Of a DNA stretch of 47,989 bases, positions 1 through 47,989 are shown in pieces; position 1 is the first letter of the stretch; each line of letters begins with the position of its first letter. Location of the stretch: positions 1 to 47,989 of the IMG/VR virus record IMGVR_UViG_3300005613_000105; one strand, written 5' to 3'. The notes under the pieces were generated by a model that did no database searches, was not told the origin of the DNA, and saw only the letters and a program-made list of their open reading frames with translations. A program made the translations under genes and the position numbers. Source of the stretch: a virus.

Positions 1-1
1 T

Positions 2-154
2 GTTACTTTGTCTCCTTGTTTTGAGTGTGCAAAACTAATAATTCAGGCAGGAATTTCAAAAGTTTTCTACTCGGAACTCTATCATAATACGGATGGGCTA
101 ACCCTGCTTGAGAAGGCAGGCATCCCAACAAAACAAATAGAGAGAATAGAATGA
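2..154 (+). CDS. dCMP deaminase-like protein, C-terminal fragment (cut by window edge)
   Basis: The open frame beginning at base 2 reads VTLSPCFECAKLIIQAGISK and ends with TGA at 152-154. The PCxxC motif followed by AKxIIQAGI and a V(F)Y pattern is the zinc-binding half of the cytidine/deoxycytidylate deaminase fold; the HxE half would lie to the left of the window. Such enzymes turn dCMP into dUMP and feed phage thymidylate synthesis. Its stop overlaps the next start (ATGA), so it is the upstream member of the same operon. Family assignment rests on about 50 residues, so the substrate (dCMP rather than another cytidine compound) is an inference. Confidence 0.7.
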   Translation, partial: VTLSPCFECAKLIIQAGISKVFYSELYHNTDGLTLLEKAGIPTKQIERIE

Positions 155-690
155 GTGAAGAAGAAAAAGATTCAGGTCTGTTCGTAGATGTAGCTAATAG
201 AGTTATCACTCTTTTTGGAACTCTTGGATGGGAGAATTGTAACGAACTCATCCATAATCTGTACGTCATGGACATTGAAAGTACAGAAGATATTGATTTA
301 ACCATTAATTCGATTGGTGGAGACTCTGAACAAACTCTAGCAATCATTGATACCATAAAAAGTTTGAATTCTAAGGTAAATACGCACGCTGTAGGCAATT
401 GCATGTCCGCAGCTCCTTGGATACTAGCAGCAGGCACAGGTGAGCGTACAGCATCAAAAAGATGCATTTTTATGACCCACTTTGGCTATTGGGAGGTAGG
501 AGACAAGGGAAAAGACCAGTTTGACGCTTGGATTGACTACCGAGACTTGTGTTTGAGGTATTGGTATGAAGTGGCGTCAGAAAATACAGGCCAATCCGTA
601 GAAGTTATATCTGCTCTATCACATGATAAGGATAGATACTTCACTTCTGAGGAAGCTCAACAATTAGGATTTATAGATAGAGTAGCATGA
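151..690 (+). CDS. ClpP-like serine protease (S14 family)
   Basis: A 179-residue protein with the ClpP fold signature. The likely catalytic triad is Ser86 (GNCMSAAPWILAAGTGER), His110 (CIFMTHFGYWE) and Asp161 (HDKDRYFTSEEAQQLGFIDRV), all in canonical order and spacing. The early INSIGG segment (about 52-57) corresponds to the strand forming the oxyanion region. It lacks a long N-terminal propeptide. Phage ClpP-like proteins are often head-maturation proteases, but this one sits between nucleotide-metabolism and unknown early genes, not beside the portal, so a head role is uncertain; a ClpP decoy or an independent protease are alternatives. It overlaps both neighbours by 4 nt (ATGA), so translation is likely coupled. 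Confidence 0.88.
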   Translation: MSEEEKDSGLFVDVANRVITLFGTLGWENCNELIHNLYVMDIESTEDIDLTINSIGGDSEQTLAIIDTIKSLNSKVNTHAVGNCMSAAPWILAAGTGERTASKRCIFMTHFGYWEVGDKGKDQFDAWIDYRDLCLRYWYEVASENTGQSVEVISALSHDKDRYFTSEEAQQLGFIDRVA

Positions 691-869
691 AACTATTAAA
701 CGATTTGAAAGGAAATATTGATGGAACAGTTCGCATCGAAAGTGCAATAGAACTAGCCATTATCATTGAGGCATTAACTACCTACGGAAGTACATTTCCT
801 AGTAACGAAACAGCAAAGAAGATTTTAACACAGTTTAAGGCAATTAGACAAGCAGTATACGAGAAATGA
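687..869 (+). CDS. Hypothetical 60-residue protein
   Basis: Not recognised. A short protein with a predicted helical middle (IESAIELAIIIEALTTYG) and no cysteines or membrane segment. It overlaps the ClpP-like gene by 4 nt (ATGA) and the next gene by 4 nt, so it is a genuine operon member translated by coupling. No function can be assigned. Confidence 0.7.
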   Translation: MKLLNDLKGNIDGTVRIESAIELAIIIEALTTYGSTFPSNETAKKILTQFKAIRQAVYEK

Positions 870-1066
870 ATAAGAGCGAACTAATCAAAAAACGAGACGA
901 ACTTCAAAAGAAGTATGACATGCTTCAAAGTGATCATTCAAGGAAGTTTAGCTCAAATGTAAACGAGGCTCAGTACTTGGATTCCTGTGCTAAACTAAAT
1001 AATTTGTATGAAGAACTATTTTTGGTATCGAGAGAGATTGGAGAACCCATTGCAAAAAAGTTTTGA
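866..1066 (+). CDS. Hypothetical 66-residue coiled-coil-like protein
   Basis: Not recognised. Highly charged helical protein (starts MNKSELIKKRDELQKKYDML) with heptad-like spacing, compatible with a small coiled coil. ATGA overlap with the preceding gene. Its 3' end is overlapped by the DUF3310-like frame. No function can be assigned. Confidence 0.65.
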   Translation: MNKSELIKKRDELQKKYDMLQSDHSRKFSSNVNEAQYLDSCAKLNNLYEELFLVSREIGEPIAKKF

Positions 1067-1295
1067 GAATGAAGAAGTAAACCACCCTGATTATTATACA
1101 GTAGGTGGTATAGAGGTCTTGGACGTAATTCAGGCCAAGGCAGGTAATAGCGGTTTTGATCCTTTTCAGGGTTATAACTACGGAAATATTATCAAATATA
1201 TCTTGCGTGCCCCTTATAAAGGGACTCTGCTAAAAGATCTTCGTAAGGCTAAACTATATTTGGAGTGGTTAATTGAATCTATTGAAAAAGTTTGA
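1008..1295 (+). CDS. DUF3310-like protein (phage nucleotide kinase-like annotation)
   Basis: The core VNHPDYY...GIEVLDVI...GNIIKYILRA..K......DLRKAKLYLEWLI matches the DUF3310 family, small phage proteins sometimes labelled nucleotide kinase without firm proof. The start is ambiguous: ATG at 1008 gives 95 residues but overlaps the upstream gene by 59 nt; TTG codons at 1038 and 1050 would give shorter proteins. The conserved core begins only around 1074, so all the starts retain it. It lies in a nucleotide-metabolism-like neighbourhood. Confidence 0.8.
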   Translation: MKNYFWYRERLENPLQKSFENEEVNHPDYYTVGGIEVLDVIQAKAGNSGFDPFQGYNYGNIIKYILRAPYKGTLLKDLRKAKLYLEWLIESIEKV

Positions 1296-1497
1296 ACTGA
1301 CTAGGGACGATGTTATCGACCTTATGGTGTATTTTGCTGGTTGTGCTGTAATTGGGGGTATTTGTTTCTACGCAGGAATCAAATATCGAACAACCGAGAA
1401 GCAGGAACAACAACCTGTAGAAGTGATAGAACAATCTCCACAACCACAACCGTATATCAACGGGTATATCCGCGACCCAAGAAGTAAGGTACGCTGA
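1273..1497 (+). CDS. Small single-span membrane protein
   Basis: Start is TTG (1273, alternative TTG at 1282), overlapping the previous gene. The 74-residue product has a charged N terminus, one hydrophobic segment at about residues 17-38 (LMVYFAGCAVIGGICFYAGI) and a Gln/Pro-rich tail. That architecture suits a membrane-anchored peptide, but nothing points to a holin specifically. Function unknown. Confidence 0.55.
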   Translation: MNLLKKFELTRDDVIDLMVYFAGCAVIGGICFYAGIKYRTTEKQEQQPVEVIEQSPQPQPYINGYIRDPRSKVR

Positions 1498-1513
1498 TTC
1501 TACCGTTATGTTC

Positions 1514-1542
1514 TTGACATAATGCCCTTAGTGCGGTATAAT
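1514..1542 (+). promoter_or_regulatory. Consensus sigma70 promoter, leaderless type
   Basis: TTGACA (1514-1519), 17-nt spacer, TATAAT (1537-1542), then AGACGC and the ATG at 1549. Six bases between the -10 hexamer and ATG put the predicted transcript start on the A of the start codon. Confidence 0.85.
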
Positions 1543-1548
1543 AGACGC

Positions 1549-2112
1549 ATGATTACAGAACGACAAAGACAACTCATCAAAGACAAGTACGGCGACCTTA
1601 TTTACAAGATCAGTCACCAGATCTCAGGAGACACATCTATTTGTTCCATTGAAGATAATGTTCAAGATCTTTGGATTGCAGCTATGGAAGCAGTAGCAGG
1701 GTTCCAAAAACAAAACAACGGAATCAATGGAACTTTTGATGATTTTTGGGGGTCTCGTGGTTTTGATAAGTATATCAAAACGTGCCTTTGGTCTGCTAAA
1801 AACTCTAAAGGGAAGAAGGTGACGAAGAAGTGGAATCTAACCAATGGTAATGTAAACGTCTTTGACCATGAAGAAGTCTTACATCTTGAGGATGAAAATT
1901 TCAACTTTAACGGTCTTGAAATTGAAGACCTACATAATGTGTTGAATGAGGATCAGCGTGAGGTTCTTTCTTACCTTGTCAATGATCCTTCATTGATCTT
2001 TGATTCTGGTTCAGTCAATATTAGTGCCTTGTCTCGTTCTTTGGATAAAGCACCATATAAAGTAAAAGACACACTGGAATCAATGCAAAATAGACTAGGA
2101 AGTTTGGTATGA
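1549..2112 (+). CDS. Sigma factor-like protein (putative phage RNA polymerase sigma)
   Basis: The 187-residue protein has a region-2-like segment (IEDNVQDLWIAAMEAVAGF) and a C-terminal helix-turn-helix-like region resembling region 4 (LNEDQREVLSYLV...NISALSRSLDKAPYKVKDTLESM). I chose ATG 1549 rather than the in-frame ATG 1522 because 1522-1548 overlaps the promoter itself. If leaderless, translation begins at the transcript 5' end. By analogy with T4 gp55 it may direct late transcription, but sequence similarity to gp55 itself is not evident; another DNA-binding regulator is possible. Its stop overlaps the next start. Confidence 0.65.
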   Translation: MITERQRQLIKDKYGDLIYKISHQISGDTSICSIEDNVQDLWIAAMEAVAGFQKQNNGINGTFDDFWGSRGFDKYIKTCLWSAKNSKGKKVTKKWNLTNGNVNVFDHEEVLHLEDENFNFNGLEIEDLHNVLNEDQREVLSYLVNDPSLIFDSGSVNISALSRSLDKAPYKVKDTLESMQNRLGSLV

Positions 2113-2429
2113 CCAAAACAGTATACATCAGTGGCCCTATTTCAAAGATAAAAAAGAAGCAAGCAGAAGCTAACTTCCTAAGAGCAGAAGATCATCTTCG
2201 TTCCCAAGGATATTTTGTTATCAATCCTTTTACTTGCATCATCGAATCAGATGAGTTGCCTGCAAAAGAAAAATGGAACGATTGCATGAGGCAAGCCATT
2301 AAACTTGTTGCCGAAGCAGATGAGATGTACATGCTTGAGAATTGGAATATGAGTCAAGGATGTATACTGGAGCGTATGCTTGCTTTACAACTCGATATGC
2401 CTATTAACTACGAAGGTGTCAATGAATAG
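2109..2429 (+). CDS. DUF4406-like nucleoside 2-deoxyribosyltransferase-fold protein
   Basis: The start VYISGPIS, the central PFTC and D/E positions and the C-terminal GCILERMLALQLDMPI are typical of DUF4406, a Rossmann-like family related to nucleoside 2-deoxyribosyltransferases. A role in nucleotide salvage or modification is likely, but the substrate is unknown. 106 residues, a usual length. It overlaps the sigma-like gene by 4 nt (ATGA) and the oxygenase-like gene by 8 nt. Confidence 0.8.
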   Translation: MTKTVYISGPISKIKKKQAEANFLRAEDHLRSQGYFVINPFTCIIESDELPAKEKWNDCMRQAIKLVAEADEMYMLENWNMSQGCILERMLALQLDMPINYEGVNE

Positions 2430-3078
2430 TAGAAAATATCCAGATCTGATGGTTTTTGATGATATTTGCGATACTCAATTACTTGATGATATCTACGAAC
2501 TTTCCTTAAAAGAAGGAAAAAGAATTTTCCCTTTCTTTGAAAAGGGTATTTTTTCTCAAGATGATATCTTATTTAATAAGATACAAACTTTAGTTTTTAA
2601 AGTTTGGATTGATCATCTTGATTATTTATTACCTGAAAACTTTAAAGGTTGGGAGATTTGGTATAATTTAATAGGGGAGAATGAAAAACTACACGCTCAC
2701 ATAGACATAGATGAAAAAAGATCATCTTACATAGAAGATGTTGTTTTTTTTCCTAATTGGGGCTGTATAATTTATCCAGGACCTAAAAAATCTATAGTTG
2801 GTGGAGATTTTGTTTATAATCTAGATCTTAAAGACACTTTCTTAAAAGATCCTATAAAATCTTCTGTAGATTTTGAGAAAGATTTAAAACATCATATTAA
2901 AATACCTTATAGGTATAACAGAGTTGTAGTTTTTAATCAATCCGTCCATGCTGTGACTCCCGTAGAGAGTTTAAATGGTTGCGAGAGCAGACTTAGTATA
3001 GCTTGTGCAGTTTGGGATTATAAAGTTAATCCAATTACCAGTGAAAAAAGAGACTTTTATTTTAATGCTTTACATTAA
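2422..3078 (+). CDS. 2-oxoglutarate/Fe(II) oxygenase-like protein
   Basis: A 218-residue protein with the jelly-roll dioxygenase metal site: HxD at His93/Asp95 (HAHIDIDE), distal His176 (FNQSVHAVTPVES) and Arg190 (SRLSIACAVW) for the 2-oxoglutarate carboxylate. IYPG and GGDF segments (118-130) also fit. The ATG at 2422 is preceded by an AAGGTG-like Shine-Dalgarno sequence inside the previous gene; the longer in-frame start at 2380 lies deep in that gene. Phage enzymes of this type can hydroxylate proteins, nucleic acids or small molecules; the substrate cannot be read from sequence. Confidence 0.75.
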   Translation: MNSRKYPDLMVFDDICDTQLLDDIYELSLKEGKRIFPFFEKGIFSQDDILFNKIQTLVFKVWIDHLDYLLPENFKGWEIWYNLIGENEKLHAHIDIDEKRSSYIEDVVFFPNWGCIIYPGPKKSIVGGDFVYNLDLKDTFLKDPIKSSVDFEKDLKHHIKIPYRYNRVVVFNQSVHAVTPVESLNGCESRLSIACAVWDYKVNPITSEKRDFYFNALH

Positions 3079-3229
3079 ATACTTTTTCAAACTGCTCCTT
3101 TATGGGTGTGCTTACGGTTCTCTTTATAAAGCTCGTAATTTGATCGAACTTGAATTGGTGAACCAAATGCAACTAGAGCAGATTAGACTAAAACAAGAAG
3201 AGTTAGAACTTAAGAAGAAAGGACTTTAA
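3065..3229 (+). CDS. Membrane-anchored small coiled-coil protein
   Basis: ATG at 3065 lies inside the end of the oxygenase-like gene and gives 54 residues: a hydrophobic N-terminal segment (MLYIKYFFKLLLYGCAYG) then a Gln/Glu/Lys-rich helix (NQMQLEQIRLKQEELELKKK). Topology suggests an inner-membrane protein with a cytoplasmic or periplasmic coiled coil. Spanin or accessory lysis functions are possible but unsupported. Its TAA (3227-3229) overlaps the stop of the convergent minus-strand gene. Confidence 0.6.
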   Translation: MLYIKYFFKLLLYGCAYGSLYKARNLIELELVNQMQLEQIRLKQEELELKKKGL

Positions 3230-3711
3230 ACCCCTCTGTCAAATTTATCTTGCCTTAGAGTATTGAATGGGGTAATGTTTCCGTAGGTTAGGTAAATAAA
3301 AACTTCTCCGCCTGGTTTTGTATAATCTTCATTAACATGTATTTTGACACTATTTATTTTAGTATCATTAGGAGCTTTCCATTCTGCAATACCGTCGCTT
3401 TCACCCCTAGCGATGGCAAACAAACCACAAAACCCGGAAACTGCATCTAAAGAACCGAAAGGTTCGTGAAAGCTCGGATCGTCTAATCCGTTATTCGCTT
3501 GATCTGGAATTTCTATGAACGCAATAGCATGATCTTGTGGATCATAGCTTGCAGCAGTAGCATGAAAATGTAGGCGTACTTTAAAATAATTACAGTAGAT
3601 TTGATTTCCTTCTGAATCTACAAAAGGCAAGGAAGATGTAGTTTGTTCCTGAAATCCTGATAGAGCATAACTAAATACTCTCATCCCTTCGTTAAGTCCT
3701 GTACCAGTCAT
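3226..3711 (-). CDS. Putative virion surface/structural protein, paralogue of the 18220-18630 product
   Basis: About 161 residues of beta-rich sequence. Three blocks match the protein at 18220-18630 in order: DSEGNQIYCNYFKV with DSAGNSLDCNYITV, AVSGFCGLFA with DASGFCGIMG, and YLTYGNITPFNTLR with VVTYGNIHVANALR. The start at 3711 gives a TAATG overlap with the upstream gene; an ATG at 3723 is also in frame. The companion copy sits in the virion gene block, so a structural (for example head decoration) role is inferred. No named family was recognised. Confidence 0.65.
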   Translation of the reverse strand: MTGTGLNEGMRVFSYALSGFQEQTTSSLPFVDSEGNQIYCNYFKVRLHFHATAASYDPQDHAIAFIEIPDQANNGLDDPSFHEPFGSLDAVSGFCGLFAIARGESDGIAEWKAPNDTKINSVKIHVNEDYTKPGGEVFIYLTYGNITPFNTLRQDKFDRGV

Positions 3712-4157
3712 TAGCAGTTCCATTTCCGTAGAGCTTTATTAATCCTTGAATCAGGATCATTAGCAGTTTTGGCGCTTGTAAGTCTTTTCTTCATACCTGA
3801 CATTCTAGCGCAAAATGAAGCTCTACGTTTGGATGCTTTACTACCTTTTTTTAGTTTTGATGGTTTAGTAGTAACTGCCATCTTTAGTTTAGATCCTGGG
3901 TTGGCTGCACGATAGGCGGCAACACCTTTTTGTGTGAGTCCTCCTTTTGGATCTTTGTGAACACCCATCTTCATCTTGGGCATCACACCTTTGCGAGCTT
4001 CTGTTAAACCAGCGGACTTCTTAACTTTCATTACACAACGCTCGTATTTGGCTGGATCTTTTCTTCCAACCTGAGCGGTGCAGATAGCCCAAGGGTTTGG
4101 TTTTCTTTTTGTTCTTTCTAAGACAAGGTTTGCGATTTTTGTGTATGATTCAATCAT
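3711..4157 (-). CDS. Basic Lys/Arg-rich phage protein (DUF6321/DUF5872-like)
   Basis: A 148-residue, strongly basic protein. The C-terminal part (GLTQKGVAAYRAANPGSKLK, then RRASFCARMSGMKKRLTS and DPDSRINKALRKWNC) is a pattern recurrent in aquatic phages and large viruses and annotated as domains of unknown function. The N terminus, MIESYTKIANLVLE, resembles peptides in two other basic proteins of this window. A DNA-associated or internal virion role is an inference from charge alone. Translationally coupled on both sides (ATGA and TAATG). Confidence 0.65.
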   Translation of the reverse strand: MIESYTKIANLVLERTKRKPNPWAICTAQVGRKDPAKYERCVMKVKKSAGLTEARKGVMPKMKMGVHKDPKGGLTQKGVAAYRAANPGSKLKMAVTTKPSKLKKGSKASKRRASFCARMSGMKKRLTSAKTANDPDSRINKALRKWNC

Positions 4158-4630
4158 TTCTTCTTCCCTCCTGGTGTAACCTTACCGCTACAAACTGCTG
4201 ATGCATACATGTTTGCGTAAGCTGATGGATACACTTTGAACTTTCTTTTAGCTGCTGCCTTCCCTTTAGGGCAGAGTTTTGCCTCTAGTATGTATGCAAG
4301 ATTGACATACGAAGCAATATATGATTCTAGTATTGTGTCTTCGTTCATTTTATTTTTCTTTGTGAATGTTGATACCATAGTAGGTTTTCCTCCAGGGTTC
4401 CCTGCTGCTCTTTTTCTTTTAACTGCGGAGCGTCTTTGTCCTTTAGTCATTCTAGCTGCTTTAGCAGCGGGAACGCATTTAGGGTAGCCTTTTCTTTTCT
4501 CACCTTTGGACCTACCACAAGGCTTGAATCCTCCACCCTTCTTTGGGGCTCCGATGTCTACCCACCTTTCTCGAACCCACTTCCGTAGGTCCTCGGATAT
4601 TTGAAGTTTTTGTCGATTTTCCATTGACAT
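4154..4630 (-). CDS. Basic Cys-containing phage protein (DUF5872-like)
   Basis: 158 residues. The N-terminal block (WVRERWVDIG, CGRSKGEKRKGYPKCVP, then AARMTKGQRRSAVKRKRAAG) is a widely recurring basic module in marine phages and giant viruses. The C-terminal block (CPKGKAAAKRKFKVYPSAYANMYASAVC) is another recurrent module; here both are fused through ILESYIASYVNLAYILEA. Four cysteines could bind zinc. Function is unknown; a virion-internal DNA-binding role is plausible. Start is ATG 4630, with a second ATG at 4624. Confidence 0.65.
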   Translation of the reverse strand: MSMENRQKLQISEDLRKWVRERWVDIGAPKKGGGFKPCGRSKGEKRKGYPKCVPAAKAARMTKGQRRSAVKRKRAAGNPGGKPTMVSTFTKKNKMNEDTILESYIASYVNLAYILEAKLCPKGKAAAKRKFKVYPSAYANMYASAVCSGKVTPGGKKK

Positions 4631-4696
4631 TACAGTTCTCCCATGTTATTATATAGCCTCACGACACGACTCACCGACACTATTTAGAGCAAGAAA

Positions 4697-5230
4697 ATGA
4701 ACATCTTCTATCTTGATTCCAACCCGAAACATGCTGCTCAAGATCATTGTGACGCTCATTGTAGCAAAATGATGATTGAATATGCTCAACTGATGAGCAC
4801 AGCTCATAGGTTTGTAGAGTCTCCTTTCGCTGATCAATGTTACAAGACTGCTCATTTGAATCACCCTAGCACGATTTGGACTCGATCGAGCACCGACCAT
4901 TATAGCTGGTTGTTCGAGCTATGGAAAGAACTTTCTAATGAGTTCTATGCTCGCAGAGGCAAGCATCATGCTTCTTGGACCAAGCTGAAAGATGTTTTGT
5001 GTTATAATCCTCATCTTCCTCTCAACGGTTTTACTGAACCGCCTCAATGTATGCCAGATTATTGTAAGGTCGATGGAGATTCCGTTGCAGCATACAGAAA
5101 GTACTATATCAATGAAAAACGTAAATTCGCTTCTTGGACTTGGCCTAATACTTCTCCTCCTAGCTGGTGGCTGTCTGCCATTGGAGAAGAATCACTCGAA
5201 GAATCCCTCGCTGCTGGGGGAGAGGGTTGA
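4697..5230 (+). CDS. Conserved phage protein, distant to pyrimidine-dimer glycosylase-type family
   Basis: The 177-residue product begins MNIFYLDSNPKHAAQDHCDAHC and contains KMMIEYAQLMSTAHR, NHPSTIWTRSS and FTEPPQCMPDYCKVDGDSVAAYR..Y. I know this arrangement from many T4-like and aquatic phages, where it is called hypothetical or, by weak similarity, pyrimidine dimer DNA glycosylase. Catalytic residues of T4 endonuclease V are not clearly conserved, so a DNA-repair role is only a hypothesis. Transcribed divergently from the basic-protein pair. Confidence 0.6.
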   Translation: MNIFYLDSNPKHAAQDHCDAHCSKMMIEYAQLMSTAHRFVESPFADQCYKTAHLNHPSTIWTRSSTDHYSWLFELWKELSNEFYARRGKHHASWTKLKDVLCYNPHLPLNGFTEPPQCMPDYCKVDGDSVAAYRKYYINEKRKFASWTWPNTSPPSWWLSAIGEESLEESLAAGGEG

Positions 5231-5351
5231 GATAACTTTTAAATCTGGAAGAAAGATTCAAGGAACCATCATGGGTATTGGTCAAGACTACTATAGTCTT
5301 AATGGGACTTTTGTTTTTTTCTATCAAATAGACAACATTAAAATAAAATGA
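5181..5351 (+). CDS. Small Sm-like/SH3-like beta-barrel candidate
   Basis: The frame downstream of the preceding gene encodes GERVEITFKSGRKIQGTIMG followed by IGQDYYSL and a hydrophobic strand. The alternating pattern with a central GxIxGTIxGI turn is typical of small Sm/Hfq-like or SH3-like barrels. No ATG precedes this core; TTG at 5181 is the best start (56 residues), overlapping the previous gene. The stop overlaps the next ATG (AAATGA), which supports a real coding region. Function unknown. Confidence 0.4.
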   Translation: MEKNHSKNPSLLGERVEITFKSGRKIQGTIMGIGQDYYSLNGTFVFFYQIDNIKIK

Positions 5352-5533
5352 ATCTAGAACTAACATACAAACAAGCATTGATGCTTTCTGAGTTTTTGTT
5401 TGAAGCTAGTAGGGCTGTTCCCAAAGGGGATAAGGAGGGGTATCATAAAATGTGTGATCAACTAGACCAGATTGTCGAGGATTATATTTGTAGGCGTCGT
5501 CACGCTGCCCAGGACTGGTATCAGGATCTTTGA
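5348..5533 (+). CDS. Hypothetical 61-residue protein
   Basis: Not recognised. Helical, mildly acidic start (MNLELTYKQALMLSEFLFEA) with a basic RRRHAAQDW tail. ATGA overlap with the preceding frame. It is the last gene before a new promoter. Confidence 0.6.
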   Translation: MNLELTYKQALMLSEFLFEASRAVPKGDKEGYHKMCDQLDQIVEDYICRRRHAAQDWYQDL

Positions 5534-5552
5534 TTTTTTTGGTAGAAACTTG

Positions 5553-5581
5553 TTGACTTGACCCCTTTCTTGTGGTATAAT
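5553..5581 (+). promoter_or_regulatory. Leaderless-type promoter
   Basis: TTGACT (5553-5558), 17-nt spacer, TATAAT (5576-5581), then ACACAC and ATG at 5588. Predicted transcription start coincides with the ATG. Confidence 0.85.
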
Positions 5582-5587
5582 ACACAC

Positions 5588-5695
5588 ATGAAGATAACGA
5601 TCCAAGAGCTTGCGTCTTTCACTAATGAAGTAGATGCTACTGGTTACGAAATCATTGAGACCGAAGACATTTTTGGAGACGACGATGAAGTTTGA
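5588..5695 (+). CDS. 35-residue acidic peptide, leaderless
   Basis: ATG at 5588 follows TATAAT-ACACAC directly. The 35-residue product starts MKITIQELASFTNEV and ends in an acidic run (FGDDDEV). The next gene starts inside it at 5685. Too short to classify; its position at the transcript 5' end means that it would be the leaderless leader cistron coupling to the downstream Cys-rich protein. Confidence 0.6.
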   Translation: MKITIQELASFTNEVDATGYEIIETEDIFGDDDEV

Positions 5696-5870
5696 AATGG
5701 AAGAAGATCGTCTGCGTAAGAAGTGGAAAGATCGCGCTGAAAAAGCTGCAAATGGATCAAGGAAGGAAGCTATCCATTTGCATTGTATCTCTTGCGCTGG
5801 ATCTAGCCAAGAAGCTAGGAAATGTTTAGCAAGTTATTGTTTCCTTCACCCCTACCGTCCAGGAGTTTGA
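5685..5870 (+). CDS. Small Cys-rich putative zinc protein
   Basis: Starts at ATG 5685 within the previous cistron (alternative ATG 5697). The 61-residue product has EAIHLHCISCAGSSQEARKC followed by ASYCFLHPYRPG. This CxxC-(n)-EVRKC-(n)-C-L-PYR pattern recurs in short phage proteins and looks like a four-Cys zinc site. The exact role is not known; DNA or RNA binding is plausible. The N terminus is a charged helix. Confidence 0.6.
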   Translation: MKFEMEEDRLRKKWKDRAEKAANGSRKEAIHLHCISCAGSSQEARKCLASYCFLHPYRPGV

Positions 5871-5871
5871 C

Positions 5872-6096
5872 ATGAGAACATTCAAAGAGAACATTACAAA
5901 ACTATACAATGCGGATAGGCCCCTTGAAGAAGAATATAAAGAGTATGAGCTTTTGCCTTCGTCTCTCAAGATTTTTATGGATGAGGTTTGTTATCAATAC
6001 TCATTTTTGGCCCCTTCTTCTGGGGTTCAAGGGCCTATGTCTAGGCAGATTGCCTCTCTTGCCTACACTATTTGGAAAATGAAGACTTTCCTGTGA
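5872..6096 (+). CDS. Hypothetical 74-residue protein
   Basis: Not recognised. It starts 1 nt after the previous stop, with AGGAG 8 nt upstream of the ATG. It is mixed helical, with no motif that I can name. Third cistron of the unit driven by the promoter at 5553-5581. Confidence 0.6.
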   Translation: MRTFKENITKLYNADRPLEEEYKEYELLPSSLKIFMDEVCYQYSFLAPSSGVQGPMSRQIASLAYTIWKMKTFL

Positions 6097-6102
6097 TTTT
6101 TC

Positions 6103-6131
6103 TTGACTGTACACCTAACATCTGATATAAT
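6103..6131 (+). promoter_or_regulatory. Leaderless-type promoter of the pentapeptide-repeat operon
   Basis: TTGACT (6103-6108), 17-nt spacer, TATAAT (6126-6131), then ACACAC and ATG at 6138. Confidence 0.85.
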
Positions 6132-6137
6132 ACACAC

Positions 6138-6629
6138 ATGATGAATCAAGAAGAACTGACGAAGATACTGGAAGCGCACAAGCTCTGGATTGAGACCGAG
6201 GGTGAGCAAGGCAAGCGCGCCGACTTGATCGGGGCCGACTTGATCGGGGCCGACTTGACTGATGCCAACTTGAGCAGGGCCGACTTGAATGAGGCCAACT
6301 TGAGCGGGACCAACTTGAGCGGGGCCGACTTGGGCGAGGCCGACTTGAGCGGTGCCGACTTGCGCGGTGCCGAGTTGATCGGGGCCGACTTGAGCGAAGC
6401 CAACTTGTGCTGTGCCAACTTGAGCAGGGCCAACTTGAGCAGGGCCAACTTGCGCGATGCCTACTTGCGCGATGCCGACTTGCGCGGGGCCAGCTTGAGC
6501 GAGGCCGACCTTCACGGGGCCGACTTGCGCGGGGCCAACCTTTACGGGGCCAACCTTTACGGGGCCGACTTGCGCGGTGCCGAGTTTTCCTCTGGCTGGA
6601 AGATTGTGAGGGAGGAGGCCCAGGGATGA
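6138..6629 (+). CDS. Pentapeptide-repeat protein 1
   Basis: 163 residues. An N-terminal helix ([13 protein letters not shown]) is followed from about residue 29 by about 23 pentapeptides of the A(D/N)LxG type and a short GWKIVREEA tail. Such repeats fold as a right-handed quadrilateral beta-helix. Known members such as MfpA and Qnr mimic DNA and bind gyrase, but many have no known target. First of three tandem paralogues; its stop overlaps the next start (ATGA). GC-rich compared with the flanking genes. Confidence 0.92.
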
Positions 6630-6973
6630 AGACGGAAGAACTGACGAAGATCCTAGATGCCCACAATCTCTGGAGGGACAGCAAAGGAAAGAGCGGCGCA
6701 AGGGCTGACTTGAGCGGTGCCGACTTGATCGGGACCATCTTGCGCATGTGGGACTTCAACGGTGTCGACTTGCGCGGGGCCAGATTGATCGGGGCCGACT
6801 TGCGCGGTGCCAACTTGCTCGATGCAGACTTGCGCGGTGCCAACTTGCGCCGGGCCGACCTGACGCGTGCCAACTTGCGCGGTGCCGAATTGCGCGAGGC
6901 CGACCTTACCGGGGCTGACCTGACCGGAGCCCTGTTCGCTTTTGGCTGGAAGATCGTGAGGGACGGTGCGTGA
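6626..6973 (+). CDS. Pentapeptide-repeat protein 2
   Basis: 115 residues from ATG 6626 (the longer frame to 6407 is only a shadow of gene 1). It has the same start, [16 protein letters not shown], then about 15 pentapeptide units with one irregular stretch ([13 protein letters not shown]) that would bend or bulge the helix, and the shared tail [13 protein letters not shown] overlap upstream, and the stop overlaps the next start. Confidence 0.9.
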
Positions 6974-7545
6974 TGAAGACGGAAGAACTGACGAAGATCC
7001 TGGAAGCCCACAAGCTCTGGGTGGATAGCAGAGGAAACAGCGGCGAGAGGGCCGACTTGAGCGGGGCCAGCTTGATCGGGGCCGACTTGCTCTGTGCCAA
7101 CTTGAGCGGTGCCGACTTGCGCGGTGCCGACTTGCGCTGGACCGACTTGCGCGGTGCCGACTTGCGCTGGGCCAACTTGTACGGTGCCGACTTGCGCGAT
7201 GCCAACTTGTGCGATGCCGACTTGCGCAAGGCCGACTTGCGCGATGCCAAGTTATTCAATGCCGACTTGAGCTGGACCGACTTGCGGCAGGCCAATTTGA
7301 GCGGTGCCGACTTGCGCGCTGCCGACTTGAGATTTGCCGACTTGCGCGGGGCCAGCTTGGACGCGGCCAACTTGAGCAGGGCCAACTTGAGCAGGGCCAA
7401 CTTGGGCGAGGCCGACTTGAGCGAAGCCAACTTGTGCTGTGCCAACTTGAGCAGGGCCAACTTGAGCAGGGCCAACTTGCGCGATGCCTACTTGCGCGAT
7501 GCCGAGTTTTCCTCTGGCTGGAAGATTGTGAGGGACGAAAAATGA
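6973..7545 (+). CDS. Pentapeptide-repeat protein 3
   Basis: 190 residues from ATG 6973; GTG at 6970 would add one residue, but the paralogues start at MKTEELTK. About 30 pentapeptides and the tail [13 protein letters not shown] 96-bp block (7410-7505) appears identical to 6383-6478 in gene 1, indicating recent recombination among the copies. It has the longest helix of the trio; target unknown. Confidence 0.92.
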
Positions 7546-7823
7546 TGAACAATATAGTTAGTGCAGAAAAGTATTTGAGTGATCTTCAAGAGCAGTTAAA
7601 AGTTGCTAATTCTGTTTTGAATCAGGCTTGGTCTCGTCTACATTCTTATTCTTTGGAGGAATGTTGGGGCGATCCTGTGAATCAATATGAGAAAGACATT
7701 CTTTCTATTCACGATCAAGTTACCAAAGCTATGGTAGAAGTTAGTAACAAGTACGCAAAGTACGCAGACCAAATCCTTCAATACAAACAGGATTGTTATA
7801 GGAAGAGTTTTAAGGAGAACTAA
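7542..7823 (+). CDS. Hypothetical helical protein, end of pentapeptide operon
   Basis: Starts at ATG 7542 (alternative 7545) overlapping the stop of pentapeptide gene 3. 93 residues, mostly helical ([20 protein letters not shown]; later [20 protein letters not shown]). Base composition returns to AT-rich here, unlike the three repeat genes. Not recognised. Confidence 0.65.
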
Positions 7824-7824
7824 T

Positions 7825-8406
7825 ATGATTTCATTACTACTAACATTAATTCAAGAGAGCAAGATTGAGTATAGCCCAAGTCTTTCTTGCGACGCGGGGA
7901 TTATTTCCCCTTACAATCAGCCTGACGAGAACGGAAATCCTGACGGAACATTATCGGCAGCGACGCTAGGAAATGTTTTCTATCCAGGACCTTTCTTTAC
8001 TGGTGTTGAGCCTGGACCTACGGTTCAAGAGGGGGACTTGCACATTTGGTTTGCATCATTTGATCAGAGTCTTTTCCTACAAGGTCAGGAATTGATTACT
8101 TACCCTGGTTCGGACCATCATTGTATTCGTAGGTTTGGAGATCCTTATTTTATTTTGGGTGCTGGACAGATGTACAGTGTAGCGGGTTGGCCGATTGGTC
8201 CTTTTCTTCCAGACACCGCTCCTGCTATATTGATGCCTACTGATGTGTCTTTGATTGGTGTAGAGATTATTATTCAGCCTGTAGTGTTTAGTGTTACGGT
8301 GCCTGATTGGATTTTTGCTGATGCAGCGTTTAAGTACACGGTAGGAACATTCAATCCACCTGTATCCCAACCATTGGATGCGAGTTATCCTTGCACAATT
8401 ATTTGA
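7825..8406 (+). CDS. Putative beta-sandwich protein of unknown function
   Basis: 193 residues with a good Shine-Dalgarno AAGGAG (7812-7817) before ATG 7825. Sequence is strand/loop-rich with many Gly, Pro and aromatic residues (GNVFYPGPFF, GDPYFILGAGQ) and a PTDVSLIGVEIIIQPVVFSV segment. This looks like an all-beta binding or virion protein. The hydrophobic N-terminal nine residues are too short for a clear signal peptide. No family was recognised. Confidence 0.6.
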   Translation: MISLLLTLIQESKIEYSPSLSCDAGIISPYNQPDENGNPDGTLSAATLGNVFYPGPFFTGVEPGPTVQEGDLHIWFASFDQSLFLQGQELITYPGSDHHCIRRFGDPYFILGAGQMYSVAGWPIGPFLPDTAPAILMPTDVSLIGVEIIIQPVVFSVTVPDWIFADAAFKYTVGTFNPPVSQPLDASYPCTII

Positions 8407-8409
8407 GAG

Positions 8410-8877
8410 ATGAGAGAAGACATAATGAGTACATTGAGAGACAAGTTAGGATTGAGTATGGATTGGTATGTAGGACCTAGGATAGAGTTGAAGCCTTTTA
8501 ACTTCGGCCTAATAATTAATCGGCCTAGCCCTAGCCCTTACCAGACCGATCTTGAATTCCCCATATACGATATATCAGATGCCACTAGAATAGTACAAGT
8601 ACTAGTGACTATGATGAATAAACAATTCGGACTAACAATAGAATCACTACAAGATGGTACTGTAAAATTCAATACACCAAGCCCAGCACCATATCCTCAA
8701 AAGTTCGATGTGATGAATTATAACTATGAAAATGTAGGAGAAAAAGAACAAGAAAATAATACAAAAACAATAGAAAAAGAACAATACCAATCAATCATCA
8801 AAGATCTAGTTCTTAAAGTAAATAAACTAGAAAATGAACTAAACACCATAAAAACGAAAAAAAAGTATATAGAATAG
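8410..8877 (+). CDS. Hypothetical protein with C-terminal coiled coil
   Basis: 155 residues (ATG 8410; alternative ATG 8425). A globular first half with SPSPYQ and SPAPYPQ turns, and a Glu/Lys/Gln-rich C-terminal helix (YQSIIKDLVLKVNKLENELN) predicted as a coiled coil. Last plus-strand gene before the non-coding region; function unknown. Confidence 0.6.
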   Translation: MREDIMSTLRDKLGLSMDWYVGPRIELKPFNFGLIINRPSPSPYQTDLEFPIYDISDATRIVQVLVTMMNKQFGLTIESLQDGTVKFNTPSPAPYPQKFDVMNYNYENVGEKEQENNTKTIEKEQYQSIIKDLVLKVNKLENELNTIKTKKKYIE

Positions 8878-9009
8878 CCCGGTCAAGATGATTGAAGAAA
8901 CCAAAAAGTCAAAAACTAAGTGGTAAACTAAGTATATTAAGTGGGATAATGTGGAGCTAATTCCAAAAAAGTCAAATGTAGGGGGCTCTAGTCCTAGATT
9001 ACTTCTGAT

Positions 9010-9042
9010 TTTAGTCTGAGTTTAGTCTGAGTTTAGTCTGAG
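9010..9042 (+). repeat. 11-bp direct tandem repeat x3
   Basis: TTTAGTCTGAG occurs three times head-to-tail (9010-9020, 9021-9031, 9032-9042), followed by TTTTATG. Confidence 0.9.
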
Positions 9043-9111
9043 TTTTATGTTTGCTTGACCCCCACCCACCAAAATTAATTCCAACCCACTCCAAACTAGC
9101 TCAAACTATAC

Positions 9112-9147
9112 AAAAAAACCCCCCTGAATAAGCTCAGAGGGGGGTTT
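9112..9147 (-). terminator. Intrinsic terminator, minus strand (possibly bidirectional)
   Basis: CCCCCCTGA (9119-9127) pairs with TCAGAGGGGGG (9134-9144), one bulged A. Seven A residues precede the stem on the plus strand, which is a U7 tract after the hairpin for minus-strand transcripts such as the HNH gene; the plus side has only UUU. Confidence 0.8.
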
Positions 9148-9429
9148 CTAATATCATGTACTATACACCTAAGAAGTCAAATATAGGGTATGACCTGTTC
9201 CTAGTATGTCTGAGATATAACTATTTTAGCTAGGATATAACACCTGAAAAGTCAAATCTATAGGGGGACATACTATATGTTGTGGTATGTTCTTTTTTTA
9301 GATCAGCTCAAATCAATTAGACCAACCTTTATTCTAGGGGCCTAGAAGGGCGATTGTATTCAAAATCTCTAAGAGCTAAACAAACAATCTGACACTTTTT
9401 CGATACCACAATATATAGGGAAATCGGTT

Positions 9430-9813
9430 TCAACTTTTTTCATGTAGTTCGGAGTGACAGTTAGCACAAACTAAAATACATTTATGCGCTTCTTTTAGAA
9501 TCATACTCCAAGGCTTTTTCTGCGTTATAAGCTTGGATATCTCAATATCTTTTTGAGTAGGATCTAAGTGGTGAAAGTGCAACGCTCTATTCCATTTATT
9601 ATAACCACAAATACCACATTTTCCCCCAAAAGTTTCTACTAGTTTATCTTTTGTTTTGTGATACCTATTGTCTTTTCTTTTGGGTTTTTTTCCTTCTACT
9701 TTTTGGTTTAGACTTGCTCTCGCTTCTGGTCTAAGGTTTCCACATATTATACCACAAAATACACTATTTGTAAAGGTATTTTTTTTAGTTCCAAATGAGA
9801 TATTGAGATCCAT
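9430..9813 (-). CDS. HNH endonuclease (homing-type candidate)
   Basis: The HNH core is clear: CGICG (Cys66, Cys69), HFHHLDP (His81/82, Asp84) and CANCHSELH (Cys116, Asn118, Cys119, His120), giving a beta-beta-alpha-metal nuclease with a structural zinc. About 127 residues if translated from ATG 9813, but a consensus-like promoter (9746-9774) lies inside that frame and residues 1-25 look non-coding; no ATG, GTG or TTG follows before the core, so the true start is unclear. Freestanding phage HNH enzymes are often mobile; it is flanked by the repeat-rich gap and a 14-bp direct repeat. Confidence 0.8.
   Translation of the reverse strand: MDLNISFGTKKNTFTNSVFCGIICGNLRPEARASLNQKVEGKKPKRKDNRYHKTKDKLVETFGGKCGICGYNKWNRALHFHHLDPTQKDIEISKLITQKKPWSMILKEAHKCILVCANCHSELHEKS
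9746..9774 (-). promoter_or_regulatory. Promoter-like sequence inside the HNH frame
   Basis: On the minus strand: TTTACA (9774-9769), 17-nt spacer, TATAAT (9751-9746). It lies within the first 25 codons of the HNH frame, so either the gene start is downstream or the promoter is fortuitous. Confidence 0.5.
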
Positions 9814-9843
9814 TTATATTCAAGACTTCGAGATATTGAGATC
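9797..9843. repeat. 14-bp direct repeat pair beside the HNH gene
   Basis: GAGATATTGAGATC at 9797-9810 and again at 9830-9843, 19 bp apart. The first copy covers the nominal HNH start codon. Confidence 0.8.
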
Positions 9844-9854
9844 TTGTTATCGTT

Positions 9855-9871
9855 TTCGCGCCGGGCGCGAA
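9855..9871. repeat. GC-rich palindrome at the left edge of the cassette array
   Basis: TTCGCGCCGGGCGCGAA forms a 7-bp stem with a CGG loop. It marks the abrupt change from AT-rich to GC-rich sequence. Confidence 0.7.
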
Positions 9872-9875
9872 TCCG

Positions 9876-9932
9876 TAAGTCCTTATTTTGCAGGGACTTA
9901 GGACCGCGCCCCTAGGGCCTAGAATCCGTCCT
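9876..9932. repeat. Intergenic repeat, type A copy 1
   Basis: Hairpin TAAGTCC/GGACTTA (9876-9882 with 9894-9900), then GACCGCGCCCCTAGGGCCTAGAATCCGTC. The same block recurs at 11210-11264. It includes the last codons (Gly-Phe-stop) of the minus-strand gene above it, in both copies. Confidence 0.85.
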
Positions 9933-10125
9933 CGTTTTCATCCCAAGGAACATCCTTGGAAGCGTACCAATCATCAACCCAACCCTCGGGGGCAGGATCT
10001 TCGGGCATATCCTCGAACGCTTCACTGTGCTCGGCCTTCTTCTTCTCCTCCAACGCTTCCATATCAGCAAGGCGTTCCAGAACAAGGGCAATGGCTTGGC
10101 CGATGGTCATTTCTTGATCTTCCAT
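9919..10125 (-). CDS. Acidic hypothetical protein, leaderless
   Basis: ATG at 10125 follows TATAAT-ACACAC; the longer frame reading YNTHM is only the translated promoter. 68 residues: MEDQEMTIGQAIALVLERL helix, then a Glu/Lys stretch and an acidic Trp-containing tail (GWVDDWYASKDVPWDENEDGF). Not recognised. Last unit of the array; its final codons lie in repeat type A. Confidence 0.7.
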   Translation of the reverse strand: MEDQEMTIGQAIALVLERLADMEALEEKKKAEHSEAFEDMPEDPAPEGWVDDWYASKDVPWDENEDGF

Positions 10126-10131
10126 GTGTGT

Positions 10132-10137
10132 ATTATA
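10132..10137 (-). promoter_or_regulatory. Leaderless-type -10 box
   Basis: TATAAT on the minus strand, 6 nt (ACACAC) before ATG 10125. No good -35 is visible 16-18 nt upstream, where the end of the hexapeptide-repeat gene lies. Confidence 0.6.
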
Positions 10138-10145
10138 CCAAGGAC

Positions 10146-11096
10146 TTAGCACACTCGGGCATCACCAAACACCCAGGCATCACCAAACACCTTGGCATTA
10201 CCAGACACCTGGGCATTACCAGACACTACGGCATCACCAAACACCTGGGCATTACCAAACACTCGGACATCACCAAACACCTGGGCATCACCAGACACCT
10301 TGGCATTACCAAACACCCAGGCATCACCAAACACCTCGGCATCACCAAACACTCGGACATCATCATACACCTTGGCATTACCAGACACATGGGCATTACG
10401 ATACACATGGGCATTACGATACACCTCGGCACCCTCATACACCTGGGCATTACCAAACACCCAGGCATCACCACGCACCTGGGCATCACCAAACACCTGG
10501 GCATCACCAGACACTACGGCATCACCAAACACCTGGGCATTACCATACACCTGGGCAAAATCACTCACCTTGGCATTACCAAACACCCAGGCATCACCAA
10601 ACACCTGGGCATCACCAAACACCTTGGCATTACTAGACACACGGGCATTACCATACACTAAGGCAAAACCACGCACCTGGGCATTACCAGACACATGGGC
10701 ATTACCATACACCTTGGCATTACCAAACACCTGGGCACCCTCATACACCTGGGCATCACCAAACACCTGGGCACCCTCATACACCTGGGCAAAATCACTC
10801 ACCTTGGCATTACCAAACACCCAGGCATTACCATACACCTGGGCAAAATCACTCACCTTGGCATTACCATACACCTTGGCATTACCAGACACATGGGCAT
10901 TACCAAACACCTGGGCTTTACCAGACACATGGGCATTACCATACACTCGGGCATCTTCACCGATGTAGGCAGTATCAGCAACCGTAGCAGTATCAGCTAC
11001 CCAACCACCGATTGAACCATCAGGGTTCTTGTGTTGGTGAGCAGGAACGGGGCCATCACCGAAATCAAAGGTAGTGAGTTCTTTGTCGTTTTCCAT
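10146..11096 (-). CDS. Hexapeptide-repeat (left-handed beta-helix) protein
   Basis: 316 residues from leaderless ATG 11096. The N-terminal cap (FDFGDGPVPAHQHKNPDGSI, then GGWVADTATVADTAYIGEDA) leads into about 45 near-perfect hexads of the form GNAKVS, GDAQVF, GNAHVY running to the C terminus. V-x-G-(N/D)-A-x periodicity is that of left-handed parallel beta-helices, as in LbH acyltransferases and polymer-like proteins. No acyltransferase catalytic residue or C-terminal domain is seen, so it is probably a structural, polymer-like or decoy protein. The plus-strand frames here are shadows of the repeat. Confidence 0.85.
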   Translation of the reverse strand: MENDKELTTFDFGDGPVPAHQHKNPDGSIGGWVADTATVADTAYIGEDARVYGNAHVSGKAQVFGNAHVSGNAKVYGNAKVSDFAQVYGNAWVFGNAKVSDFAQVYEGAQVFGDAQVYEGAQVFGNAKVYGNAHVSGNAQVRGFALVYGNARVSSNAKVFGDAQVFGDAWVFGNAKVSDFAQVYGNAQVFGDAVVSGDAQVFGDAQVRGDAWVFGNAQVYEGAEVYRNAHVYRNAHVSGNAKVYDDVRVFGDAEVFGDAWVFGNAKVSGDAQVFGDVRVFGNAQVFGDAVVSGNAQVSGNAKVFGDAWVFGDARVC

Positions 11097-11102
11097 GTGT
11101 GT

Positions 11103-11130
11103 ATTATACACCATCAAGGGCAGATTGCAA
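11103..11130 (-). promoter_or_regulatory. Leaderless-type promoter
   Basis: Minus strand: TTGCAA (11130-11125), 16-nt spacer, TATAAT (11108-11103), ACACAC, ATG 11096. Confidence 0.8.
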
Positions 11131-11137
11131 GCCCCAA

Positions 11138-11190
11138 GGTGGTTTTTTTTGTCGTTGTAAGTCGTTGCAGGATAAGCACTTAGGGCTTGG
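11138..11190. repeat. Intergenic repeat, type B copy (partial, upstream of hexapeptide gene)
   Basis: GGTGG then a T8 tract, GTCG and TAAGTCGTTGCAGGATAAG, as in the other type B copies, then CACTTAGGGCTTGG. It lacks the CTGCCATAATGGCAG palindrome found in other copies. It abuts the type A repeat. Confidence 0.8.
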
Positions 11191-11209
11191 GGGGGCGGCG
11201 GCGAAGCCG

Positions 11210-11264
11210 TAAGTCCTTTGTTTTCAAGGACTTAGGACCGCGCCCCTAGGGCCTAGAATCCGTC
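11210..11264. repeat. Intergenic repeat, type A copy 2
   Basis: Hairpin TAAGTCCTT (11210-11218) with AAGGACTTA (11226-11234), then the same GACCGCGCCCCTAGGGCCTAGAATCCGTC as at 9902-9932. It contains the stop codon of the gene above it. Confidence 0.85.
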
Positions 11265-11462
11265 GTTGTCTACATCCTCAACCACGAACGAATCCCAATC
11301 CGTACTGATGTATACGATTCTGCTATTGGTCAGAATGCAATCGTCCGTGTTATTTACTACCCAATCCACTTCATCCTCGTAGAAAAGGTTATCGGGAATC
11401 TCGATTTCGGCCTCGTAGTAGTGCATTTCGCACCAGTTCACTCTTACTTTTTTAGTTTTCAT
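11253..11462 (-). CDS. Hypothetical acidic protein
   Basis: 69 residues from ATG 11462, 4 nt after the stop of the GP88-like gene, so it is probably co-translated. Starts MKTKKVRVNWCEMHYYEAEI and ends VEDVDNDGF. The alternating pattern suggests a small beta-alpha fold. Not recognised. The last codons fall inside repeat type A. Confidence 0.65.
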   Translation of the reverse strand: MKTKKVRVNWCEMHYYEAEIEIPDNLFYEDEVDWVVNNTDDCILTNSRIVYISTDWDSFVVEDVDNDGF

Positions 11463-11466
11463 TTTA

Positions 11467-12129
11467 TCAGTGAGAAAGGAATCGAACGGTCTTCTTAGCA
11501 GTCCAGCACAGACCACAATCGGCGCAGGACTTTGCTTTACCAGTCTGTTCGGGACAATCGAAAGAAGAACCCTCGAAAGATTCTTCCGCAGCGTATAGCC
11601 AACCCGTAATGGTATCGGCTTCGAAGTTACCAGAATGGCGAATAACACAACGCTCGGAAAAGCGGTTATTCAGGAGCCAAATAGCCCTGCCAATACTGGT
11701 TTGATTTTGGCGAGCAGTATATCCGAAGATCGCAAGTTTAGGATATTCCAGCAACATCTCTTGCCAGAACTCGACATATTCAACAGAGTAGAAGTCTCCA
11801 AGAACGTGCAAGCGAATAAGGATCCCGTCCTTATGTTTCGCCAGTAGCTTAGCGATATCTTCGCGCAGCTTATCCTCCAAACCGTTCACATCGTAACGAT
11901 GCGCGAACGGCATATTATTACCATAGCAGTCTGCCCAATGGTGGCAGCTAGTAGGGCACGTTGCACGCTCAGTAAGCGTAAGCGAAAAAATACGCTTTTC
12001 CTTGTGTCGGCCCTTACTAACTTTCGAGCCAAGTTTTTTGTTGTTCGATCCAGGCTTGAGGACGTGGAGAGTATCCAAAACAGACTTGATCGACTTAGGG
12101 TAGCGCGTGGTCAGCATCGTAGAACTCAT
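11467..12129 (-). CDS. GP88-like phage protein, Cys-rich
   Basis: 220 residues from leaderless ATG 12129 (TATAAT-ATCCGC-ATG). The middle carries TERATCPTSCHHWADCYGNN then LIRLHVLGDFYSVEYVEFWQ and LAIFGYTA, the hallmarks of the phage Gene-Product-88 family; the C terminus has a CPEQTGK(n)CADCGLCW cluster. At least seven cysteines suggest a metal or Fe-S site. Homologues occur in many actinobacterial and aquatic phages without proven function. The extra upstream residues in the long frame translate the promoter and leader. Confidence 0.7.
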   Translation of the reverse strand: MSSTMLTTRYPKSIKSVLDTLHVLKPGSNNKKLGSKVSKGRHKEKRIFSLTLTERATCPTSCHHWADCYGNNMPFAHRYDVNGLEDKLREDIAKLLAKHKDGILIRLHVLGDFYSVEYVEFWQEMLLEYPKLAIFGYTARQNQTSIGRAIWLLNNRFSERCVIRHSGNFEADTITGWLYAAEESFEGSSFDCPEQTGKAKSCADCGLCWTAKKTVRFLSH

Positions 12130-12135
12130 GCGGAT

Positions 12136-12163
12136 ATTATACCCTATCGGGTGCAGATTGCCA
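12136..12163 (-). promoter_or_regulatory. Leaderless-type promoter
   Basis: Minus strand: TGGCAA (12163-12158), 16-nt spacer, TATAAT (12141-12136), ATCCGC, ATG 12129. Confidence 0.75.
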
Positions 12164-12191
12164 GGGAAAAGCCGAAAAAACAGGGGGTTTC

Positions 12192-12261
12192 TTGTCGTCC
12201 TAAGTCGTTGCAGGACAAGCACTTACGGCTTGGCGGCCGGCCCCTGCCATTATGGCAGGCC
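12192..12261. repeat. Intergenic repeat, type B copy
   Basis: GTCGTCCTAAGTCGTTGCAG, then GACAAGCACTTACGGCTTGG, GCGGCCGGCCC and the palindrome CTGCCATTATGGCAG. It is nearly identical to copies at 14664 and 15511. Confidence 0.9.
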
Positions 12262-12341
12262 AGATTGTGTAAAAAAACCCTCGATGCACCTTGCAAAGCA
12301 CATCAAGGGGTGTCGGGCTCAGGGTGGAACTCGACCTGTGG

Positions 12342-12379
12342 GATAATCTATTCACTTGCCGATAAGTGAAGTGATTATC
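12342..12379. repeat. Nested inverted repeat (possible operator or hairpin)
   Basis: GATAATC (12342-12348) and TTCACTT (12351-12357) pair with AAGTGAA (12364-12370) and GATTATC (12373-12379), with a GCCGAT loop. Two perfect 7-bp arms are separated by a 2-nt mismatch. Confidence 0.8.
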
Positions 12380-12429
12380 ACACATGGCCCCATGGCACCT
12401 CGCTCCCCTGCTATTGTATGCATCCAACA

Positions 12430-12456
12430 GTAGCCAGGTCACCCCTACCTGGCTAC
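12430..12456 (+). terminator. Hairpin, possible plus-strand terminator
   Basis: GTAGCCAGGT (12430-12439) and ACCTGGCTAC (12447-12456) form a perfect 10-bp stem with a 7-nt loop, followed by GTTTTCTG on the plus strand. On the minus strand there is no U-run, although the only nearby genes are minus-strand. Confidence 0.5.
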
Positions 12457-12526
12457 GTTTTCTGTCACCTGGGCGAGCCGCTTCGGGCCTAACCTCTATT
12501 TATACTCGCCCGAACGAGTTAGCGAT

Positions 12527-12748
12527 TCACGCTTCCAGGTAACGGTGATTACCCTTTGCGACGAACTGCCGCGAGTTAGCATACCACCGATTCCACGCTT
12601 TCTTGCAAGCGTTTAGCGAACCGTTATAGGTGAAGGTTCTGTTAGTGTTATCGTGAATCGCGTAGAACACAATCCCGTTATCATTGAAACGGAACATGAC
12701 GCCGTTTTGGTTCGATCGGACGATGGTGCTAGACATTTGGTTACTCAT
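12527..12748 (-). CDS. Hypothetical 73-residue protein
   Basis: ATG 12748 with an AGAAGGA Shine-Dalgarno upstream, unlike the leaderless genes. Sequence MSNQMSSTIVRSNQNGVMFR, then FTYNGSLNACKKAWNRWYAN. A short beta-strand pair plus helix is likely. Third cistron of the unit starting at 13373. Not recognised. Confidence 0.6.
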   Translation of the reverse strand: MSNQMSSTIVRSNQNGVMFRFNDNGIVFYAIHDNTNRTFTYNGSLNACKKAWNRWYANSRQFVAKGNHRYLEA

Positions 12749-12830
12749 TATTTTGTTTCCTTCTGATTAGTGGTTTGGGCTTCGCACCCTTCCGAGGATC
12801 ATTCAATGGGCACCCCTACCCCGATCGGTT

Positions 12831-13193
12831 TCAGGCGTTGGAGACCATAGCCGACACAATCTCGGCAAGCTGGTTCTCCAAGTCCTCCTTCTTAGCTTCG
12901 GACAGTTCAAGCACAGCCTCGGCCCTCTCCTGCTCCAAGTTGATCTTCTCGATCCAGGCGACATGCTTCGCACGTCGCGCATCGAAGGATTGAGGACCCT
13001 TGCCCAGCCCACGCTTAGCGTCCCGAATATCCTTTCGGAGCTGATCCAGCTCAGCACGGATCGGAGCCGCTTCAGGAGCCTCGACGGCTTGGGCCTTGGC
13101 AGCTCGCACCTTGGCCGCTTGGATCTCGGCTTCAAGGTCAGCGACGATCTGCTCGGGAGTGCGACGATTGCGGGTGTTCGTTTCGTTCTTCAT
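12831..13193 (-). CDS. Ala/Glu-rich coiled-coil protein, leaderless
   Basis: 120 residues from leaderless ATG 13193. Almost entirely helical with long Ala/Glu/Arg/Lys heptads (IVADLEAEIQAAKVRAAKAQ; later LEQERAEAVLELSEAKKEDL). No domain is recognised; DNA- or protein-scaffolding roles are possible. Frames in other registers across this GC-rich gene are shadows. Confidence 0.65.
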   Translation of the reverse strand: MKNETNTRNRRTPEQIVADLEAEIQAAKVRAAKAQAVEAPEAAPIRAELDQLRKDIRDAKRGLGKGPQSFDARRAKHVAWIEKINLEQERAEAVLELSEAKKEDLENQLAEIVSAMVSNA

Positions 13194-13199
13194 GTGTGT

Positions 13200-13228
13200 A
13201 TTATACCTCAGGTTGTGGGGTCAGTCAA
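13200..13228 (-). promoter_or_regulatory. Leaderless-type promoter overlapping upstream stop
   Basis: Minus strand: TTGACT (13228-13223), 17-nt spacer, TATAAT (13205-13200), ACACAC, ATG 13193. The -35 box is built from the last codon and stop (GTTGACTGA) of the preceding gene. Confidence 0.85.
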
Positions 13229-13373
13229 CAAGAAACCCCGATTTTTCTTCGAGCCACAAAAGGTAGTCTTCAACCTCCTCCACAGTGTAGCCGTCCTCCC
13301 AGAACTCGGTCAGGGCGTCGGCGTCAAGGTTGGGGAAGCTGGCGAAGAAATCCTCTCGGGTAACGTCTTTCAT
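13221..13373 (-). CDS. 50-residue acidic protein, leaderless
   Basis: ATG 13373 follows TATAAT-ACGCAC. The product starts MKDVTREDFFASFPNLDADA and ends LEEKSGFLVD; acidic and helical. Too short for the ordinary ORF length cut-off but supported by the promoter and by the dense packing: its stop forms part of the next -35 box. Function unknown. Confidence 0.65.
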   Translation of the reverse strand: MKDVTREDFFASFPNLDADALTEFWEDGYTVEEVEDYLLWLEEKSGFLVD

Positions 13374-13379
13374 GTGCGT

Positions 13380-13407
13380 ATTATACCACACCAAGGGGCA
13401 AGGTCAA
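13380..13407 (-). promoter_or_regulatory. Leaderless-type promoter
   Basis: Minus strand: TTGACC (13407-13402), 16-nt spacer, TATAAT (13385-13380), ACGCAC, ATG 13373. Confidence 0.8.
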
Positions 13408-13436
13408 TAGTTCTCTCGAATCTTTCTGCGATTATT

Positions 13437-13502
13437 TGTCGTCGTAAGTCGTTGCAGGATAAGGACTTATGGCTTGGCGGCCGCCCCCTGCCATTTTGGC
13501 AG
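13437..13502. repeat. Intergenic repeat, type B copy
   Basis: TGTCGTCGTAAGTCGTTGCA, GGATAAGGACTTATGGCTTG, GCGGCCGCCCC and CTGCCATTTTGGCAG. The last palindrome has one change from the other copies. Confidence 0.88.
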
Positions 13503-13521
13503 TAAAGGGAAAACTGATGTA

Positions 13522-13794
13522 TTAGTAGTTTCTTTTTACCAAGAGAAGAGTATTCCCTTTTTCATCTTTCATGTAGGCGTGAGATTTAGGCATCCCTTTT
13601 TTAGCCTTATAGGATACTCTCCAATCTACACCAAACCTAGGACCTACAAGGGAACAAATATTCCAATGCTCTGCTAAGCCTGAAACAGCATCCTTATATG
13701 AGTCTCCAATAGCGGTATACTCACCAGACTCACGACGATGTTTGCCTCGCCCGCTAACAATGAAGACAGAGTATTTATTTCCCTGTACTTTCAT
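13522..13794 (-). CDS. Hypothetical protein downstream of the tmRNA-like element
   Basis: 90 residues, starting MKVQGNKYSVFIVSGRGKHR, with TAIGDSYKDAVSGLAEHWNI and a basic C terminus. It is AT-richer than the surrounding array and more like the phage body. ATG 13794 lies 8 nt after the CCA end of the RNA candidate; no promoter or clear Shine-Dalgarno separates them, so it may be on the same transcript. Not recognised. Confidence 0.6.
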   Translation of the reverse strand: MKVQGNKYSVFIVSGRGKHRRESGEYTAIGDSYKDAVSGLAEHWNICSLVGPRFGVDWRVSYKAKKGMPKSHAYMKDEKGNTLLLVKRNY

Positions 13795-13802
13795 AGGTAT
13801 AA

Positions 13803-13884
13803 TGGTGGAGCCGCAGGGAATCGAACCCTGGTCCTAACTAGTTCCGTGAACGGCCTTAGCTAGTCGAACAACCATTTCGGCCCC
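13803..13884 (-). ncRNA. tmRNA-like RNA lacking a tag-coding region
   Basis: On the minus strand the 82-nt segment begins GGGGCCG and ends CGGCTCC-A-CCA, pairing as a 7-bp acceptor stem with a G3:U wobble, the alanine identity element. The 5' part continues with TGGTTGTTCGAC, close to the universal tmRNA 5' signature (GG-n-TTCGAC). The T-arm is CAGGG-TTCGATT-CCCTG. Between them is only about 31 nt that can fold as CTAGCTA/TAGTTAG plus CCG-TTCA-CGG, where a normal tmRNA holds pseudoknots and the tag frame. A canonical D-arm and 7-nt anticodon loop cannot be drawn well. Alternatives: degenerate tRNA, remnant of ssrA, or attachment-site copy. Confidence 0.55.
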
Positions 13885-13926
13885 GAAGGGTGGGGAGGAG
13901 ACTAACCTGCCCCCTCCCCGTATTTC
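13885..13926 (-). other. Hairpins between acidic-protein operon and tmRNA-like RNA
   Basis: On the minus strand GGGGAGG and CCTCCCC can pair across a loop of about 14 nt, followed by CCC-TTCG-GGG, whose 3' arm overlaps the acceptor stem of the RNA candidate. Possible terminator or processing signal; no U-run follows. Confidence 0.4.
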
Positions 13927-14142
13927 TCATTGCGTAGTCAGGAAAGCCTCATAGGCTCCGAACCGTTTACCCTCGGAAGGTTTCTCAATCATCCTCCGAG
14001 ATTCAATGTAGTCCTGCAAGGCTTTCTCAATTTCCTGCGAATCGGCTTGCGGATCGGTTTGACGGTAAAGGTTTCGGAAGCGACGACCTTTGACCAAAGA
14101 GACTTCGTGCAAGTACGACTGTTCGTTCATCTTCTGACTCAT
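13927..14142 (-). CDS. Hypothetical 71-residue protein
   Basis: ATG 14142 starts 1 nt after the stop of the acidic gene, with GAGGAA just upstream. Starts MSQKMNEQSYLHEVSLVKGR, followed by RFRNLYRQTDPQADSQEIEK. Mixed charge, helical. The longer frame reaching 14400 runs through the acidic gene in another register and is not real. Not recognised. Confidence 0.65.
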   Translation of the reverse strand: MSQKMNEQSYLHEVSLVKGRRFRNLYRQTDPQADSQEIEKALQDYIESRRMIEKPSEGKRFGAYEAFLTTQ

Positions 14143-14143
14143 A

Positions 14144-14365
14144 TCACCATTCCTCGTTGTAGTTTCCGTAGCTTTCATCCATTCCCCAGCCCATGCTGGT
14201 AAATGCGTCCTCGTCTTCCTCGTAGTACCTTTCCTCGTAGTCTTCCTGTCTCCAATCGGCGTCAGCGTCCGAGATATCATCCCAATCGGTCGAAAGCTCG
14301 GAGAAGTGCGTATCGTCGTAAGCGTAGGCGTCAGCCTCGTCGTAGTTGTCGAACTCGTGTTCCAT
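14144..14365 (-). CDS. Extremely acidic 73-residue protein, leaderless (DNA-mimic candidate)
   Basis: ATG 14365 follows TATAAT-ACGCAC. The product is dominated by Asp, Glu and Tyr (starts MEHEFDNYDEADAYAYDDTH; later EDYEERYYEEDEDAF) with almost no basic residues. Small, highly acidic phage proteins frequently mimic DNA to block host nucleases or regulators; that is a family-level analogy, not a demonstrated similarity. Coupled to the next gene by TGATATG. Confidence 0.7.
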   Translation of the reverse strand: MEHEFDNYDEADAYAYDDTHFSELSTDWDDISDADADWRQEDYEERYYEEDEDAFTSMGWGMDESYGNYNEEW

Positions 14366-14371
14366 GTGCGT

Positions 14372-14400
14372 ATTATACTAGAAGAAGGCTCGTCTGTCAA
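14372..14400 (-). promoter_or_regulatory. Leaderless-type promoter
   Basis: Minus strand: TTGACA (14400-14395), 17-nt spacer, TATAAT (14377-14372), ACGCAC, ATG 14365. Best match to consensus in the array. Confidence 0.88.
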
Positions 14401-14406
14401 GAGGAA

Positions 14407-14622
14407 TCAGAGAGAAATCGGAAGCTCGCAACCCTCTTGCTTCCAACGACTTGCGATGGCGCTCATGTGGTAGCTGGCAAGGGAATCGGGCATATCGAGC
14501 CCGTGAGCGTGAACGTCAACACAGGCATCACGGTAGGGCATCCACGACAGCCCACGACCATCGGCTTCGATGGCATCGAGGAGGCGAGAGAGCTTGCTGG
14601 GCAGGTGAGTCGTTTTCTTCAT
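14407..14622 (-). CDS. Hypothetical 71-residue protein, leaderless
   Basis: ATG 14622 follows TATAAT-ACACAC. Starts MKKTTHLPSKLSRLLDAIEA with a later CVDVHAHGLDMPDSLASYHM and SRWKQEGCE. Looks like a small helical fold. Monocistronic, immediately followed by the promoter of the acidic gene. Not recognised. Confidence 0.65.
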   Translation of the reverse strand: MKKTTHLPSKLSRLLDAIEADGRGLSWMPYRDACVDVHAHGLDMPDSLASYHMSAIASRWKQEGCELPISL

Positions 14623-14628
14623 GTGTGT

Positions 14629-14656
14629 ATTATACACCATCGGGGGAGGATTGCAA
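14629..14656 (-). promoter_or_regulatory. Leaderless-type promoter
   Basis: Minus strand: TTGCAA (14656-14651), 16-nt spacer, TATAAT (14634-14629), ACACAC, ATG 14622. Confidence 0.8.
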
Positions 14657-14663
14657 GGGTCTA

Positions 14664-14760
14664 GGTGGATTTTTTTGTCGTCCTAAGTCGTTGCAGGATA
14701 AGGACTTACGGCTTGGCGGCCGGACCCTGCCATAATGGCAGTAGTTAGGAGGTCTCCACC
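14664..14760. repeat. Intergenic repeat, type B, full copy
   Basis: 97 bp bounded by GGTGGA (14664-14669) and its complement TCCACC (14755-14760), with TCCTAA/TTAGGA as inner arms, CCTAAGTC/GACTTA hairpin and the CTGCCATAATGGCAG palindrome. It starts 4 nt after the stop of the gene above. Confidence 0.92.
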
Positions 14761-14764
14761 GTCT

Positions 14765-15010
14765 TCATCGCTGCTCATCCTCGGTCCAGAAGATCTCGTC
14801 CACGGTCGGATGCCCGAGGCCCAAGGCATCCTCAAGGGCTCGCACCCAGAGGGTCCAGTCGTCGGGCCATTGGGAGGCCCAATCAAACTGGACGACCCGA
14901 CGGCACTCGTACTCAATGCGGCGCGGATTGCCGCTCTTGACGGCCCTCGTAAGCCCTGCCTTCTGGCCCTGGCGGGTGCGCGGCTTCAGTTTTTCTCGTT
15001 CATCCATCAT
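14765..15010 (-). CDS. Hypothetical basic protein (MMDERE paralogue 1)
   Basis: 81 residues; ATG 15010 overlaps the zinc-ribbon gene stop (ATGATG). Starts MMDEREKLKPRTRQGQKAGL, then SGNPRRIEYECRRVVQFDWA and a Trp-rich acidic end. The MMDERE start repeats in the gene at 15611-15757, which occupies the same last position in the duplicated unit. Function unknown. Confidence 0.65.
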   Translation of the reverse strand: MMDEREKLKPRTRQGQKAGLTRAVKSGNPRRIEYECRRVVQFDWASQWPDDWTLWVRALEDALGLGHPTVDEIFWTEDEQR

Positions 15011-15198
15011 TCGCTCTTCACCCCTACTTCCGTAGCATGAACATCCGTTTCACAGTCGGTGCAGTAGTAGTAATCATCAAAAATCAAATCTCCAAGTTCA
15101 ATACAGAAATCGGGTTCGTCCAGGTCTCTCCAGTCAATAAGGATACTGGCTTGCTGAAGAACGTTGTTGCCTTTGCACTTGTTACACTCGACAATCAT
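15007..15198 (-). CDS. Small zinc-ribbon protein
   Basis: 63 residues from ATG 15198; GTG at 15201 would add one residue and overlap the upstream stop as GTGA. Two CxxC pairs (CNKC near the start, CTDC near the end) separated by about 40 residues form a plausible zinc ribbon; the rest is acidic. Such small ribbons bind nucleic acid or proteins. Coupled on both sides. Confidence 0.68.
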   Translation of the reverse strand: MIVECNKCKGNNVLQQASILIDWRDLDEPDFCIELGDLIFDDYYYCTDCETDVHATEVGVKSE

Positions 15199-15272
15199 CA
15201 CAGGGAGAAGGAGAAGCCGATGAGGAGAAAAGCGAGAATCAGCACAAGGCTAATCGGGTCGATTCGTTTCAT
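15198..15272 (-). CDS. 24-residue membrane peptide, leaderless
   Basis: ATG 15272 follows TATAAT-ACACAC. The frame encodes MKRIDPISLVLILAFLLIG plus five more mostly hydrophobic residues and stops at TGA (15198-15200), overlapping the next start. Basic N terminus plus one hydrophobic helix is typical of small membrane proteins. Position at the 5' end of the transcript and an exact promoter spacing support reality. Could be a holin-like or regulatory peptide; unproven. Confidence 0.6.
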   Translation of the reverse strand: MKRIDPISLVLILAFLLIGFSFSL

Positions 15273-15278
15273 GTGTGT

Positions 15279-15307
15279 ATTATACTCAGCGAGGAACAGA
15301 GATGCAA
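15279..15307 (-). promoter_or_regulatory. Leaderless-type promoter overlapping the upstream gene end
   Basis: Minus strand: TTGCAT (15307-15302), 17-nt spacer, TATAAT (15284-15279), ACACAC, ATG 15272. The -35 box lies inside the last codons of the MSKQE gene. Confidence 0.8.
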
Positions 15308-15468
15308 GCCTTTTCTGCGCTTTTTTTCATGCTGGTCTGGACACTGTATCCAACCCAGGCCAGGACCATCTCTACGTCCTCCCAGGACTCAGGCTCAGAG
15401 TCCAGGATCATTTGGTAGACGGCTTCGTGGAGGTTAGGGTAGCGTTGCTCAATCTCTTGCTTGCTCAT
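15286..15468 (-). CDS. MSKQE protein 1, leaderless (duplicated)
   Basis: 60 residues from ATG 15468 (TATAAT-GTACCC-ATG). Starts MSKQEIEQRYPNLHEAVYQM, then SWEDVEMVLAWVGYSV and a short basic tail. Almost identical to the product of 15935-16117 (differences such as Ser/Ala, Glu/Asp and Lys/Glu). Helical; function unknown. Confidence 0.7.
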   Translation of the reverse strand: MSKQEIEQRYPNLHEAVYQMILDSEPESWEDVEMVLAWVGYSVQTSMKKSAEKACISVPR

Positions 15469-15474
15469 GGGTAC

Positions 15475-15503
15475 ATTATAACACACTTTTCGGCCTAGGT
15501 CAA
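15475..15503 (-). promoter_or_regulatory. Leaderless-type promoter
   Basis: Minus strand: TTGACC (15503-15498), 17-nt spacer, TATAAT (15480-15475), GTACCC, ATG 15468. Confidence 0.83.
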
Positions 15504-15510
15504 GCCTCTA

Positions 15511-15607
15511 GGTGGATTTTTTTGTCGTCCTAAGTCGTTGCAGGACAAGCACTTACGGCTTGGCGGCCGGCCCCTGCCATAATGGCAGGCGTTAGGAGGT
15601 CTCCACC
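15511..15607. repeat. Intergenic repeat, type B, full copy
   Basis: 97 bp from GGTGGA (15511-15516) to TCCACC (15602-15607), with only a few differences from 14664-14760 (for example GACAAGCACTTA for GATAAGGACTTA). It ends 3 nt from the stop of the gene above it. Confidence 0.92.
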
Positions 15608-15610
15608 TTT

Positions 15611-15757
15611 CTAAAACTCTCCTAGTTCTTTTCCAATCTTCCAGATCAGTTCTTGGATTCGGTCAGGATCAAGAGTGTCCCGAATCTCTTTCAGTTCCTC
15701 GAAAGCATACCGAAGTAGGGCAAGCGTTTCTTCTAGTTCTTCTCGTTCGTCCATCAT
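15611..15757 (-). CDS. 48-residue acidic helical protein (MMDERE paralogue 2)
   Basis: ATG 15757 (or 15754) overlaps the preceding stop. Starts MMDEREELEETLALLRYAFE and ends QELIWKIGKELGEF. It shares only its opening with the gene at 14765-15010 and occupies the equivalent last place of its unit. Predicted single long amphipathic helix. Function unknown. Confidence 0.6.
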   Translation of the reverse strand: MMDEREELEETLALLRYAFEELKEIRDTLDPDRIQELIWKIGKELGEF

Positions 15758-15921
15758 TCGCTCCAAATGGTATCGCAAGTCGCATAGCAGAGTTCGTCTT
15801 TCATCCCATGCAACTCAAGCAGGGAGCAGAACTCAATAAAGGCGAAAGCGTTTTGGTAGGACGAGAACTTTTCAGAGTGCCCGTCGGGAAGCATCACAAG
15901 GTAACCGATAGCTTGTTTCAT
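15754..15921 (-). CDS. 55-residue protein, leaderless
   Basis: ATG 15921 follows TATAAT-ACACAC; the longer frame to 16050 runs back through the promoter and the upstream gene. Starts MKQAIGYLVMLPDGHSEKFS then NAFAFIEFCSLLELHGMKDE and CYATCDTIWSE. Mixed fold with three Cys. In the duplicated unit this position is taken by the 24-residue membrane peptide. Not recognised. Confidence 0.65.
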   Translation of the reverse strand: MKQAIGYLVMLPDGHSEKFSSYQNAFAFIEFCSLLELHGMKDELCYATCDTIWSE

Positions 15922-15927
15922 GTGTGT

Positions 15928-15956
15928 ATTATACTCAGCGAGGAACAGAGATGCAA
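15928..15956 (-). promoter_or_regulatory. Leaderless-type promoter overlapping the upstream gene end
   Basis: Minus strand: TTGCAT (15956-15951), 17-nt spacer, TATAAT (15933-15928), ACACAC, ATG 15921. Same sequence as 15279-15307. Confidence 0.8.
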
Positions 15957-16117
15957 GCCTTTTCTGCGCTTTTTTCCATGCTGGTCTGGACACTGTATCC
16001 AACCCAAGCCAAGACCATATCCACGTCTTCCCAGGACTCAGGCTCAGCATCGAGGATCATCTGGTAGACGGCTTCGTGGAGGTTGGGGTAGCGTTGCTCA
16101 ATCTCTTGCTTGCTCAT
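15935..16117 (-). CDS. MSKQE protein 2, leaderless (duplicated)
   Basis: 60 residues from ATG 16117. Near-identical to the 15286-15468 product, with three or four conservative changes visible (DAEPESWEDVD for DSEPESWEDVE, MEKSAEK for MKKSAEK). It also carries the next promoter inside its 3' end, as does copy 1, so the duplication included the following promoter. Confidence 0.7.
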   Translation of the reverse strand: MSKQEIEQRYPNLHEAVYQMILDAEPESWEDVDMVLAWVGYSVQTSMEKSAEKACISVPR

Positions 16118-16123
16118 GTGTGT

Positions 16124-16151
16124 ATTATACACCACCAAGGGCAGATTGCAA
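16124..16151 (-). promoter_or_regulatory. Leaderless-type promoter
   Basis: Minus strand: TTGCAA (16151-16146), 16-nt spacer, TATAAT (16129-16124), ACACAC, ATG 16117. The spacer resembles those of the promoters at 11103 and 12136 (TCTGC near its 5' end). Confidence 0.8.
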
Positions 16152-16158
16152 GCCTCTA

Positions 16159-16257
16159 GGTGGATTTTTTTGTCGTCGTAAGTGCTTGCCCTGCCTAGGG
16201 TTAGGGCGACCCCTAAAAAACGGTTGACGTTGTGGGTCCCATGCCAGAATGGCAGAC
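16159..16257. repeat. Intergenic repeat, type B, degenerate copy
   Basis: Begins GGTGGATTTTTTTGTCGTCG like the full copies, then diverges (TAAGTGCTTGCCCTGCCTAG) and ends with TGCCAGAATGGCAG, a changed version of the palindrome. It marks the right edge of the cassette array. Confidence 0.75.
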
Positions 16258-16493
16258 TGAGCTATAGACAGGGACTCCTAATAACTTTAAGTCCTCATCA
16301 AAATAAAAAAACAAACTCAAAAACAAACTCAAAAACAAACTCAAAAACAAACTCAAAAACAAACTCAAAAACAAACTCAAATCAAGATCGAATTGTCGGG
16401 ACTCCTATATAATTTAAGGGACTCCAACAAAAAAAAGAATATTATGAAATTTATTATTTAAGGGACTCCTAGATAATAGAGAGGTTTATTTAT
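16258..16493. other. Repeat-rich leader of the virion gene block
   Basis: No gene. It contains a 12-bp tandem array and four GGGACTCC(T) boxes at 16271, 16398, 16418 and 16462, some with TATATAAT- or GATAATAG-like sequence nearby. This looks like an upstream regulatory region for the plus-strand genes that start at 16494. Confidence 0.55.
16307..16378 (+). repeat. 12-bp tandem repeat x6
   Basis: AAAAACAAACTC repeated six times without change (16307-16378). Confidence 0.92.
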
Positions 16494-17063
16494 ATGACAA
16501 TAAGAAGAACAAATAGATATTCTGGATATTCAAGATCAAAATTAGTTCCTGGCGATTATCCTCCAGATGATCAAACTGGTGGTGGAACTGCTCCAAGAAG
16601 AAAGGGTAAGACTTTTGCACAAGCTATGAAGGATCCAAGTCTTAGGAGACCTCATGGTCCTGAGACTCCTGAAGCAAGAGGTGAGCGTAGAAAAAGGTTA
16701 AAAGATACGCTCGGGGGGAATCTAAATCCTAAGCCACAACAGGATTCAACTCAGATTGATTCAGAGGGTTTAGATACTTTAGTAGAAGCTTATATTAGTT
16801 CTAATGTTCGGTTAGCTTTTGTTATAGCTGAAGCCTTAAAAACTATGGTTGTAGCACGTCCAGGCGGAGCTACTGATGTTAAGAAATTAGATCCAAAAAC
16901 TGGAAAAACTACAAGAACAAGAACAATTACAGATCCAAAGAGGGCTGAGAGGATCCGACGAGCTGCTGAGAAAAGAGTAAAAGGGGCAAGAACTTTTGGT
17001 GAAAAGCCAAACGGAGAAGAGTTTAGTTTTGTACATGTTCCTAAGAGGAAACAACCAGAGTAA
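16494..17063 (+). CDS. Basic protein, possible internal virion protein
   Basis: 189 residues, Arg/Lys-rich with a disordered, Pro-rich N-terminal half. The middle has LDTLVEAYISSNVRLAFVIA, similar to segments in the two minus-strand basic proteins at 3711-4630. The C-terminal half is a charged helix (KRAERIRRAAEKRVKGARTF). GAGAGG precedes ATG 16494. No domain is named; DNA-condensing or virion-internal protein is a guess from composition and location. Confidence 0.55.
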   Translation: MTIRRTNRYSGYSRSKLVPGDYPPDDQTGGGTAPRRKGKTFAQAMKDPSLRRPHGPETPEARGERRKRLKDTLGGNLNPKPQQDSTQIDSEGLDTLVEAYISSNVRLAFVIAEALKTMVVARPGGATDVKKLDPKTGKTTRTRTITDPKRAERIRRAAEKRVKGARTFGEKPNGEEFSFVHVPKRKQPE

Positions 17064-17150
17064 AAATAATTTGGATTGGTTGAATATATTTAATTTTTTT
17101 TTTGGACTATAAGAGGTTTTGGAGTTCTAAATAAAAATAAAAAAAATAAA

Positions 17151-17187
17151 CAGGGTATCTCAATAAACGGAGATACCCTGCTTTATT
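17151..17187. terminator. Bidirectional intrinsic terminator
   Basis: CAGGGTATCTC (17151-17161) and GAGATACCCTG (17170-17180) form an 11-bp perfect stem with an 8-nt loop. AT-rich tracts flank both sides (AAAAAATAAA before, CTTTATTAT after), placed between two convergent genes. Confidence 0.88.
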
Positions 17188-17188
17188 A

Positions 17189-18139
17189 TCAGAGTTCTGT
17201 TTTTACTAAAATTCCGTTTTCGTTTCTAGACCAATGAGCGTTGATACCTTCGATGGGTCCAAGCTCTTGATCTTCTAGGAAGACGGGCATGTTTCCAAAA
17301 CAATTCTTGATTGTGATATCATCGAACTGGTCTATGATGATTTTTCCGTAGTTACTTTGTTCGATTTCGTTGAAATAACTTCCGTCTATTAGCAGCGCAC
17401 GCTTCTTATCTGTCTTATCAGGACCTATGATCTGAACTGCGGTTTGACCACCATAAATCCCGCTTTTTTCAAAGCTTCTGCTTGAGAACCAAGACTTGAG
17501 TATTTGAACGAAGTAGCGACCTTTCATAAGAAGCATACCACGGCTTCTTTCTTGCATAGTGTTATCTAAAATGCACTCATGTAGTACGGCCTCACCCCAG
17601 AAGTTTTCTGAAGGTCCGAACTGACCATTAGATTGTTTTTCACCGTTTGGTTGGTGGAAGCTGTAAGCATAAGCTCCACGATGGTCGGGGCGAAGTGCTG
17701 TATTTCTTGCTGCACACTTGTACAAGTAGGTCATAGGCATTCTACCCCAATTGTCTGGATGCGTTTCAGTTTCTCTTGCTGTAAACTGCCAAGCTTGACC
17801 ACCTACATTTTGTACTGTACAATCTTTAAAAAGCACTAATTCATTTTGAAGTGCGCTATCAGCTAAGTTCCAATACCAGCCGTGTTCTACTTCGATGTTT
17901 GCCATATGACAATTTTCAACATAGGCTGAACCTACTCCGTGAGATCTTGAACCCCACTTTTTACCGCTAAGAACATAAATGTTTTTTAGAACTGCGTTTG
18001 TGGTTACTTCCCATTTATCTGGGTACTCATTATAAGGTGTACCACAAGAAATACCTGTGTGCTCTACTTCAGGAACCATAAGGTCATGTAATACTGACCC
18101 TGTTCCGAAGTCTATCATTTTATCTGTAATTATTTGCAT
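17189..18139 (-). CDS. Parallel beta-helix protein (tailspike/receptor-binding candidate)
   Basis: 316 residues with AAGGAGA before ATG 18139. Repeated short strands of the type NIYVLSGKKW, VENCHMANIEVEHGW, FKDCTVQNVGGQAW, LHECILDN and ITIKNCFGN have the C-x-(V/I)-x-(N/D) rung pattern of right-handed pectate-lyase-type beta-helices. Proteins like this bind or cleave surface glycans in tailspikes. No N-terminal virion-attachment domain is evident, so attachment to the particle is uncertain. It is transcribed against the neighbouring virion genes. Confidence 0.65.
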   Translation of the reverse strand: MQIITDKMIDFGTGSVLHDLMVPEVEHTGISCGTPYNEYPDKWEVTTNAVLKNIYVLSGKKWGSRSHGVGSAYVENCHMANIEVEHGWYWNLADSALQNELVLFKDCTVQNVGGQAWQFTARETETHPDNWGRMPMTYLYKCAARNTALRPDHRGAYAYSFHQPNGEKQSNGQFGPSENFWGEAVLHECILDNTMQERSRGMLLMKGRYFVQILKSWFSSRSFEKSGIYGGQTAVQIIGPDKTDKKRALLIDGSYFNEIEQSNYGKIIIDQFDDITIKNCFGNMPVFLEDQELGPIEGINAHWSRNENGILVKTEL

Positions 18140-18183
18140 AAATAAATCTCCTTACATTATGTACTCAATTATAGATTTTATCC

Positions 18184-18199
18184 TATATAAAATAGAATC
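18184..18199 (+). promoter_or_regulatory. Putative late promoter motif
   Basis: TATATAAAATAGAATC, 20 nt before ATG 18220. Nearly the same string precedes the gene at 23353. It resembles the T4 late TATAAATA box with an extra conserved TAGAATC. Confidence 0.5.
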
Positions 18200-18219
18200 T
18201 TTATTTAAGAGAGTTTATT

Positions 18220-18630
18220 ATGATAACAACATTAAGACCATACACCAAAGTAGTTTCAGTTACAGCAGCGACAAATACAGTTATTGATTTAAAAGACTCC
18301 GCTGGTAACTCATTAGATTGTAACTATATTACAGTTGATGCTTCTGGAGGAAATTCTACTCAGGATTTCTTTGTCTACTTATCCTCCATTCCAGGGTTAA
18401 CAACTCCAGAAACCCCTAATGCTCTTGCTGCTCCTGATGCTTCTGGTTTCTGTGGAATAATGGGTACTGCTCCTGGAATTAGACCTGTAGAATTATTTTT
18501 AGATAATCAAGACAGAGTTAATAAAATTACTATTTATTGCCAAACAGCTACTATAAGTGCGGTTGTAACTTATGGAAATATCCATGTTGCAAACGCATTG
18601 CGATTCAATGATACTCCTAAAGGGTCCTGA
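18220..18630 (+). CDS. Putative virion protein, paralogue of the 3226-3711 product
   Basis: 136 residues, beta-rich (SVTAATNTVIDLKDSAGNSL, then CNYITVDASGG; DASGFCGIMG; TISAVVTYGNIHVANALRF). Same order of blocks as the minus-strand gene at 3226-3711. Small beta-sandwich decoration or tail proteins have this look. Follows a putative late promoter; stop overlaps the next start (TGATG). Confidence 0.6.
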   Translation: MITTLRPYTKVVSVTAATNTVIDLKDSAGNSLDCNYITVDASGGNSTQDFFVYLSSIPGLTTPETPNALAAPDASGFCGIMGTAPGIRPVELFLDNQDRVNKITIYCQTATISAVVTYGNIHVANALRFNDTPKGS

Positions 18631-19022
18631 TGCCTTTACAGCTAAAAAAACCAAATTTCTCTTTTAAAAACAAGAAGAAGAGAAACAGACGTGAAGGAAG
18701 AGTTGTCTTTTATACAACAGGCGGGGATATTGGAGTTACTTTTAGAGCAATAGAAAATATAGCTTTTTCTAACTCAAATGGATATAGAGTAACTTTAAAA
18801 TTTGGTAGTGGTGCTTGGTATTTTAAACTTTGGGATTCTGCTGGGGTGCAAGTAGGAAGTACTTTAGCTAGACCAAGCCTTGCAGTTTTATCTGCTGTTG
18901 TAAATGCTAATGCAGTTATGCAAGATTATCTTACTATGACTGTTGAAAGTGGAGTAACTACTATAACTGGAAGTTCTACTTTGAACTTTGCAGAGGCAAC
19001 ACCTTTTAGAGGTGGATTATAA
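18630..19022 (+). CDS. Putative small virion protein
   Basis: 130 residues: a basic N-terminal tail (KKPNFSFKNKKKRNRREGR) then a beta-rich body (VVFYTTGGDIGVTFRAIENI, VTLKFGSGAWYFKLWDSAGV) with aromatic residues. Basic arm plus beta domain would suit a capsid or DNA-contacting virion protein, but no family is recognised. Coupled to the preceding gene. Confidence 0.55.
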   Translation: MPLQLKKPNFSFKNKKKRNRREGRVVFYTTGGDIGVTFRAIENIAFSNSNGYRVTLKFGSGAWYFKLWDSAGVQVGSTLARPSLAVLSAVVNANAVMQDYLTMTVESGVTTITGSSTLNFAEATPFRGGL

Positions 19023-19032
19023 GGAGAATACT

Positions 19033-19260
19033 ATGGATATTATTAGAAGAAAAAGAATAGCTCAAGCTCTAAGAATGCGTCCAAGCGCAAGACGTACAAG
19101 AGCTTTAGCTCGTTTAGCTTATGTTCAAGGTGAAGAACTTACTTGGGATCAACCAAAGGAAGAAACAGCTCCAGTAGCTGAAGAAATTCCACAAGTTGAA
19201 CCTGAAGTAGTTGAAAAACCAAAAAGAAAGCGCATATTTAGACCAAAATCAGAGAGGTGA
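19033..19260 (+). CDS. Small protein with basic head and acidic tail
   Basis: 75 residues from ATG 19033, with AAGGAG 7 nt upstream. Residues 1-30 are Arg-rich (MDIIRRKRIAQALRMRPSAR) and residues 38-65 are Glu/Pro-rich, ending in KPKRKRIFRPKSER. Mostly disordered; perhaps DNA or head associated. The earlier in-frame ATG at 18988 lies inside the previous gene. Not recognised. Confidence 0.6.
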   Translation: MDIIRRKRIAQALRMRPSARRTRALARLAYVQGEELTWDQPKEETAPVAEEIPQVEPEVVEKPKRKRIFRPKSER

Positions 19261-19264
19261 TATA

Positions 19265-19315
19265 ATGAAACGATTTATGATCCCAAGAACTGCCCATTGT
19301 GGTAATGGGTGCTGA
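19265..19315 (+). CDS. Possible 16-residue peptide
   Basis: After GAGAGGTGA, ATG 19265 encodes MKRFMIPRTAHCGNGC and stops at TGA. It sits 4 nt after the previous stop. Good ribosome-binding context, but coding by chance cannot be excluded at this length. Confidence 0.3.
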   Translation: MKRFMIPRTAHCGNGC

Positions 19316-19319
19316 CTAC

Positions 19320-20015
19320 TCAGTCATTTAATTGTAAAGGGAGGTTATTGTTATTAACAAAAGCCTCCCTATTTTTATGCCAAGACTCTCTACCGACCAA
19401 CTCTCCCCTTGAATGGTGGGTTATTGGAAATCTAAATGCAAAATTCTCGAAGCCTGCCTTGTGCGCCTCTGATGTATAGTGAATATCGTAAAAATCCCAC
19501 TCTCCTTCAAAGTATTTTGGCTTCTTTAACCCAACTTTTCTTATAGTTGAAGCCTTTGCAGCTAAAAATAATCCGTCAAGAACCACTACTTGGCCTTCTG
19601 GGCCATAATCAGTATCATATTTTTTGCCTTCTTGGCTAATATGAGACACTATACCTCGATGCTTACCTGCTCTCCACACAGTTTGATCCCACCAAACAGC
19701 ATTTTGAGACAAAAAAGTAGTACCAGCGGGTCCTATGAAGCCTGATTTTGGATTTTTTACTAATCTTTCTTCTAAAATACTTAAAAAATCTTCATTTTTT
19801 CCATTAAATTCAATATCATCATGACAAAAGATGATTATATCATCGTCTTGGGGGTTTATTTCTTCAAAACCTGCTGAATATCCTTCAAAAATAGAAGTTT
19901 GGTTGACTAATAACTTGGTCTTAATATCACAATTCTTGTAAAACTCTAAAGTTTTCATTAAGGAAGTTGGTATTTTATTAAGATCTCTTGTGCAGATAAG
20001 CGAATATATATTCAT
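19320..20015 (-). CDS. Glycosyltransferase (GT2-like)
   Basis: 231 residues. IIFCHDDIEF (about 61-70) supplies the DxD-like metal/nucleotide-sugar site, FIGPAGTTF, VVVLDGLFLAAK and WDFYDIHYTSEAHKAGF are acceptor-side motifs of GT-A enzymes, and ITHHSRGE is near the end. Likely modifies phage DNA or host surface glycans; the sugar is unknown. It starts 3 bp from the TerL start in the opposite direction, so both control regions overlap coding sequence. Confidence 0.75.
   Translation of the reverse strand: MNIYSLICTRDLNKIPTSLMKTLEFYKNCDIKTKLLVNQTSIFEGYSAGFEEINPQDDDIIIFCHDDIEFNGKNEDFLSILEERLVKNPKSGFIGPAGTTFLSQNAVWWDQTVWRAGKHRGIVSHISQEGKKYDTDYGPEGQVVVLDGLFLAAKASTIRKVGLKKPKYFEGEWDFYDIHYTSEAHKAGFENFAFRFPITHHSRGELVGRESWHKNREAFVNNNNLPLQLND
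19338..19376 (+). terminator. Intrinsic terminator inside the glycosyltransferase 3' end
   Basis: AGGGAGG (19338-19344) pairs with CCTCCCT (19364-19370) and is followed by ATTTTT. It would end plus-strand transcripts from the small virion genes at 18220-19315 while lying within minus-strand coding DNA. Confidence 0.6.
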
Positions 20016-20018
20016 AGT

Positions 20019-21560
20019 ATGGAAGTTAATGAAGTTTTAGAAGAATTCAAGAAGTGTAAGGCTGATCCTTCTTATTTTATATCAAAATATATAAAAGTTG
20101 TCCACCCTATGCGTGGATTAGTGCCTTTTAAATTATACCCATTTCAAGAAAAAATATTAAAAGCTTTAACAGGAAATAGATTCAATATTCTGAGAAAGTT
20201 TAGACAGGCTGGATGTACTACTTTAGGATCTGCCTATTGTTTATGGATGGCAATCTTTCAAGAGCACAAAACTATTGTTATTTTATCAAAAGGTGATACA
20301 GAATCAACAGAAGTTCTTGATCGAGTCAAGATTATGTATGATGAGTTGCCTGAATTCTTGAAACCTGGAATTGTAGAAGATAATAAACACACTTTAAAGC
20401 TTCAAAGTGGTTCTGTAATTAAATCAAGACCTTCAGGAAAGCAATCAGGTCGTTCTTTGGCTGGATCTTTTCTTATGATTGATGAGGCGGCCTTCATTGA
20501 AAATATTGATACAATTTGGGCTGCTGTTTATCCAATTATTTCAACAGGTGGTTCTGCATTTGTGCTTTCTACGGTCAATGGCGTCGGAAATTGGTATCAT
20601 GATGTGTATCAAGGGGCTGTAAATGGATCCAACGCATTCAATTGTGTGGACATTAGATGGCAAGAACACCCTGAATACTCATACAATCCTGATTTTGAAC
20701 ATATTTACGAGGAAATGAGTAAAAAAGGTATCAACATCCATGATTGGGAGAAAATGACTAGGGCTAACCTTCCAGTTCGTCAGTGGTTACAAGAATATGA
20801 GTGTTCTTTCTTAGGAACAGGAGAGACTTACCTAGATGGAGATACAATCAAAGAAATATCAGAAAGCGTTAGCACTAACTTTAAAACAAAATACAATAAT
20901 AGGATGCGGGTATGGGAGGATCCAGAAGCTTTCCATTCCTATCTTTTAGCTGCTGATTGTGCCTTAGGTCGAGGAAGAGATTATTCAGCCTTTCATATTA
21001 TAAATTTATATAATGGCAACCAAGTTGCCGAGTTTTATTCAAATAAAACAAGTATTGATGATTTTGCTAAAATAATAGCCAGAGAAGGCTCCCTATATAA
21101 TTTAGCATATGTAATATGTGAAAGAAACACAATTGGTAACAACCTGATTGATAAGCTCTTTAATGTAGAACAATACGAAAACTTGTGGCAAGATGAAAAA
21201 GATAAATTTGGCCTTCAAGTCTCCGCTAAAAATAGAGAAACCTTATTAGCTGATCTAGAAGAGGCGATTAGAAATAATTATGTAAAAATTAGATCTAGTA
21301 GAACCTACGATGAGTTTAATACCTTTATAATAAAAGAAAGTGGAAGAGTTGAGGCAGAAAAAGGACATCATGATGATCTTGTTATGAGTTTGGCTTTTGG
21401 AGTTCATCTTTACAAAGAGCTTTTAGATACAACTCCAATAGAACATGTTTCAAAAATTCCACACAAAGAGAAACCTCTAACTCCATCAAAGAGTTGGAAA
21501 CATGCAATCAAAACACCTATGGGTATGACTGAGGAAGACTATAGATGGCTGATAAAATAA
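20019..21560 (+). CDS. Terminase large subunit (TerL)
   Basis: 513 residues, two domains. ATPase: ILRKFRQAGCTTLG (about 57-70) in the Walker A position, FLMIDEAAFIENIDTIW with Asp155/Glu156 as Walker B and catalytic Glu, and STVNG (184-188) as the coupling motif. Nuclease: AADCALGRGRDYSAF (Asp313), VICERN (Glu368), HHDDLVMSLAFG (Asp452/453), an RNase H-fold metal site. It packages DNA through the portal and cuts the concatemer. The usual Walker A lysine is replaced by Cys66. It overlaps the portal gene by 16 nt. No small subunit was identified. Confidence 0.92.
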   Translation: MEVNEVLEEFKKCKADPSYFISKYIKVVHPMRGLVPFKLYPFQEKILKALTGNRFNILRKFRQAGCTTLGSAYCLWMAIFQEHKTIVILSKGDTESTEVLDRVKIMYDELPEFLKPGIVEDNKHTLKLQSGSVIKSRPSGKQSGRSLAGSFLMIDEAAFIENIDTIWAAVYPIISTGGSAFVLSTVNGVGNWYHDVYQGAVNGSNAFNCVDIRWQEHPEYSYNPDFEHIYEEMSKKGINIHDWEKMTRANLPVRQWLQEYECSFLGTGETYLDGDTIKEISESVSTNFKTKYNNRMRVWEDPEAFHSYLLAADCALGRGRDYSAFHIINLYNGNQVAEFYSNKTSIDDFAKIIAREGSLYNLAYVICERNTIGNNLIDKLFNVEQYENLWQDEKDKFGLQVSAKNRETLLADLEEAIRNNYVKIRSSRTYDEFNTFIIKESGRVEAEKGHHDDLVMSLAFGVHLYKELLDTTPIEHVSKIPHKEKPLTPSKSWKHAIKTPMGMTEEDYRWLIK

Positions 21561-23320
21561 ACAAAGATAATTTAAATGAAGAAGGACTAACAAGGTTTGG
21601 AGGAATATTTCCAAGATTAGGAAATAGCGACACTCCAACAGGTCCAATAGGTCGTCTATTTGCAAAGTTTTTTACAACTAAAGCTGCTCCTTATTTAGAT
21701 GATGCTGGTCAAATTGATCCTACCGATACTTCTAGTGTTGTTACTGGAGATACAGTAAAAACAGATCAGGTTGTAAGAGAGACATCTCCAGTGGCAGGAG
21801 GAGTTCAAAGAAATTTACTACTTCCTCAAACAGAAGCTAATAGACGTAGACGATATCAGCAGTACGAAGAGATGGATGATTATCCAGAAATAGGTGCTGC
21901 ATTCGATATTTACGCAGATGATTGTACACAAAGAGATTCCAGAAATAGAAGATGGCGCATTGTTTCTGATGAATCAATGGTCGTAGATGAGGTTGAAAAT
22001 TTATTTAAACGATTAAGATTAGAAAATCAATATTGGGATATAGCTAGAAACACAGTAAAATATGGAGATTGCTTCACTGAACTAATTCTAGATGTTAATA
22101 AACCAAAAGAGGGAATTAAAAGAATAAAAATACTTAACCCAAACTGGATCATTCGTGTAGAGGATGAATATGGTTATTTAAAGAAGTTTATTCAAGAGAT
22201 TCCAGATCCAGCTACGTTGATGCAAGGAACTATGTATGGAGATCAAAAGCCAAAGAAAAGAATAAATCTTGATAAAAATCAAATTGTTCACTTTAGACTA
22301 ATGACCTCTGACCCTGTATTCTATCCATACGGAAGAAGTATTGCTGCGTTAACTCACCATACTTTTAGATCCTTAAAATTCATGGAAGATGCGATGATGA
22401 TTTATAGATTATCTCGCGCCCCTGAAAGAAGAATTTTTTATGTAGATGTTGGAAACCTTCCTACTGGCAAGGCCGAGATGTTCATAGAGAAGCTAAAGGC
22501 TACATTCAAAAAAGAGAAGTTTTACAACCAACAAAGAGGAACTGTAGATTCTAGATTCAATCCATTAAGTATGGACGAAGACTTCTTTGTGCCTACTAAG
22601 AATGGAAAAGGAACTAAAATTGATACTCTCCCTGGAGCTACTAATCTAGGTGAGATTGAGGATGTTCGATACTACAGAGACAAGCTTTTAGCTGCTCTTA
22701 AAATTCCAAAAGATTACATTGTTGAGAAAGATAAATCTCCTGAGAGAAAAGCTAACTTATCTCAGCTTGACGTAAAATTCGGTAGAACTATTCAGAGAGT
22801 CCAGCAGAATATAGCTACAGGTTTAGAAAACATAGCAAAAAGACACTTGCAATTAAGAGGCTATCCAGAAACTTTGATCAGAGATTTAAGAATCGAGCTT
22901 CCAGATCCTTCTGATATGATTGCAAAAAGAAAACTAGATTTGGATCAACAAAAAGCTCAAGTAGTTCAAGCAGTCATAGGCTTAGGTTTATTCTCAAAAG
23001 ACGAGGTTTTGAGACAGTACTATGAAATGAACGAAGAAGAAATAGCTAGAATGAAAGAGGATGTTGAGAAGGAGCAACAGGAGCAAATGCAACAGCAAGC
23101 AGCAGATTCACAAATGCAAGCTCAAGCTCAGGCTCAAGGGGAAACAGAAGGTACTATTGCAGGTGGTGGTGCCCCTCCTGGCGCTCCAGCACAAACAGCA
23201 GAGTCTAAAAATCTAGACAATTTAGGTAAATTATTGGAATATACGACAGACGATAATAAGAAAAAAGTCCTAGAGAGGATCATAAATAAGCAATCTTCAA
23301 AGATAAAGATTGATAACTAA
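21545..23320 (+). CDS. Portal protein (T4 gp20-like)
   Basis: 591 residues. DDYPEIGAAFDIYADDCTQ, NTVKYGDCFTELILDVNKP, VHFRLMTSDPVFYPYGRSI and ALKIPKDYIVEKDKSPERKA followed by QLDVKFGRTIQRVQ are characteristic of gp20-type portals. The dodecameric ring forms the packaging channel at the head vertex. The C terminus (after about residue 500) is Gln/Ala-rich and probably disordered. Directly downstream of TerL, as usual. Confidence 0.92.
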   Translation: MADKINKDNLNEEGLTRFGGIFPRLGNSDTPTGPIGRLFAKFFTTKAAPYLDDAGQIDPTDTSSVVTGDTVKTDQVVRETSPVAGGVQRNLLLPQTEANRRRRYQQYEEMDDYPEIGAAFDIYADDCTQRDSRNRRWRIVSDESMVVDEVENLFKRLRLENQYWDIARNTVKYGDCFTELILDVNKPKEGIKRIKILNPNWIIRVEDEYGYLKKFIQEIPDPATLMQGTMYGDQKPKKRINLDKNQIVHFRLMTSDPVFYPYGRSIAALTHHTFRSLKFMEDAMMIYRLSRAPERRIFYVDVGNLPTGKAEMFIEKLKATFKKEKFYNQQRGTVDSRFNPLSMDEDFFVPTKNGKGTKIDTLPGATNLGEIEDVRYYRDKLLAALKIPKDYIVEKDKSPERKANLSQLDVKFGRTIQRVQQNIATGLENIAKRHLQLRGYPETLIRDLRIELPDPSDMIAKRKLDLDQQKAQVVQAVIGLGLFSKDEVLRQYYEMNEEEIARMKEDVEKEQQEQMQQQAADSQMQAQAQAQGETEGTIAGGGAPPGAPAQTAESKNLDNLGKLLEYTTDDNKKKVLERIINKQSSKIKIDN

Positions 23321-23322
23321 TC

Positions 23323-23339
23323 TATATAAAAATAGAATC
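23323..23339 (+). promoter_or_regulatory. Putative late promoter motif
   Basis: TATATAAAAATAGAATC 13 nt before the ATG at 23353; a GGAGA ribosome site follows. Compare 18184-18199. Confidence 0.5.
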
Positions 23340-23352
23340 GGAGAAAAAAAAG

Positions 23353-24870
23353 ATGTTTCCACACTTATTTGAAGACAGAGATAGAAGAGTTACTTTACTA
23401 GTAAAATTAGGAGATTGCCTAGGCAGATCCCTTAGAGAGAATGTAATTTTATTTTCAGTAAACTCAAACGATAGCAAAGTTACATATCTAACAGAAAGTA
23501 ATAAAATTATAGAAGGTACTTACAGTCTTACCGGAAATGTAGTTCTTTCAAATATAAATGTTCAAGATTCTTCTATTTTTGAAGATGATACTCTTTATGA
23601 TCAGTTTGTAGAGAGTAAGATTAGTAACTTTATAGAAAAAATTCACTACAGTGAGCTTGTAGAGGCTGATAATGCTTTTGATGATGTTCTTTCTGTTTGG
23701 AACAGTAGAATGAAGCTAGGCCAGCTACAAAAGAGACTATTTGAAAAGTCTGAGAAACTAGCTTCTATAGAAAGAATTGTAGAGTCGGAGGAGTTCTCAA
23801 GATTGATTGAACTAGCTCCACAGCTCGTAGAATTCTTATCTGAAAAGAAAGAAAAGATCACCTCTGTTCCAGAAATAAGAAACGCAGTTCAGCTATCAAA
23901 CACTATAGCAGAAGCTTTTGATTTTCCAAAGATCTCTCTAGATGCTTTAGTTGAAGGAGGTTCTTATACTCTAAAGGATGGAAACCAAGAGTCTGTATAT
24001 GAGATGATTTGCAGACAAGAGCTAGTAAAAAAAGAGCTAGTTGAATCAAAGAAGCAGTTTAACTACGTCTGGGCTACAAACTCAGTAATTAAGAATCTTG
24101 CAAGCTGCATTTTTGAATCAGAAGAAAAGATTGAAGAAGCTCTAGTAAAGGCAATACAAGAAGTTCCTTACTTTGCATTGGCTTCTAAAAAAGCAATCAA
24201 TGAGACTGTCACCAATTGTTTATCAAGAGTTGATGGTCTTGGAGTAGATGAAAAAGATATTACTGAATACGCTTCTAGACTGTTTGAAGCTAAGAAAGAA
24301 GCTAGAGAGGTAGTCATTCAAACTCTAAATGAAAAGTATGGTGTAGATGTTCAAAACCTAAGTGAGCCTGTTTCATTCAAGAGTTTGAGCAACACTCAAG
24401 TTATTATTTTTGAGACTTTATCAAGATTAGCTCCCAAGGGTAGTGTTTTAAAGACTGTTCTATCTGAAGCTGCTTCCTTTATGAAAGGTAAGTTCGGAGT
24501 TGAGTGTATTGATGTTAATGAACTCATCTATGAAATGTTCCAGCAGTCTGGGTATCTTGAGGACTTTGGATTAGAGAATTCAAGACTGGATGAGTCAGTA
24601 GATTTAAAGAGAATTACTAAAGATATAACAGAAGCTAAGGTTGCTGAAAAACCAAAGACCGAGGAACCTAAATCAGAGGAAGCTCCTGCTAAAGAAGAAG
24701 AGGAGGAGCAACCAGAAGAAACCGCTGAAGAGGCTCCTGAAGAAGAAAAGGAAGAGAAAAAGAAAGTAAAGACTCAAGATGATGTTATTGATGATCTTTC
24801 TACTTTTGAGAAATTAGTAAAAGATATTAGTTCTGAATTAAAAAACTCAAAAGGTTCTGAAGAGGAGTAA
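23353..24870 (+). CDS. Large acidic-tailed head-associated protein (unknown)
   Basis: 505 residues. The N-terminal 80 residues are beta-rich (RRVTLLVKLGDCLGRSLREN), the middle is long helices (LGQLQKRLFEKSEKLASIER), and residues 435-480 form a Glu/Pro/Lys-rich tail, ending in a helix. Position after the portal is where T4-like phages keep prohead core, scaffold and protease genes, so a scaffold or core role is plausible. No protease catalytic motif is seen. Strong Shine-Dalgarno and a putative late promoter precede it. Confidence 0.55.
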   Translation: MFPHLFEDRDRRVTLLVKLGDCLGRSLRENVILFSVNSNDSKVTYLTESNKIIEGTYSLTGNVVLSNINVQDSSIFEDDTLYDQFVESKISNFIEKIHYSELVEADNAFDDVLSVWNSRMKLGQLQKRLFEKSEKLASIERIVESEEFSRLIELAPQLVEFLSEKKEKITSVPEIRNAVQLSNTIAEAFDFPKISLDALVEGGSYTLKDGNQESVYEMICRQELVKKELVESKKQFNYVWATNSVIKNLASCIFESEEKIEEALVKAIQEVPYFALASKKAINETVTNCLSRVDGLGVDEKDITEYASRLFEAKKEAREVVIQTLNEKYGVDVQNLSEPVSFKSLSNTQVIIFETLSRLAPKGSVLKTVLSEAASFMKGKFGVECIDVNELIYEMFQQSGYLEDFGLENSRLDESVDLKRITKDITEAKVAEKPKTEEPKSEEAPAKEEEEEQPEETAEEAPEEEKEEKKKVKTQDDVIDDLSTFEKLVKDISSELKNSKGSEEE

Positions 24871-24876
24871 TTCCTG

Positions 24877-26013
24877 ATGGAAGTGTCTGGTTTTATTTAT
24901 GTTGGTTTAGATCCAGATACAGGATTTCCAAGTAGCTTAATAGGAATGGACTCTGATGATACTATTGTTAGTAGTATACTTCCTCCACAAGTTAGAGCTG
25001 TAACTACCTATGTTACAAATACCTCTGCTACTTCTTTAAATGTAACTTCTGTTAATGGTATACTTGGCCCTACTGTAGTTTTAGATCCTGATGATCTTGA
25101 TGATACCTCTACAACTAATAAGTTTGTAAACCAAGCTTTAAAGAATAAAGTTCAAGATATAGAAGCTAGTGCTACTAGAGATCAAACTGATTCTGAAATA
25201 GAGAATGCATACAATAATCAAGTAGCTCAAATTTCTGCTGGTGAAATAACCGCAGGGACTGAAACCTCTATTAGAAGGTTTAGTCCCTCTGATGTATCTG
25301 CCATGATTGATACTCATGGGATAACAGATCATGGTGCTTTAGGTGGGTTACTTGACGATGATCATACTCAATATGTTCTAGCTGATGGTACTAGAGATAT
25401 TACTGGATCTTTAAGTGTTTCCGAGATTAATGTTAGCGCAAATTTAAATATAGCGTCTAGTTCTACAACTAATATTCCAAGAGGTTATATTAGCACATCT
25501 CAAGATAGATTTGCAGTAAACGGATCTAATATAGGGTCTGGTGCTGATGATTTATATGTTATAAATGGTGCTGGACCTTTTATTTACTATGAAACTTCAA
25601 CAAATGGTTCAGTAAGAACGGGAGCAAATGAGCTAGGATTAGGTGCTACACCAGGATATACCATATCCTCTATTGCAGATTCATATCTATCAGGGACAAT
25701 TCCAGCATTTTACGATAACTCAGCTTATTATAGAACGGTAGTTTCATCTACAGGTGTGTATGAAATACAGGCTATGTTAAATGTTTCAGCAACATCAGAA
25801 ATAGATGTAATTTATCAACTTAAAATAGATAATGTTACAGATATGACATTAGTAGATACTTTAGCAGGTATTACAGCACCTCACTATATGTTATCTAAGC
25901 TTCAAAAAGTTAAATTCTTAAATGCAGGACAAGAAATAAGAATTACTTTAATTGGTTCAGCAACACACTTACTCGGCGCTGGATCTAACCTACTAATACG
26001 AAGAATAGGATAA
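24877..26013 (+). CDS. Tail fiber-like protein with C1q/TNF-like C-terminal domain
   Basis: 378 residues. Midway is ITDHGALGGLLDDDHTQYVL followed by ADGTRDITGSL, a motif common in phage fiber shafts. The last 130 residues (YYRTVVSSTGVYEIQAMLNV ... LNAGQEIRITLIGSATHLLG) match the trimeric C1q/TNF jelly-roll pattern used for receptor binding. Repetitive Ser/Thr/Asn strands between would form the trimeric shaft. It starts 6 nt after the previous stop. Confidence 0.7.
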   Translation: MEVSGFIYVGLDPDTGFPSSLIGMDSDDTIVSSILPPQVRAVTTYVTNTSATSLNVTSVNGILGPTVVLDPDDLDDTSTTNKFVNQALKNKVQDIEASATRDQTDSEIENAYNNQVAQISAGEITAGTETSIRRFSPSDVSAMIDTHGITDHGALGGLLDDDHTQYVLADGTRDITGSLSVSEINVSANLNIASSSTTNIPRGYISTSQDRFAVNGSNIGSGADDLYVINGAGPFIYYETSTNGSVRTGANELGLGATPGYTISSIADSYLSGTIPAFYDNSAYYRTVVSSTGVYEIQAMLNVSATSEIDVIYQLKIDNVTDMTLVDTLAGITAPHYMLSKLQKVKFLNAGQEIRITLIGSATHLLGAGSNLLIRRIG

Positions 26014-26018
26014 TTGCT

Positions 26019-26264
26019 ATGCCAGAAAATAATACAGATAAAAAGTTGACATTGAGTAGAGAAACGCTAATGCCAATAAGTATGGTCATAGCCGTCTGTG
26101 GTGGAGTTGTTTGGATTAGCACTCAACTTAATAATATAAATTATAAGTTGGATATGCTAGAAAGCAAACTTCAAGATCAATGGACTACAAGAGACATGGA
26201 AAATTGGGGCCTTAAACTTAAAATGGAAAACCCTGATATTATAATACCTGATCTTTATTTTTAA
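26019..26264 (+). CDS. Small membrane protein with coiled coil (holin/XhlA-like candidate)
   Basis: 81 residues: short polar start, one transmembrane helix (LMPISMVIAVCGGVVWIST, about 17-35), a coiled-coil stretch (LNNINYKLDMLESKLQD) and a conserved-looking WTTRDMENWGLKLKMENPDI end. Such proteins beside tail fibers are common in phages and are sometimes called holin or XhlA-like without proof. Its last bases overlap the convergent gene. Confidence 0.6.
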   Translation: MPENNTDKKLTLSRETLMPISMVIAVCGGVVWISTQLNNINYKLDMLESKLQDQWTTRDMENWGLKLKMENPDIIIPDLYF

Positions 26265-26488
26265 TCTATTCTATAGTTTTGCTTAGATAAGTTAATAAGT
26301 CTCCAGAAAAAAGTTTCCTGCATCGAATTTAGATCATTTGTAATAGAGCATATATCAAAGACTACTTGTTCATTGATATTCTTCGTTTCGATAATATGCT
26401 GTATTTTATTGATACAATTTTTTAGAATTTCTAAATCTGATTCTCTAAGCTGAAACTTTAGTTTTTTTGCTTCCTCTGGAGTTTTCAT
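26261..26488 (-). CDS. Hypothetical 75-residue protein
   Basis: Helical (ESDLEILKNCINKIQHIIET). It overlaps the helicase gene stop by 4 nt (ATGA), so it is in the same unit. Not recognised; may be an accessory of the helicase in the way small genes follow uvsW in T4, but no UvsW.1 similarity is evident. Confidence 0.6.
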   Translation of the reverse strand: MKTPEEAKKLKFQLRESDLEILKNCINKIQHIIETKNINEQVVFDICSITNDLNSMQETFFWRLINLSKQNYRID

Positions 26489-27852
26489 ATAACCTCTACC
26501 TCGTGACCTTCTTTTCTATAATGCTTCTCTCTGGCTTTTGAGTGGTTAGACAGGTATTTCTCTTTATCTAGGAAATCATATACAAAAACCTTAGATTTTG
26601 ACTCATGTTTTCTAAGAGAACGCCCTAATGCCTGTAGAGTCGCAATCTCTGATTTCATTCCTCTAGCGTTTATAAAGTGAGTAATTTCTTGAATATTTAC
26701 GCCTGTCTGCAAGATCTTAGTACCTATAAGCACACTATTTCCCTCATTTTGTCTAAATCTATCTATTGCTTGGTATCTTTCTGCCAAACTATTAGCACCT
26801 TCCAAGAACTCGCAATCTCCTCCTATGAGGTCTTTGAGTATTCTACCATGTTCAAGGGATTTAGTCAATACTAAAATCTTAGCATTTTTATTAGAATTCC
26901 TGATGGAAGTTACCACTGTTTTTATCATTGAGTTTCTATCTGTATTGTTTACTATAAAATTATCGTAAACATCCATGTAGCTCATTGACTCATCAATACC
27001 ATTAGCTGTATAAGGTCGGTCTATAAGTTGAATTATTGGCTTTGTTAATGTACCTTCCTCTACCAACTCTGCTGTAGTTTTTTGCTCTACGATATCGCCA
27101 AAAGCCCCTTTTAGATTATTGAGTGGGATAGGATCGCTAGGTATAGTGGCAGTAAATCCAAATCTATAGAATGCATTGGGGAAGCTTTGAATAGCAGGTA
27201 GCGTAATTTTTCCATTAGCAAATTCATGACATTCATCAACCATCAATACTCCCGCATCTGTGAGGTGAGTATCGAGAATAGTTTCGATGCTCTGTATAGT
27301 GCAAAGCATAATATTCCCGTGTATATACCCGTCTCCAAAAGAAAGGCCCACGTTTGAGAACCCACAAGCATCTGTAAAAAATTCATAAGTTTGTCTCAAA
27401 AGTTGTTTGGCGTTGAACAATATGACCATCTTTTGGCCTTGCAGGGCTTTAACAATTCCCGCCATAATTAGAGTCTTACCTGACCCTGTTGGAGACTTCA
27501 CAATACATCTTTTAGCCTCCAAAGCCCTATCTATTAGTGATTCCTGATAATCGTAGTAATTAAACCCCTTTATATTCTTATCATTTAGATCCAATGACTC
27601 GGATTCATGATAGATTATCTCAGGATCACATTCAATTTTCTTTAAAGTATTTAGAATATCAGAAAGTAAACCAGTTCTAAAATATCCAGCTTTTGAGATA
27701 AACCGAGTCTTACCATCCCACTGTCGGCGTCGGTAAGATTTAGAAAATTCATATCCAGGAGTAGAAAACGTATAAAAATCTACCAGAGCTTTTAACAGTT
27801 TAGGATTGTCGGTTTCTATCCTGGACTTTAAATTTTTTACATGAATTTTCAT
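26485..27852 (-). CDS. uvsW: UvsW-like superfamily 2 DNA/RNA helicase
   Basis: 455 residues. Walker A KSPTGSGKT (119-127), motif II VDECHEF (Asp205-Glu206-Cys207-His208), motif III FTATIP (about 233-238), motif V TGVNIQE and motif VI QALGRSLRKHE. An N-terminal 100-residue domain matches the UvsW layout. In T4 the enzyme unwinds R-loops and branched DNA during the change from origin to recombination replication. No Shine-Dalgarno is seen; TATAAT lies 7 nt before the ATG. Confidence 0.88.
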   Translation of the reverse strand: MKIHVKNLKSRIETDNPKLLKALVDFYTFSTPGYEFSKSYRRRQWDGKTRFISKAGYFRTGLLSDILNTLKKIECDPEIIYHESESLDLNDKNIKGFNYYDYQESLIDRALEAKRCIVKSPTGSGKTLIMAGIVKALQGQKMVILFNAKQLLRQTYEFFTDACGFSNVGLSFGDGYIHGNIMLCTIQSIETILDTHLTDAGVLMVDECHEFANGKITLPAIQSFPNAFYRFGFTATIPSDPIPLNNLKGAFGDIVEQKTTAELVEEGTLTKPIIQLIDRPYTANGIDESMSYMDVYDNFIVNNTDRNSMIKTVVTSIRNSNKNAKILVLTKSLEHGRILKDLIGGDCEFLEGANSLAERYQAIDRFRQNEGNSVLIGTKILQTGVNIQEITHFINARGMKSEIATLQALGRSLRKHESKSKVFVYDFLDKEKYLSNHSKAREKHYRKEGHEVEVI

Positions 27853-27859
27853 ACATACT

Positions 27860-27887
27860 ATTATAGTATGACGAATTAATCTGTAAG
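27860..27887 (-). promoter_or_regulatory. Promoter of uvsW-like gene overlapping a dyad
   Basis: Minus strand: CTTACA (27887-27882), 16-nt spacer, TATAAT (27865-27860), then 7 nt to ATG 27852. The -10 box is within the palindrome CATACTA-TTA-TAGTATG (27854-27870), an operator candidate between divergent genes. Confidence 0.6.
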
Positions 27888-27901
27888 GAGATTAAAATAA
27901 T

Positions 27902-28624
27902 ATGCAAGATGCAAATGAGATTGCCGAAGAGATTTTGGCTGGTATTCCAATATCAACTGATGTTGAAGTTAATCTACCATCAGAAAATAGAATTTATAAG
28001 CTTATTGACGAGTCTAAACCAATAACGATTAGACCAATGACGTTTGAAGATGAGAAGAGTTTAGTTAATGATGATAACGAAGATAATGCCATTAATATTC
28101 TTCTTAGCAGATGTGTATCAAACATTAATGTAAATGACTTGATTCAAATTGATAAATTTTATCTACTTATGAAACTAAGAGAAATTTCATATGGAGATGA
28201 TTACGGAGTCATGCTCATTTGTTCTCATTGTGGAGCAGAAAATCCAACTACAATAAAGCTATCAGAATTAAATGTAAACCCCGTTCCAGATGATTTTGCT
28301 GAACCAATAAAGTACACTCTACCAACTCTGAATAAAGAAGTAACTCTAAGATATCCAAGAACAAAAGATGAGAAATACCTGGAACAGGGAGGAGCTTTAG
28401 ATAATCTTTGGAGATTTGTAGAATCAATTGATGGTCACACAAATAAAAGCGTCATTGCAAAAGTTATAGAAAAACTTCCTCTAATTGACGTAAAAACTAT
28501 ACTAAAATTAATAAAAACTGATTTTGGAGTTGATACTAGCGTAAAGCTGAAATGCGCTGAATGTGGTGAAATTTCAATAAAGGAGTTGCCTATCAATGCA
28601 AATTTTTTCGACGTGAGCTTATAA
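27902..28624 (+). CDS. Baseplate hub assembly protein, gp26-like, zinc-binding
   Basis: 240 residues, AAGGAG (27885-27890) before the ATG. Two CxxC pairs (MLICSHCGAEN and LKCAECGEI) frame the C-terminal half, a pattern of T4-like gp26-type baseplate hub/chaperone proteins. The end reads ELPINANFFDVSL. A canonical -1 slippery heptamer A-AAT-TTT (28600-28606) sits 6 codons before the stop, allowing an extended product. It opens the tail gene block. Confidence 0.75.
   Translation: MQDANEIAEEILAGIPISTDVEVNLPSENRIYKLIDESKPITIRPMTFEDEKSLVNDDNEDNAINILLSRCVSNINVNDLIQIDKFYLLMKLREISYGDDYGVMLICSHCGAENPTTIKLSELNVNPVPDDFAEPIKYTLPTLNKEVTLRYPRTKDEKYLEQGGALDNLWRFVESIDGHTNKSVIAKVIEKLPLIDVKTILKLIKTDFGVDTSVKLKCAECGEISIKELPINANFFDVSL
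28600..28606 (+). promoter_or_regulatory. Candidate -1 ribosomal slippery site
   Basis: A-AAT-TTT in frame with the gp26-like gene (X-XXY-YYZ), followed by TTC. The following 30 nt contain the 0-frame stop at 28622-28624. Confidence 0.6.
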
Positions 28625-28791
28625 GCTCAACTACGTTCGATGATTTGATGCTTTCAGCCTATATATTAGTAAGGCGAGGCAGATTTTCGTATTCTGATGT
28701 TAAGAGTATGACTAGACTTGAAAGGGCTACTTTTTTAAAAATCCTAAAAGACGATTTAGAGAGAAATAAAAATGCAATTGAATTCGACTGA
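28606..28791 (+). CDS. -1 frame extension of the gp26-like gene (or separate small gene)
   Basis: After a -1 shift at 28606 the frame continues FRRELISSTTFDDLMLSAYI and LVRRGRFSYSDVKSMTRLER to TGA at 28789-28791 (61 residues), overlapping the next gene by 20 nt. The extension is well-formed and helical, with no stop. An independent start at ATG 28648 (47 residues) is possible but has no clear ribosome site. Frameshift extensions of tail assembly chaperones are widespread in phages; here the case rests on the heptamer and the open frame. Confidence 0.55.
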   Translation, partial: FRRELISSTTFDDLMLSAYILVRRGRFSYSDVKSMTRLERATFLKILKDDLERNKNAIEFD

Positions 28792-29728
28792 TTTGGTAGA
28801 GAGACAAAATAGACCCACTGTATTACAGAGGGTTGCTCTCAGAGCTTTCTTTATAAATGATGGAGCATACTACGATCCTTACGATATCAGTGGAGTTACT
28901 GTATTTGCTAAAAGCTCTAACCTTACTCCTTCTACAATAGTTTCAGATAACGTAGTAGCTTCAAGCATTACGTCAAGCGTAATCTTAGCTCATTTTGCCC
29001 CTTCAGGAGATGATGGTGGATTCCCAGCACAAGATCCTTCAGGTTACAACCCAACCACTGATAATGCATCTCTAAGTGGAGTTTACCGAACTGGAGTTGG
29101 AAAATATGTCGTAGTCCTTGATGGAGTTAATCCAACAAATGCAAGTGCTAACTATAATTTCTACGGATCCTCTGTAACAGTTACAAATACAGCGTCGGCT
29201 GTAAATGATTATATTGATGTTTGGACTGTTAAGTTTACCAACACAGGAACCTACCAAAGTCTAATTCAAAACTTCCACCTATACGATGATACGTTCTTTA
29301 CTATTACAGAACCTCTCATCTTCCATACTACAAATAGACTTGTAAATAAACACCTAACTCTAGATTCAGTTGATAATCTAAAGTTTACCACAGAGGTTAC
29401 AGTAGAGAATCAAGGAATAGATGACAGCATCAAGAACATCTTTAAAGATTCAGTTATTACTAATGCTCAGGTAAAAATTGAGAAGATAAACGAAGATACC
29501 GTAACTCTTCCTGCTCATGTAACAGTATCAGGATACAACGATACAAGTGCTTTAACTCAGATTACCTCAGATAATACTGTACTTCTAAGCTTTGATACCA
29601 GAAACTTGGCTACTCATGCAAATGTAGCTCAGTTTGGAGGTCTCACTGGAACTTATAGAGCTACTTTGAAGTATACCCTATTGGATGAGATTGTAGTCAC
29701 TCCTCCTTACTACTTCATACTACAGTAG
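28772..29728 (+). CDS. Putative tail/baseplate structural protein
   Basis: 318 residues, almost all beta-strand with many Thr/Ser/Asn (VALRAFFINDGAYYDPYDIS, GKYVVVLDGVNPTNASANYN, YRATLKYTLLDEIVVTPPYY). Two or three immunoglobulin-like or sandwich domains are likely. Placed between the gp26-like gene and tail genes, so a virion role is inferred; family not recognised. It overlaps the convergent primase gene by 9 nt. Confidence 0.55.
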   Translation: MQLNSTDLVERQNRPTVLQRVALRAFFINDGAYYDPYDISGVTVFAKSSNLTPSTIVSDNVVASSITSSVILAHFAPSGDDGGFPAQDPSGYNPTTDNASLSGVYRTGVGKYVVVLDGVNPTNASANYNFYGSSVTVTNTASAVNDYIDVWTVKFTNTGTYQSLIQNFHLYDDTFFTITEPLIFHTTNRLVNKHLTLDSVDNLKFTTEVTVENQGIDDSIKNIFKDSVITNAQVKIEKINEDTVTLPAHVTVSGYNDTSALTQITSDNTVLLSFDTRNLATHANVAQFGGLTGTYRATLKYTLLDEIVVTPPYYFILQ

Positions 29729-30697
29729 ACTGTTAGCAGCTATTTCTAGTTCGTCAAATTTAGAATCTATATTTCTAAAGTGAATCTTGGATAGCTCCTC
29801 TTTTGGACATTCGTTCCAGTCTTTGCCGCTTGGAGGGAAGATCCAGTAGAATTTCTCAATTCGCATATCCTTGCGAAGTCTATTAAAGTTTATGGCACCT
29901 TGGAACCCAGCCTTATCATTATCAAAGGCTAAAATAATCTTTCCATTAAAACTTTTGAGGATTTCAGCCTGTCCCCTCGTTATGTTTGCTCCAGTGGAAC
30001 AGGTGGCATTAATTCCTGCAATTTGCAGGGTTATTGCGTCCATAATACCCTCACAGACGACAACGTAAGGTTCACTCTCATCAAAAGGATATAGCACATG
30101 TGCTGCGGAAGAATTAGCAGGAATTAAGTACTTTGGCTTTTGGTCAGTTATTGTTCTAGCTTGGAAGAAGAATACCGAATCATCGTACTCATAAGGAATA
30201 ATTATTCTCCCCTGATATCTTCCTGATCTTGCATAATAGTACTTAAATCTGTCTGGATCGGATTCATCGAACAATCCTCTTCTAACGAGATATCCCCAAG
30301 CCTTGATTACGTCTTCTTCATCTGATTCAGCGTAGTCGTATCGTATCTCAACGTAATCTTCAGAATCAAATCCAAATTCATAGATTTGTATGTCCTCGCT
30401 CTGCTGTTTTTCCTCGAAAGAAACATACTCCAAATTTCTGGTAGTAATACGAACCAGAGCATCAAAGTATGTGATGTTCTCTAAATAAGAATAGAGGGAG
30501 ATGAAGTTTCCCTTCTTTCCTGTCTTGAAGCATTGCCATAGTCCAGTATCCATATTGATACTCATATGACGCTTGTAATCATCTTCTAAGAATACTGATG
30601 GGCAGATAAACTCCACACCATCTGAAGATATCTTATAATTATCTCCGAGATTATTGGTCAAATATTCTCTAATATACTGAGGATTACTTATGTTCAT
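29720..30697 (-). CDS. DNA primase (T4 gp61-like, TOPRIM)
   Basis: 325 residues from ATG 30697 (ATG 30712 also possible). N-terminal zinc-like segment FICPSV...H...LWQCFKTGKKGNF has Cys, His and Cys, but the fourth ligand is not apparent. Next a DExR-like core with RGLFDESDPDRFKYY and a TOPRIM domain with CEGIMDAITL and LAFDNDKAGFQ holding the catalytic Glu and Asp pair. It makes RNA primers for lagging-strand synthesis. The start region overlaps the divergent nuclease gene. Confidence 0.85.
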   Translation of the reverse strand: MNISNPQYIREYLTNNLGDNYKISSDGVEFICPSVFLEDDYKRHMSINMDTGLWQCFKTGKKGNFISLYSYLENITYFDALVRITTRNLEYVSFEEKQQSEDIQIYEFGFDSEDYVEIRYDYAESDEEDVIKAWGYLVRRGLFDESDPDRFKYYYARSGRYQGRIIIPYEYDDSVFFFQARTITDQKPKYLIPANSSAAHVLYPFDESEPYVVVCEGIMDAITLQIAGINATCSTGANITRGQAEILKSFNGKIILAFDNDKAGFQGAINFNRLRKDMRIEKFYWIFPPSGKDWNECPKEELSKIHFRNIDSKFDELEIAANSLL

Positions 30698-31502
30698 AAA
30701 GACTATATCCAATTCTAAACACGAGACATTTAAGCAATGTCAATTGAAATACAAGTATAGGTACGTTGATAAGCTCCCTGAGCCAGAAGCTGCTAACACT
30801 GATGCTTTGCAGTTTGGATCATATATCCACAAAGTTCTTGAAGATGGAGTTCGATGCAAGACTGTTGCAGAGCTTATTGAGATATCCAATGAGGTTCGAG
30901 GTTCGTATCGCATCAATGAATCATACGACGGCAAGGACATAATTTGCTTTGAAAACTTTATAAAATTTAATAGCCAATTAGAGGATGTTGGAGAGACAGA
31001 ATCTCAGTTTGAAGTTGACCTTGATTTAAAAGGTGAATTAACTCTTAACGGTATTATTGACCGTGTGATTAAAGGTAAAGAGGGTGGATATCTTATTATC
31101 GACTATAAAACTTCAAAAAGAGAAAAAACAAAGGTTGATCTGTATATGGATCCTCAGCTTCAGGGTTATGTATATGCAGCATCAAAAATGTACAATGTAC
31201 CTTTTGATAAGATTGTTGCTGCTCACTTCTATCCTCTTACTGGTAATTTTGTCCATGTAAAGTATAACGCTGGACAAATTAATAAGCATGTTAGAAAGCT
31301 TATTGATGATGCCTGGAAGATTCGTAAAAAGAAGAAAAACGACTTCAGAGCATCTAGAAATGAATTCTGTAATTGGTGCGCTTACAAATCAGCTTGCCCA
31401 GAGTTCAACTCACCAGATAAAGTTGAGAAGGTAGTTTGTGAGTTGAAGGAGAAGAAAAAGAGACTAGACGAGGAAAAGAAATCTAGCGATTCCGGTAAAT
31501 AA
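30690..31502 (+). CDS. PD-(D/E)XK nuclease, RecB/Cas4-like with Fe-S cysteines
   Basis: 270 residues. Nuclease motifs: His47 (QFGSYIHKVLE), Asp124 (NGIIDRVI), Asp138-Tyr-Lys140 (LIIDYKTS) and a later QLQGYVYA (QxxxY-type) motif. Cys17 plus Cys227, Cys230 and Cys236 (CNWCAYKSAC) match the iron-sulphur staple of AddB and Cas4 nucleases. Role: DNA end processing or recombination. Overlaps the start of the divergent primase gene by 8 nt or more. Confidence 0.82.
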   Translation: MFIKTISNSKHETFKQCQLKYKYRYVDKLPEPEAANTDALQFGSYIHKVLEDGVRCKTVAELIEISNEVRGSYRINESYDGKDIICFENFIKFNSQLEDVGETESQFEVDLDLKGELTLNGIIDRVIKGKEGGYLIIDYKTSKREKTKVDLYMDPQLQGYVYAASKMYNVPFDKIVAAHFYPLTGNFVHVKYNAGQINKHVRKLIDDAWKIRKKKKNDFRASRNEFCNWCAYKSACPEFNSPDKVEKVVCELKEKKKRLDEEKKSSDSGK

Positions 31503-31770
31503 AAGGATAGTATAAAGAGATATCTATATCCTCAAAAAACTTATCTACCTGTTCTCCAGAGTACTTACATTTCTTAGTAAGATAGTTGTATAGTATTTCT
31601 TGTTTTAATGGTTTTTGTTTATCTAGACTTTCTAATATTCTTACCTGAAAGTGTTTAATAAACTTAATACTATACTTATGTCTCCATTTTTCAGTAAATG
31701 AACTACTTAATGTTTCATTTATAAGATCTAGAAAATCTACTATGTCTATATCAATATTATTACTAAGCAT
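31483..31770 (-). CDS. Hypothetical protein
   Basis: 95 residues from ATG 31770; a TTG at 31773 would add one. Helical and charged (DIVDFLDLINETLSSSFTEK, then KFIKHFQVRILESLDKQK). Its end overlaps the convergent nuclease gene by 20 nt. A TATAAATA box lies just upstream on its strand. Not recognised. Confidence 0.6.
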   Translation of the reverse strand: MLSNNIDIDIVDFLDLINETLSSSFTEKWRHKYSIKFIKHFQVRILESLDKQKPLKQEILYNYLTKKCKYSGEQVDKFFEDIDISLYYPFIYRNR

Positions 31771-31783
31771 CAACTAACCTAAA

Positions 31784-31791
31784 TATTTATA
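31784..31791 (-). promoter_or_regulatory. T4-late-like TATAAATA box
   Basis: TATAAATA on the minus strand, 13 nt upstream of ATG 31770. It matches the T4 late -10 consensus exactly. Confidence 0.45.
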
Positions 31792-31809
31792 CATATTGAT
31801 TATATGTAT
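31789..31809. repeat. Inverted repeat between divergent genes
   Basis: ATACATAT (31789-31796), TGATT, ATATGTAT (31802-31809). Perfect 8-bp arms between genes reading outward; operator candidate. Confidence 0.7.
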
Positions 31810-31811
31810 CA

Positions 31812-32222
31812 ATGGCGAATTTTTCAAAAAAAATAACTAATTTTTTAACTCAGACAGGAGTTAATGATAAGAAGTTCATCTCTGAGGTTCCAAAGTCTAT
31901 TTCTTGTGGGGTTCCAGGGGATATCTTAATTTTTAGGTACAGACCCAAATATAGAAAGTTTCTATCCTCAAGGGGAAAACCAGTATACAAAATAACAAAG
32001 AGTAAAAGAGTCCAGGATAGAATCCTCCTCATCACAGAACCAGTGATAAAAGATGCTAGAACAGGCAGCATTTTATTAACTGGGTTTGACGTTCCATCAA
32101 TAGGTCAATATACCCCTGAAAGTCTATTGTCTCTATATACAGAGAGAAGATTGCCTCAAAATGGCTATAGAACTTTTATCCTACAGAACATAGTAGGACC
32201 TCTTTACAGGATTAAGACCTGA
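31812..32222 (+). CDS. Baseplate-cluster protein, unknown
   Basis: 136 residues, beta-rich and basic (ISCGVPGDILIFRYRPKYRK, VQDRILLITEPVIKDARTGS, GYRTFILQNIVGPLYRIKT). A similar small gene often precedes the tape measure in T4-like phages, so a tail-terminal or chaperone role is possible. Not recognised further. TGATG coupling with the next gene. Confidence 0.55.
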   Translation: MANFSKKITNFLTQTGVNDKKFISEVPKSISCGVPGDILIFRYRPKYRKFLSSRGKPVYKITKSKRVQDRILLITEPVIKDARTGSILLTGFDVPSIGQYTPESLLSLYTERRLPQNGYRTFILQNIVGPLYRIKT

Positions 32223-33907
32223 TGGCAGACTTAAACGACAATTTAGGAGAATTAAATACGACAACTGCTGGATTGGCTTTAGCCATGAAGGGAGTTACTG
32301 CTGCTATTAATGGACTTAAAAAAGGTTTTGAGTTTTTTGACAAAACTCAAAAAGAGGCTATTAAATTTGGACTTGATGTTAAACAAGTTCAAAATAGACT
32401 TGGAGACTCTATCAATACTCTAAATGGAAGTATTGATAGAAAACTAAATACATCTATTGCAACTTTAAACGCTGGTATTGATGGGAATATTGGAAGTGTA
32501 AATTCTCTCATAAATGAACAGCAGATACTTGGTCAAAACTATAAAAGAACTGCAACAGTATTTGGTAAATTGGAAGCTACTGCTGGATTCAATAATAGCC
32601 AACTTGGTAGTTTAGCAACTACTGTAGATAAAAATAGAGTTCAATACAATAGAAGCACAGAATTTCTAATTGATGCCTTAGATCAATTATCAGATCAATT
32701 TACTTCTCTAAGTTTACAAGAAGGTTTAGCTGATCCTATAATAGGTGCATACTCAGATTTAGCTGGTCAGTTAGGACCAAGCTTAGGAAATTCTCTAAGC
32801 ACAGCATTTAAAACTCTTATAGCTCCTGAATTTGAAACTATCTCAAAGAGAGCGTTACTTGGTATTCCTGAGTTTGGAGATTTCTTATTTAATCTAAGAA
32901 GTTCAGAACAAGGAATTATTGGATTTAAACAAGCATTTGCAACTGCTAAAGATACAATAATGCAGTTCACTGGAGGAGTTTACTCTAGAGAAGTAATTAG
33001 AAGTATTTTTGGTCCAGGCGGAGAAGCTATTGTTAATGTAGCAAGAGCTTTAGAAAACGTAACAGATGATCAAATAGCAGAACATGAAAAACGATCAAAA
33101 ACTAACCAACTATTTAGTGTTGCATTAGAACAGATTTTTGATCCATTAAAGGAGTTGGTTATTAACGCTGCCCCTGGATTAGGTGGAGTAGCAGAAGCTC
33201 TCTCAAATACAATAAAGAATATAACAGGAGATGAAGGATTAAATAATTTCTTAATTGGTTCTGGAATAAAGATAGCTGAGTATACTGAACTTTTTGGTAA
33301 TGGATTAATAAGACTACTAGAAATAATAGATTCAATGATTCCAGGAGAAGGTTTAGGAATTATTTACGCTCAAAATAAAGAAAGAGAAAAAGTTTTAAGC
33401 ACATTACCTGATGATCTTAGGAATAGAATAAAAAATATTTTCGACCCTTGGATGGCGAGTTATAATGATCCCAGATCACAAAGGCAAAGAGAACTAGAAG
33501 AAATACCAAAGCTTTTTGAGGAGGAACTTTTTGAGAATAGTGACGATATAATTGAAGCCTTATTGGGTAACGGTATTAGATTTGATTTATCAGATATTAA
33601 AAAGTCTTTAGAAGAATCTAGAAAATCTGGACAAGATTTAGAAAAAGAAAATCAAAGAATACTTGATGAACTATTAGGCAAAGGAAAGGAAACTGCTGAT
33701 AATACTGGAGTTTTAGTTGATGCTATGACTGGAACAACATCTCAATTCTTCCAAGAGACAGGAGATATATTTGCTAGAAGTGCTGCTGCTATTTTAGGGT
33801 TCTCTCCTGGAGCTAGAAACTATCAAGAAGAGTTGGTAGAATTAACAAGAATGATAGCAGAAAAAACAGGTGAACAATCACTTATAAGCATGGCGGAGGG
33901 AAATTAA
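32222..33907 (+). CDS. Tape-measure-like tail protein
   Basis: 561 residues. Mostly helical, with low-complexity repeats such as LNGSIDRKLNTSIATLNAGI, a hydrophobic central part and a C terminus rich in charged helices. Size, helix content and position immediately before tube-initiator and gp53 genes are those of gp29-type tape measures, which set tail length and are ejected. No catalytic domain visible. Confidence 0.65.
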   Translation: MADLNDNLGELNTTTAGLALAMKGVTAAINGLKKGFEFFDKTQKEAIKFGLDVKQVQNRLGDSINTLNGSIDRKLNTSIATLNAGIDGNIGSVNSLINEQQILGQNYKRTATVFGKLEATAGFNNSQLGSLATTVDKNRVQYNRSTEFLIDALDQLSDQFTSLSLQEGLADPIIGAYSDLAGQLGPSLGNSLSTAFKTLIAPEFETISKRALLGIPEFGDFLFNLRSSEQGIIGFKQAFATAKDTIMQFTGGVYSREVIRSIFGPGGEAIVNVARALENVTDDQIAEHEKRSKTNQLFSVALEQIFDPLKELVINAAPGLGGVAEALSNTIKNITGDEGLNNFLIGSGIKIAEYTELFGNGLIRLLEIIDSMIPGEGLGIIYAQNKEREKVLSTLPDDLRNRIKNIFDPWMASYNDPRSQRQRELEEIPKLFEEELFENSDDIIEALLGNGIRFDLSDIKKSLEESRKSGQDLEKENQRILDELLGKGKETADNTGVLVDAMTGTTSQFFQETGDIFARSAAAILGFSPGARNYQEELVELTRMIAEKTGEQSLISMAEGN

Positions 33908-33908
33908 T

Positions 33909-34889
33909 ATGGCAGTACCAAAAAGATTTTTAGATAGACTTCTTCCTGAAAGATCTAAACTAATATTCTACTTTCCAAATCCTGAGGAAGGTGATTCATA
34001 TACTACAGTTCGATTACCTTTCTATGAAAATCCACAAATATCAGAATCTAAAAGAGCAAGGTATCAGGATCATCAACTGATCTCAAGATCTAGTAATTTA
34101 TACACTTATCTTGGAGCGGATTCTAGAAAATTAGATTTATCTTTTAATTTAACTTTACCACATATTCAAGAAGAATATGCAAATAAAAATGTTATTAACA
34201 GATCTGTAACTTTAAAAGCCAAAGGAACAAGAAGAGATAAACAATTATTTTTAAACCCAGGCGCTACAGAAGCTTTAGGTAATAAAGCTTCTTTTAGATT
34301 AGCAGATAGTTATAGAAATATACAAAGAGGTTTAGCATCTCAGTCTACTGTTGAATCTTTTAGAGCTGGATTTATAGCAGAATCAGCATTATTAGCTCCT
34401 ACTACTGGTCAAGTAGAGAGAAGAAAATATGCTTCTATTATAAATTATTGGATTAACATTATTAGATCGAGTGTTGTTAACAACTCAAATAATCCAGTGT
34501 ATGGGCCTCCTATAATTAGATTAAGACATGGGATTATGTATCAAGATGTTCCATGTATTTGTAAGGATTATTCTATAAGCATTGATGAAACTGCTGGATA
34601 TGATGCAGAAACTTTACTTCCTAGATTAATAAAAGTAAGAATGAATTTAGAAGAATTTAGAGCTGGAGATTTTGGAGAATTTGATCCAAATAGCAATAAT
34701 CCATTTGAAAGAGATAACTTAGCTGGGTGGGAGGCTGTCTTGGAACACGAAACAGCAGATCCTGGACTTGGATATCTTAATGAACCTGATAAACAAAATA
34801 CCTACTTTAATGTACCTGAAACTACAATAGAGGGAGATTTTAATAAGCTAGGTAAAGCAGCAGAGAATAATCAAGGATTCATATTCTAA
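33909..34889 (+). CDS. Baseplate tail-tube initiator (gp48/gp54-like)
   Basis: 326 residues. Motifs LPFYENPQISESKRARYQDH, RSSNLYTYLGADSRKLDLSF followed by NLTLPHI, and VPCICKDYSISIDETAGYDA then LLPRLIKVRMNLEEFR occur together in phage baseplate-tube junction proteins. It would sit on the hub and nucleate the tail tube. Assignment to gp48 rather than gp54 is not possible here. Followed at once by the gp53-like gene (TAATGG overlap). Confidence 0.6.
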   Translation: MAVPKRFLDRLLPERSKLIFYFPNPEEGDSYTTVRLPFYENPQISESKRARYQDHQLISRSSNLYTYLGADSRKLDLSFNLTLPHIQEEYANKNVINRSVTLKAKGTRRDKQLFLNPGATEALGNKASFRLADSYRNIQRGLASQSTVESFRAGFIAESALLAPTTGQVERRKYASIINYWINIIRSSVVNNSNNPVYGPPIIRLRHGIMYQDVPCICKDYSISIDETAGYDAETLLPRLIKVRMNLEEFRAGDFGEFDPNSNNPFERDNLAGWEAVLEHETADPGLGYLNEPDKQNTYFNVPETTIEGDFNKLGKAAENNQGFIF

Positions 34890-35197
34890 TGGCTACTTTA
34901 GGAAAAAATAACGGACCTTATAGCGTTGATTATCAGCTAATCAAACATAGAGAATGTAAAGTTAGTACTATTCTAAATACTACATCTTTCGATTCAATAT
35001 TAGAAAATTTAGAAACATATTATGAATATGATGTTGGATTTGTTCCAGAGGGTTACGAACATCGTCCAGATCTAATATCAAATGTATTTTATGGATCTCC
35101 TAAAAATTGGTGGTTATTGATGTTAGTTAATGGAGTTACAGATCCTTTTGAAGGATTCAAGGTAGGAGAACAAATATTAATACCTAAGGTATCATGA
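34889..35197 (+). CDS. Baseplate wedge protein gp53-like
   Basis: 102 residues. SILENLETYYEYDVGFVPEG, then EHRPDLISNVFYGSPKNWWL, NGVTDPFEGFKVGEQILIP: the gp53 pattern, with the C-terminal LysM-like V-G-(D/E)-x-I-x-I-P. In T4 this finishes each wedge and lets wedges join to the hub. Overlaps the next gene by 4 nt (ATGA). Confidence 0.85.
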   Translation: MATLGKNNGPYSVDYQLIKHRECKVSTILNTTSFDSILENLETYYEYDVGFVPEGYEHRPDLISNVFYGSPKNWWLLMLVNGVTDPFEGFKVGEQILIPKVS

Positions 35198-37653
35198 AAG
35201 TTCAAACTCCATTTGTAGTACTATCTTTAAGTGAAGATGGAATTAAAGATTTTCTTTCTGAAATCTCGTCTTCTAGAAATTTATTTTCAGTAGCAAAACA
35301 ATTTAAAGATGTATTTTTATTTGATTCTGTATCAAACAGAAGTTTTGTATCTTTAAATCAGAAATTTGGATCTAATTCAGGGGGCATGATAGAATTAAAA
35401 TTAATTGATGTTCCTGGAGATTTTGAAAAAAGATTCTTTAAAAGTGGTATAGATCAACTTATTAGAATAGCTGAAAATACAGAATTAGATTCTACTAGAG
35501 AAAGAAAAAATCAAAGTCTAGGTCAAAAGACTCAAACTGCAATAAATTTAATAACTGAACCTGAAGAATTAATAACAGAGCAGATTAACTATGCAAAAAA
35601 AGTTAGAAATAACTTTTCTACTAGTGTTGTTTATATTGCTTACGGTTTTGGAAGTAACCCATCATATTGGAATGGTCCTATTCAAGCACAGTTAGTTGAT
35701 GCTTCTTTAGATATAGGTTCTTCAAAGTTAATAACTCTAAAGTTACAGCCAGTATTAAAACAACTTTCTACTACTAATCTAGCAAATACTTTATTTAAAA
35801 AATATTCTAAACCTGATACAAAGGGAATGTCTCTTGTATTTGAAGGGGTTTCAGATGCAATAGACATGTCACAATACTCCAAAGCAAGAAATTTGTACAA
35901 TTATTTGTACAATAGTTCATTTTTAAAAAATACAGTACAAATAGATGATCTAGGGCCAGGAAATTTAAGTAAAATTGATTTACATCTTTTAATTTGTGAT
36001 ACAATAAGATCTTATCTTAAAAAAGTATGTGAAACAGATAGGGTGATAGTTCTTCTTCCTAATTTAAATGTAATCTTGTCAGATTTAGTTAATTCTTTTA
36101 ATGATACTAATTACTATCCTGGAGGAGAAGTTGCGTTTTTGGAAACTTTGGAGAAAGTACTAAAGACTTTAGGGATGTCCTTAAAGTTAGAAAGTTCTGA
36201 AGGATCTCCTTCTGTTGCTGCTTTTGGACAAGTAGCGATAATAGGAGAAATGACAGCTAAAGAAGAAAGCAAAAATCCTATAGAAGCTTTTGAAAATCAT
36301 TTTAAAAAATGGAAGAGAAAAGCTTCAATACGGTATGAAGTAACAGAGGATTCTTTAGTAGATTTTAAAAAACCATTATTTGATTTATTTAATAAGATAT
36401 ATCAAGAATCTGGAGGAAAATGTACTCAACCTTATATTTATTATGAAAATAGTTTAGATGTTATAGATTTATGGAAAACAGATGAACTTAGACAACATCC
36501 TATTTTTTCAAATTTACCAAAAAATAGTAATAAATCTGTTGTTGTTTTTGGAGATAAAGGACTAATCACTTCTTTTCTACTAGGTCAACTGAATTTACAA
36601 AATAAGAAAAACAATGCTTCAGTAGCAGATATACCTTTACATCCTCTTGATAGTCAAATTTTGACTAATAAAACTTATAACTCTTCTATTAGGGTAAACA
36701 GTAAATTAAGTATATCAAAAGATGATCCAAATTTTAACAGTTTATATGATTCTAGTTTTGATGATTTTTCAGTTGCGAAAAGTAATATAAGTTCTGATTC
36801 ACAGTTATACAAAGAGTTTACTAAAAACTTTAAAAATTTCATTAGTAATACTTCATTACCTGTTTTTAGATATAATGTAAAGAATCCAAATACAAAAAGA
36901 CTTAGCCATAAGTTTAGTCCAGCATATTTTAGTCAGTTAGTTATGAGACCAGAGAGGGATGTAGCAAACACAATAGCTAATACTTTTGTTGGTAAATTTA
37001 TAACAGATTATATTGGTTTTGGAGTTGTTACAGAAGATCTTCTAGCAGATTATATTATACAAAGACAGTTATTAGATGACTCTTTAAGTTTAGAAGATAT
37101 AGGGAATGAATTAATATCAAATATTAATAAGAATAATAAATCCAATACCATATTACAAGAAAATCTTCCAAGATTAATATCACAAGTTATTGAATATATT
37201 AAATCAAGCGGTTATGACAGGTCTCCACATTTAGTAGTTCCACAAGGAGTTCCAATAACAAAAGAAAAACTAATGTATGATTTTTATACAGAGATGTATT
37301 CAAAAACAAATATAATTTCTGTAGAAACCTTGCCATTTTTCCACTTAAATTCAGCTCATATTCTATCTGGATGTTTTGTTTTTGCGGACATTCCACAACC
37401 AACTAAGTCTGGAAACTCAGCTAGAACTAACTACAATCAATTCATAAGTGGGTATTATAGAATAGTTGGATTTGAGCATGAGATAAGTTCAAATTCTTGT
37501 AAATCAACTTTTTCTTTAGTTAAATCTTTGGAAATGACTAACTTGGATGAAAATGATCAAGATTTAAAGCAGGATTCTTTTGATCTTGGATCCGATAATC
37601 CAGCAGAGATAGTTATCCCTGGGGCAGGAACGATTGCACCTCCTATAGAATAA
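35194..37653 (+). CDS. Large baseplate hub protein
   Basis: 819 residues. N-terminal beta domain (VVLSLSEDGIKDFLSEISSS ... GGMIELKLIDV), then VYIAYGFGSNPSYWNGPIQA, a helical middle, and a C-terminal beta piece (SGYYRIVGFEHEISSNSCKS followed by TFSLVKSLEMT) like the last strand pair of gpD/gp27-type hubs. Length exceeds T4 gp27, suggesting added domains. Adjacent to the gp5 spike, its usual partner. Confidence 0.6.
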   Translation: MKVQTPFVVLSLSEDGIKDFLSEISSSRNLFSVAKQFKDVFLFDSVSNRSFVSLNQKFGSNSGGMIELKLIDVPGDFEKRFFKSGIDQLIRIAENTELDSTRERKNQSLGQKTQTAINLITEPEELITEQINYAKKVRNNFSTSVVYIAYGFGSNPSYWNGPIQAQLVDASLDIGSSKLITLKLQPVLKQLSTTNLANTLFKKYSKPDTKGMSLVFEGVSDAIDMSQYSKARNLYNYLYNSSFLKNTVQIDDLGPGNLSKIDLHLLICDTIRSYLKKVCETDRVIVLLPNLNVILSDLVNSFNDTNYYPGGEVAFLETLEKVLKTLGMSLKLESSEGSPSVAAFGQVAIIGEMTAKEESKNPIEAFENHFKKWKRKASIRYEVTEDSLVDFKKPLFDLFNKIYQESGGKCTQPYIYYENSLDVIDLWKTDELRQHPIFSNLPKNSNKSVVVFGDKGLITSFLLGQLNLQNKKNNASVADIPLHPLDSQILTNKTYNSSIRVNSKLSISKDDPNFNSLYDSSFDDFSVAKSNISSDSQLYKEFTKNFKNFISNTSLPVFRYNVKNPNTKRLSHKFSPAYFSQLVMRPERDVANTIANTFVGKFITDYIGFGVVTEDLLADYIIQRQLLDDSLSLEDIGNELISNINKNNKSNTILQENLPRLISQVIEYIKSSGYDRSPHLVVPQGVPITKEKLMYDFYTEMYSKTNIISVETLPFFHLNSAHILSGCFVFADIPQPTKSGNSARTNYNQFISGYYRIVGFEHEISSNSCKSTFSLVKSLEMTNLDENDQDLKQDSFDLGSDNPAEIVIPGAGTIAPPIE

Positions 37654-37656
37654 ATT

Positions 37657-38865
37657 ATGAAGTTATTAAAAGCAATAGTAGTAGAGAATTTTGATCATGC
37701 ATTTAATCAAGGTTTCTATGTAAACATCATCGGTCAATCTGAAGTAGGAGATTATGTAGTTGAATCTCCTCAAAGAGTTAAGTTTACAAGCCCTTTTAAT
37801 ACTTTAAATAAAGGTGGAATGGCTGGTCATGTTCCTGGAGTTGGGACTCAGGTAATTGTATGTACGTTAGATAATGCTCCAGATGATGAATATTACTATG
37901 TTGGATCTTTATTTGAATATTTTGATAAATTATCAGAAGGAACAGTCAGAAAAGGATTAAAAGAAAATCCAACAAAATTCATGTTAGATATTGATAATCC
38001 ACTTGGTTTGGGTGTTCCTGGAGAAGAAATAAAGATTCAAAATAACTCAGAGTGTGGATTTAGACTGATAGATCGAAAATCAGAACAGATAAACGATGCT
38101 AGATCTGAACTATACACTCCAAGTAAAAGAATAACTCTAAGTGATAATCCTCAAATACAATCTATTGTTTTAGATGCAGATGAGCACTCATCTCAAAACG
38201 TAGCTAGAATTGATCTTGTTGGTGATGATCCATCAAACTTTTCAAAAGGACATCACTCTCTTACAGCGAGAACTACAGGATCTCAATCTTTTGTTTCGGA
38301 TCAAGAAGTTTTTATTTGTGTTAAATCTCCAAATGGAGGAGATATCAATATAGTAAATGAGTCTACTGGAATTCTACAATTAGATTGGGGTGCTAAACAA
38401 TGGGGAAATGTAAATATCCAATCTCAGTATAATGGAATAAATTTATTGACTGGTCAAGGTCATTTAGTTCCATCTAATCCAAGTAATCCTTATGTCCCTA
38501 TTGATACTAGTCAGATAAGGATTGAGGCTTTAAACCCTGCTAACACTGGTGGAATAGTTTTAAGATGTACTTCTCCTGCAAGTACGATAGAGGTGACAAC
38601 TGGAGGAGAGATAAATATAAATGGATCTTTAGGAATAAATATGTTTACTGCTGGAACTTTAAACTTATTTGGTGGAACTGGTATAAACATGGCTTCTAAT
38701 GGACAAATAAATATAAATTCACCATCACCAGTAAATATAGATGGATCACTTATTAATCTTAATAGTGGATTATCTCAAGGAGCAACCGCAGCTACAGTTC
38801 CACCTGTTCCTACTATACCTGCTTCTTATCCAGCAGGAGTTTTCCCTCATGACTACGAGGCTTAA
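37657..38865 (+). CDS. Central spike, gp5/VgrG-like with OB domain
   Basis: 402 residues. The N-terminal OB-fold (AIVVENFDHAFNQGFYVNII, RVKFTSPFNTLNKGG, HVPGVGTQVIVCTLDN) is the gp5/gpV N domain. The C-terminal half has short strand repeats (INGSLGINMF, LNLFGGTGINMASNGQININ, SPSPVNIDGSLINLNSG) like the triple-stranded beta-helix needle. The T4 lysozyme domain is absent. C terminus is Pro-rich and could bind a tip protein. Confidence 0.75.
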   Translation: MKLLKAIVVENFDHAFNQGFYVNIIGQSEVGDYVVESPQRVKFTSPFNTLNKGGMAGHVPGVGTQVIVCTLDNAPDDEYYYVGSLFEYFDKLSEGTVRKGLKENPTKFMLDIDNPLGLGVPGEEIKIQNNSECGFRLIDRKSEQINDARSELYTPSKRITLSDNPQIQSIVLDADEHSSQNVARIDLVGDDPSNFSKGHHSLTARTTGSQSFVSDQEVFICVKSPNGGDINIVNESTGILQLDWGAKQWGNVNIQSQYNGINLLTGQGHLVPSNPSNPYVPIDTSQIRIEALNPANTGGIVLRCTSPASTIEVTTGGEININGSLGINMFTAGTLNLFGGTGINMASNGQININSPSPVNIDGSLINLNSGLSQGATAATVPPVPTIPASYPAGVFPHDYEA

Positions 38866-38867
38866 TT

Positions 38868-41537
38868 ATGGCTGATTTCGATTTTGATACATTTTCTACA
38901 ATAACAGGAGGAGATGCACTTGGAGCTGTTGGTGCGAGTTTTGGTATTCCTCCATGCTTAATGGATTTAGCAAAAGGAGCGTTGGCTTCATTAATCCCGA
39001 CTCCAATATTAGCAGTTATTCAATTACAAATTGAAAAAGCAAGAGCCGCTGCCAGAGCAGCTATAAAAAAAATATTTAAATGGTTAGCTTCTCTAACTGG
39101 AATAATAGAATATGATACCGAATCTGGAACTTTACAGTTTAAATCAATTAGTTCTTTAGGTTCAATAGATGGAGGAGCTTTAGCTCTTATTGGACAGCTA
39201 GGGGCTTTTTTAGAAGCAATATCTATCGCCGCTCAAGAAGCTGTAAGTATTTATAATAATATTGAAGGGCAGATTGAAGATATAGCTGACTGTATACAAA
39301 AGTTTAAGGATATTCAAGAGTTTACAGCAGGTCCAGGAACAGGTGGATCTCCTATATTATATGATGCACAACAAGAGGCAGCTACTTCAAAATACGAACA
39401 ATTAAATACATTTATAAATGATTGTAACGATGCTATAAACAATATAAATTCAATATTTGTAGCTAGGCAAAACGATCCTTCCTTAGAGCCTGAATTCAAC
39501 GAAGAACTCGCAGACATATTAGAGGGAACTGGATTTAAAGTTGGATCAGCACAAGACCCAGGATTACAAGATGATACTTTCAGATTAGTTTTTGGTCCTC
39601 CAAAAACAACTAATGGACAGTACTTGTTATCAATAGATGGTCTTTACTATGATGCTCAATCAGGAGGTTTAGATCCTGTTCTCGTTTCTGTAAGTGGAGA
39701 CATTGATCCTGGAGATGTCTGGAAGTATGAGTTTGATCCAAACTTAGGAGGAAAAGGTCAAGCAATATCTCTAAAAGTTATTAATAAATATGTAGATAAC
39801 TTATTTGATCCTGATTTAATTGATGATAGTGCATCTTTACAAGATTACTATGATGCTGATCACTTCTTACAAGTATTAAATCAACAAAAAGCAAAACATA
39901 CTTCTGATTTAAAAAATCAAATAGCATCTCTAGAGACAGAGTTTGGAGAGAATAGCTCTGTAGTTCAAAACTTTAAACAGAGTATTGTATCTCAAATATC
40001 AGCACACGATCAGAAAATAAAAAAGAGAAAAAAACAAATTGAAATTGCAATTAAAGTTCCAAGCACTTATGGAGATGGAACTTTGGCTTTTGAAAAAGGA
40101 AAGATTCCAATCAATGATTTCTCTTTCTTAGAAGAGTATAAACTAGGAGTGGATTTAGAACTTCAAAAGTCTCTTGTATTTGATCAAGCTGATGTAGTAG
40201 GAATAGTTCTTCCAATAAAGCCAAAGTTTGTTAAGGCAACAGAAAAGCCAGAATCAATCAGCTTTAAACATTTAACTGTTCCTAAGGTTGGAAAAGGACA
40301 AATCATTTATTCAGCATCAGGATCAAAAGAACCTGCAATACTATCGTTAACTGATGAAATAGAAACAAAAAACCTATTTGCAATTTATAATTTCTTAGAA
40401 ACAAAAACTGTATTACCATCTTCTACTGAGTTCTTTGTAACGAATTGTGCAACTGAGGATACTTACAATAATGCTCAATTAGTAACAACCAACCCTTCTA
40501 AGATTTTTGTTTCTGGATTAGGAATTCCATATTTTAAAGGAATTACTGAGAACAAATCATCAACGCCTTCTCAAGCTTCAGCATTAGGGTCCTTTTTAAA
40601 ACTACCAAATACTAATGAGTTTAGAGATTTAACTTACTCCCCTTCAGGATTCTCAATAGACTTCTGGACTTATGTTCCAGATATAACAGATGGAGATGCA
40701 GGTTGGTTAAGTGGAACAACATCCTCTCTAACGAAGGTTATTTTAGGTTGTGAAAACATAGGATCTAAATCTGATGTTAACCAAATAGACTCTGTTGGAG
40801 ATTTGAAAGACTTAGACTATCTGGCAAATGAAAAAGGTGATTCTTACGTTCGTGGAATGTTGATGGGTTTCACTAGAGATAGAAGAATAACCCAGAATGA
40901 TACTGGATTTTCTAATGATAACGAGTTGAATGATCCTGTATCTTCTCTAAGTTTCTTTATTGCTCCTACGATATCAAGAGACTTGTCTTCCGCATCTTGG
41001 ATCAATAGTGATAGCTGTCAGAATACTACTAATTATTTTAAGATGAATGTAGACTTACACTCATCTCAAATTGGTAATGTTTCTAGTCAGTTCATTCACA
41101 TGAATGTTTCAGTTGATCCAGAGAAAGACCTAGTATCTTTATACTGTGATGGATCTCTTGTGACAACTTCCTCAATTCAAAGTGTATTTGGATCAGAATA
41201 TAAAATTGCAGGACTGCCAACTACAGTTAAAGAAAATAGTTTTGAATACAGTTCAACGACTGTTGTAGGACCAGATACTGTTAAAAATGGACCTTTGTTG
41301 AATAGTGTAGTCGCTGGACAAGTTGAACTTAAATATACTCCTTGGATAGTTGGTGGTGGTTACACAGATGGAAACTCTTATTATGGAAACTTTTTAGGAG
41401 GAGATAGGGGTGGAATTATTAGTGGTCTTCGTGGATTCCTTGGTAGTTTAAAGTTTTACTCTAAACCACTAGATAATACTGAAGTATTAAAAAATTATAA
41501 TGCTCAAAAAGGTTTCTTCAAGAATATTCAAATCTAA
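38868..41537 (+). CDS. Large baseplate-associated protein with LamG-like C terminus
   Basis: 889 residues. Residues 1-90 hold hydrophobic helices (CLMDLAKGALASLIPTPILA then VIQLQIEKARAAARAAIKKI), followed by coiled-coil segments and, in the final third, a concanavalin/LamG-type jelly roll (SPSGFSIDFWTYVPDITDGD ... DGSLVTTSSIQSVFG ... GFLGSLKFYSKPLDNTEVLK then NYNAQ). The LamG part could bind glycans. Located between the gp5 and gp25 genes; exact baseplate role unknown. Confidence 0.65.
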   Translation: MADFDFDTFSTITGGDALGAVGASFGIPPCLMDLAKGALASLIPTPILAVIQLQIEKARAAARAAIKKIFKWLASLTGIIEYDTESGTLQFKSISSLGSIDGGALALIGQLGAFLEAISIAAQEAVSIYNNIEGQIEDIADCIQKFKDIQEFTAGPGTGGSPILYDAQQEAATSKYEQLNTFINDCNDAINNINSIFVARQNDPSLEPEFNEELADILEGTGFKVGSAQDPGLQDDTFRLVFGPPKTTNGQYLLSIDGLYYDAQSGGLDPVLVSVSGDIDPGDVWKYEFDPNLGGKGQAISLKVINKYVDNLFDPDLIDDSASLQDYYDADHFLQVLNQQKAKHTSDLKNQIASLETEFGENSSVVQNFKQSIVSQISAHDQKIKKRKKQIEIAIKVPSTYGDGTLAFEKGKIPINDFSFLEEYKLGVDLELQKSLVFDQADVVGIVLPIKPKFVKATEKPESISFKHLTVPKVGKGQIIYSASGSKEPAILSLTDEIETKNLFAIYNFLETKTVLPSSTEFFVTNCATEDTYNNAQLVTTNPSKIFVSGLGIPYFKGITENKSSTPSQASALGSFLKLPNTNEFRDLTYSPSGFSIDFWTYVPDITDGDAGWLSGTTSSLTKVILGCENIGSKSDVNQIDSVGDLKDLDYLANEKGDSYVRGMLMGFTRDRRITQNDTGFSNDNELNDPVSSLSFFIAPTISRDLSSASWINSDSCQNTTNYFKMNVDLHSSQIGNVSSQFIHMNVSVDPEKDLVSLYCDGSLVTTSSIQSVFGSEYKIAGLPTTVKENSFEYSSTTVVGPDTVKNGPLLNSVVAGQVELKYTPWIVGGGYTDGNSYYGNFLGGDRGGIISGLRGFLGSLKFYSKPLDNTEVLKNYNAQKGFFKNIQI

Positions 41538-41995
41538 TGGCTATTAATATTTACGGATCAACTGAATTACCTAAGCCTGTAACTAAAACGACATCTCTTC
41601 AAAGAAGAGAGATTTTTGGTTTGGCTTTTCCTTTGGGATCTAAGAAAACTAGTGGAGGTTTTTTCTCAAAGGAGTCTGGTATACAAATGATAAAAAGTGC
41701 CGTAAAACAGCTTTTAAATACTCAAAAAGGTGAGAGAGTGATGCATCCTGCTTTTGGAGTTGATCTTAGAAGTTACTTATTTCAACCCTTAGATGAAGAC
41801 ACTTTTGAGGATATAAAACAAGAAATTTTATATGCGTTTAATAGATATATTGTTGGAGCCAAAATAACTAAATTATCTGTAGTACCTGCTGATTTTATAA
41901 CAGTAGATGGTGGAAATGGATTAAAGGTTACATTAACTCTTAGACTAAGTGAAGATTATCTAAAAGTTTTTGACGTAGAGGTATTAATATCATGA
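41537..41995 (+). CDS. Baseplate wedge protein gp25-like (GPW/gp25)
   Basis: 152 residues. IKSAVKQLLNTQKGERVMHP then AFGVDLRSYLFQPLDEDTFE is the GPW_gp25 signature, with the NTQxGERxxxPxFG core. In T4 gp25 is part of the inner baseplate joining to the sheath. Longer N terminus than T4 gp25. ATGA overlap with the gp6-like gene. Confidence 0.9.
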   Translation: MAINIYGSTELPKPVTKTTSLQRREIFGLAFPLGSKKTSGGFFSKESGIQMIKSAVKQLLNTQKGERVMHPAFGVDLRSYLFQPLDEDTFEDIKQEILYAFNRYIVGAKITKLSVVPADFITVDGGNGLKVTLTLRLSEDYLKVFDVEVLIS

Positions 41996-43593
41996 ATTTT
42001 TCTGGAGCAGTTAGTTCAGACTTCTTAAAATTAGTTAATATACCAAATAATAAAAAGCCTGACTTTATTAATTTTGCTGCTACAGATTTCTTAAGTCTAA
42101 GGCAGTCCTTAATTCAATATATAAAATCTGTTTATCCTCTTGATTATCAGTATTTTATTGAATCTGATTTAGGAGTAATGTTTATTGAGCTTGTAGCTTA
42201 TATGGGAGCAGTAATGTCTATGAAAGCAGACATGCTTGCAAATGAAAACTTCTTAGCTACAGCAAAACAAAGAAATAGTGTAAGAAAGCTTTTAGAACTT
42301 GTTGGAGTAAAACTTAAAGGACCAACTAGTGCTGCTGCTGACGCTCAAATAACCTTTAATGACGTTATTCCAGGCTATACTAGTATATCCCTACAGCCTT
42401 CAGATAGAGTCGCGCAGGCAAATTCTCCAGAAGATGGATCTCTTTTAAATTACACTTTATATAAAGTAGTTAATGGTCTTGTTGATACTATTAATTCTAA
42501 TGGAGTAATTACCTTATACCCTGAAGAATCTGACAATCAAAATGATACTTCATCCATTTTTAGTAACTTAGTTTTACTAGAGGGTGCTCTAGTAACTGAA
42601 TCTGGAGACTTTCAGACTACTCAAGCTCAAAAAACTGTAACTCTTAGTCAATATCCAGTTATTGAAGGAAGTGTTCAAGTATTTTTAAACTCTGTCAATG
42701 CTACTGTAGCTGGAGCCTATGAGCAAGTTGATAATATTTTCTTTGCTTCTGGAGTAAGTGATAAAATATTTGAAATAACCTATAACGATGATTATCAAGC
42801 TACAGTTGTATTTGGAGATGGAAATGTTGGTATATCTCCAGATGATTCAGCAAGTTACTTTATAACGTATAGGGTTGGTGGAGGGTCTAGAGGAAATATA
42901 GGAGCCAATTCTATAACAAAACAATTAAATGTTCTAGACAATGCTTCTAATACTATTCAAGGCACTCTAATAAATACAGATCTAGCAACTGGAGGAGCGA
43001 ATGCGGAATCAATAGAAAAAGCAAAGAAATATGCTCCATTGACATTTAGAAGACAAGATAGGCTTGTAACTTTAGAGGATTATGCTGTATTTGCTAATAA
43101 TTTTGCTGGAACCTTCGGAACTGTAGGAAAAGCTACTGCCGTAACAAGAAAAGCCTATGCTTCTGCTAATATTATTGATATTTATCTTTTAGAAAAAGCC
43201 TCTGATTTACAACTTCAAAGAGCAACACCAACTTTCAAAAGAGATCTTTTAGAAGCTATAAATAAAAAGAAGATGGCAACAGATGATATAGTTATAGTTG
43301 ATGGATTAGTCCGAACTGTAGATTTGGTTGTAACTATAAATATTGACTCATCTGATAAACAAGATGAATCAATAATAATTACAAAAGTAAGAGATAAGAT
43401 ATTAAACTACATGAATGTTGATAATAGAGATTTTGGACAATCTCTTTCCTTACCTGAATTAAACAGAGTAATTTTTGAAGTTCCAGAGGTTAGATTTTCT
43501 ACTATAGATAACTTGGATCAAGATATCTCTGTAGAATTTAATGAGATTATTCAATTGAATAACCTTAGTATTAATGTAAACCTGTTGCAATGA
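41992..43593 (+). CDS. Baseplate wedge protein gp6-like (gpJ)
   Basis: 533 residues. IESDLGVMFIELVAYMGAVM, ENFLATAKQRNSVRKLLELV and later PLTFRRQDRLVTLEDYAVFA are baseplate_J/gp6 motifs, with the last 150 residues forming the conserved J domain. The gp6 dimer ring makes the continuous inner baseplate and controls expansion on contraction. Next to gp25, as in T4. Overlaps the following gene by 4 nt. Confidence 0.9.
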   Translation: MNFSGAVSSDFLKLVNIPNNKKPDFINFAATDFLSLRQSLIQYIKSVYPLDYQYFIESDLGVMFIELVAYMGAVMSMKADMLANENFLATAKQRNSVRKLLELVGVKLKGPTSAAADAQITFNDVIPGYTSISLQPSDRVAQANSPEDGSLLNYTLYKVVNGLVDTINSNGVITLYPEESDNQNDTSSIFSNLVLLEGALVTESGDFQTTQAQKTVTLSQYPVIEGSVQVFLNSVNATVAGAYEQVDNIFFASGVSDKIFEITYNDDYQATVVFGDGNVGISPDDSASYFITYRVGGGSRGNIGANSITKQLNVLDNASNTIQGTLINTDLATGGANAESIEKAKKYAPLTFRRQDRLVTLEDYAVFANNFAGTFGTVGKATAVTRKAYASANIIDIYLLEKASDLQLQRATPTFKRDLLEAINKKKMATDDIVIVDGLVRTVDLVVTINIDSSDKQDESIIITKVRDKILNYMNVDNRDFGQSLSLPELNRVIFEVPEVRFSTIDNLDQDISVEFNEIIQLNNLSINVNLLQ

Positions 43594-46500
43594 CTAACAA
43601 ATTTAATCCATCACCAAGAAAATTCTTCAAAAGAAACTTTAAAGATCTTCTGGATATAGTAACTCCAGAAATCTATAAGATAGAAGATTTTAATTTAAGT
43701 GGTGAAGGATTATCCGATACTAATAAGATTATAAACTCACATATTGATATAGCAAATAATATAAATTCTGTAATATCAATATCCTCAATCAATGACTCGG
43801 ACTCTCAAAAATTAAACGATATAAGTGGAATTAGTAAGTACTTTGTAAAACAAAACAACTTTAAGATTACTCCTTTTTCATTTGAAAGAGATTTTCTAAT
43901 TCCATTAAATAATTCTTTAGCAAACTTTAATAGCTCTGGAGAGTTTTATAATTATCTATCTTCTACCTTTATTCCACTTACAAGGCTTGCCACAGAATCC
44001 GATAGCTCTAATTTAGAAAGTAATTTAGCAACTTTATCACCTTTAACTTCAGAAGGAACAGCAGAATCTGTCCACAATTTTCTTTGTAGAAATCTTGGAT
44101 GGTTTTATTTCTTAAATACTTCCGCAGATGGCGGTCTGAGTTGGGAGCCTTCTGGTTACGTTGCACAGTCTTTAGCAACTTTATTTAATGGAAATACAAT
44201 AGGAACTTTAGAAGGTATAAAAGGATTAACTAAGTACGTTTGGAATAACTATGAAACCTGCTCAACATTCAAAAACTTAGGGCTTATTCCTACAACTTTT
44301 GTCTCAGGAGCTGCTGACGCAATACTAGATGCTAGTGACGGGACTCCAGCAAAATATACAAGCGGAACTCAAAAATTAGATAATTTAGAGACTTTACTAG
44401 AGGTAATCTATTCTCCATATAAAATAGACGAAAAAGACTTTTATGTAAAAGATGCTTTTGATACATTTATTTCTATAGGATCAAAAATAACAGACACTTC
44501 TATAGAAGGTCCATTTACTAAATTCCAAGAAGCAATGGGATTTAGTATGGCTGATATTACAGAGCAAATTGAAAATATTGGATTATTATATGATGTAGCC
44601 AATGTAAATGAAGATTACTTAAGATACATTGCAGACCTTATTGGATGGAAATTAAAAGGTGCATTCCCTTCAAAGTGGAGACATCAGCTAAGAAATGCTA
44701 TAGAAATATATAAGAAGAAAGGAACTTTAAACGCTATACAATTAGCAGTAGATAGTTTAATTACTGAAACTGTATTAGATGTATCAGGAAAAGCACAAGA
44801 ATTATGGGAATCTTATCTTCCTTTTATTATTTGGTATTCCTTAGGAACAGCTTCTCCTTACTTTAAAACTCTAAACACTTGGACATTAGATAACGCTTTC
44901 AAGAGTGGAGTTTTTGTTCATAATTCAACTTCTTTAGAGACTAATTTAAAACTAGTAACTGATGTTATTTTATTAAGAGCTTATAAAAAGTTTCCTGAGT
45001 TATTCAATTTTAAAAATAATCCCTGGCCTGTAAATAAACTTGTAAATTTAGACGGTGAAGGTAAGGAAACTACACTCTATACGGTATTCAATGAGCCTGG
45101 AGAAAAACCATACTACATTCTAAAAACTACTGATCCTGGTTATCAATCTATAAAACAATTAGCTTATGACAGAGGAGAAAAGCTTGAGTTTGATAATTCT
45201 TTTTCTTTAGGCCCATTAGGTGAAGGACATTATTTAGCTACTCCAACTGATTCTTTAAATCCTATTTATTTAAAAGCAGTAGGTGATGTTAATTTTGTAT
45301 TTAATTACAGAAATCATATTAATTTCCCAATACCTCCTTTTGAAGAAGTAAAGTACTATGCAGACTGTTCTATAAATACTGATTTAATTAGTTTTATAAA
45401 ATCTGAATTGCGTTGTTTTGGAGTTGATAGTTCATTTTTAGAATTATTTGAATCCTTCTTATTAAATTCTACTCAAAAACAAAATACAAGTTTAAACGCA
45501 TTAAATAATGAATTTTTATTCTTCTTTTCTTCTTTACAGTTACCTCCAAACTATGACTCTGTAGTTTCATCTATAAGTGAATATGAAAATAACCTTATTC
45601 CACTTTGGAACGGAAAATCATCTCATTTATTTATTGATTTTGAAGAACTAGACTTTACGTTCGGAACTACCACTATAGAAGGAGAAGGTAAATACGCGCT
45701 TCAAAATATATCAAAAATATCTCAAGAGTTTGCTCCAGGACATGCGGTGGTACGAGCTAACTATAATCTAAGTGCAGAAAATGAATATTACCCAGAGTAT
45801 ACTTATAGTGAGTATGTAAAACTAAATCCAAAAGACGTAGGATATGTAAATTATTCTAAAGCTGCTGAGTCTGATCTTACAAAAAACTATACAGCAAGTG
45901 CAGTTTTAAAAGGTTACGAAGTTTCTGGTTCTAATGTTTTTGCTAAGGATGGTAGGGAAGGTTTACCTACTTTCAAGAGATCTCAAGCAGATGATAATAA
46001 AGATCTTCCTTTCTTTAGCTCAGTAGATGAGCTAGGTTTGCCTTCAGTCGATGTACCTAGAAATAATCTAAGAAGAAGAAACTATAGAGGAATATTCCCA
46101 ATTGATGGTTATTATGATAGGACTGGTTTCAACGGTCCTGTAACTTTTGATCCCTCTGTTCTAGAAAATAGCAATGCGTCTAGTTTAAATGTTTTAACTC
46201 TAGGATATATTCCATCAGCGGGTCAATTCCATCCAGTTGTAGACGCGGCAACTCCAAGTGGAGTTTGGGCCTATTGTGAGAATTTAAACTCTTCTAGAAC
46301 TTTTTCTGGAGTGGACACAAGCAACACTTTCCCATTCAGAGGTTTGAATGTTTTAGGATCCGATTCTAAAATGCCAGAGATTACGTCTTCTATTGATAAA
46401 TATGTTGATAGAGGTCAAACGATTCCTATAATTGCAAAGATGCATTCTGTCTTTGAAAGAATAGCTCAAAGATACGCAGAAAATTATATAAAAGAAAATG

Positions 46501-47989
46501 ATGATGCTTTATCTATTTCAGATTCTATAAATGCAATATCTGTTGATAGTAAGTGGAAAAACATTATCCAAAGTGAAGCTAATAAGTTTATAGCGAGTGG
46601 ATTGATTGTAAATTCCTTTAGCGACTACGAGAATTTTGAATTTGGATCTGGATTGCATAGATTATATAAAAACTATACTCAAGATTTTGGACAACATGCA
46701 ACTAATAATTTGAATGAGACGGGAGCAACCATTATTGCTCATACATTCTCTAAAGGCTTATATAATTGTGATTTTGATATAGCTGGATCAGCAGCAACAG
46801 GTTACATAGCTTCTAGTTTAGCTTCTGCTTCTGCAATCACAAAAACAAATACTGGATATTTTGTAGCTAGTTCAGATGGAGATACTGTTGTTCCTGTGAA
46901 TAAACCTTTCAGTCAAGGAACAGCTAATCATGCTGAATTAAGAAATCCTGATATACTAAGTGGGATTGAATTTGTAGATACTTCTGGTAGTTCTGAAAAT
47001 AATAAGTTCTTTATTTTTAATATTGATAAATCTTTTAAAACAAACTTTAGTGAAAATTATCTAATTGAAAATACAGTAATAAAATTTAAAACAGTTAACA
47101 GTTTTCCTAGAATACGTTTCGACTTAAACTCTTATGGTCAAAGATTAGACAAAGATGGAAACACGATTTCTACAGGAAATAAGTTTATAAAAGATCACGA
47201 TTTTGAACTTAGGTTAAATGCTTTAATTGCTGATGAAACGAAGCAAGAGTATGGTGGGGGATCTGTTGGCGTTTGGATTCATACTAAACCTGTAAACGGA
47301 ATGTTCTGGTCATGGACTCCTAATAATAAATGGGAAATGACTAAAGAAAATACATTACAATTGTCTCAGGTAAAGGATCAGTTAGCTCATATCTATTCTT
47401 TTAATGTAGAAGTTCCTCCATTAGCCGATCAAGGAACTTGTTTATTAGATATAAAAGATCCAACAGTCGATACAGGTTTAAATACTGTTACTAAATCTTT
47501 CTTAAAGCAAATAACAATTCCATTTAATACAAGAAACTTTACTAAGTTTACTAATTTAGAATCTGTCCCAATTATTCCAGAAGAATTTTATAAGTATCAA
47601 CAGCAATTGCATGGAGATTCTACTCAATACGTTGTTGAGGTCTTTTTCTTAAAACCTCCATCTAATTCAAAATACTTACTTCTTGATAGTGTAGAATTAC
47701 AAGACATGACTCTTAGAGAATGGGCTGGAGTTCCTTTAGGTTTTGGAGAAGAAAGCCAAAGACCAAATATGCCTTTTGTAGATGAGGATACAGTAGAGCT
47801 AGAAAAAGATGAGCTTTATGAAATTTTAAAATTCTTTAATGGTATTATAGTTCCTAGAAGGGTAGATGCTACTAACGTAACCTACTTCAACCCAATTCCA
47901 TCTAGAACATTAGTTGCAGGAGATAGCTTATTAGAGACTAGTGGTGGTTCTAGGTTGAACTACAGGATGTCACCATATTGGCATACACA
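43590..47989 (+). CDS. Giant baseplate wedge protein, gp7/gpI-like (cut by window end)
   Basis: ATG 43590 overlaps the gp6 stop. The sampled stretches of the frame, including the last codons of the window, are open, which would give about 1466 residues without reaching a stop. Residues about 330-370 (YLRYIADLIGWKLKGAFPSK, then HQLRNAIEIYKKKGTLNAIQ) match the P2 gpI/T4 gp7-type tail protein motif. The remainder is beta-rich with repeated domains, perhaps wedge arms or fibers. At over 1400 residues it is longer than T4 gp7 (1032), so extra modules are likely. Confidence 0.7.
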   Translation, partial: MTNKFNPSPRKFFKRNFKDLLDIVTPEIYKIEDFNLSGEGLSDTNKIINSHIDIANNINSVISISSINDSDSQKLNDISGISKYFVKQNNFKITPFSFERDFLIPLNNSLANFNSSGEFYNYLSSTFIPLTRLATESDSSNLESNLATLSPLTSEGTAESVHNFLCRNLGWFYFLNTSADGGLSWEPSGYVAQSLATLFNGNTIGTLEGIKGLTKYVWNNYETCSTFKNLGLIPTTFVSGAADAILDASDGTPAKYTSGTQKLDNLETLLEVIYSPYKIDEKDFYVKDAFDTFISIGSKITDTSIEGPFTKFQEAMGFSMADITEQIENIGLLYDVANVNEDYLRYIADLIGWKLKGAFPSKWRHQLRNAIEIYKKKGTLNAIQLAVDSLITETVLDVSGKAQELWESYLPFIIWYSLGTASPYFKTLNTWTLDNAFKSGVFVHNSTSLETNLKLVTDVILLRAYKKFPELFNFKNNPWPVNKLVNLDGEGKETTLYTVFNEPGEKPYYILKTTDPGYQSIKQLAYDRGEKLEFDNSFSLGPLGEGHYLATPTDSLNPIYLKAVGDVNFVFNYRNHINFPIPPFEEVKYYADCSINTDLISFIKSELRCFGVDSSFLELFESFLLNSTQKQNTSLNALNNEFLFFFSSLQLPPNYDSVVSSISEYENNLIPLWNGKSSHLFIDFEELDFTFGTTTIEGEGKYALQNISKISQEFAPGHAVVRANYNLSAENEYYPEYTYSEYVKLNPKDVGYVNYSKAAESDLTKNYTASAVLKGYEVSGSNVFAKDGREGLPTFKRSQADDNKDLPFFSSVDELGLPSVDVPRNNLRRRNYRGIFPIDGYYDRTGFNGPVTFDPSVLENSNASSLNVLTLGYIPSAGQFHPVVDAATPSGVWAYCENLNSSRTFSGVDTSNTFPFRGLNVLGSDSKMPEITSSIDKYVDRGQTIPIIAKMHSVFERIAQRYAENYIKENDDALSISDSINAISVDSKWKNIIQSEANKFIASGLIVNSFSDYENFEFGSGLHRLYKNYTQDFGQHATNNLNETGATIIAHTFSKGLYNCDFDIAGSAATGYIASSLASASAITKTNTGYFVASSDGDTVVPVNKPFSQGTANHAELRNPDILSGIEFVDTSGSSENNKFFIFNIDKSFKTNFSENYLIENTVIKFKTVNSFPRIRFDLNSYGQRLDKDGNTISTGNKFIKDHDFELRLNALIADETKQEYGGGSVGVWIHTKPVNGMFWSWTPNNKWEMTKENTLQLSQVKDQLAHIYSFNVEVPPLADQGTCLLDIKDPTVDTGLNTVTKSFLKQITIPFNTRNFTKFTNLESVPIIPEEFYKYQQQLHGDSTQYVVEVFFLKPPSNSKYLLLDSVELQDMTLREWAGVPLGFGEESQRPNMPFVDEDTVELEKDELYEILKFFNGIIVPRRVDATNVTYFNPIPSRTLVAGDSLLETSGGSRLNYRMSPYWHT

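Follow-up and report, generated by a model that had tools for sequence, protein, structure and literature searches.

A phage-borne tmRNA limited to its tRNA-like domain, and a broad family of mostly unannotated relatives

It was found that an 82-nt element on the minus strand of a viral genome sequence has, as judged from its letters, the whole tRNA-like domain of a tmRNA but no mRNA-like domain. The element lies in the window, which is the whole stretch of DNA analysed here (47,989 nt; IMG/VR virus record IMGVR_UViG_3300005613_000105), and a chance match or debris is ruled out as its origin. Such mini-tmRNAs form a broad phage family, mostly unannotated, in dozens of unrelated phages. The parts of the element and its neighbouring genes are listed in Table 1.

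Table 1. Parts of the mini-tmRNA and neighbouring genes in the window
Feature	Position	Strand	Basis or remark
TLD-only (mini) tmRNA, whole, 82 nt with encoded CCA	13803..13884	-	RF00023 63.8 bits, cut-off 47, model 1-374
Acceptor stem, 5' strand GGGGCCG	13878..13884	-	Sequence; pairs 5:68 and 6:67 co-vary in the family
Stemless D region AAATGGTTGTTCGA, tmRNA 5' signature TGG..TTCGAC	13864..13877	-	Sequence
Helix 2, 5' strand CTAGCTA	13857..13863	-	Fold; strand-swap control
Capping hairpin CCG-TTCA-CGG, where a full tmRNA has the ~300-nt pseudoknot and tag domain	13844..13853	-	RF00023 match, fold
Helix 2, 3' strand TAGTTAG	13834..13840	-	Fold
T arm CAGGG-TTCGATT-CCCTG	13814..13830	-	Sequence, fold; pairs 49-51 co-vary
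Acceptor stem, 3' strand CGGCTCC (U70:G3), discriminator A, CCA	13803..13813	-	Sequence
Upstream same-strand ORF, 71 aa, no Pfam match	13927..14142	-	Element starts 42 nt past its stop codon
Acidic ORF	14144-14365	-	Upstream neighbour of the 71-aa ORF
Downstream same-strand ORF, 90 aa, no Pfam or PHROG match	13522..13794	-	ATG 9 nt after the CCA end
GP88-family gene	11467..12135	-	Element ~1.7 kb upstream, in the same minus-strand gene run

In the minus-strand direction (13884 to 13803), the sequence of the element is GGGGCCG-AAATGGTTGTTCGA-CTAGCTA-AGG-CCG-TTCA-CGG-AAC-TAGTTAG-GAC-CAGGG-TTCGATT-CCCTG-CGGCTCC-A-CCA. Folded to minimum energy, it forms an acceptor stem of 7 bp that includes G3:U70, a D region without a stem, a helix 2 of 7 bp under a small hairpin cap, and a T stem of 5 bp with a loop of 7 nt; it ends in the discriminator A and the encoded CCA. 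The alanine identity (G3:U70 and A73) is present, and the stemless D region and the T loop, which are needed for SmpB (PMC3968760), can be recognised as sequence. The mRNA-like domain with its resume codon, tag frame, and stop is absent, as are the pseudoknots around the tag, of which the capped helix 2 is the sole remainder. Since the folding energy of the element alone is ordinary (z -1.7), the evidence for it consists of homology and covariation. A preliminary description, made from the sequence without database searches, had given this position and strand exactly, and its reading as a tmRNA tRNA-like domain with alanine identity and no tag frame is fully supported by the sequence, the RF00023 match, and the fold.

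In an Infernal search, the tmRNA model RF00023 aligned the element from model position 1 to 374, leaving out ~300 positions in the centre, at 63.8 bits over a cut-off of 47 (E-value 4e-24 in 1.8 kb and 1.1e-22 in the whole window). RF00023 is the top scorer of its clan at the element. Thus, the comparison of tmRNA and tRNA models proposed in the preliminary description came out for tmRNA, and not for the higher-scoring tRNA that had been named there as the contrary outcome.

Is this element common in other viruses? IMG/VR was searched with a strict pattern (both tmRNA ends, with 25-50 nt between CGAC and the T arm), which matched 46 contigs, and with a looser pattern, which matched at least 120. 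The two patterns combined gave at least 134 viral contigs, counting the window's own locus. Among the 134 matches listed, the acceptor stem is paired 7/7 and the T stem in at least four positions in 116 (87 unique sequences); the remaining 18 pair if the stem begins one base earlier, as judged by eye. Grouping the matches listed at 0.85 similarity left 57 representatives. GG stands upstream of CGAC in 82 of the 87 unique members listed and TCGAC occurs in 79 of them, CGAC itself being fixed by the search pattern. A GCN-to-stop stretch in the loop region was seen in only 23 of the same 87, counted with no shared frame looked for. A covariance model, R1, built from 50 representatives recovers these members at 32-86 bits and scores the window element, which is within its training set, at 74.8 bits. 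The RF00023 cut-off was exceeded in 42 of 49 larger contigs. There is also a shorter subfamily of 64-68 nt (L059:3694-3758, L095:5836-5899, and L062:234-297), in which helix 2 is closed directly by a short loop and which is still nearer to engineered TLD constructs.

The family-model search of 396 + 284 bacterial genomes gave no match, which says little, as only 12-16 candidates were scored per genome in the results shown. When genome contigs were scanned with the pattern, the matches examined were mostly 3' ends of full-length actinobacterial tmRNAs, with a coincidental GGGG..GA start. The seven matches with a fully paired acceptor stem all lie inside ARAGORN tmRNAs, and no bacterial example is claimed. 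ARAGORN tmRNA calls overlapping the viral loci L050, L052, L063, and L072 were treated as spurious, their tags being unlikely.

Might the element be an ordinary tRNA, or one half of a split or permuted tmRNA? ARAGORN proposed a permuted tmRNA around one related contig, L038. However, the permuted-tmRNA model reaches only 19.1 bits at the window element, against a cut-off of 47, and the ends are in the standard order. As for a split form, a second tmRNA over the RF00023 cut-off was found in none of the 49 larger contigs (the window and the Stenotrophomonas phage Jojan60 included; contigs may be incomplete). With R1, the full-length tmRNA known from phage Mx1 (L254) reaches only 24 bits. An ordinary tRNA was rejected because ARAGORN reported neither a tRNA nor a tmRNA in the window, the tmRNA model is the best of its clan, and the fold lacks a D stem. 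Altogether, this alternative is extremely improbable.

Covariation was assessed in 97 aligned members, in an alignment that was fitted to the model and leans towards structure: 99.2% of the cells are paired, both-side changes occur in 9 of 15 pairs, and the covariation score is 0.586, as compared with 0.112 for shuffled and at most 0.079 for slid controls. Compensatory changes were found in the acceptor stem, the T stem, and the capped H2 helix, and the acceptor pairs 5:68 and 6:67 vary freely with pairing kept. Helix 2 has at least five contiguous pairs in 61 of the 87 members listed, against a strand-swapped mean of 4 (max 10). Identity variants were looked for in IMG/VR: G3:C70, A3:U70, and non-A73 forms were each found in 0 contigs, as compared with at least 120 for the wild form, although such scans may miss variants that also differ elsewhere. 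Because GGGG and CTCC were fixed by the patterns, their invariance in the alignment exists by construction, and the three negative scans alone are informative. The alanine identity thus appears to be kept in natural members. The window element is probably functional and a real member of a rarely recorded kind.

These results bear on another alternative, that the element is a non-functional remnant of a host ssrA gene, left by an attachment site or by a chance internal deletion. Integration at ssrA is frequent (PMC11915505), and some phages do carry pieces resembling the 3' part of ssrA next to an integrase. However, both ends of the element are kept and co-vary in many phages, the three scans of IMG/VR found no identity-breaking variants, and the same gene, a GP88 homologue, adjoins the element in related phages. 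A mere remnant is therefore highly improbable. Its attachment-site version, suggested in the preliminary description, is contradicted by the retention and covariation of both ends, since the integrase-side fragments keep only the 3' part. Such fragments in the mycobacteriophages Shandong1, Niklas, and Milly lack the 5' half and score at most 22 bits with the family model.

The window carries tailed-phage genes (terminase, portal, and baseplate-wedge), and no near relative of its 8-20 kb stretch was found in INPHARED. The element had been placed between an acidic-protein operon and a small gene. This is roughly right: the 90-aa ORF does adjoin it, but the 71-aa ORF separates it from the acidic ORF. 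The neighbourhood is common to four IMG/VR contigs (L002, L016, L038, and L046), where the homologue of the GP88-family gene of the window comes immediately after a mini-tmRNA. The elements are 84-90% identical to that of the window in L002, L038, and L046 and 68% identical in L016. The neighbouring small proteins are mostly 37-63% identical, so that the element has been kept while its surroundings diverged, and the GP88 protein of L046 is 92% identical. Thus, the lack of conservation in relatives that would have spoken against the element did not occur. The sequence immediately upstream showed no promoter for the element, which may therefore be processed from a longer transcript.

Several other features of these contigs were observed. 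Near-perfect TTGACA-N16/17-TATAAT promoters with the -10 box 6 nt before an ATG (TATAATACRCACATG) occur in the window at 1514, 5553, and 6103 on the plus strand, at 13228, 13407, 14400, 14656, 15503, and 16151 on the minus strand, and elsewhere. This spacing suggests many leaderless mRNAs in the window phage. A Pistol ribozyme (RF02679, 39.1 bits, cut-off 34.5) lies at 12469-12519 on the strand of the mini-tmRNA; L046 has another next to the homologous gene (10954-11006), and Gordonia phage GMA2 has one in its tRNA array (L270:1842-1898). A long repeat protein encoded at 10146-11117 on the minus strand of the window matches YdcK beta-solenoid and bactofilin models. In the related contigs L021, L032, and L035, ARAGORN called a tRNA-Pyl (CUA) about 3.2 kb from the mini-tmRNA.

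At least six cultured phages have a mini-tmRNA: the Streptomyces phages LuckySocke, GiJojo, BRock, pSt2308, and Shaeky, and the Stenotrophomonas phage Jojan60. These score 57-64 bits with RF00023 and lie in or beside tRNA arrays. At none of these sites is a tRNA or tmRNA gene annotated; GiJojo and Jojan60 have an overlapping hypothetical protein there. A weak copy in Alone3 (36.8 bits) was left out of the six. A BLAST search of phages with the window element gave mostly 3'-half matches, many of them in tRNA-Arg genes, and led to Jojan60 and to Mx1, the latter being full length. Five candidates, SM1, CcrBL9, RpAliso, S-CAM1, and S-SSM7, all proved to be permuted tmRNAs. As an observation in its own right, these permuted tmRNAs of Caulobacter phage CcrBL9, Pseudomonas phage SM1, Ruegeria phage RpAliso, and the cyanophages S-CAM1 and S-SSM7 have no tmRNA annotation (L262:1976-2281, L261:1972-2271, L265:1470-1691, L266:1455-1723, and L271:957-1259). 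In the Tunturiibacter phage Tunturi_4, an RF-1 domain protein directly precedes an unannotated permuted tmRNA (L267:1123-1470, 1475-1884), so that two ribosome-rescue-like genes stand side by side. GMA2 has an unannotated full-length tmRNA (L270:1121-1532, 94.6 bits) and a Y RNA-like sequence (YrlA) below the cut-off at L270:1557-1666.

In IMG/VR, 19 of 133 loci lie within 300 nt of a tRNA, as compared with 5 for random positions, and 19 of the 22 loci within 1 kb of a tRNA are on its strand. Phage tRNA genes are commonly thought to counter tRNA cleavage. The frequent position among phage tRNA genes would suit a decoy for tRNA-attacking host defences, and the kept charging identity would suit either such a decoy or an alanyl donor for a non-ribosomal reaction. 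However, the element lacks an anticodon loop, where such nucleases usually cut. A tRNA-Ala would also suffice for either role, yet the element retains the D region and helix 2 that are specific to tmRNA. I regard this pair of roles as very unlikely. No SmpB gene was found in the 49 larger contigs (the window and Jojan60 included; contigs may be incomplete), so the host SmpB is presumably used. The simplest reading is that the element relies on the SmpB, AlaRS, and EF-Tu of the host.

From the anatomy, homology, covariation, and spread seen in these sequences, which leave no room for a tag domain, I infer that the element may be expressed, processed, charged, bound by SmpB, and inhibitory. It is rather likely to act as a host-SmpB-binding, alanine-charged competitor of trans-translation. 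A polycistronic transcript would be trimmed by RNase P and 3' processing to the mini-tmRNA, which would be charged by the host AlaRS and bind the host SmpB and EF-Tu. It would then compete with the host tmRNA by tying up SmpB. The charged form might also enter the empty A site of a stalled ribosome and accept the nascent chain but supply no resume codon. The net result would be an inhibition of host trans-translation, both tagging and proteolysis, during infection. Published work on similar molecules is consistent with this. A molecule like the TLD-only tmRNA of mycobacteriophage DS6A is reported to inhibit tmRNA strongly in E. coli, perhaps via SmpB titration (PMC4131195 and PMC11915505, citing Mao 2009), and alanyl-TLD-SmpB-EF-Tu is described as binding or entering the stalled ribosome (Neubauer 2012, via PMC3968760). 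Among the three functions offered in the preliminary description, the alanine-accepting decoy is thus the most likely on published support for a similar molecule.

Pure SmpB titration leaves part of the constraint unexplained, since the inhibition by the similar molecule is reported not to need chargeability (PMC4131195), yet the alanine identity is apparently kept. This suggests that the charged form matters, either for EF-Tu delivery and nascent-chain capture or for an untemplated addition of alanine. In the latter case, the mini-tmRNA would be a working alternative to tmRNA and not an inhibitor. Charged and bound to the host SmpB, it would enter a stalled ribosome, accept the chain, and translocate, leaving the A site empty; further copies would add untemplated alanines, and the chain would finally be freed by release factors, ArfA/ArfB, or Pth. 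The kept alanine identity, unneeded for simple SmpB titration, fits such tailing. Polyalanine was reportedly made in vitro without mRNA from a TLD fragment and SmpB (Shimizu and Ueda 2006, via PMC3929946), and mitochondrial tmRNAs without a tag frame are thought still to help with incomplete mRNAs (PMC11915505). However, the similar molecule inhibited tmRNA in E. coli according to the papers cited above, and no phage partner gene was seen. A tagless rescue of this kind is unlikely, and it is a little less probable still that a widespread phage RNA carries out untemplated alanine addition with the host SmpB on stalled ribosomes instead of ssrA tagging, as a natural counterpart of the TLD-SmpB polyalanine reaction under phage control. 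RqcH performs alanine tailing. If true, the phage RNA would be a new RNA-based counterpart of it.

The case for phage control over host ribosome rescue through a small RNA had rested on one phage, DS6A. It now appears to be the work of a common, conserved, and mostly unannotated gene, which was missed probably because ARAGORN finds nothing at such sites. The Streptomyces phages on S. lividans are testable systems: is trans-translation turned off or re-routed, and is alanine charging needed?

The element had been presented as possibly new, but a TLD-only phage tmRNA has been described once, as the tmRNA of DS6A is listed as 'TLD only' (PMC4131195 and PMC11915505, citing Mao 2009). The window element falls under the definition of that kind, a phage gene limited to the tRNA-like domain in standard order (PMC4131195). 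As compared by its published description, DS6A shares with the window element a phage-encoded gene with barely more than the tRNA-like domain and no tag frame. In contrast, DS6A is a single phage, and the present family is large and covarying, occurs in many unrelated phages, and usually has a closed helix-2 hairpin. The kind is thus already known from isolated cases only; the 2025 tmRNA database of 97,179 sequences has only 9 'standard, no CDS' forms (PMC11915505). What is new here is the breadth, the covariation, the apparent retention of alanine identity, and the newly recognised cultured examples, and not the category itself.

The standard bacterial tmRNA (ssrA, RF00023) has the same G3:U70 acceptor, A73, CCA, stemless D region TGG..TTCGAC, T arm, and base of helix 2, whereas the phage element lacks PK1-PK4, the resume codon, and the tag frame and is 82 nt instead of ~350. 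Jakobid and oomycete mitochondrial tmRNAs (RF02544; Jacob 2004) have also lost the mRNA-like region. However, they are organellar and mostly permuted in two pieces, whereas the phage form is one piece with SmpB presumably supplied by the host. The CDS-less plastid tmRNAs of Mallomonadaceae (PMC11915505) are likewise short and without a tag frame; they are known from two sequences and are shorter, at ~65 nt. The engineered TLD constructs (PDB 2CZJ; Shimizu and Ueda 2006; Neubauer 2012) have the same architecture; in the 2CZJ entry, the 5' 25 nt and the 3' 34 nt are described as joined by a UUCG loop. Such fragments reportedly bind SmpB and enter stalled ribosomes, and polyalanine can be made with them in vitro. 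They are man-made, whereas the phage forms are natural.
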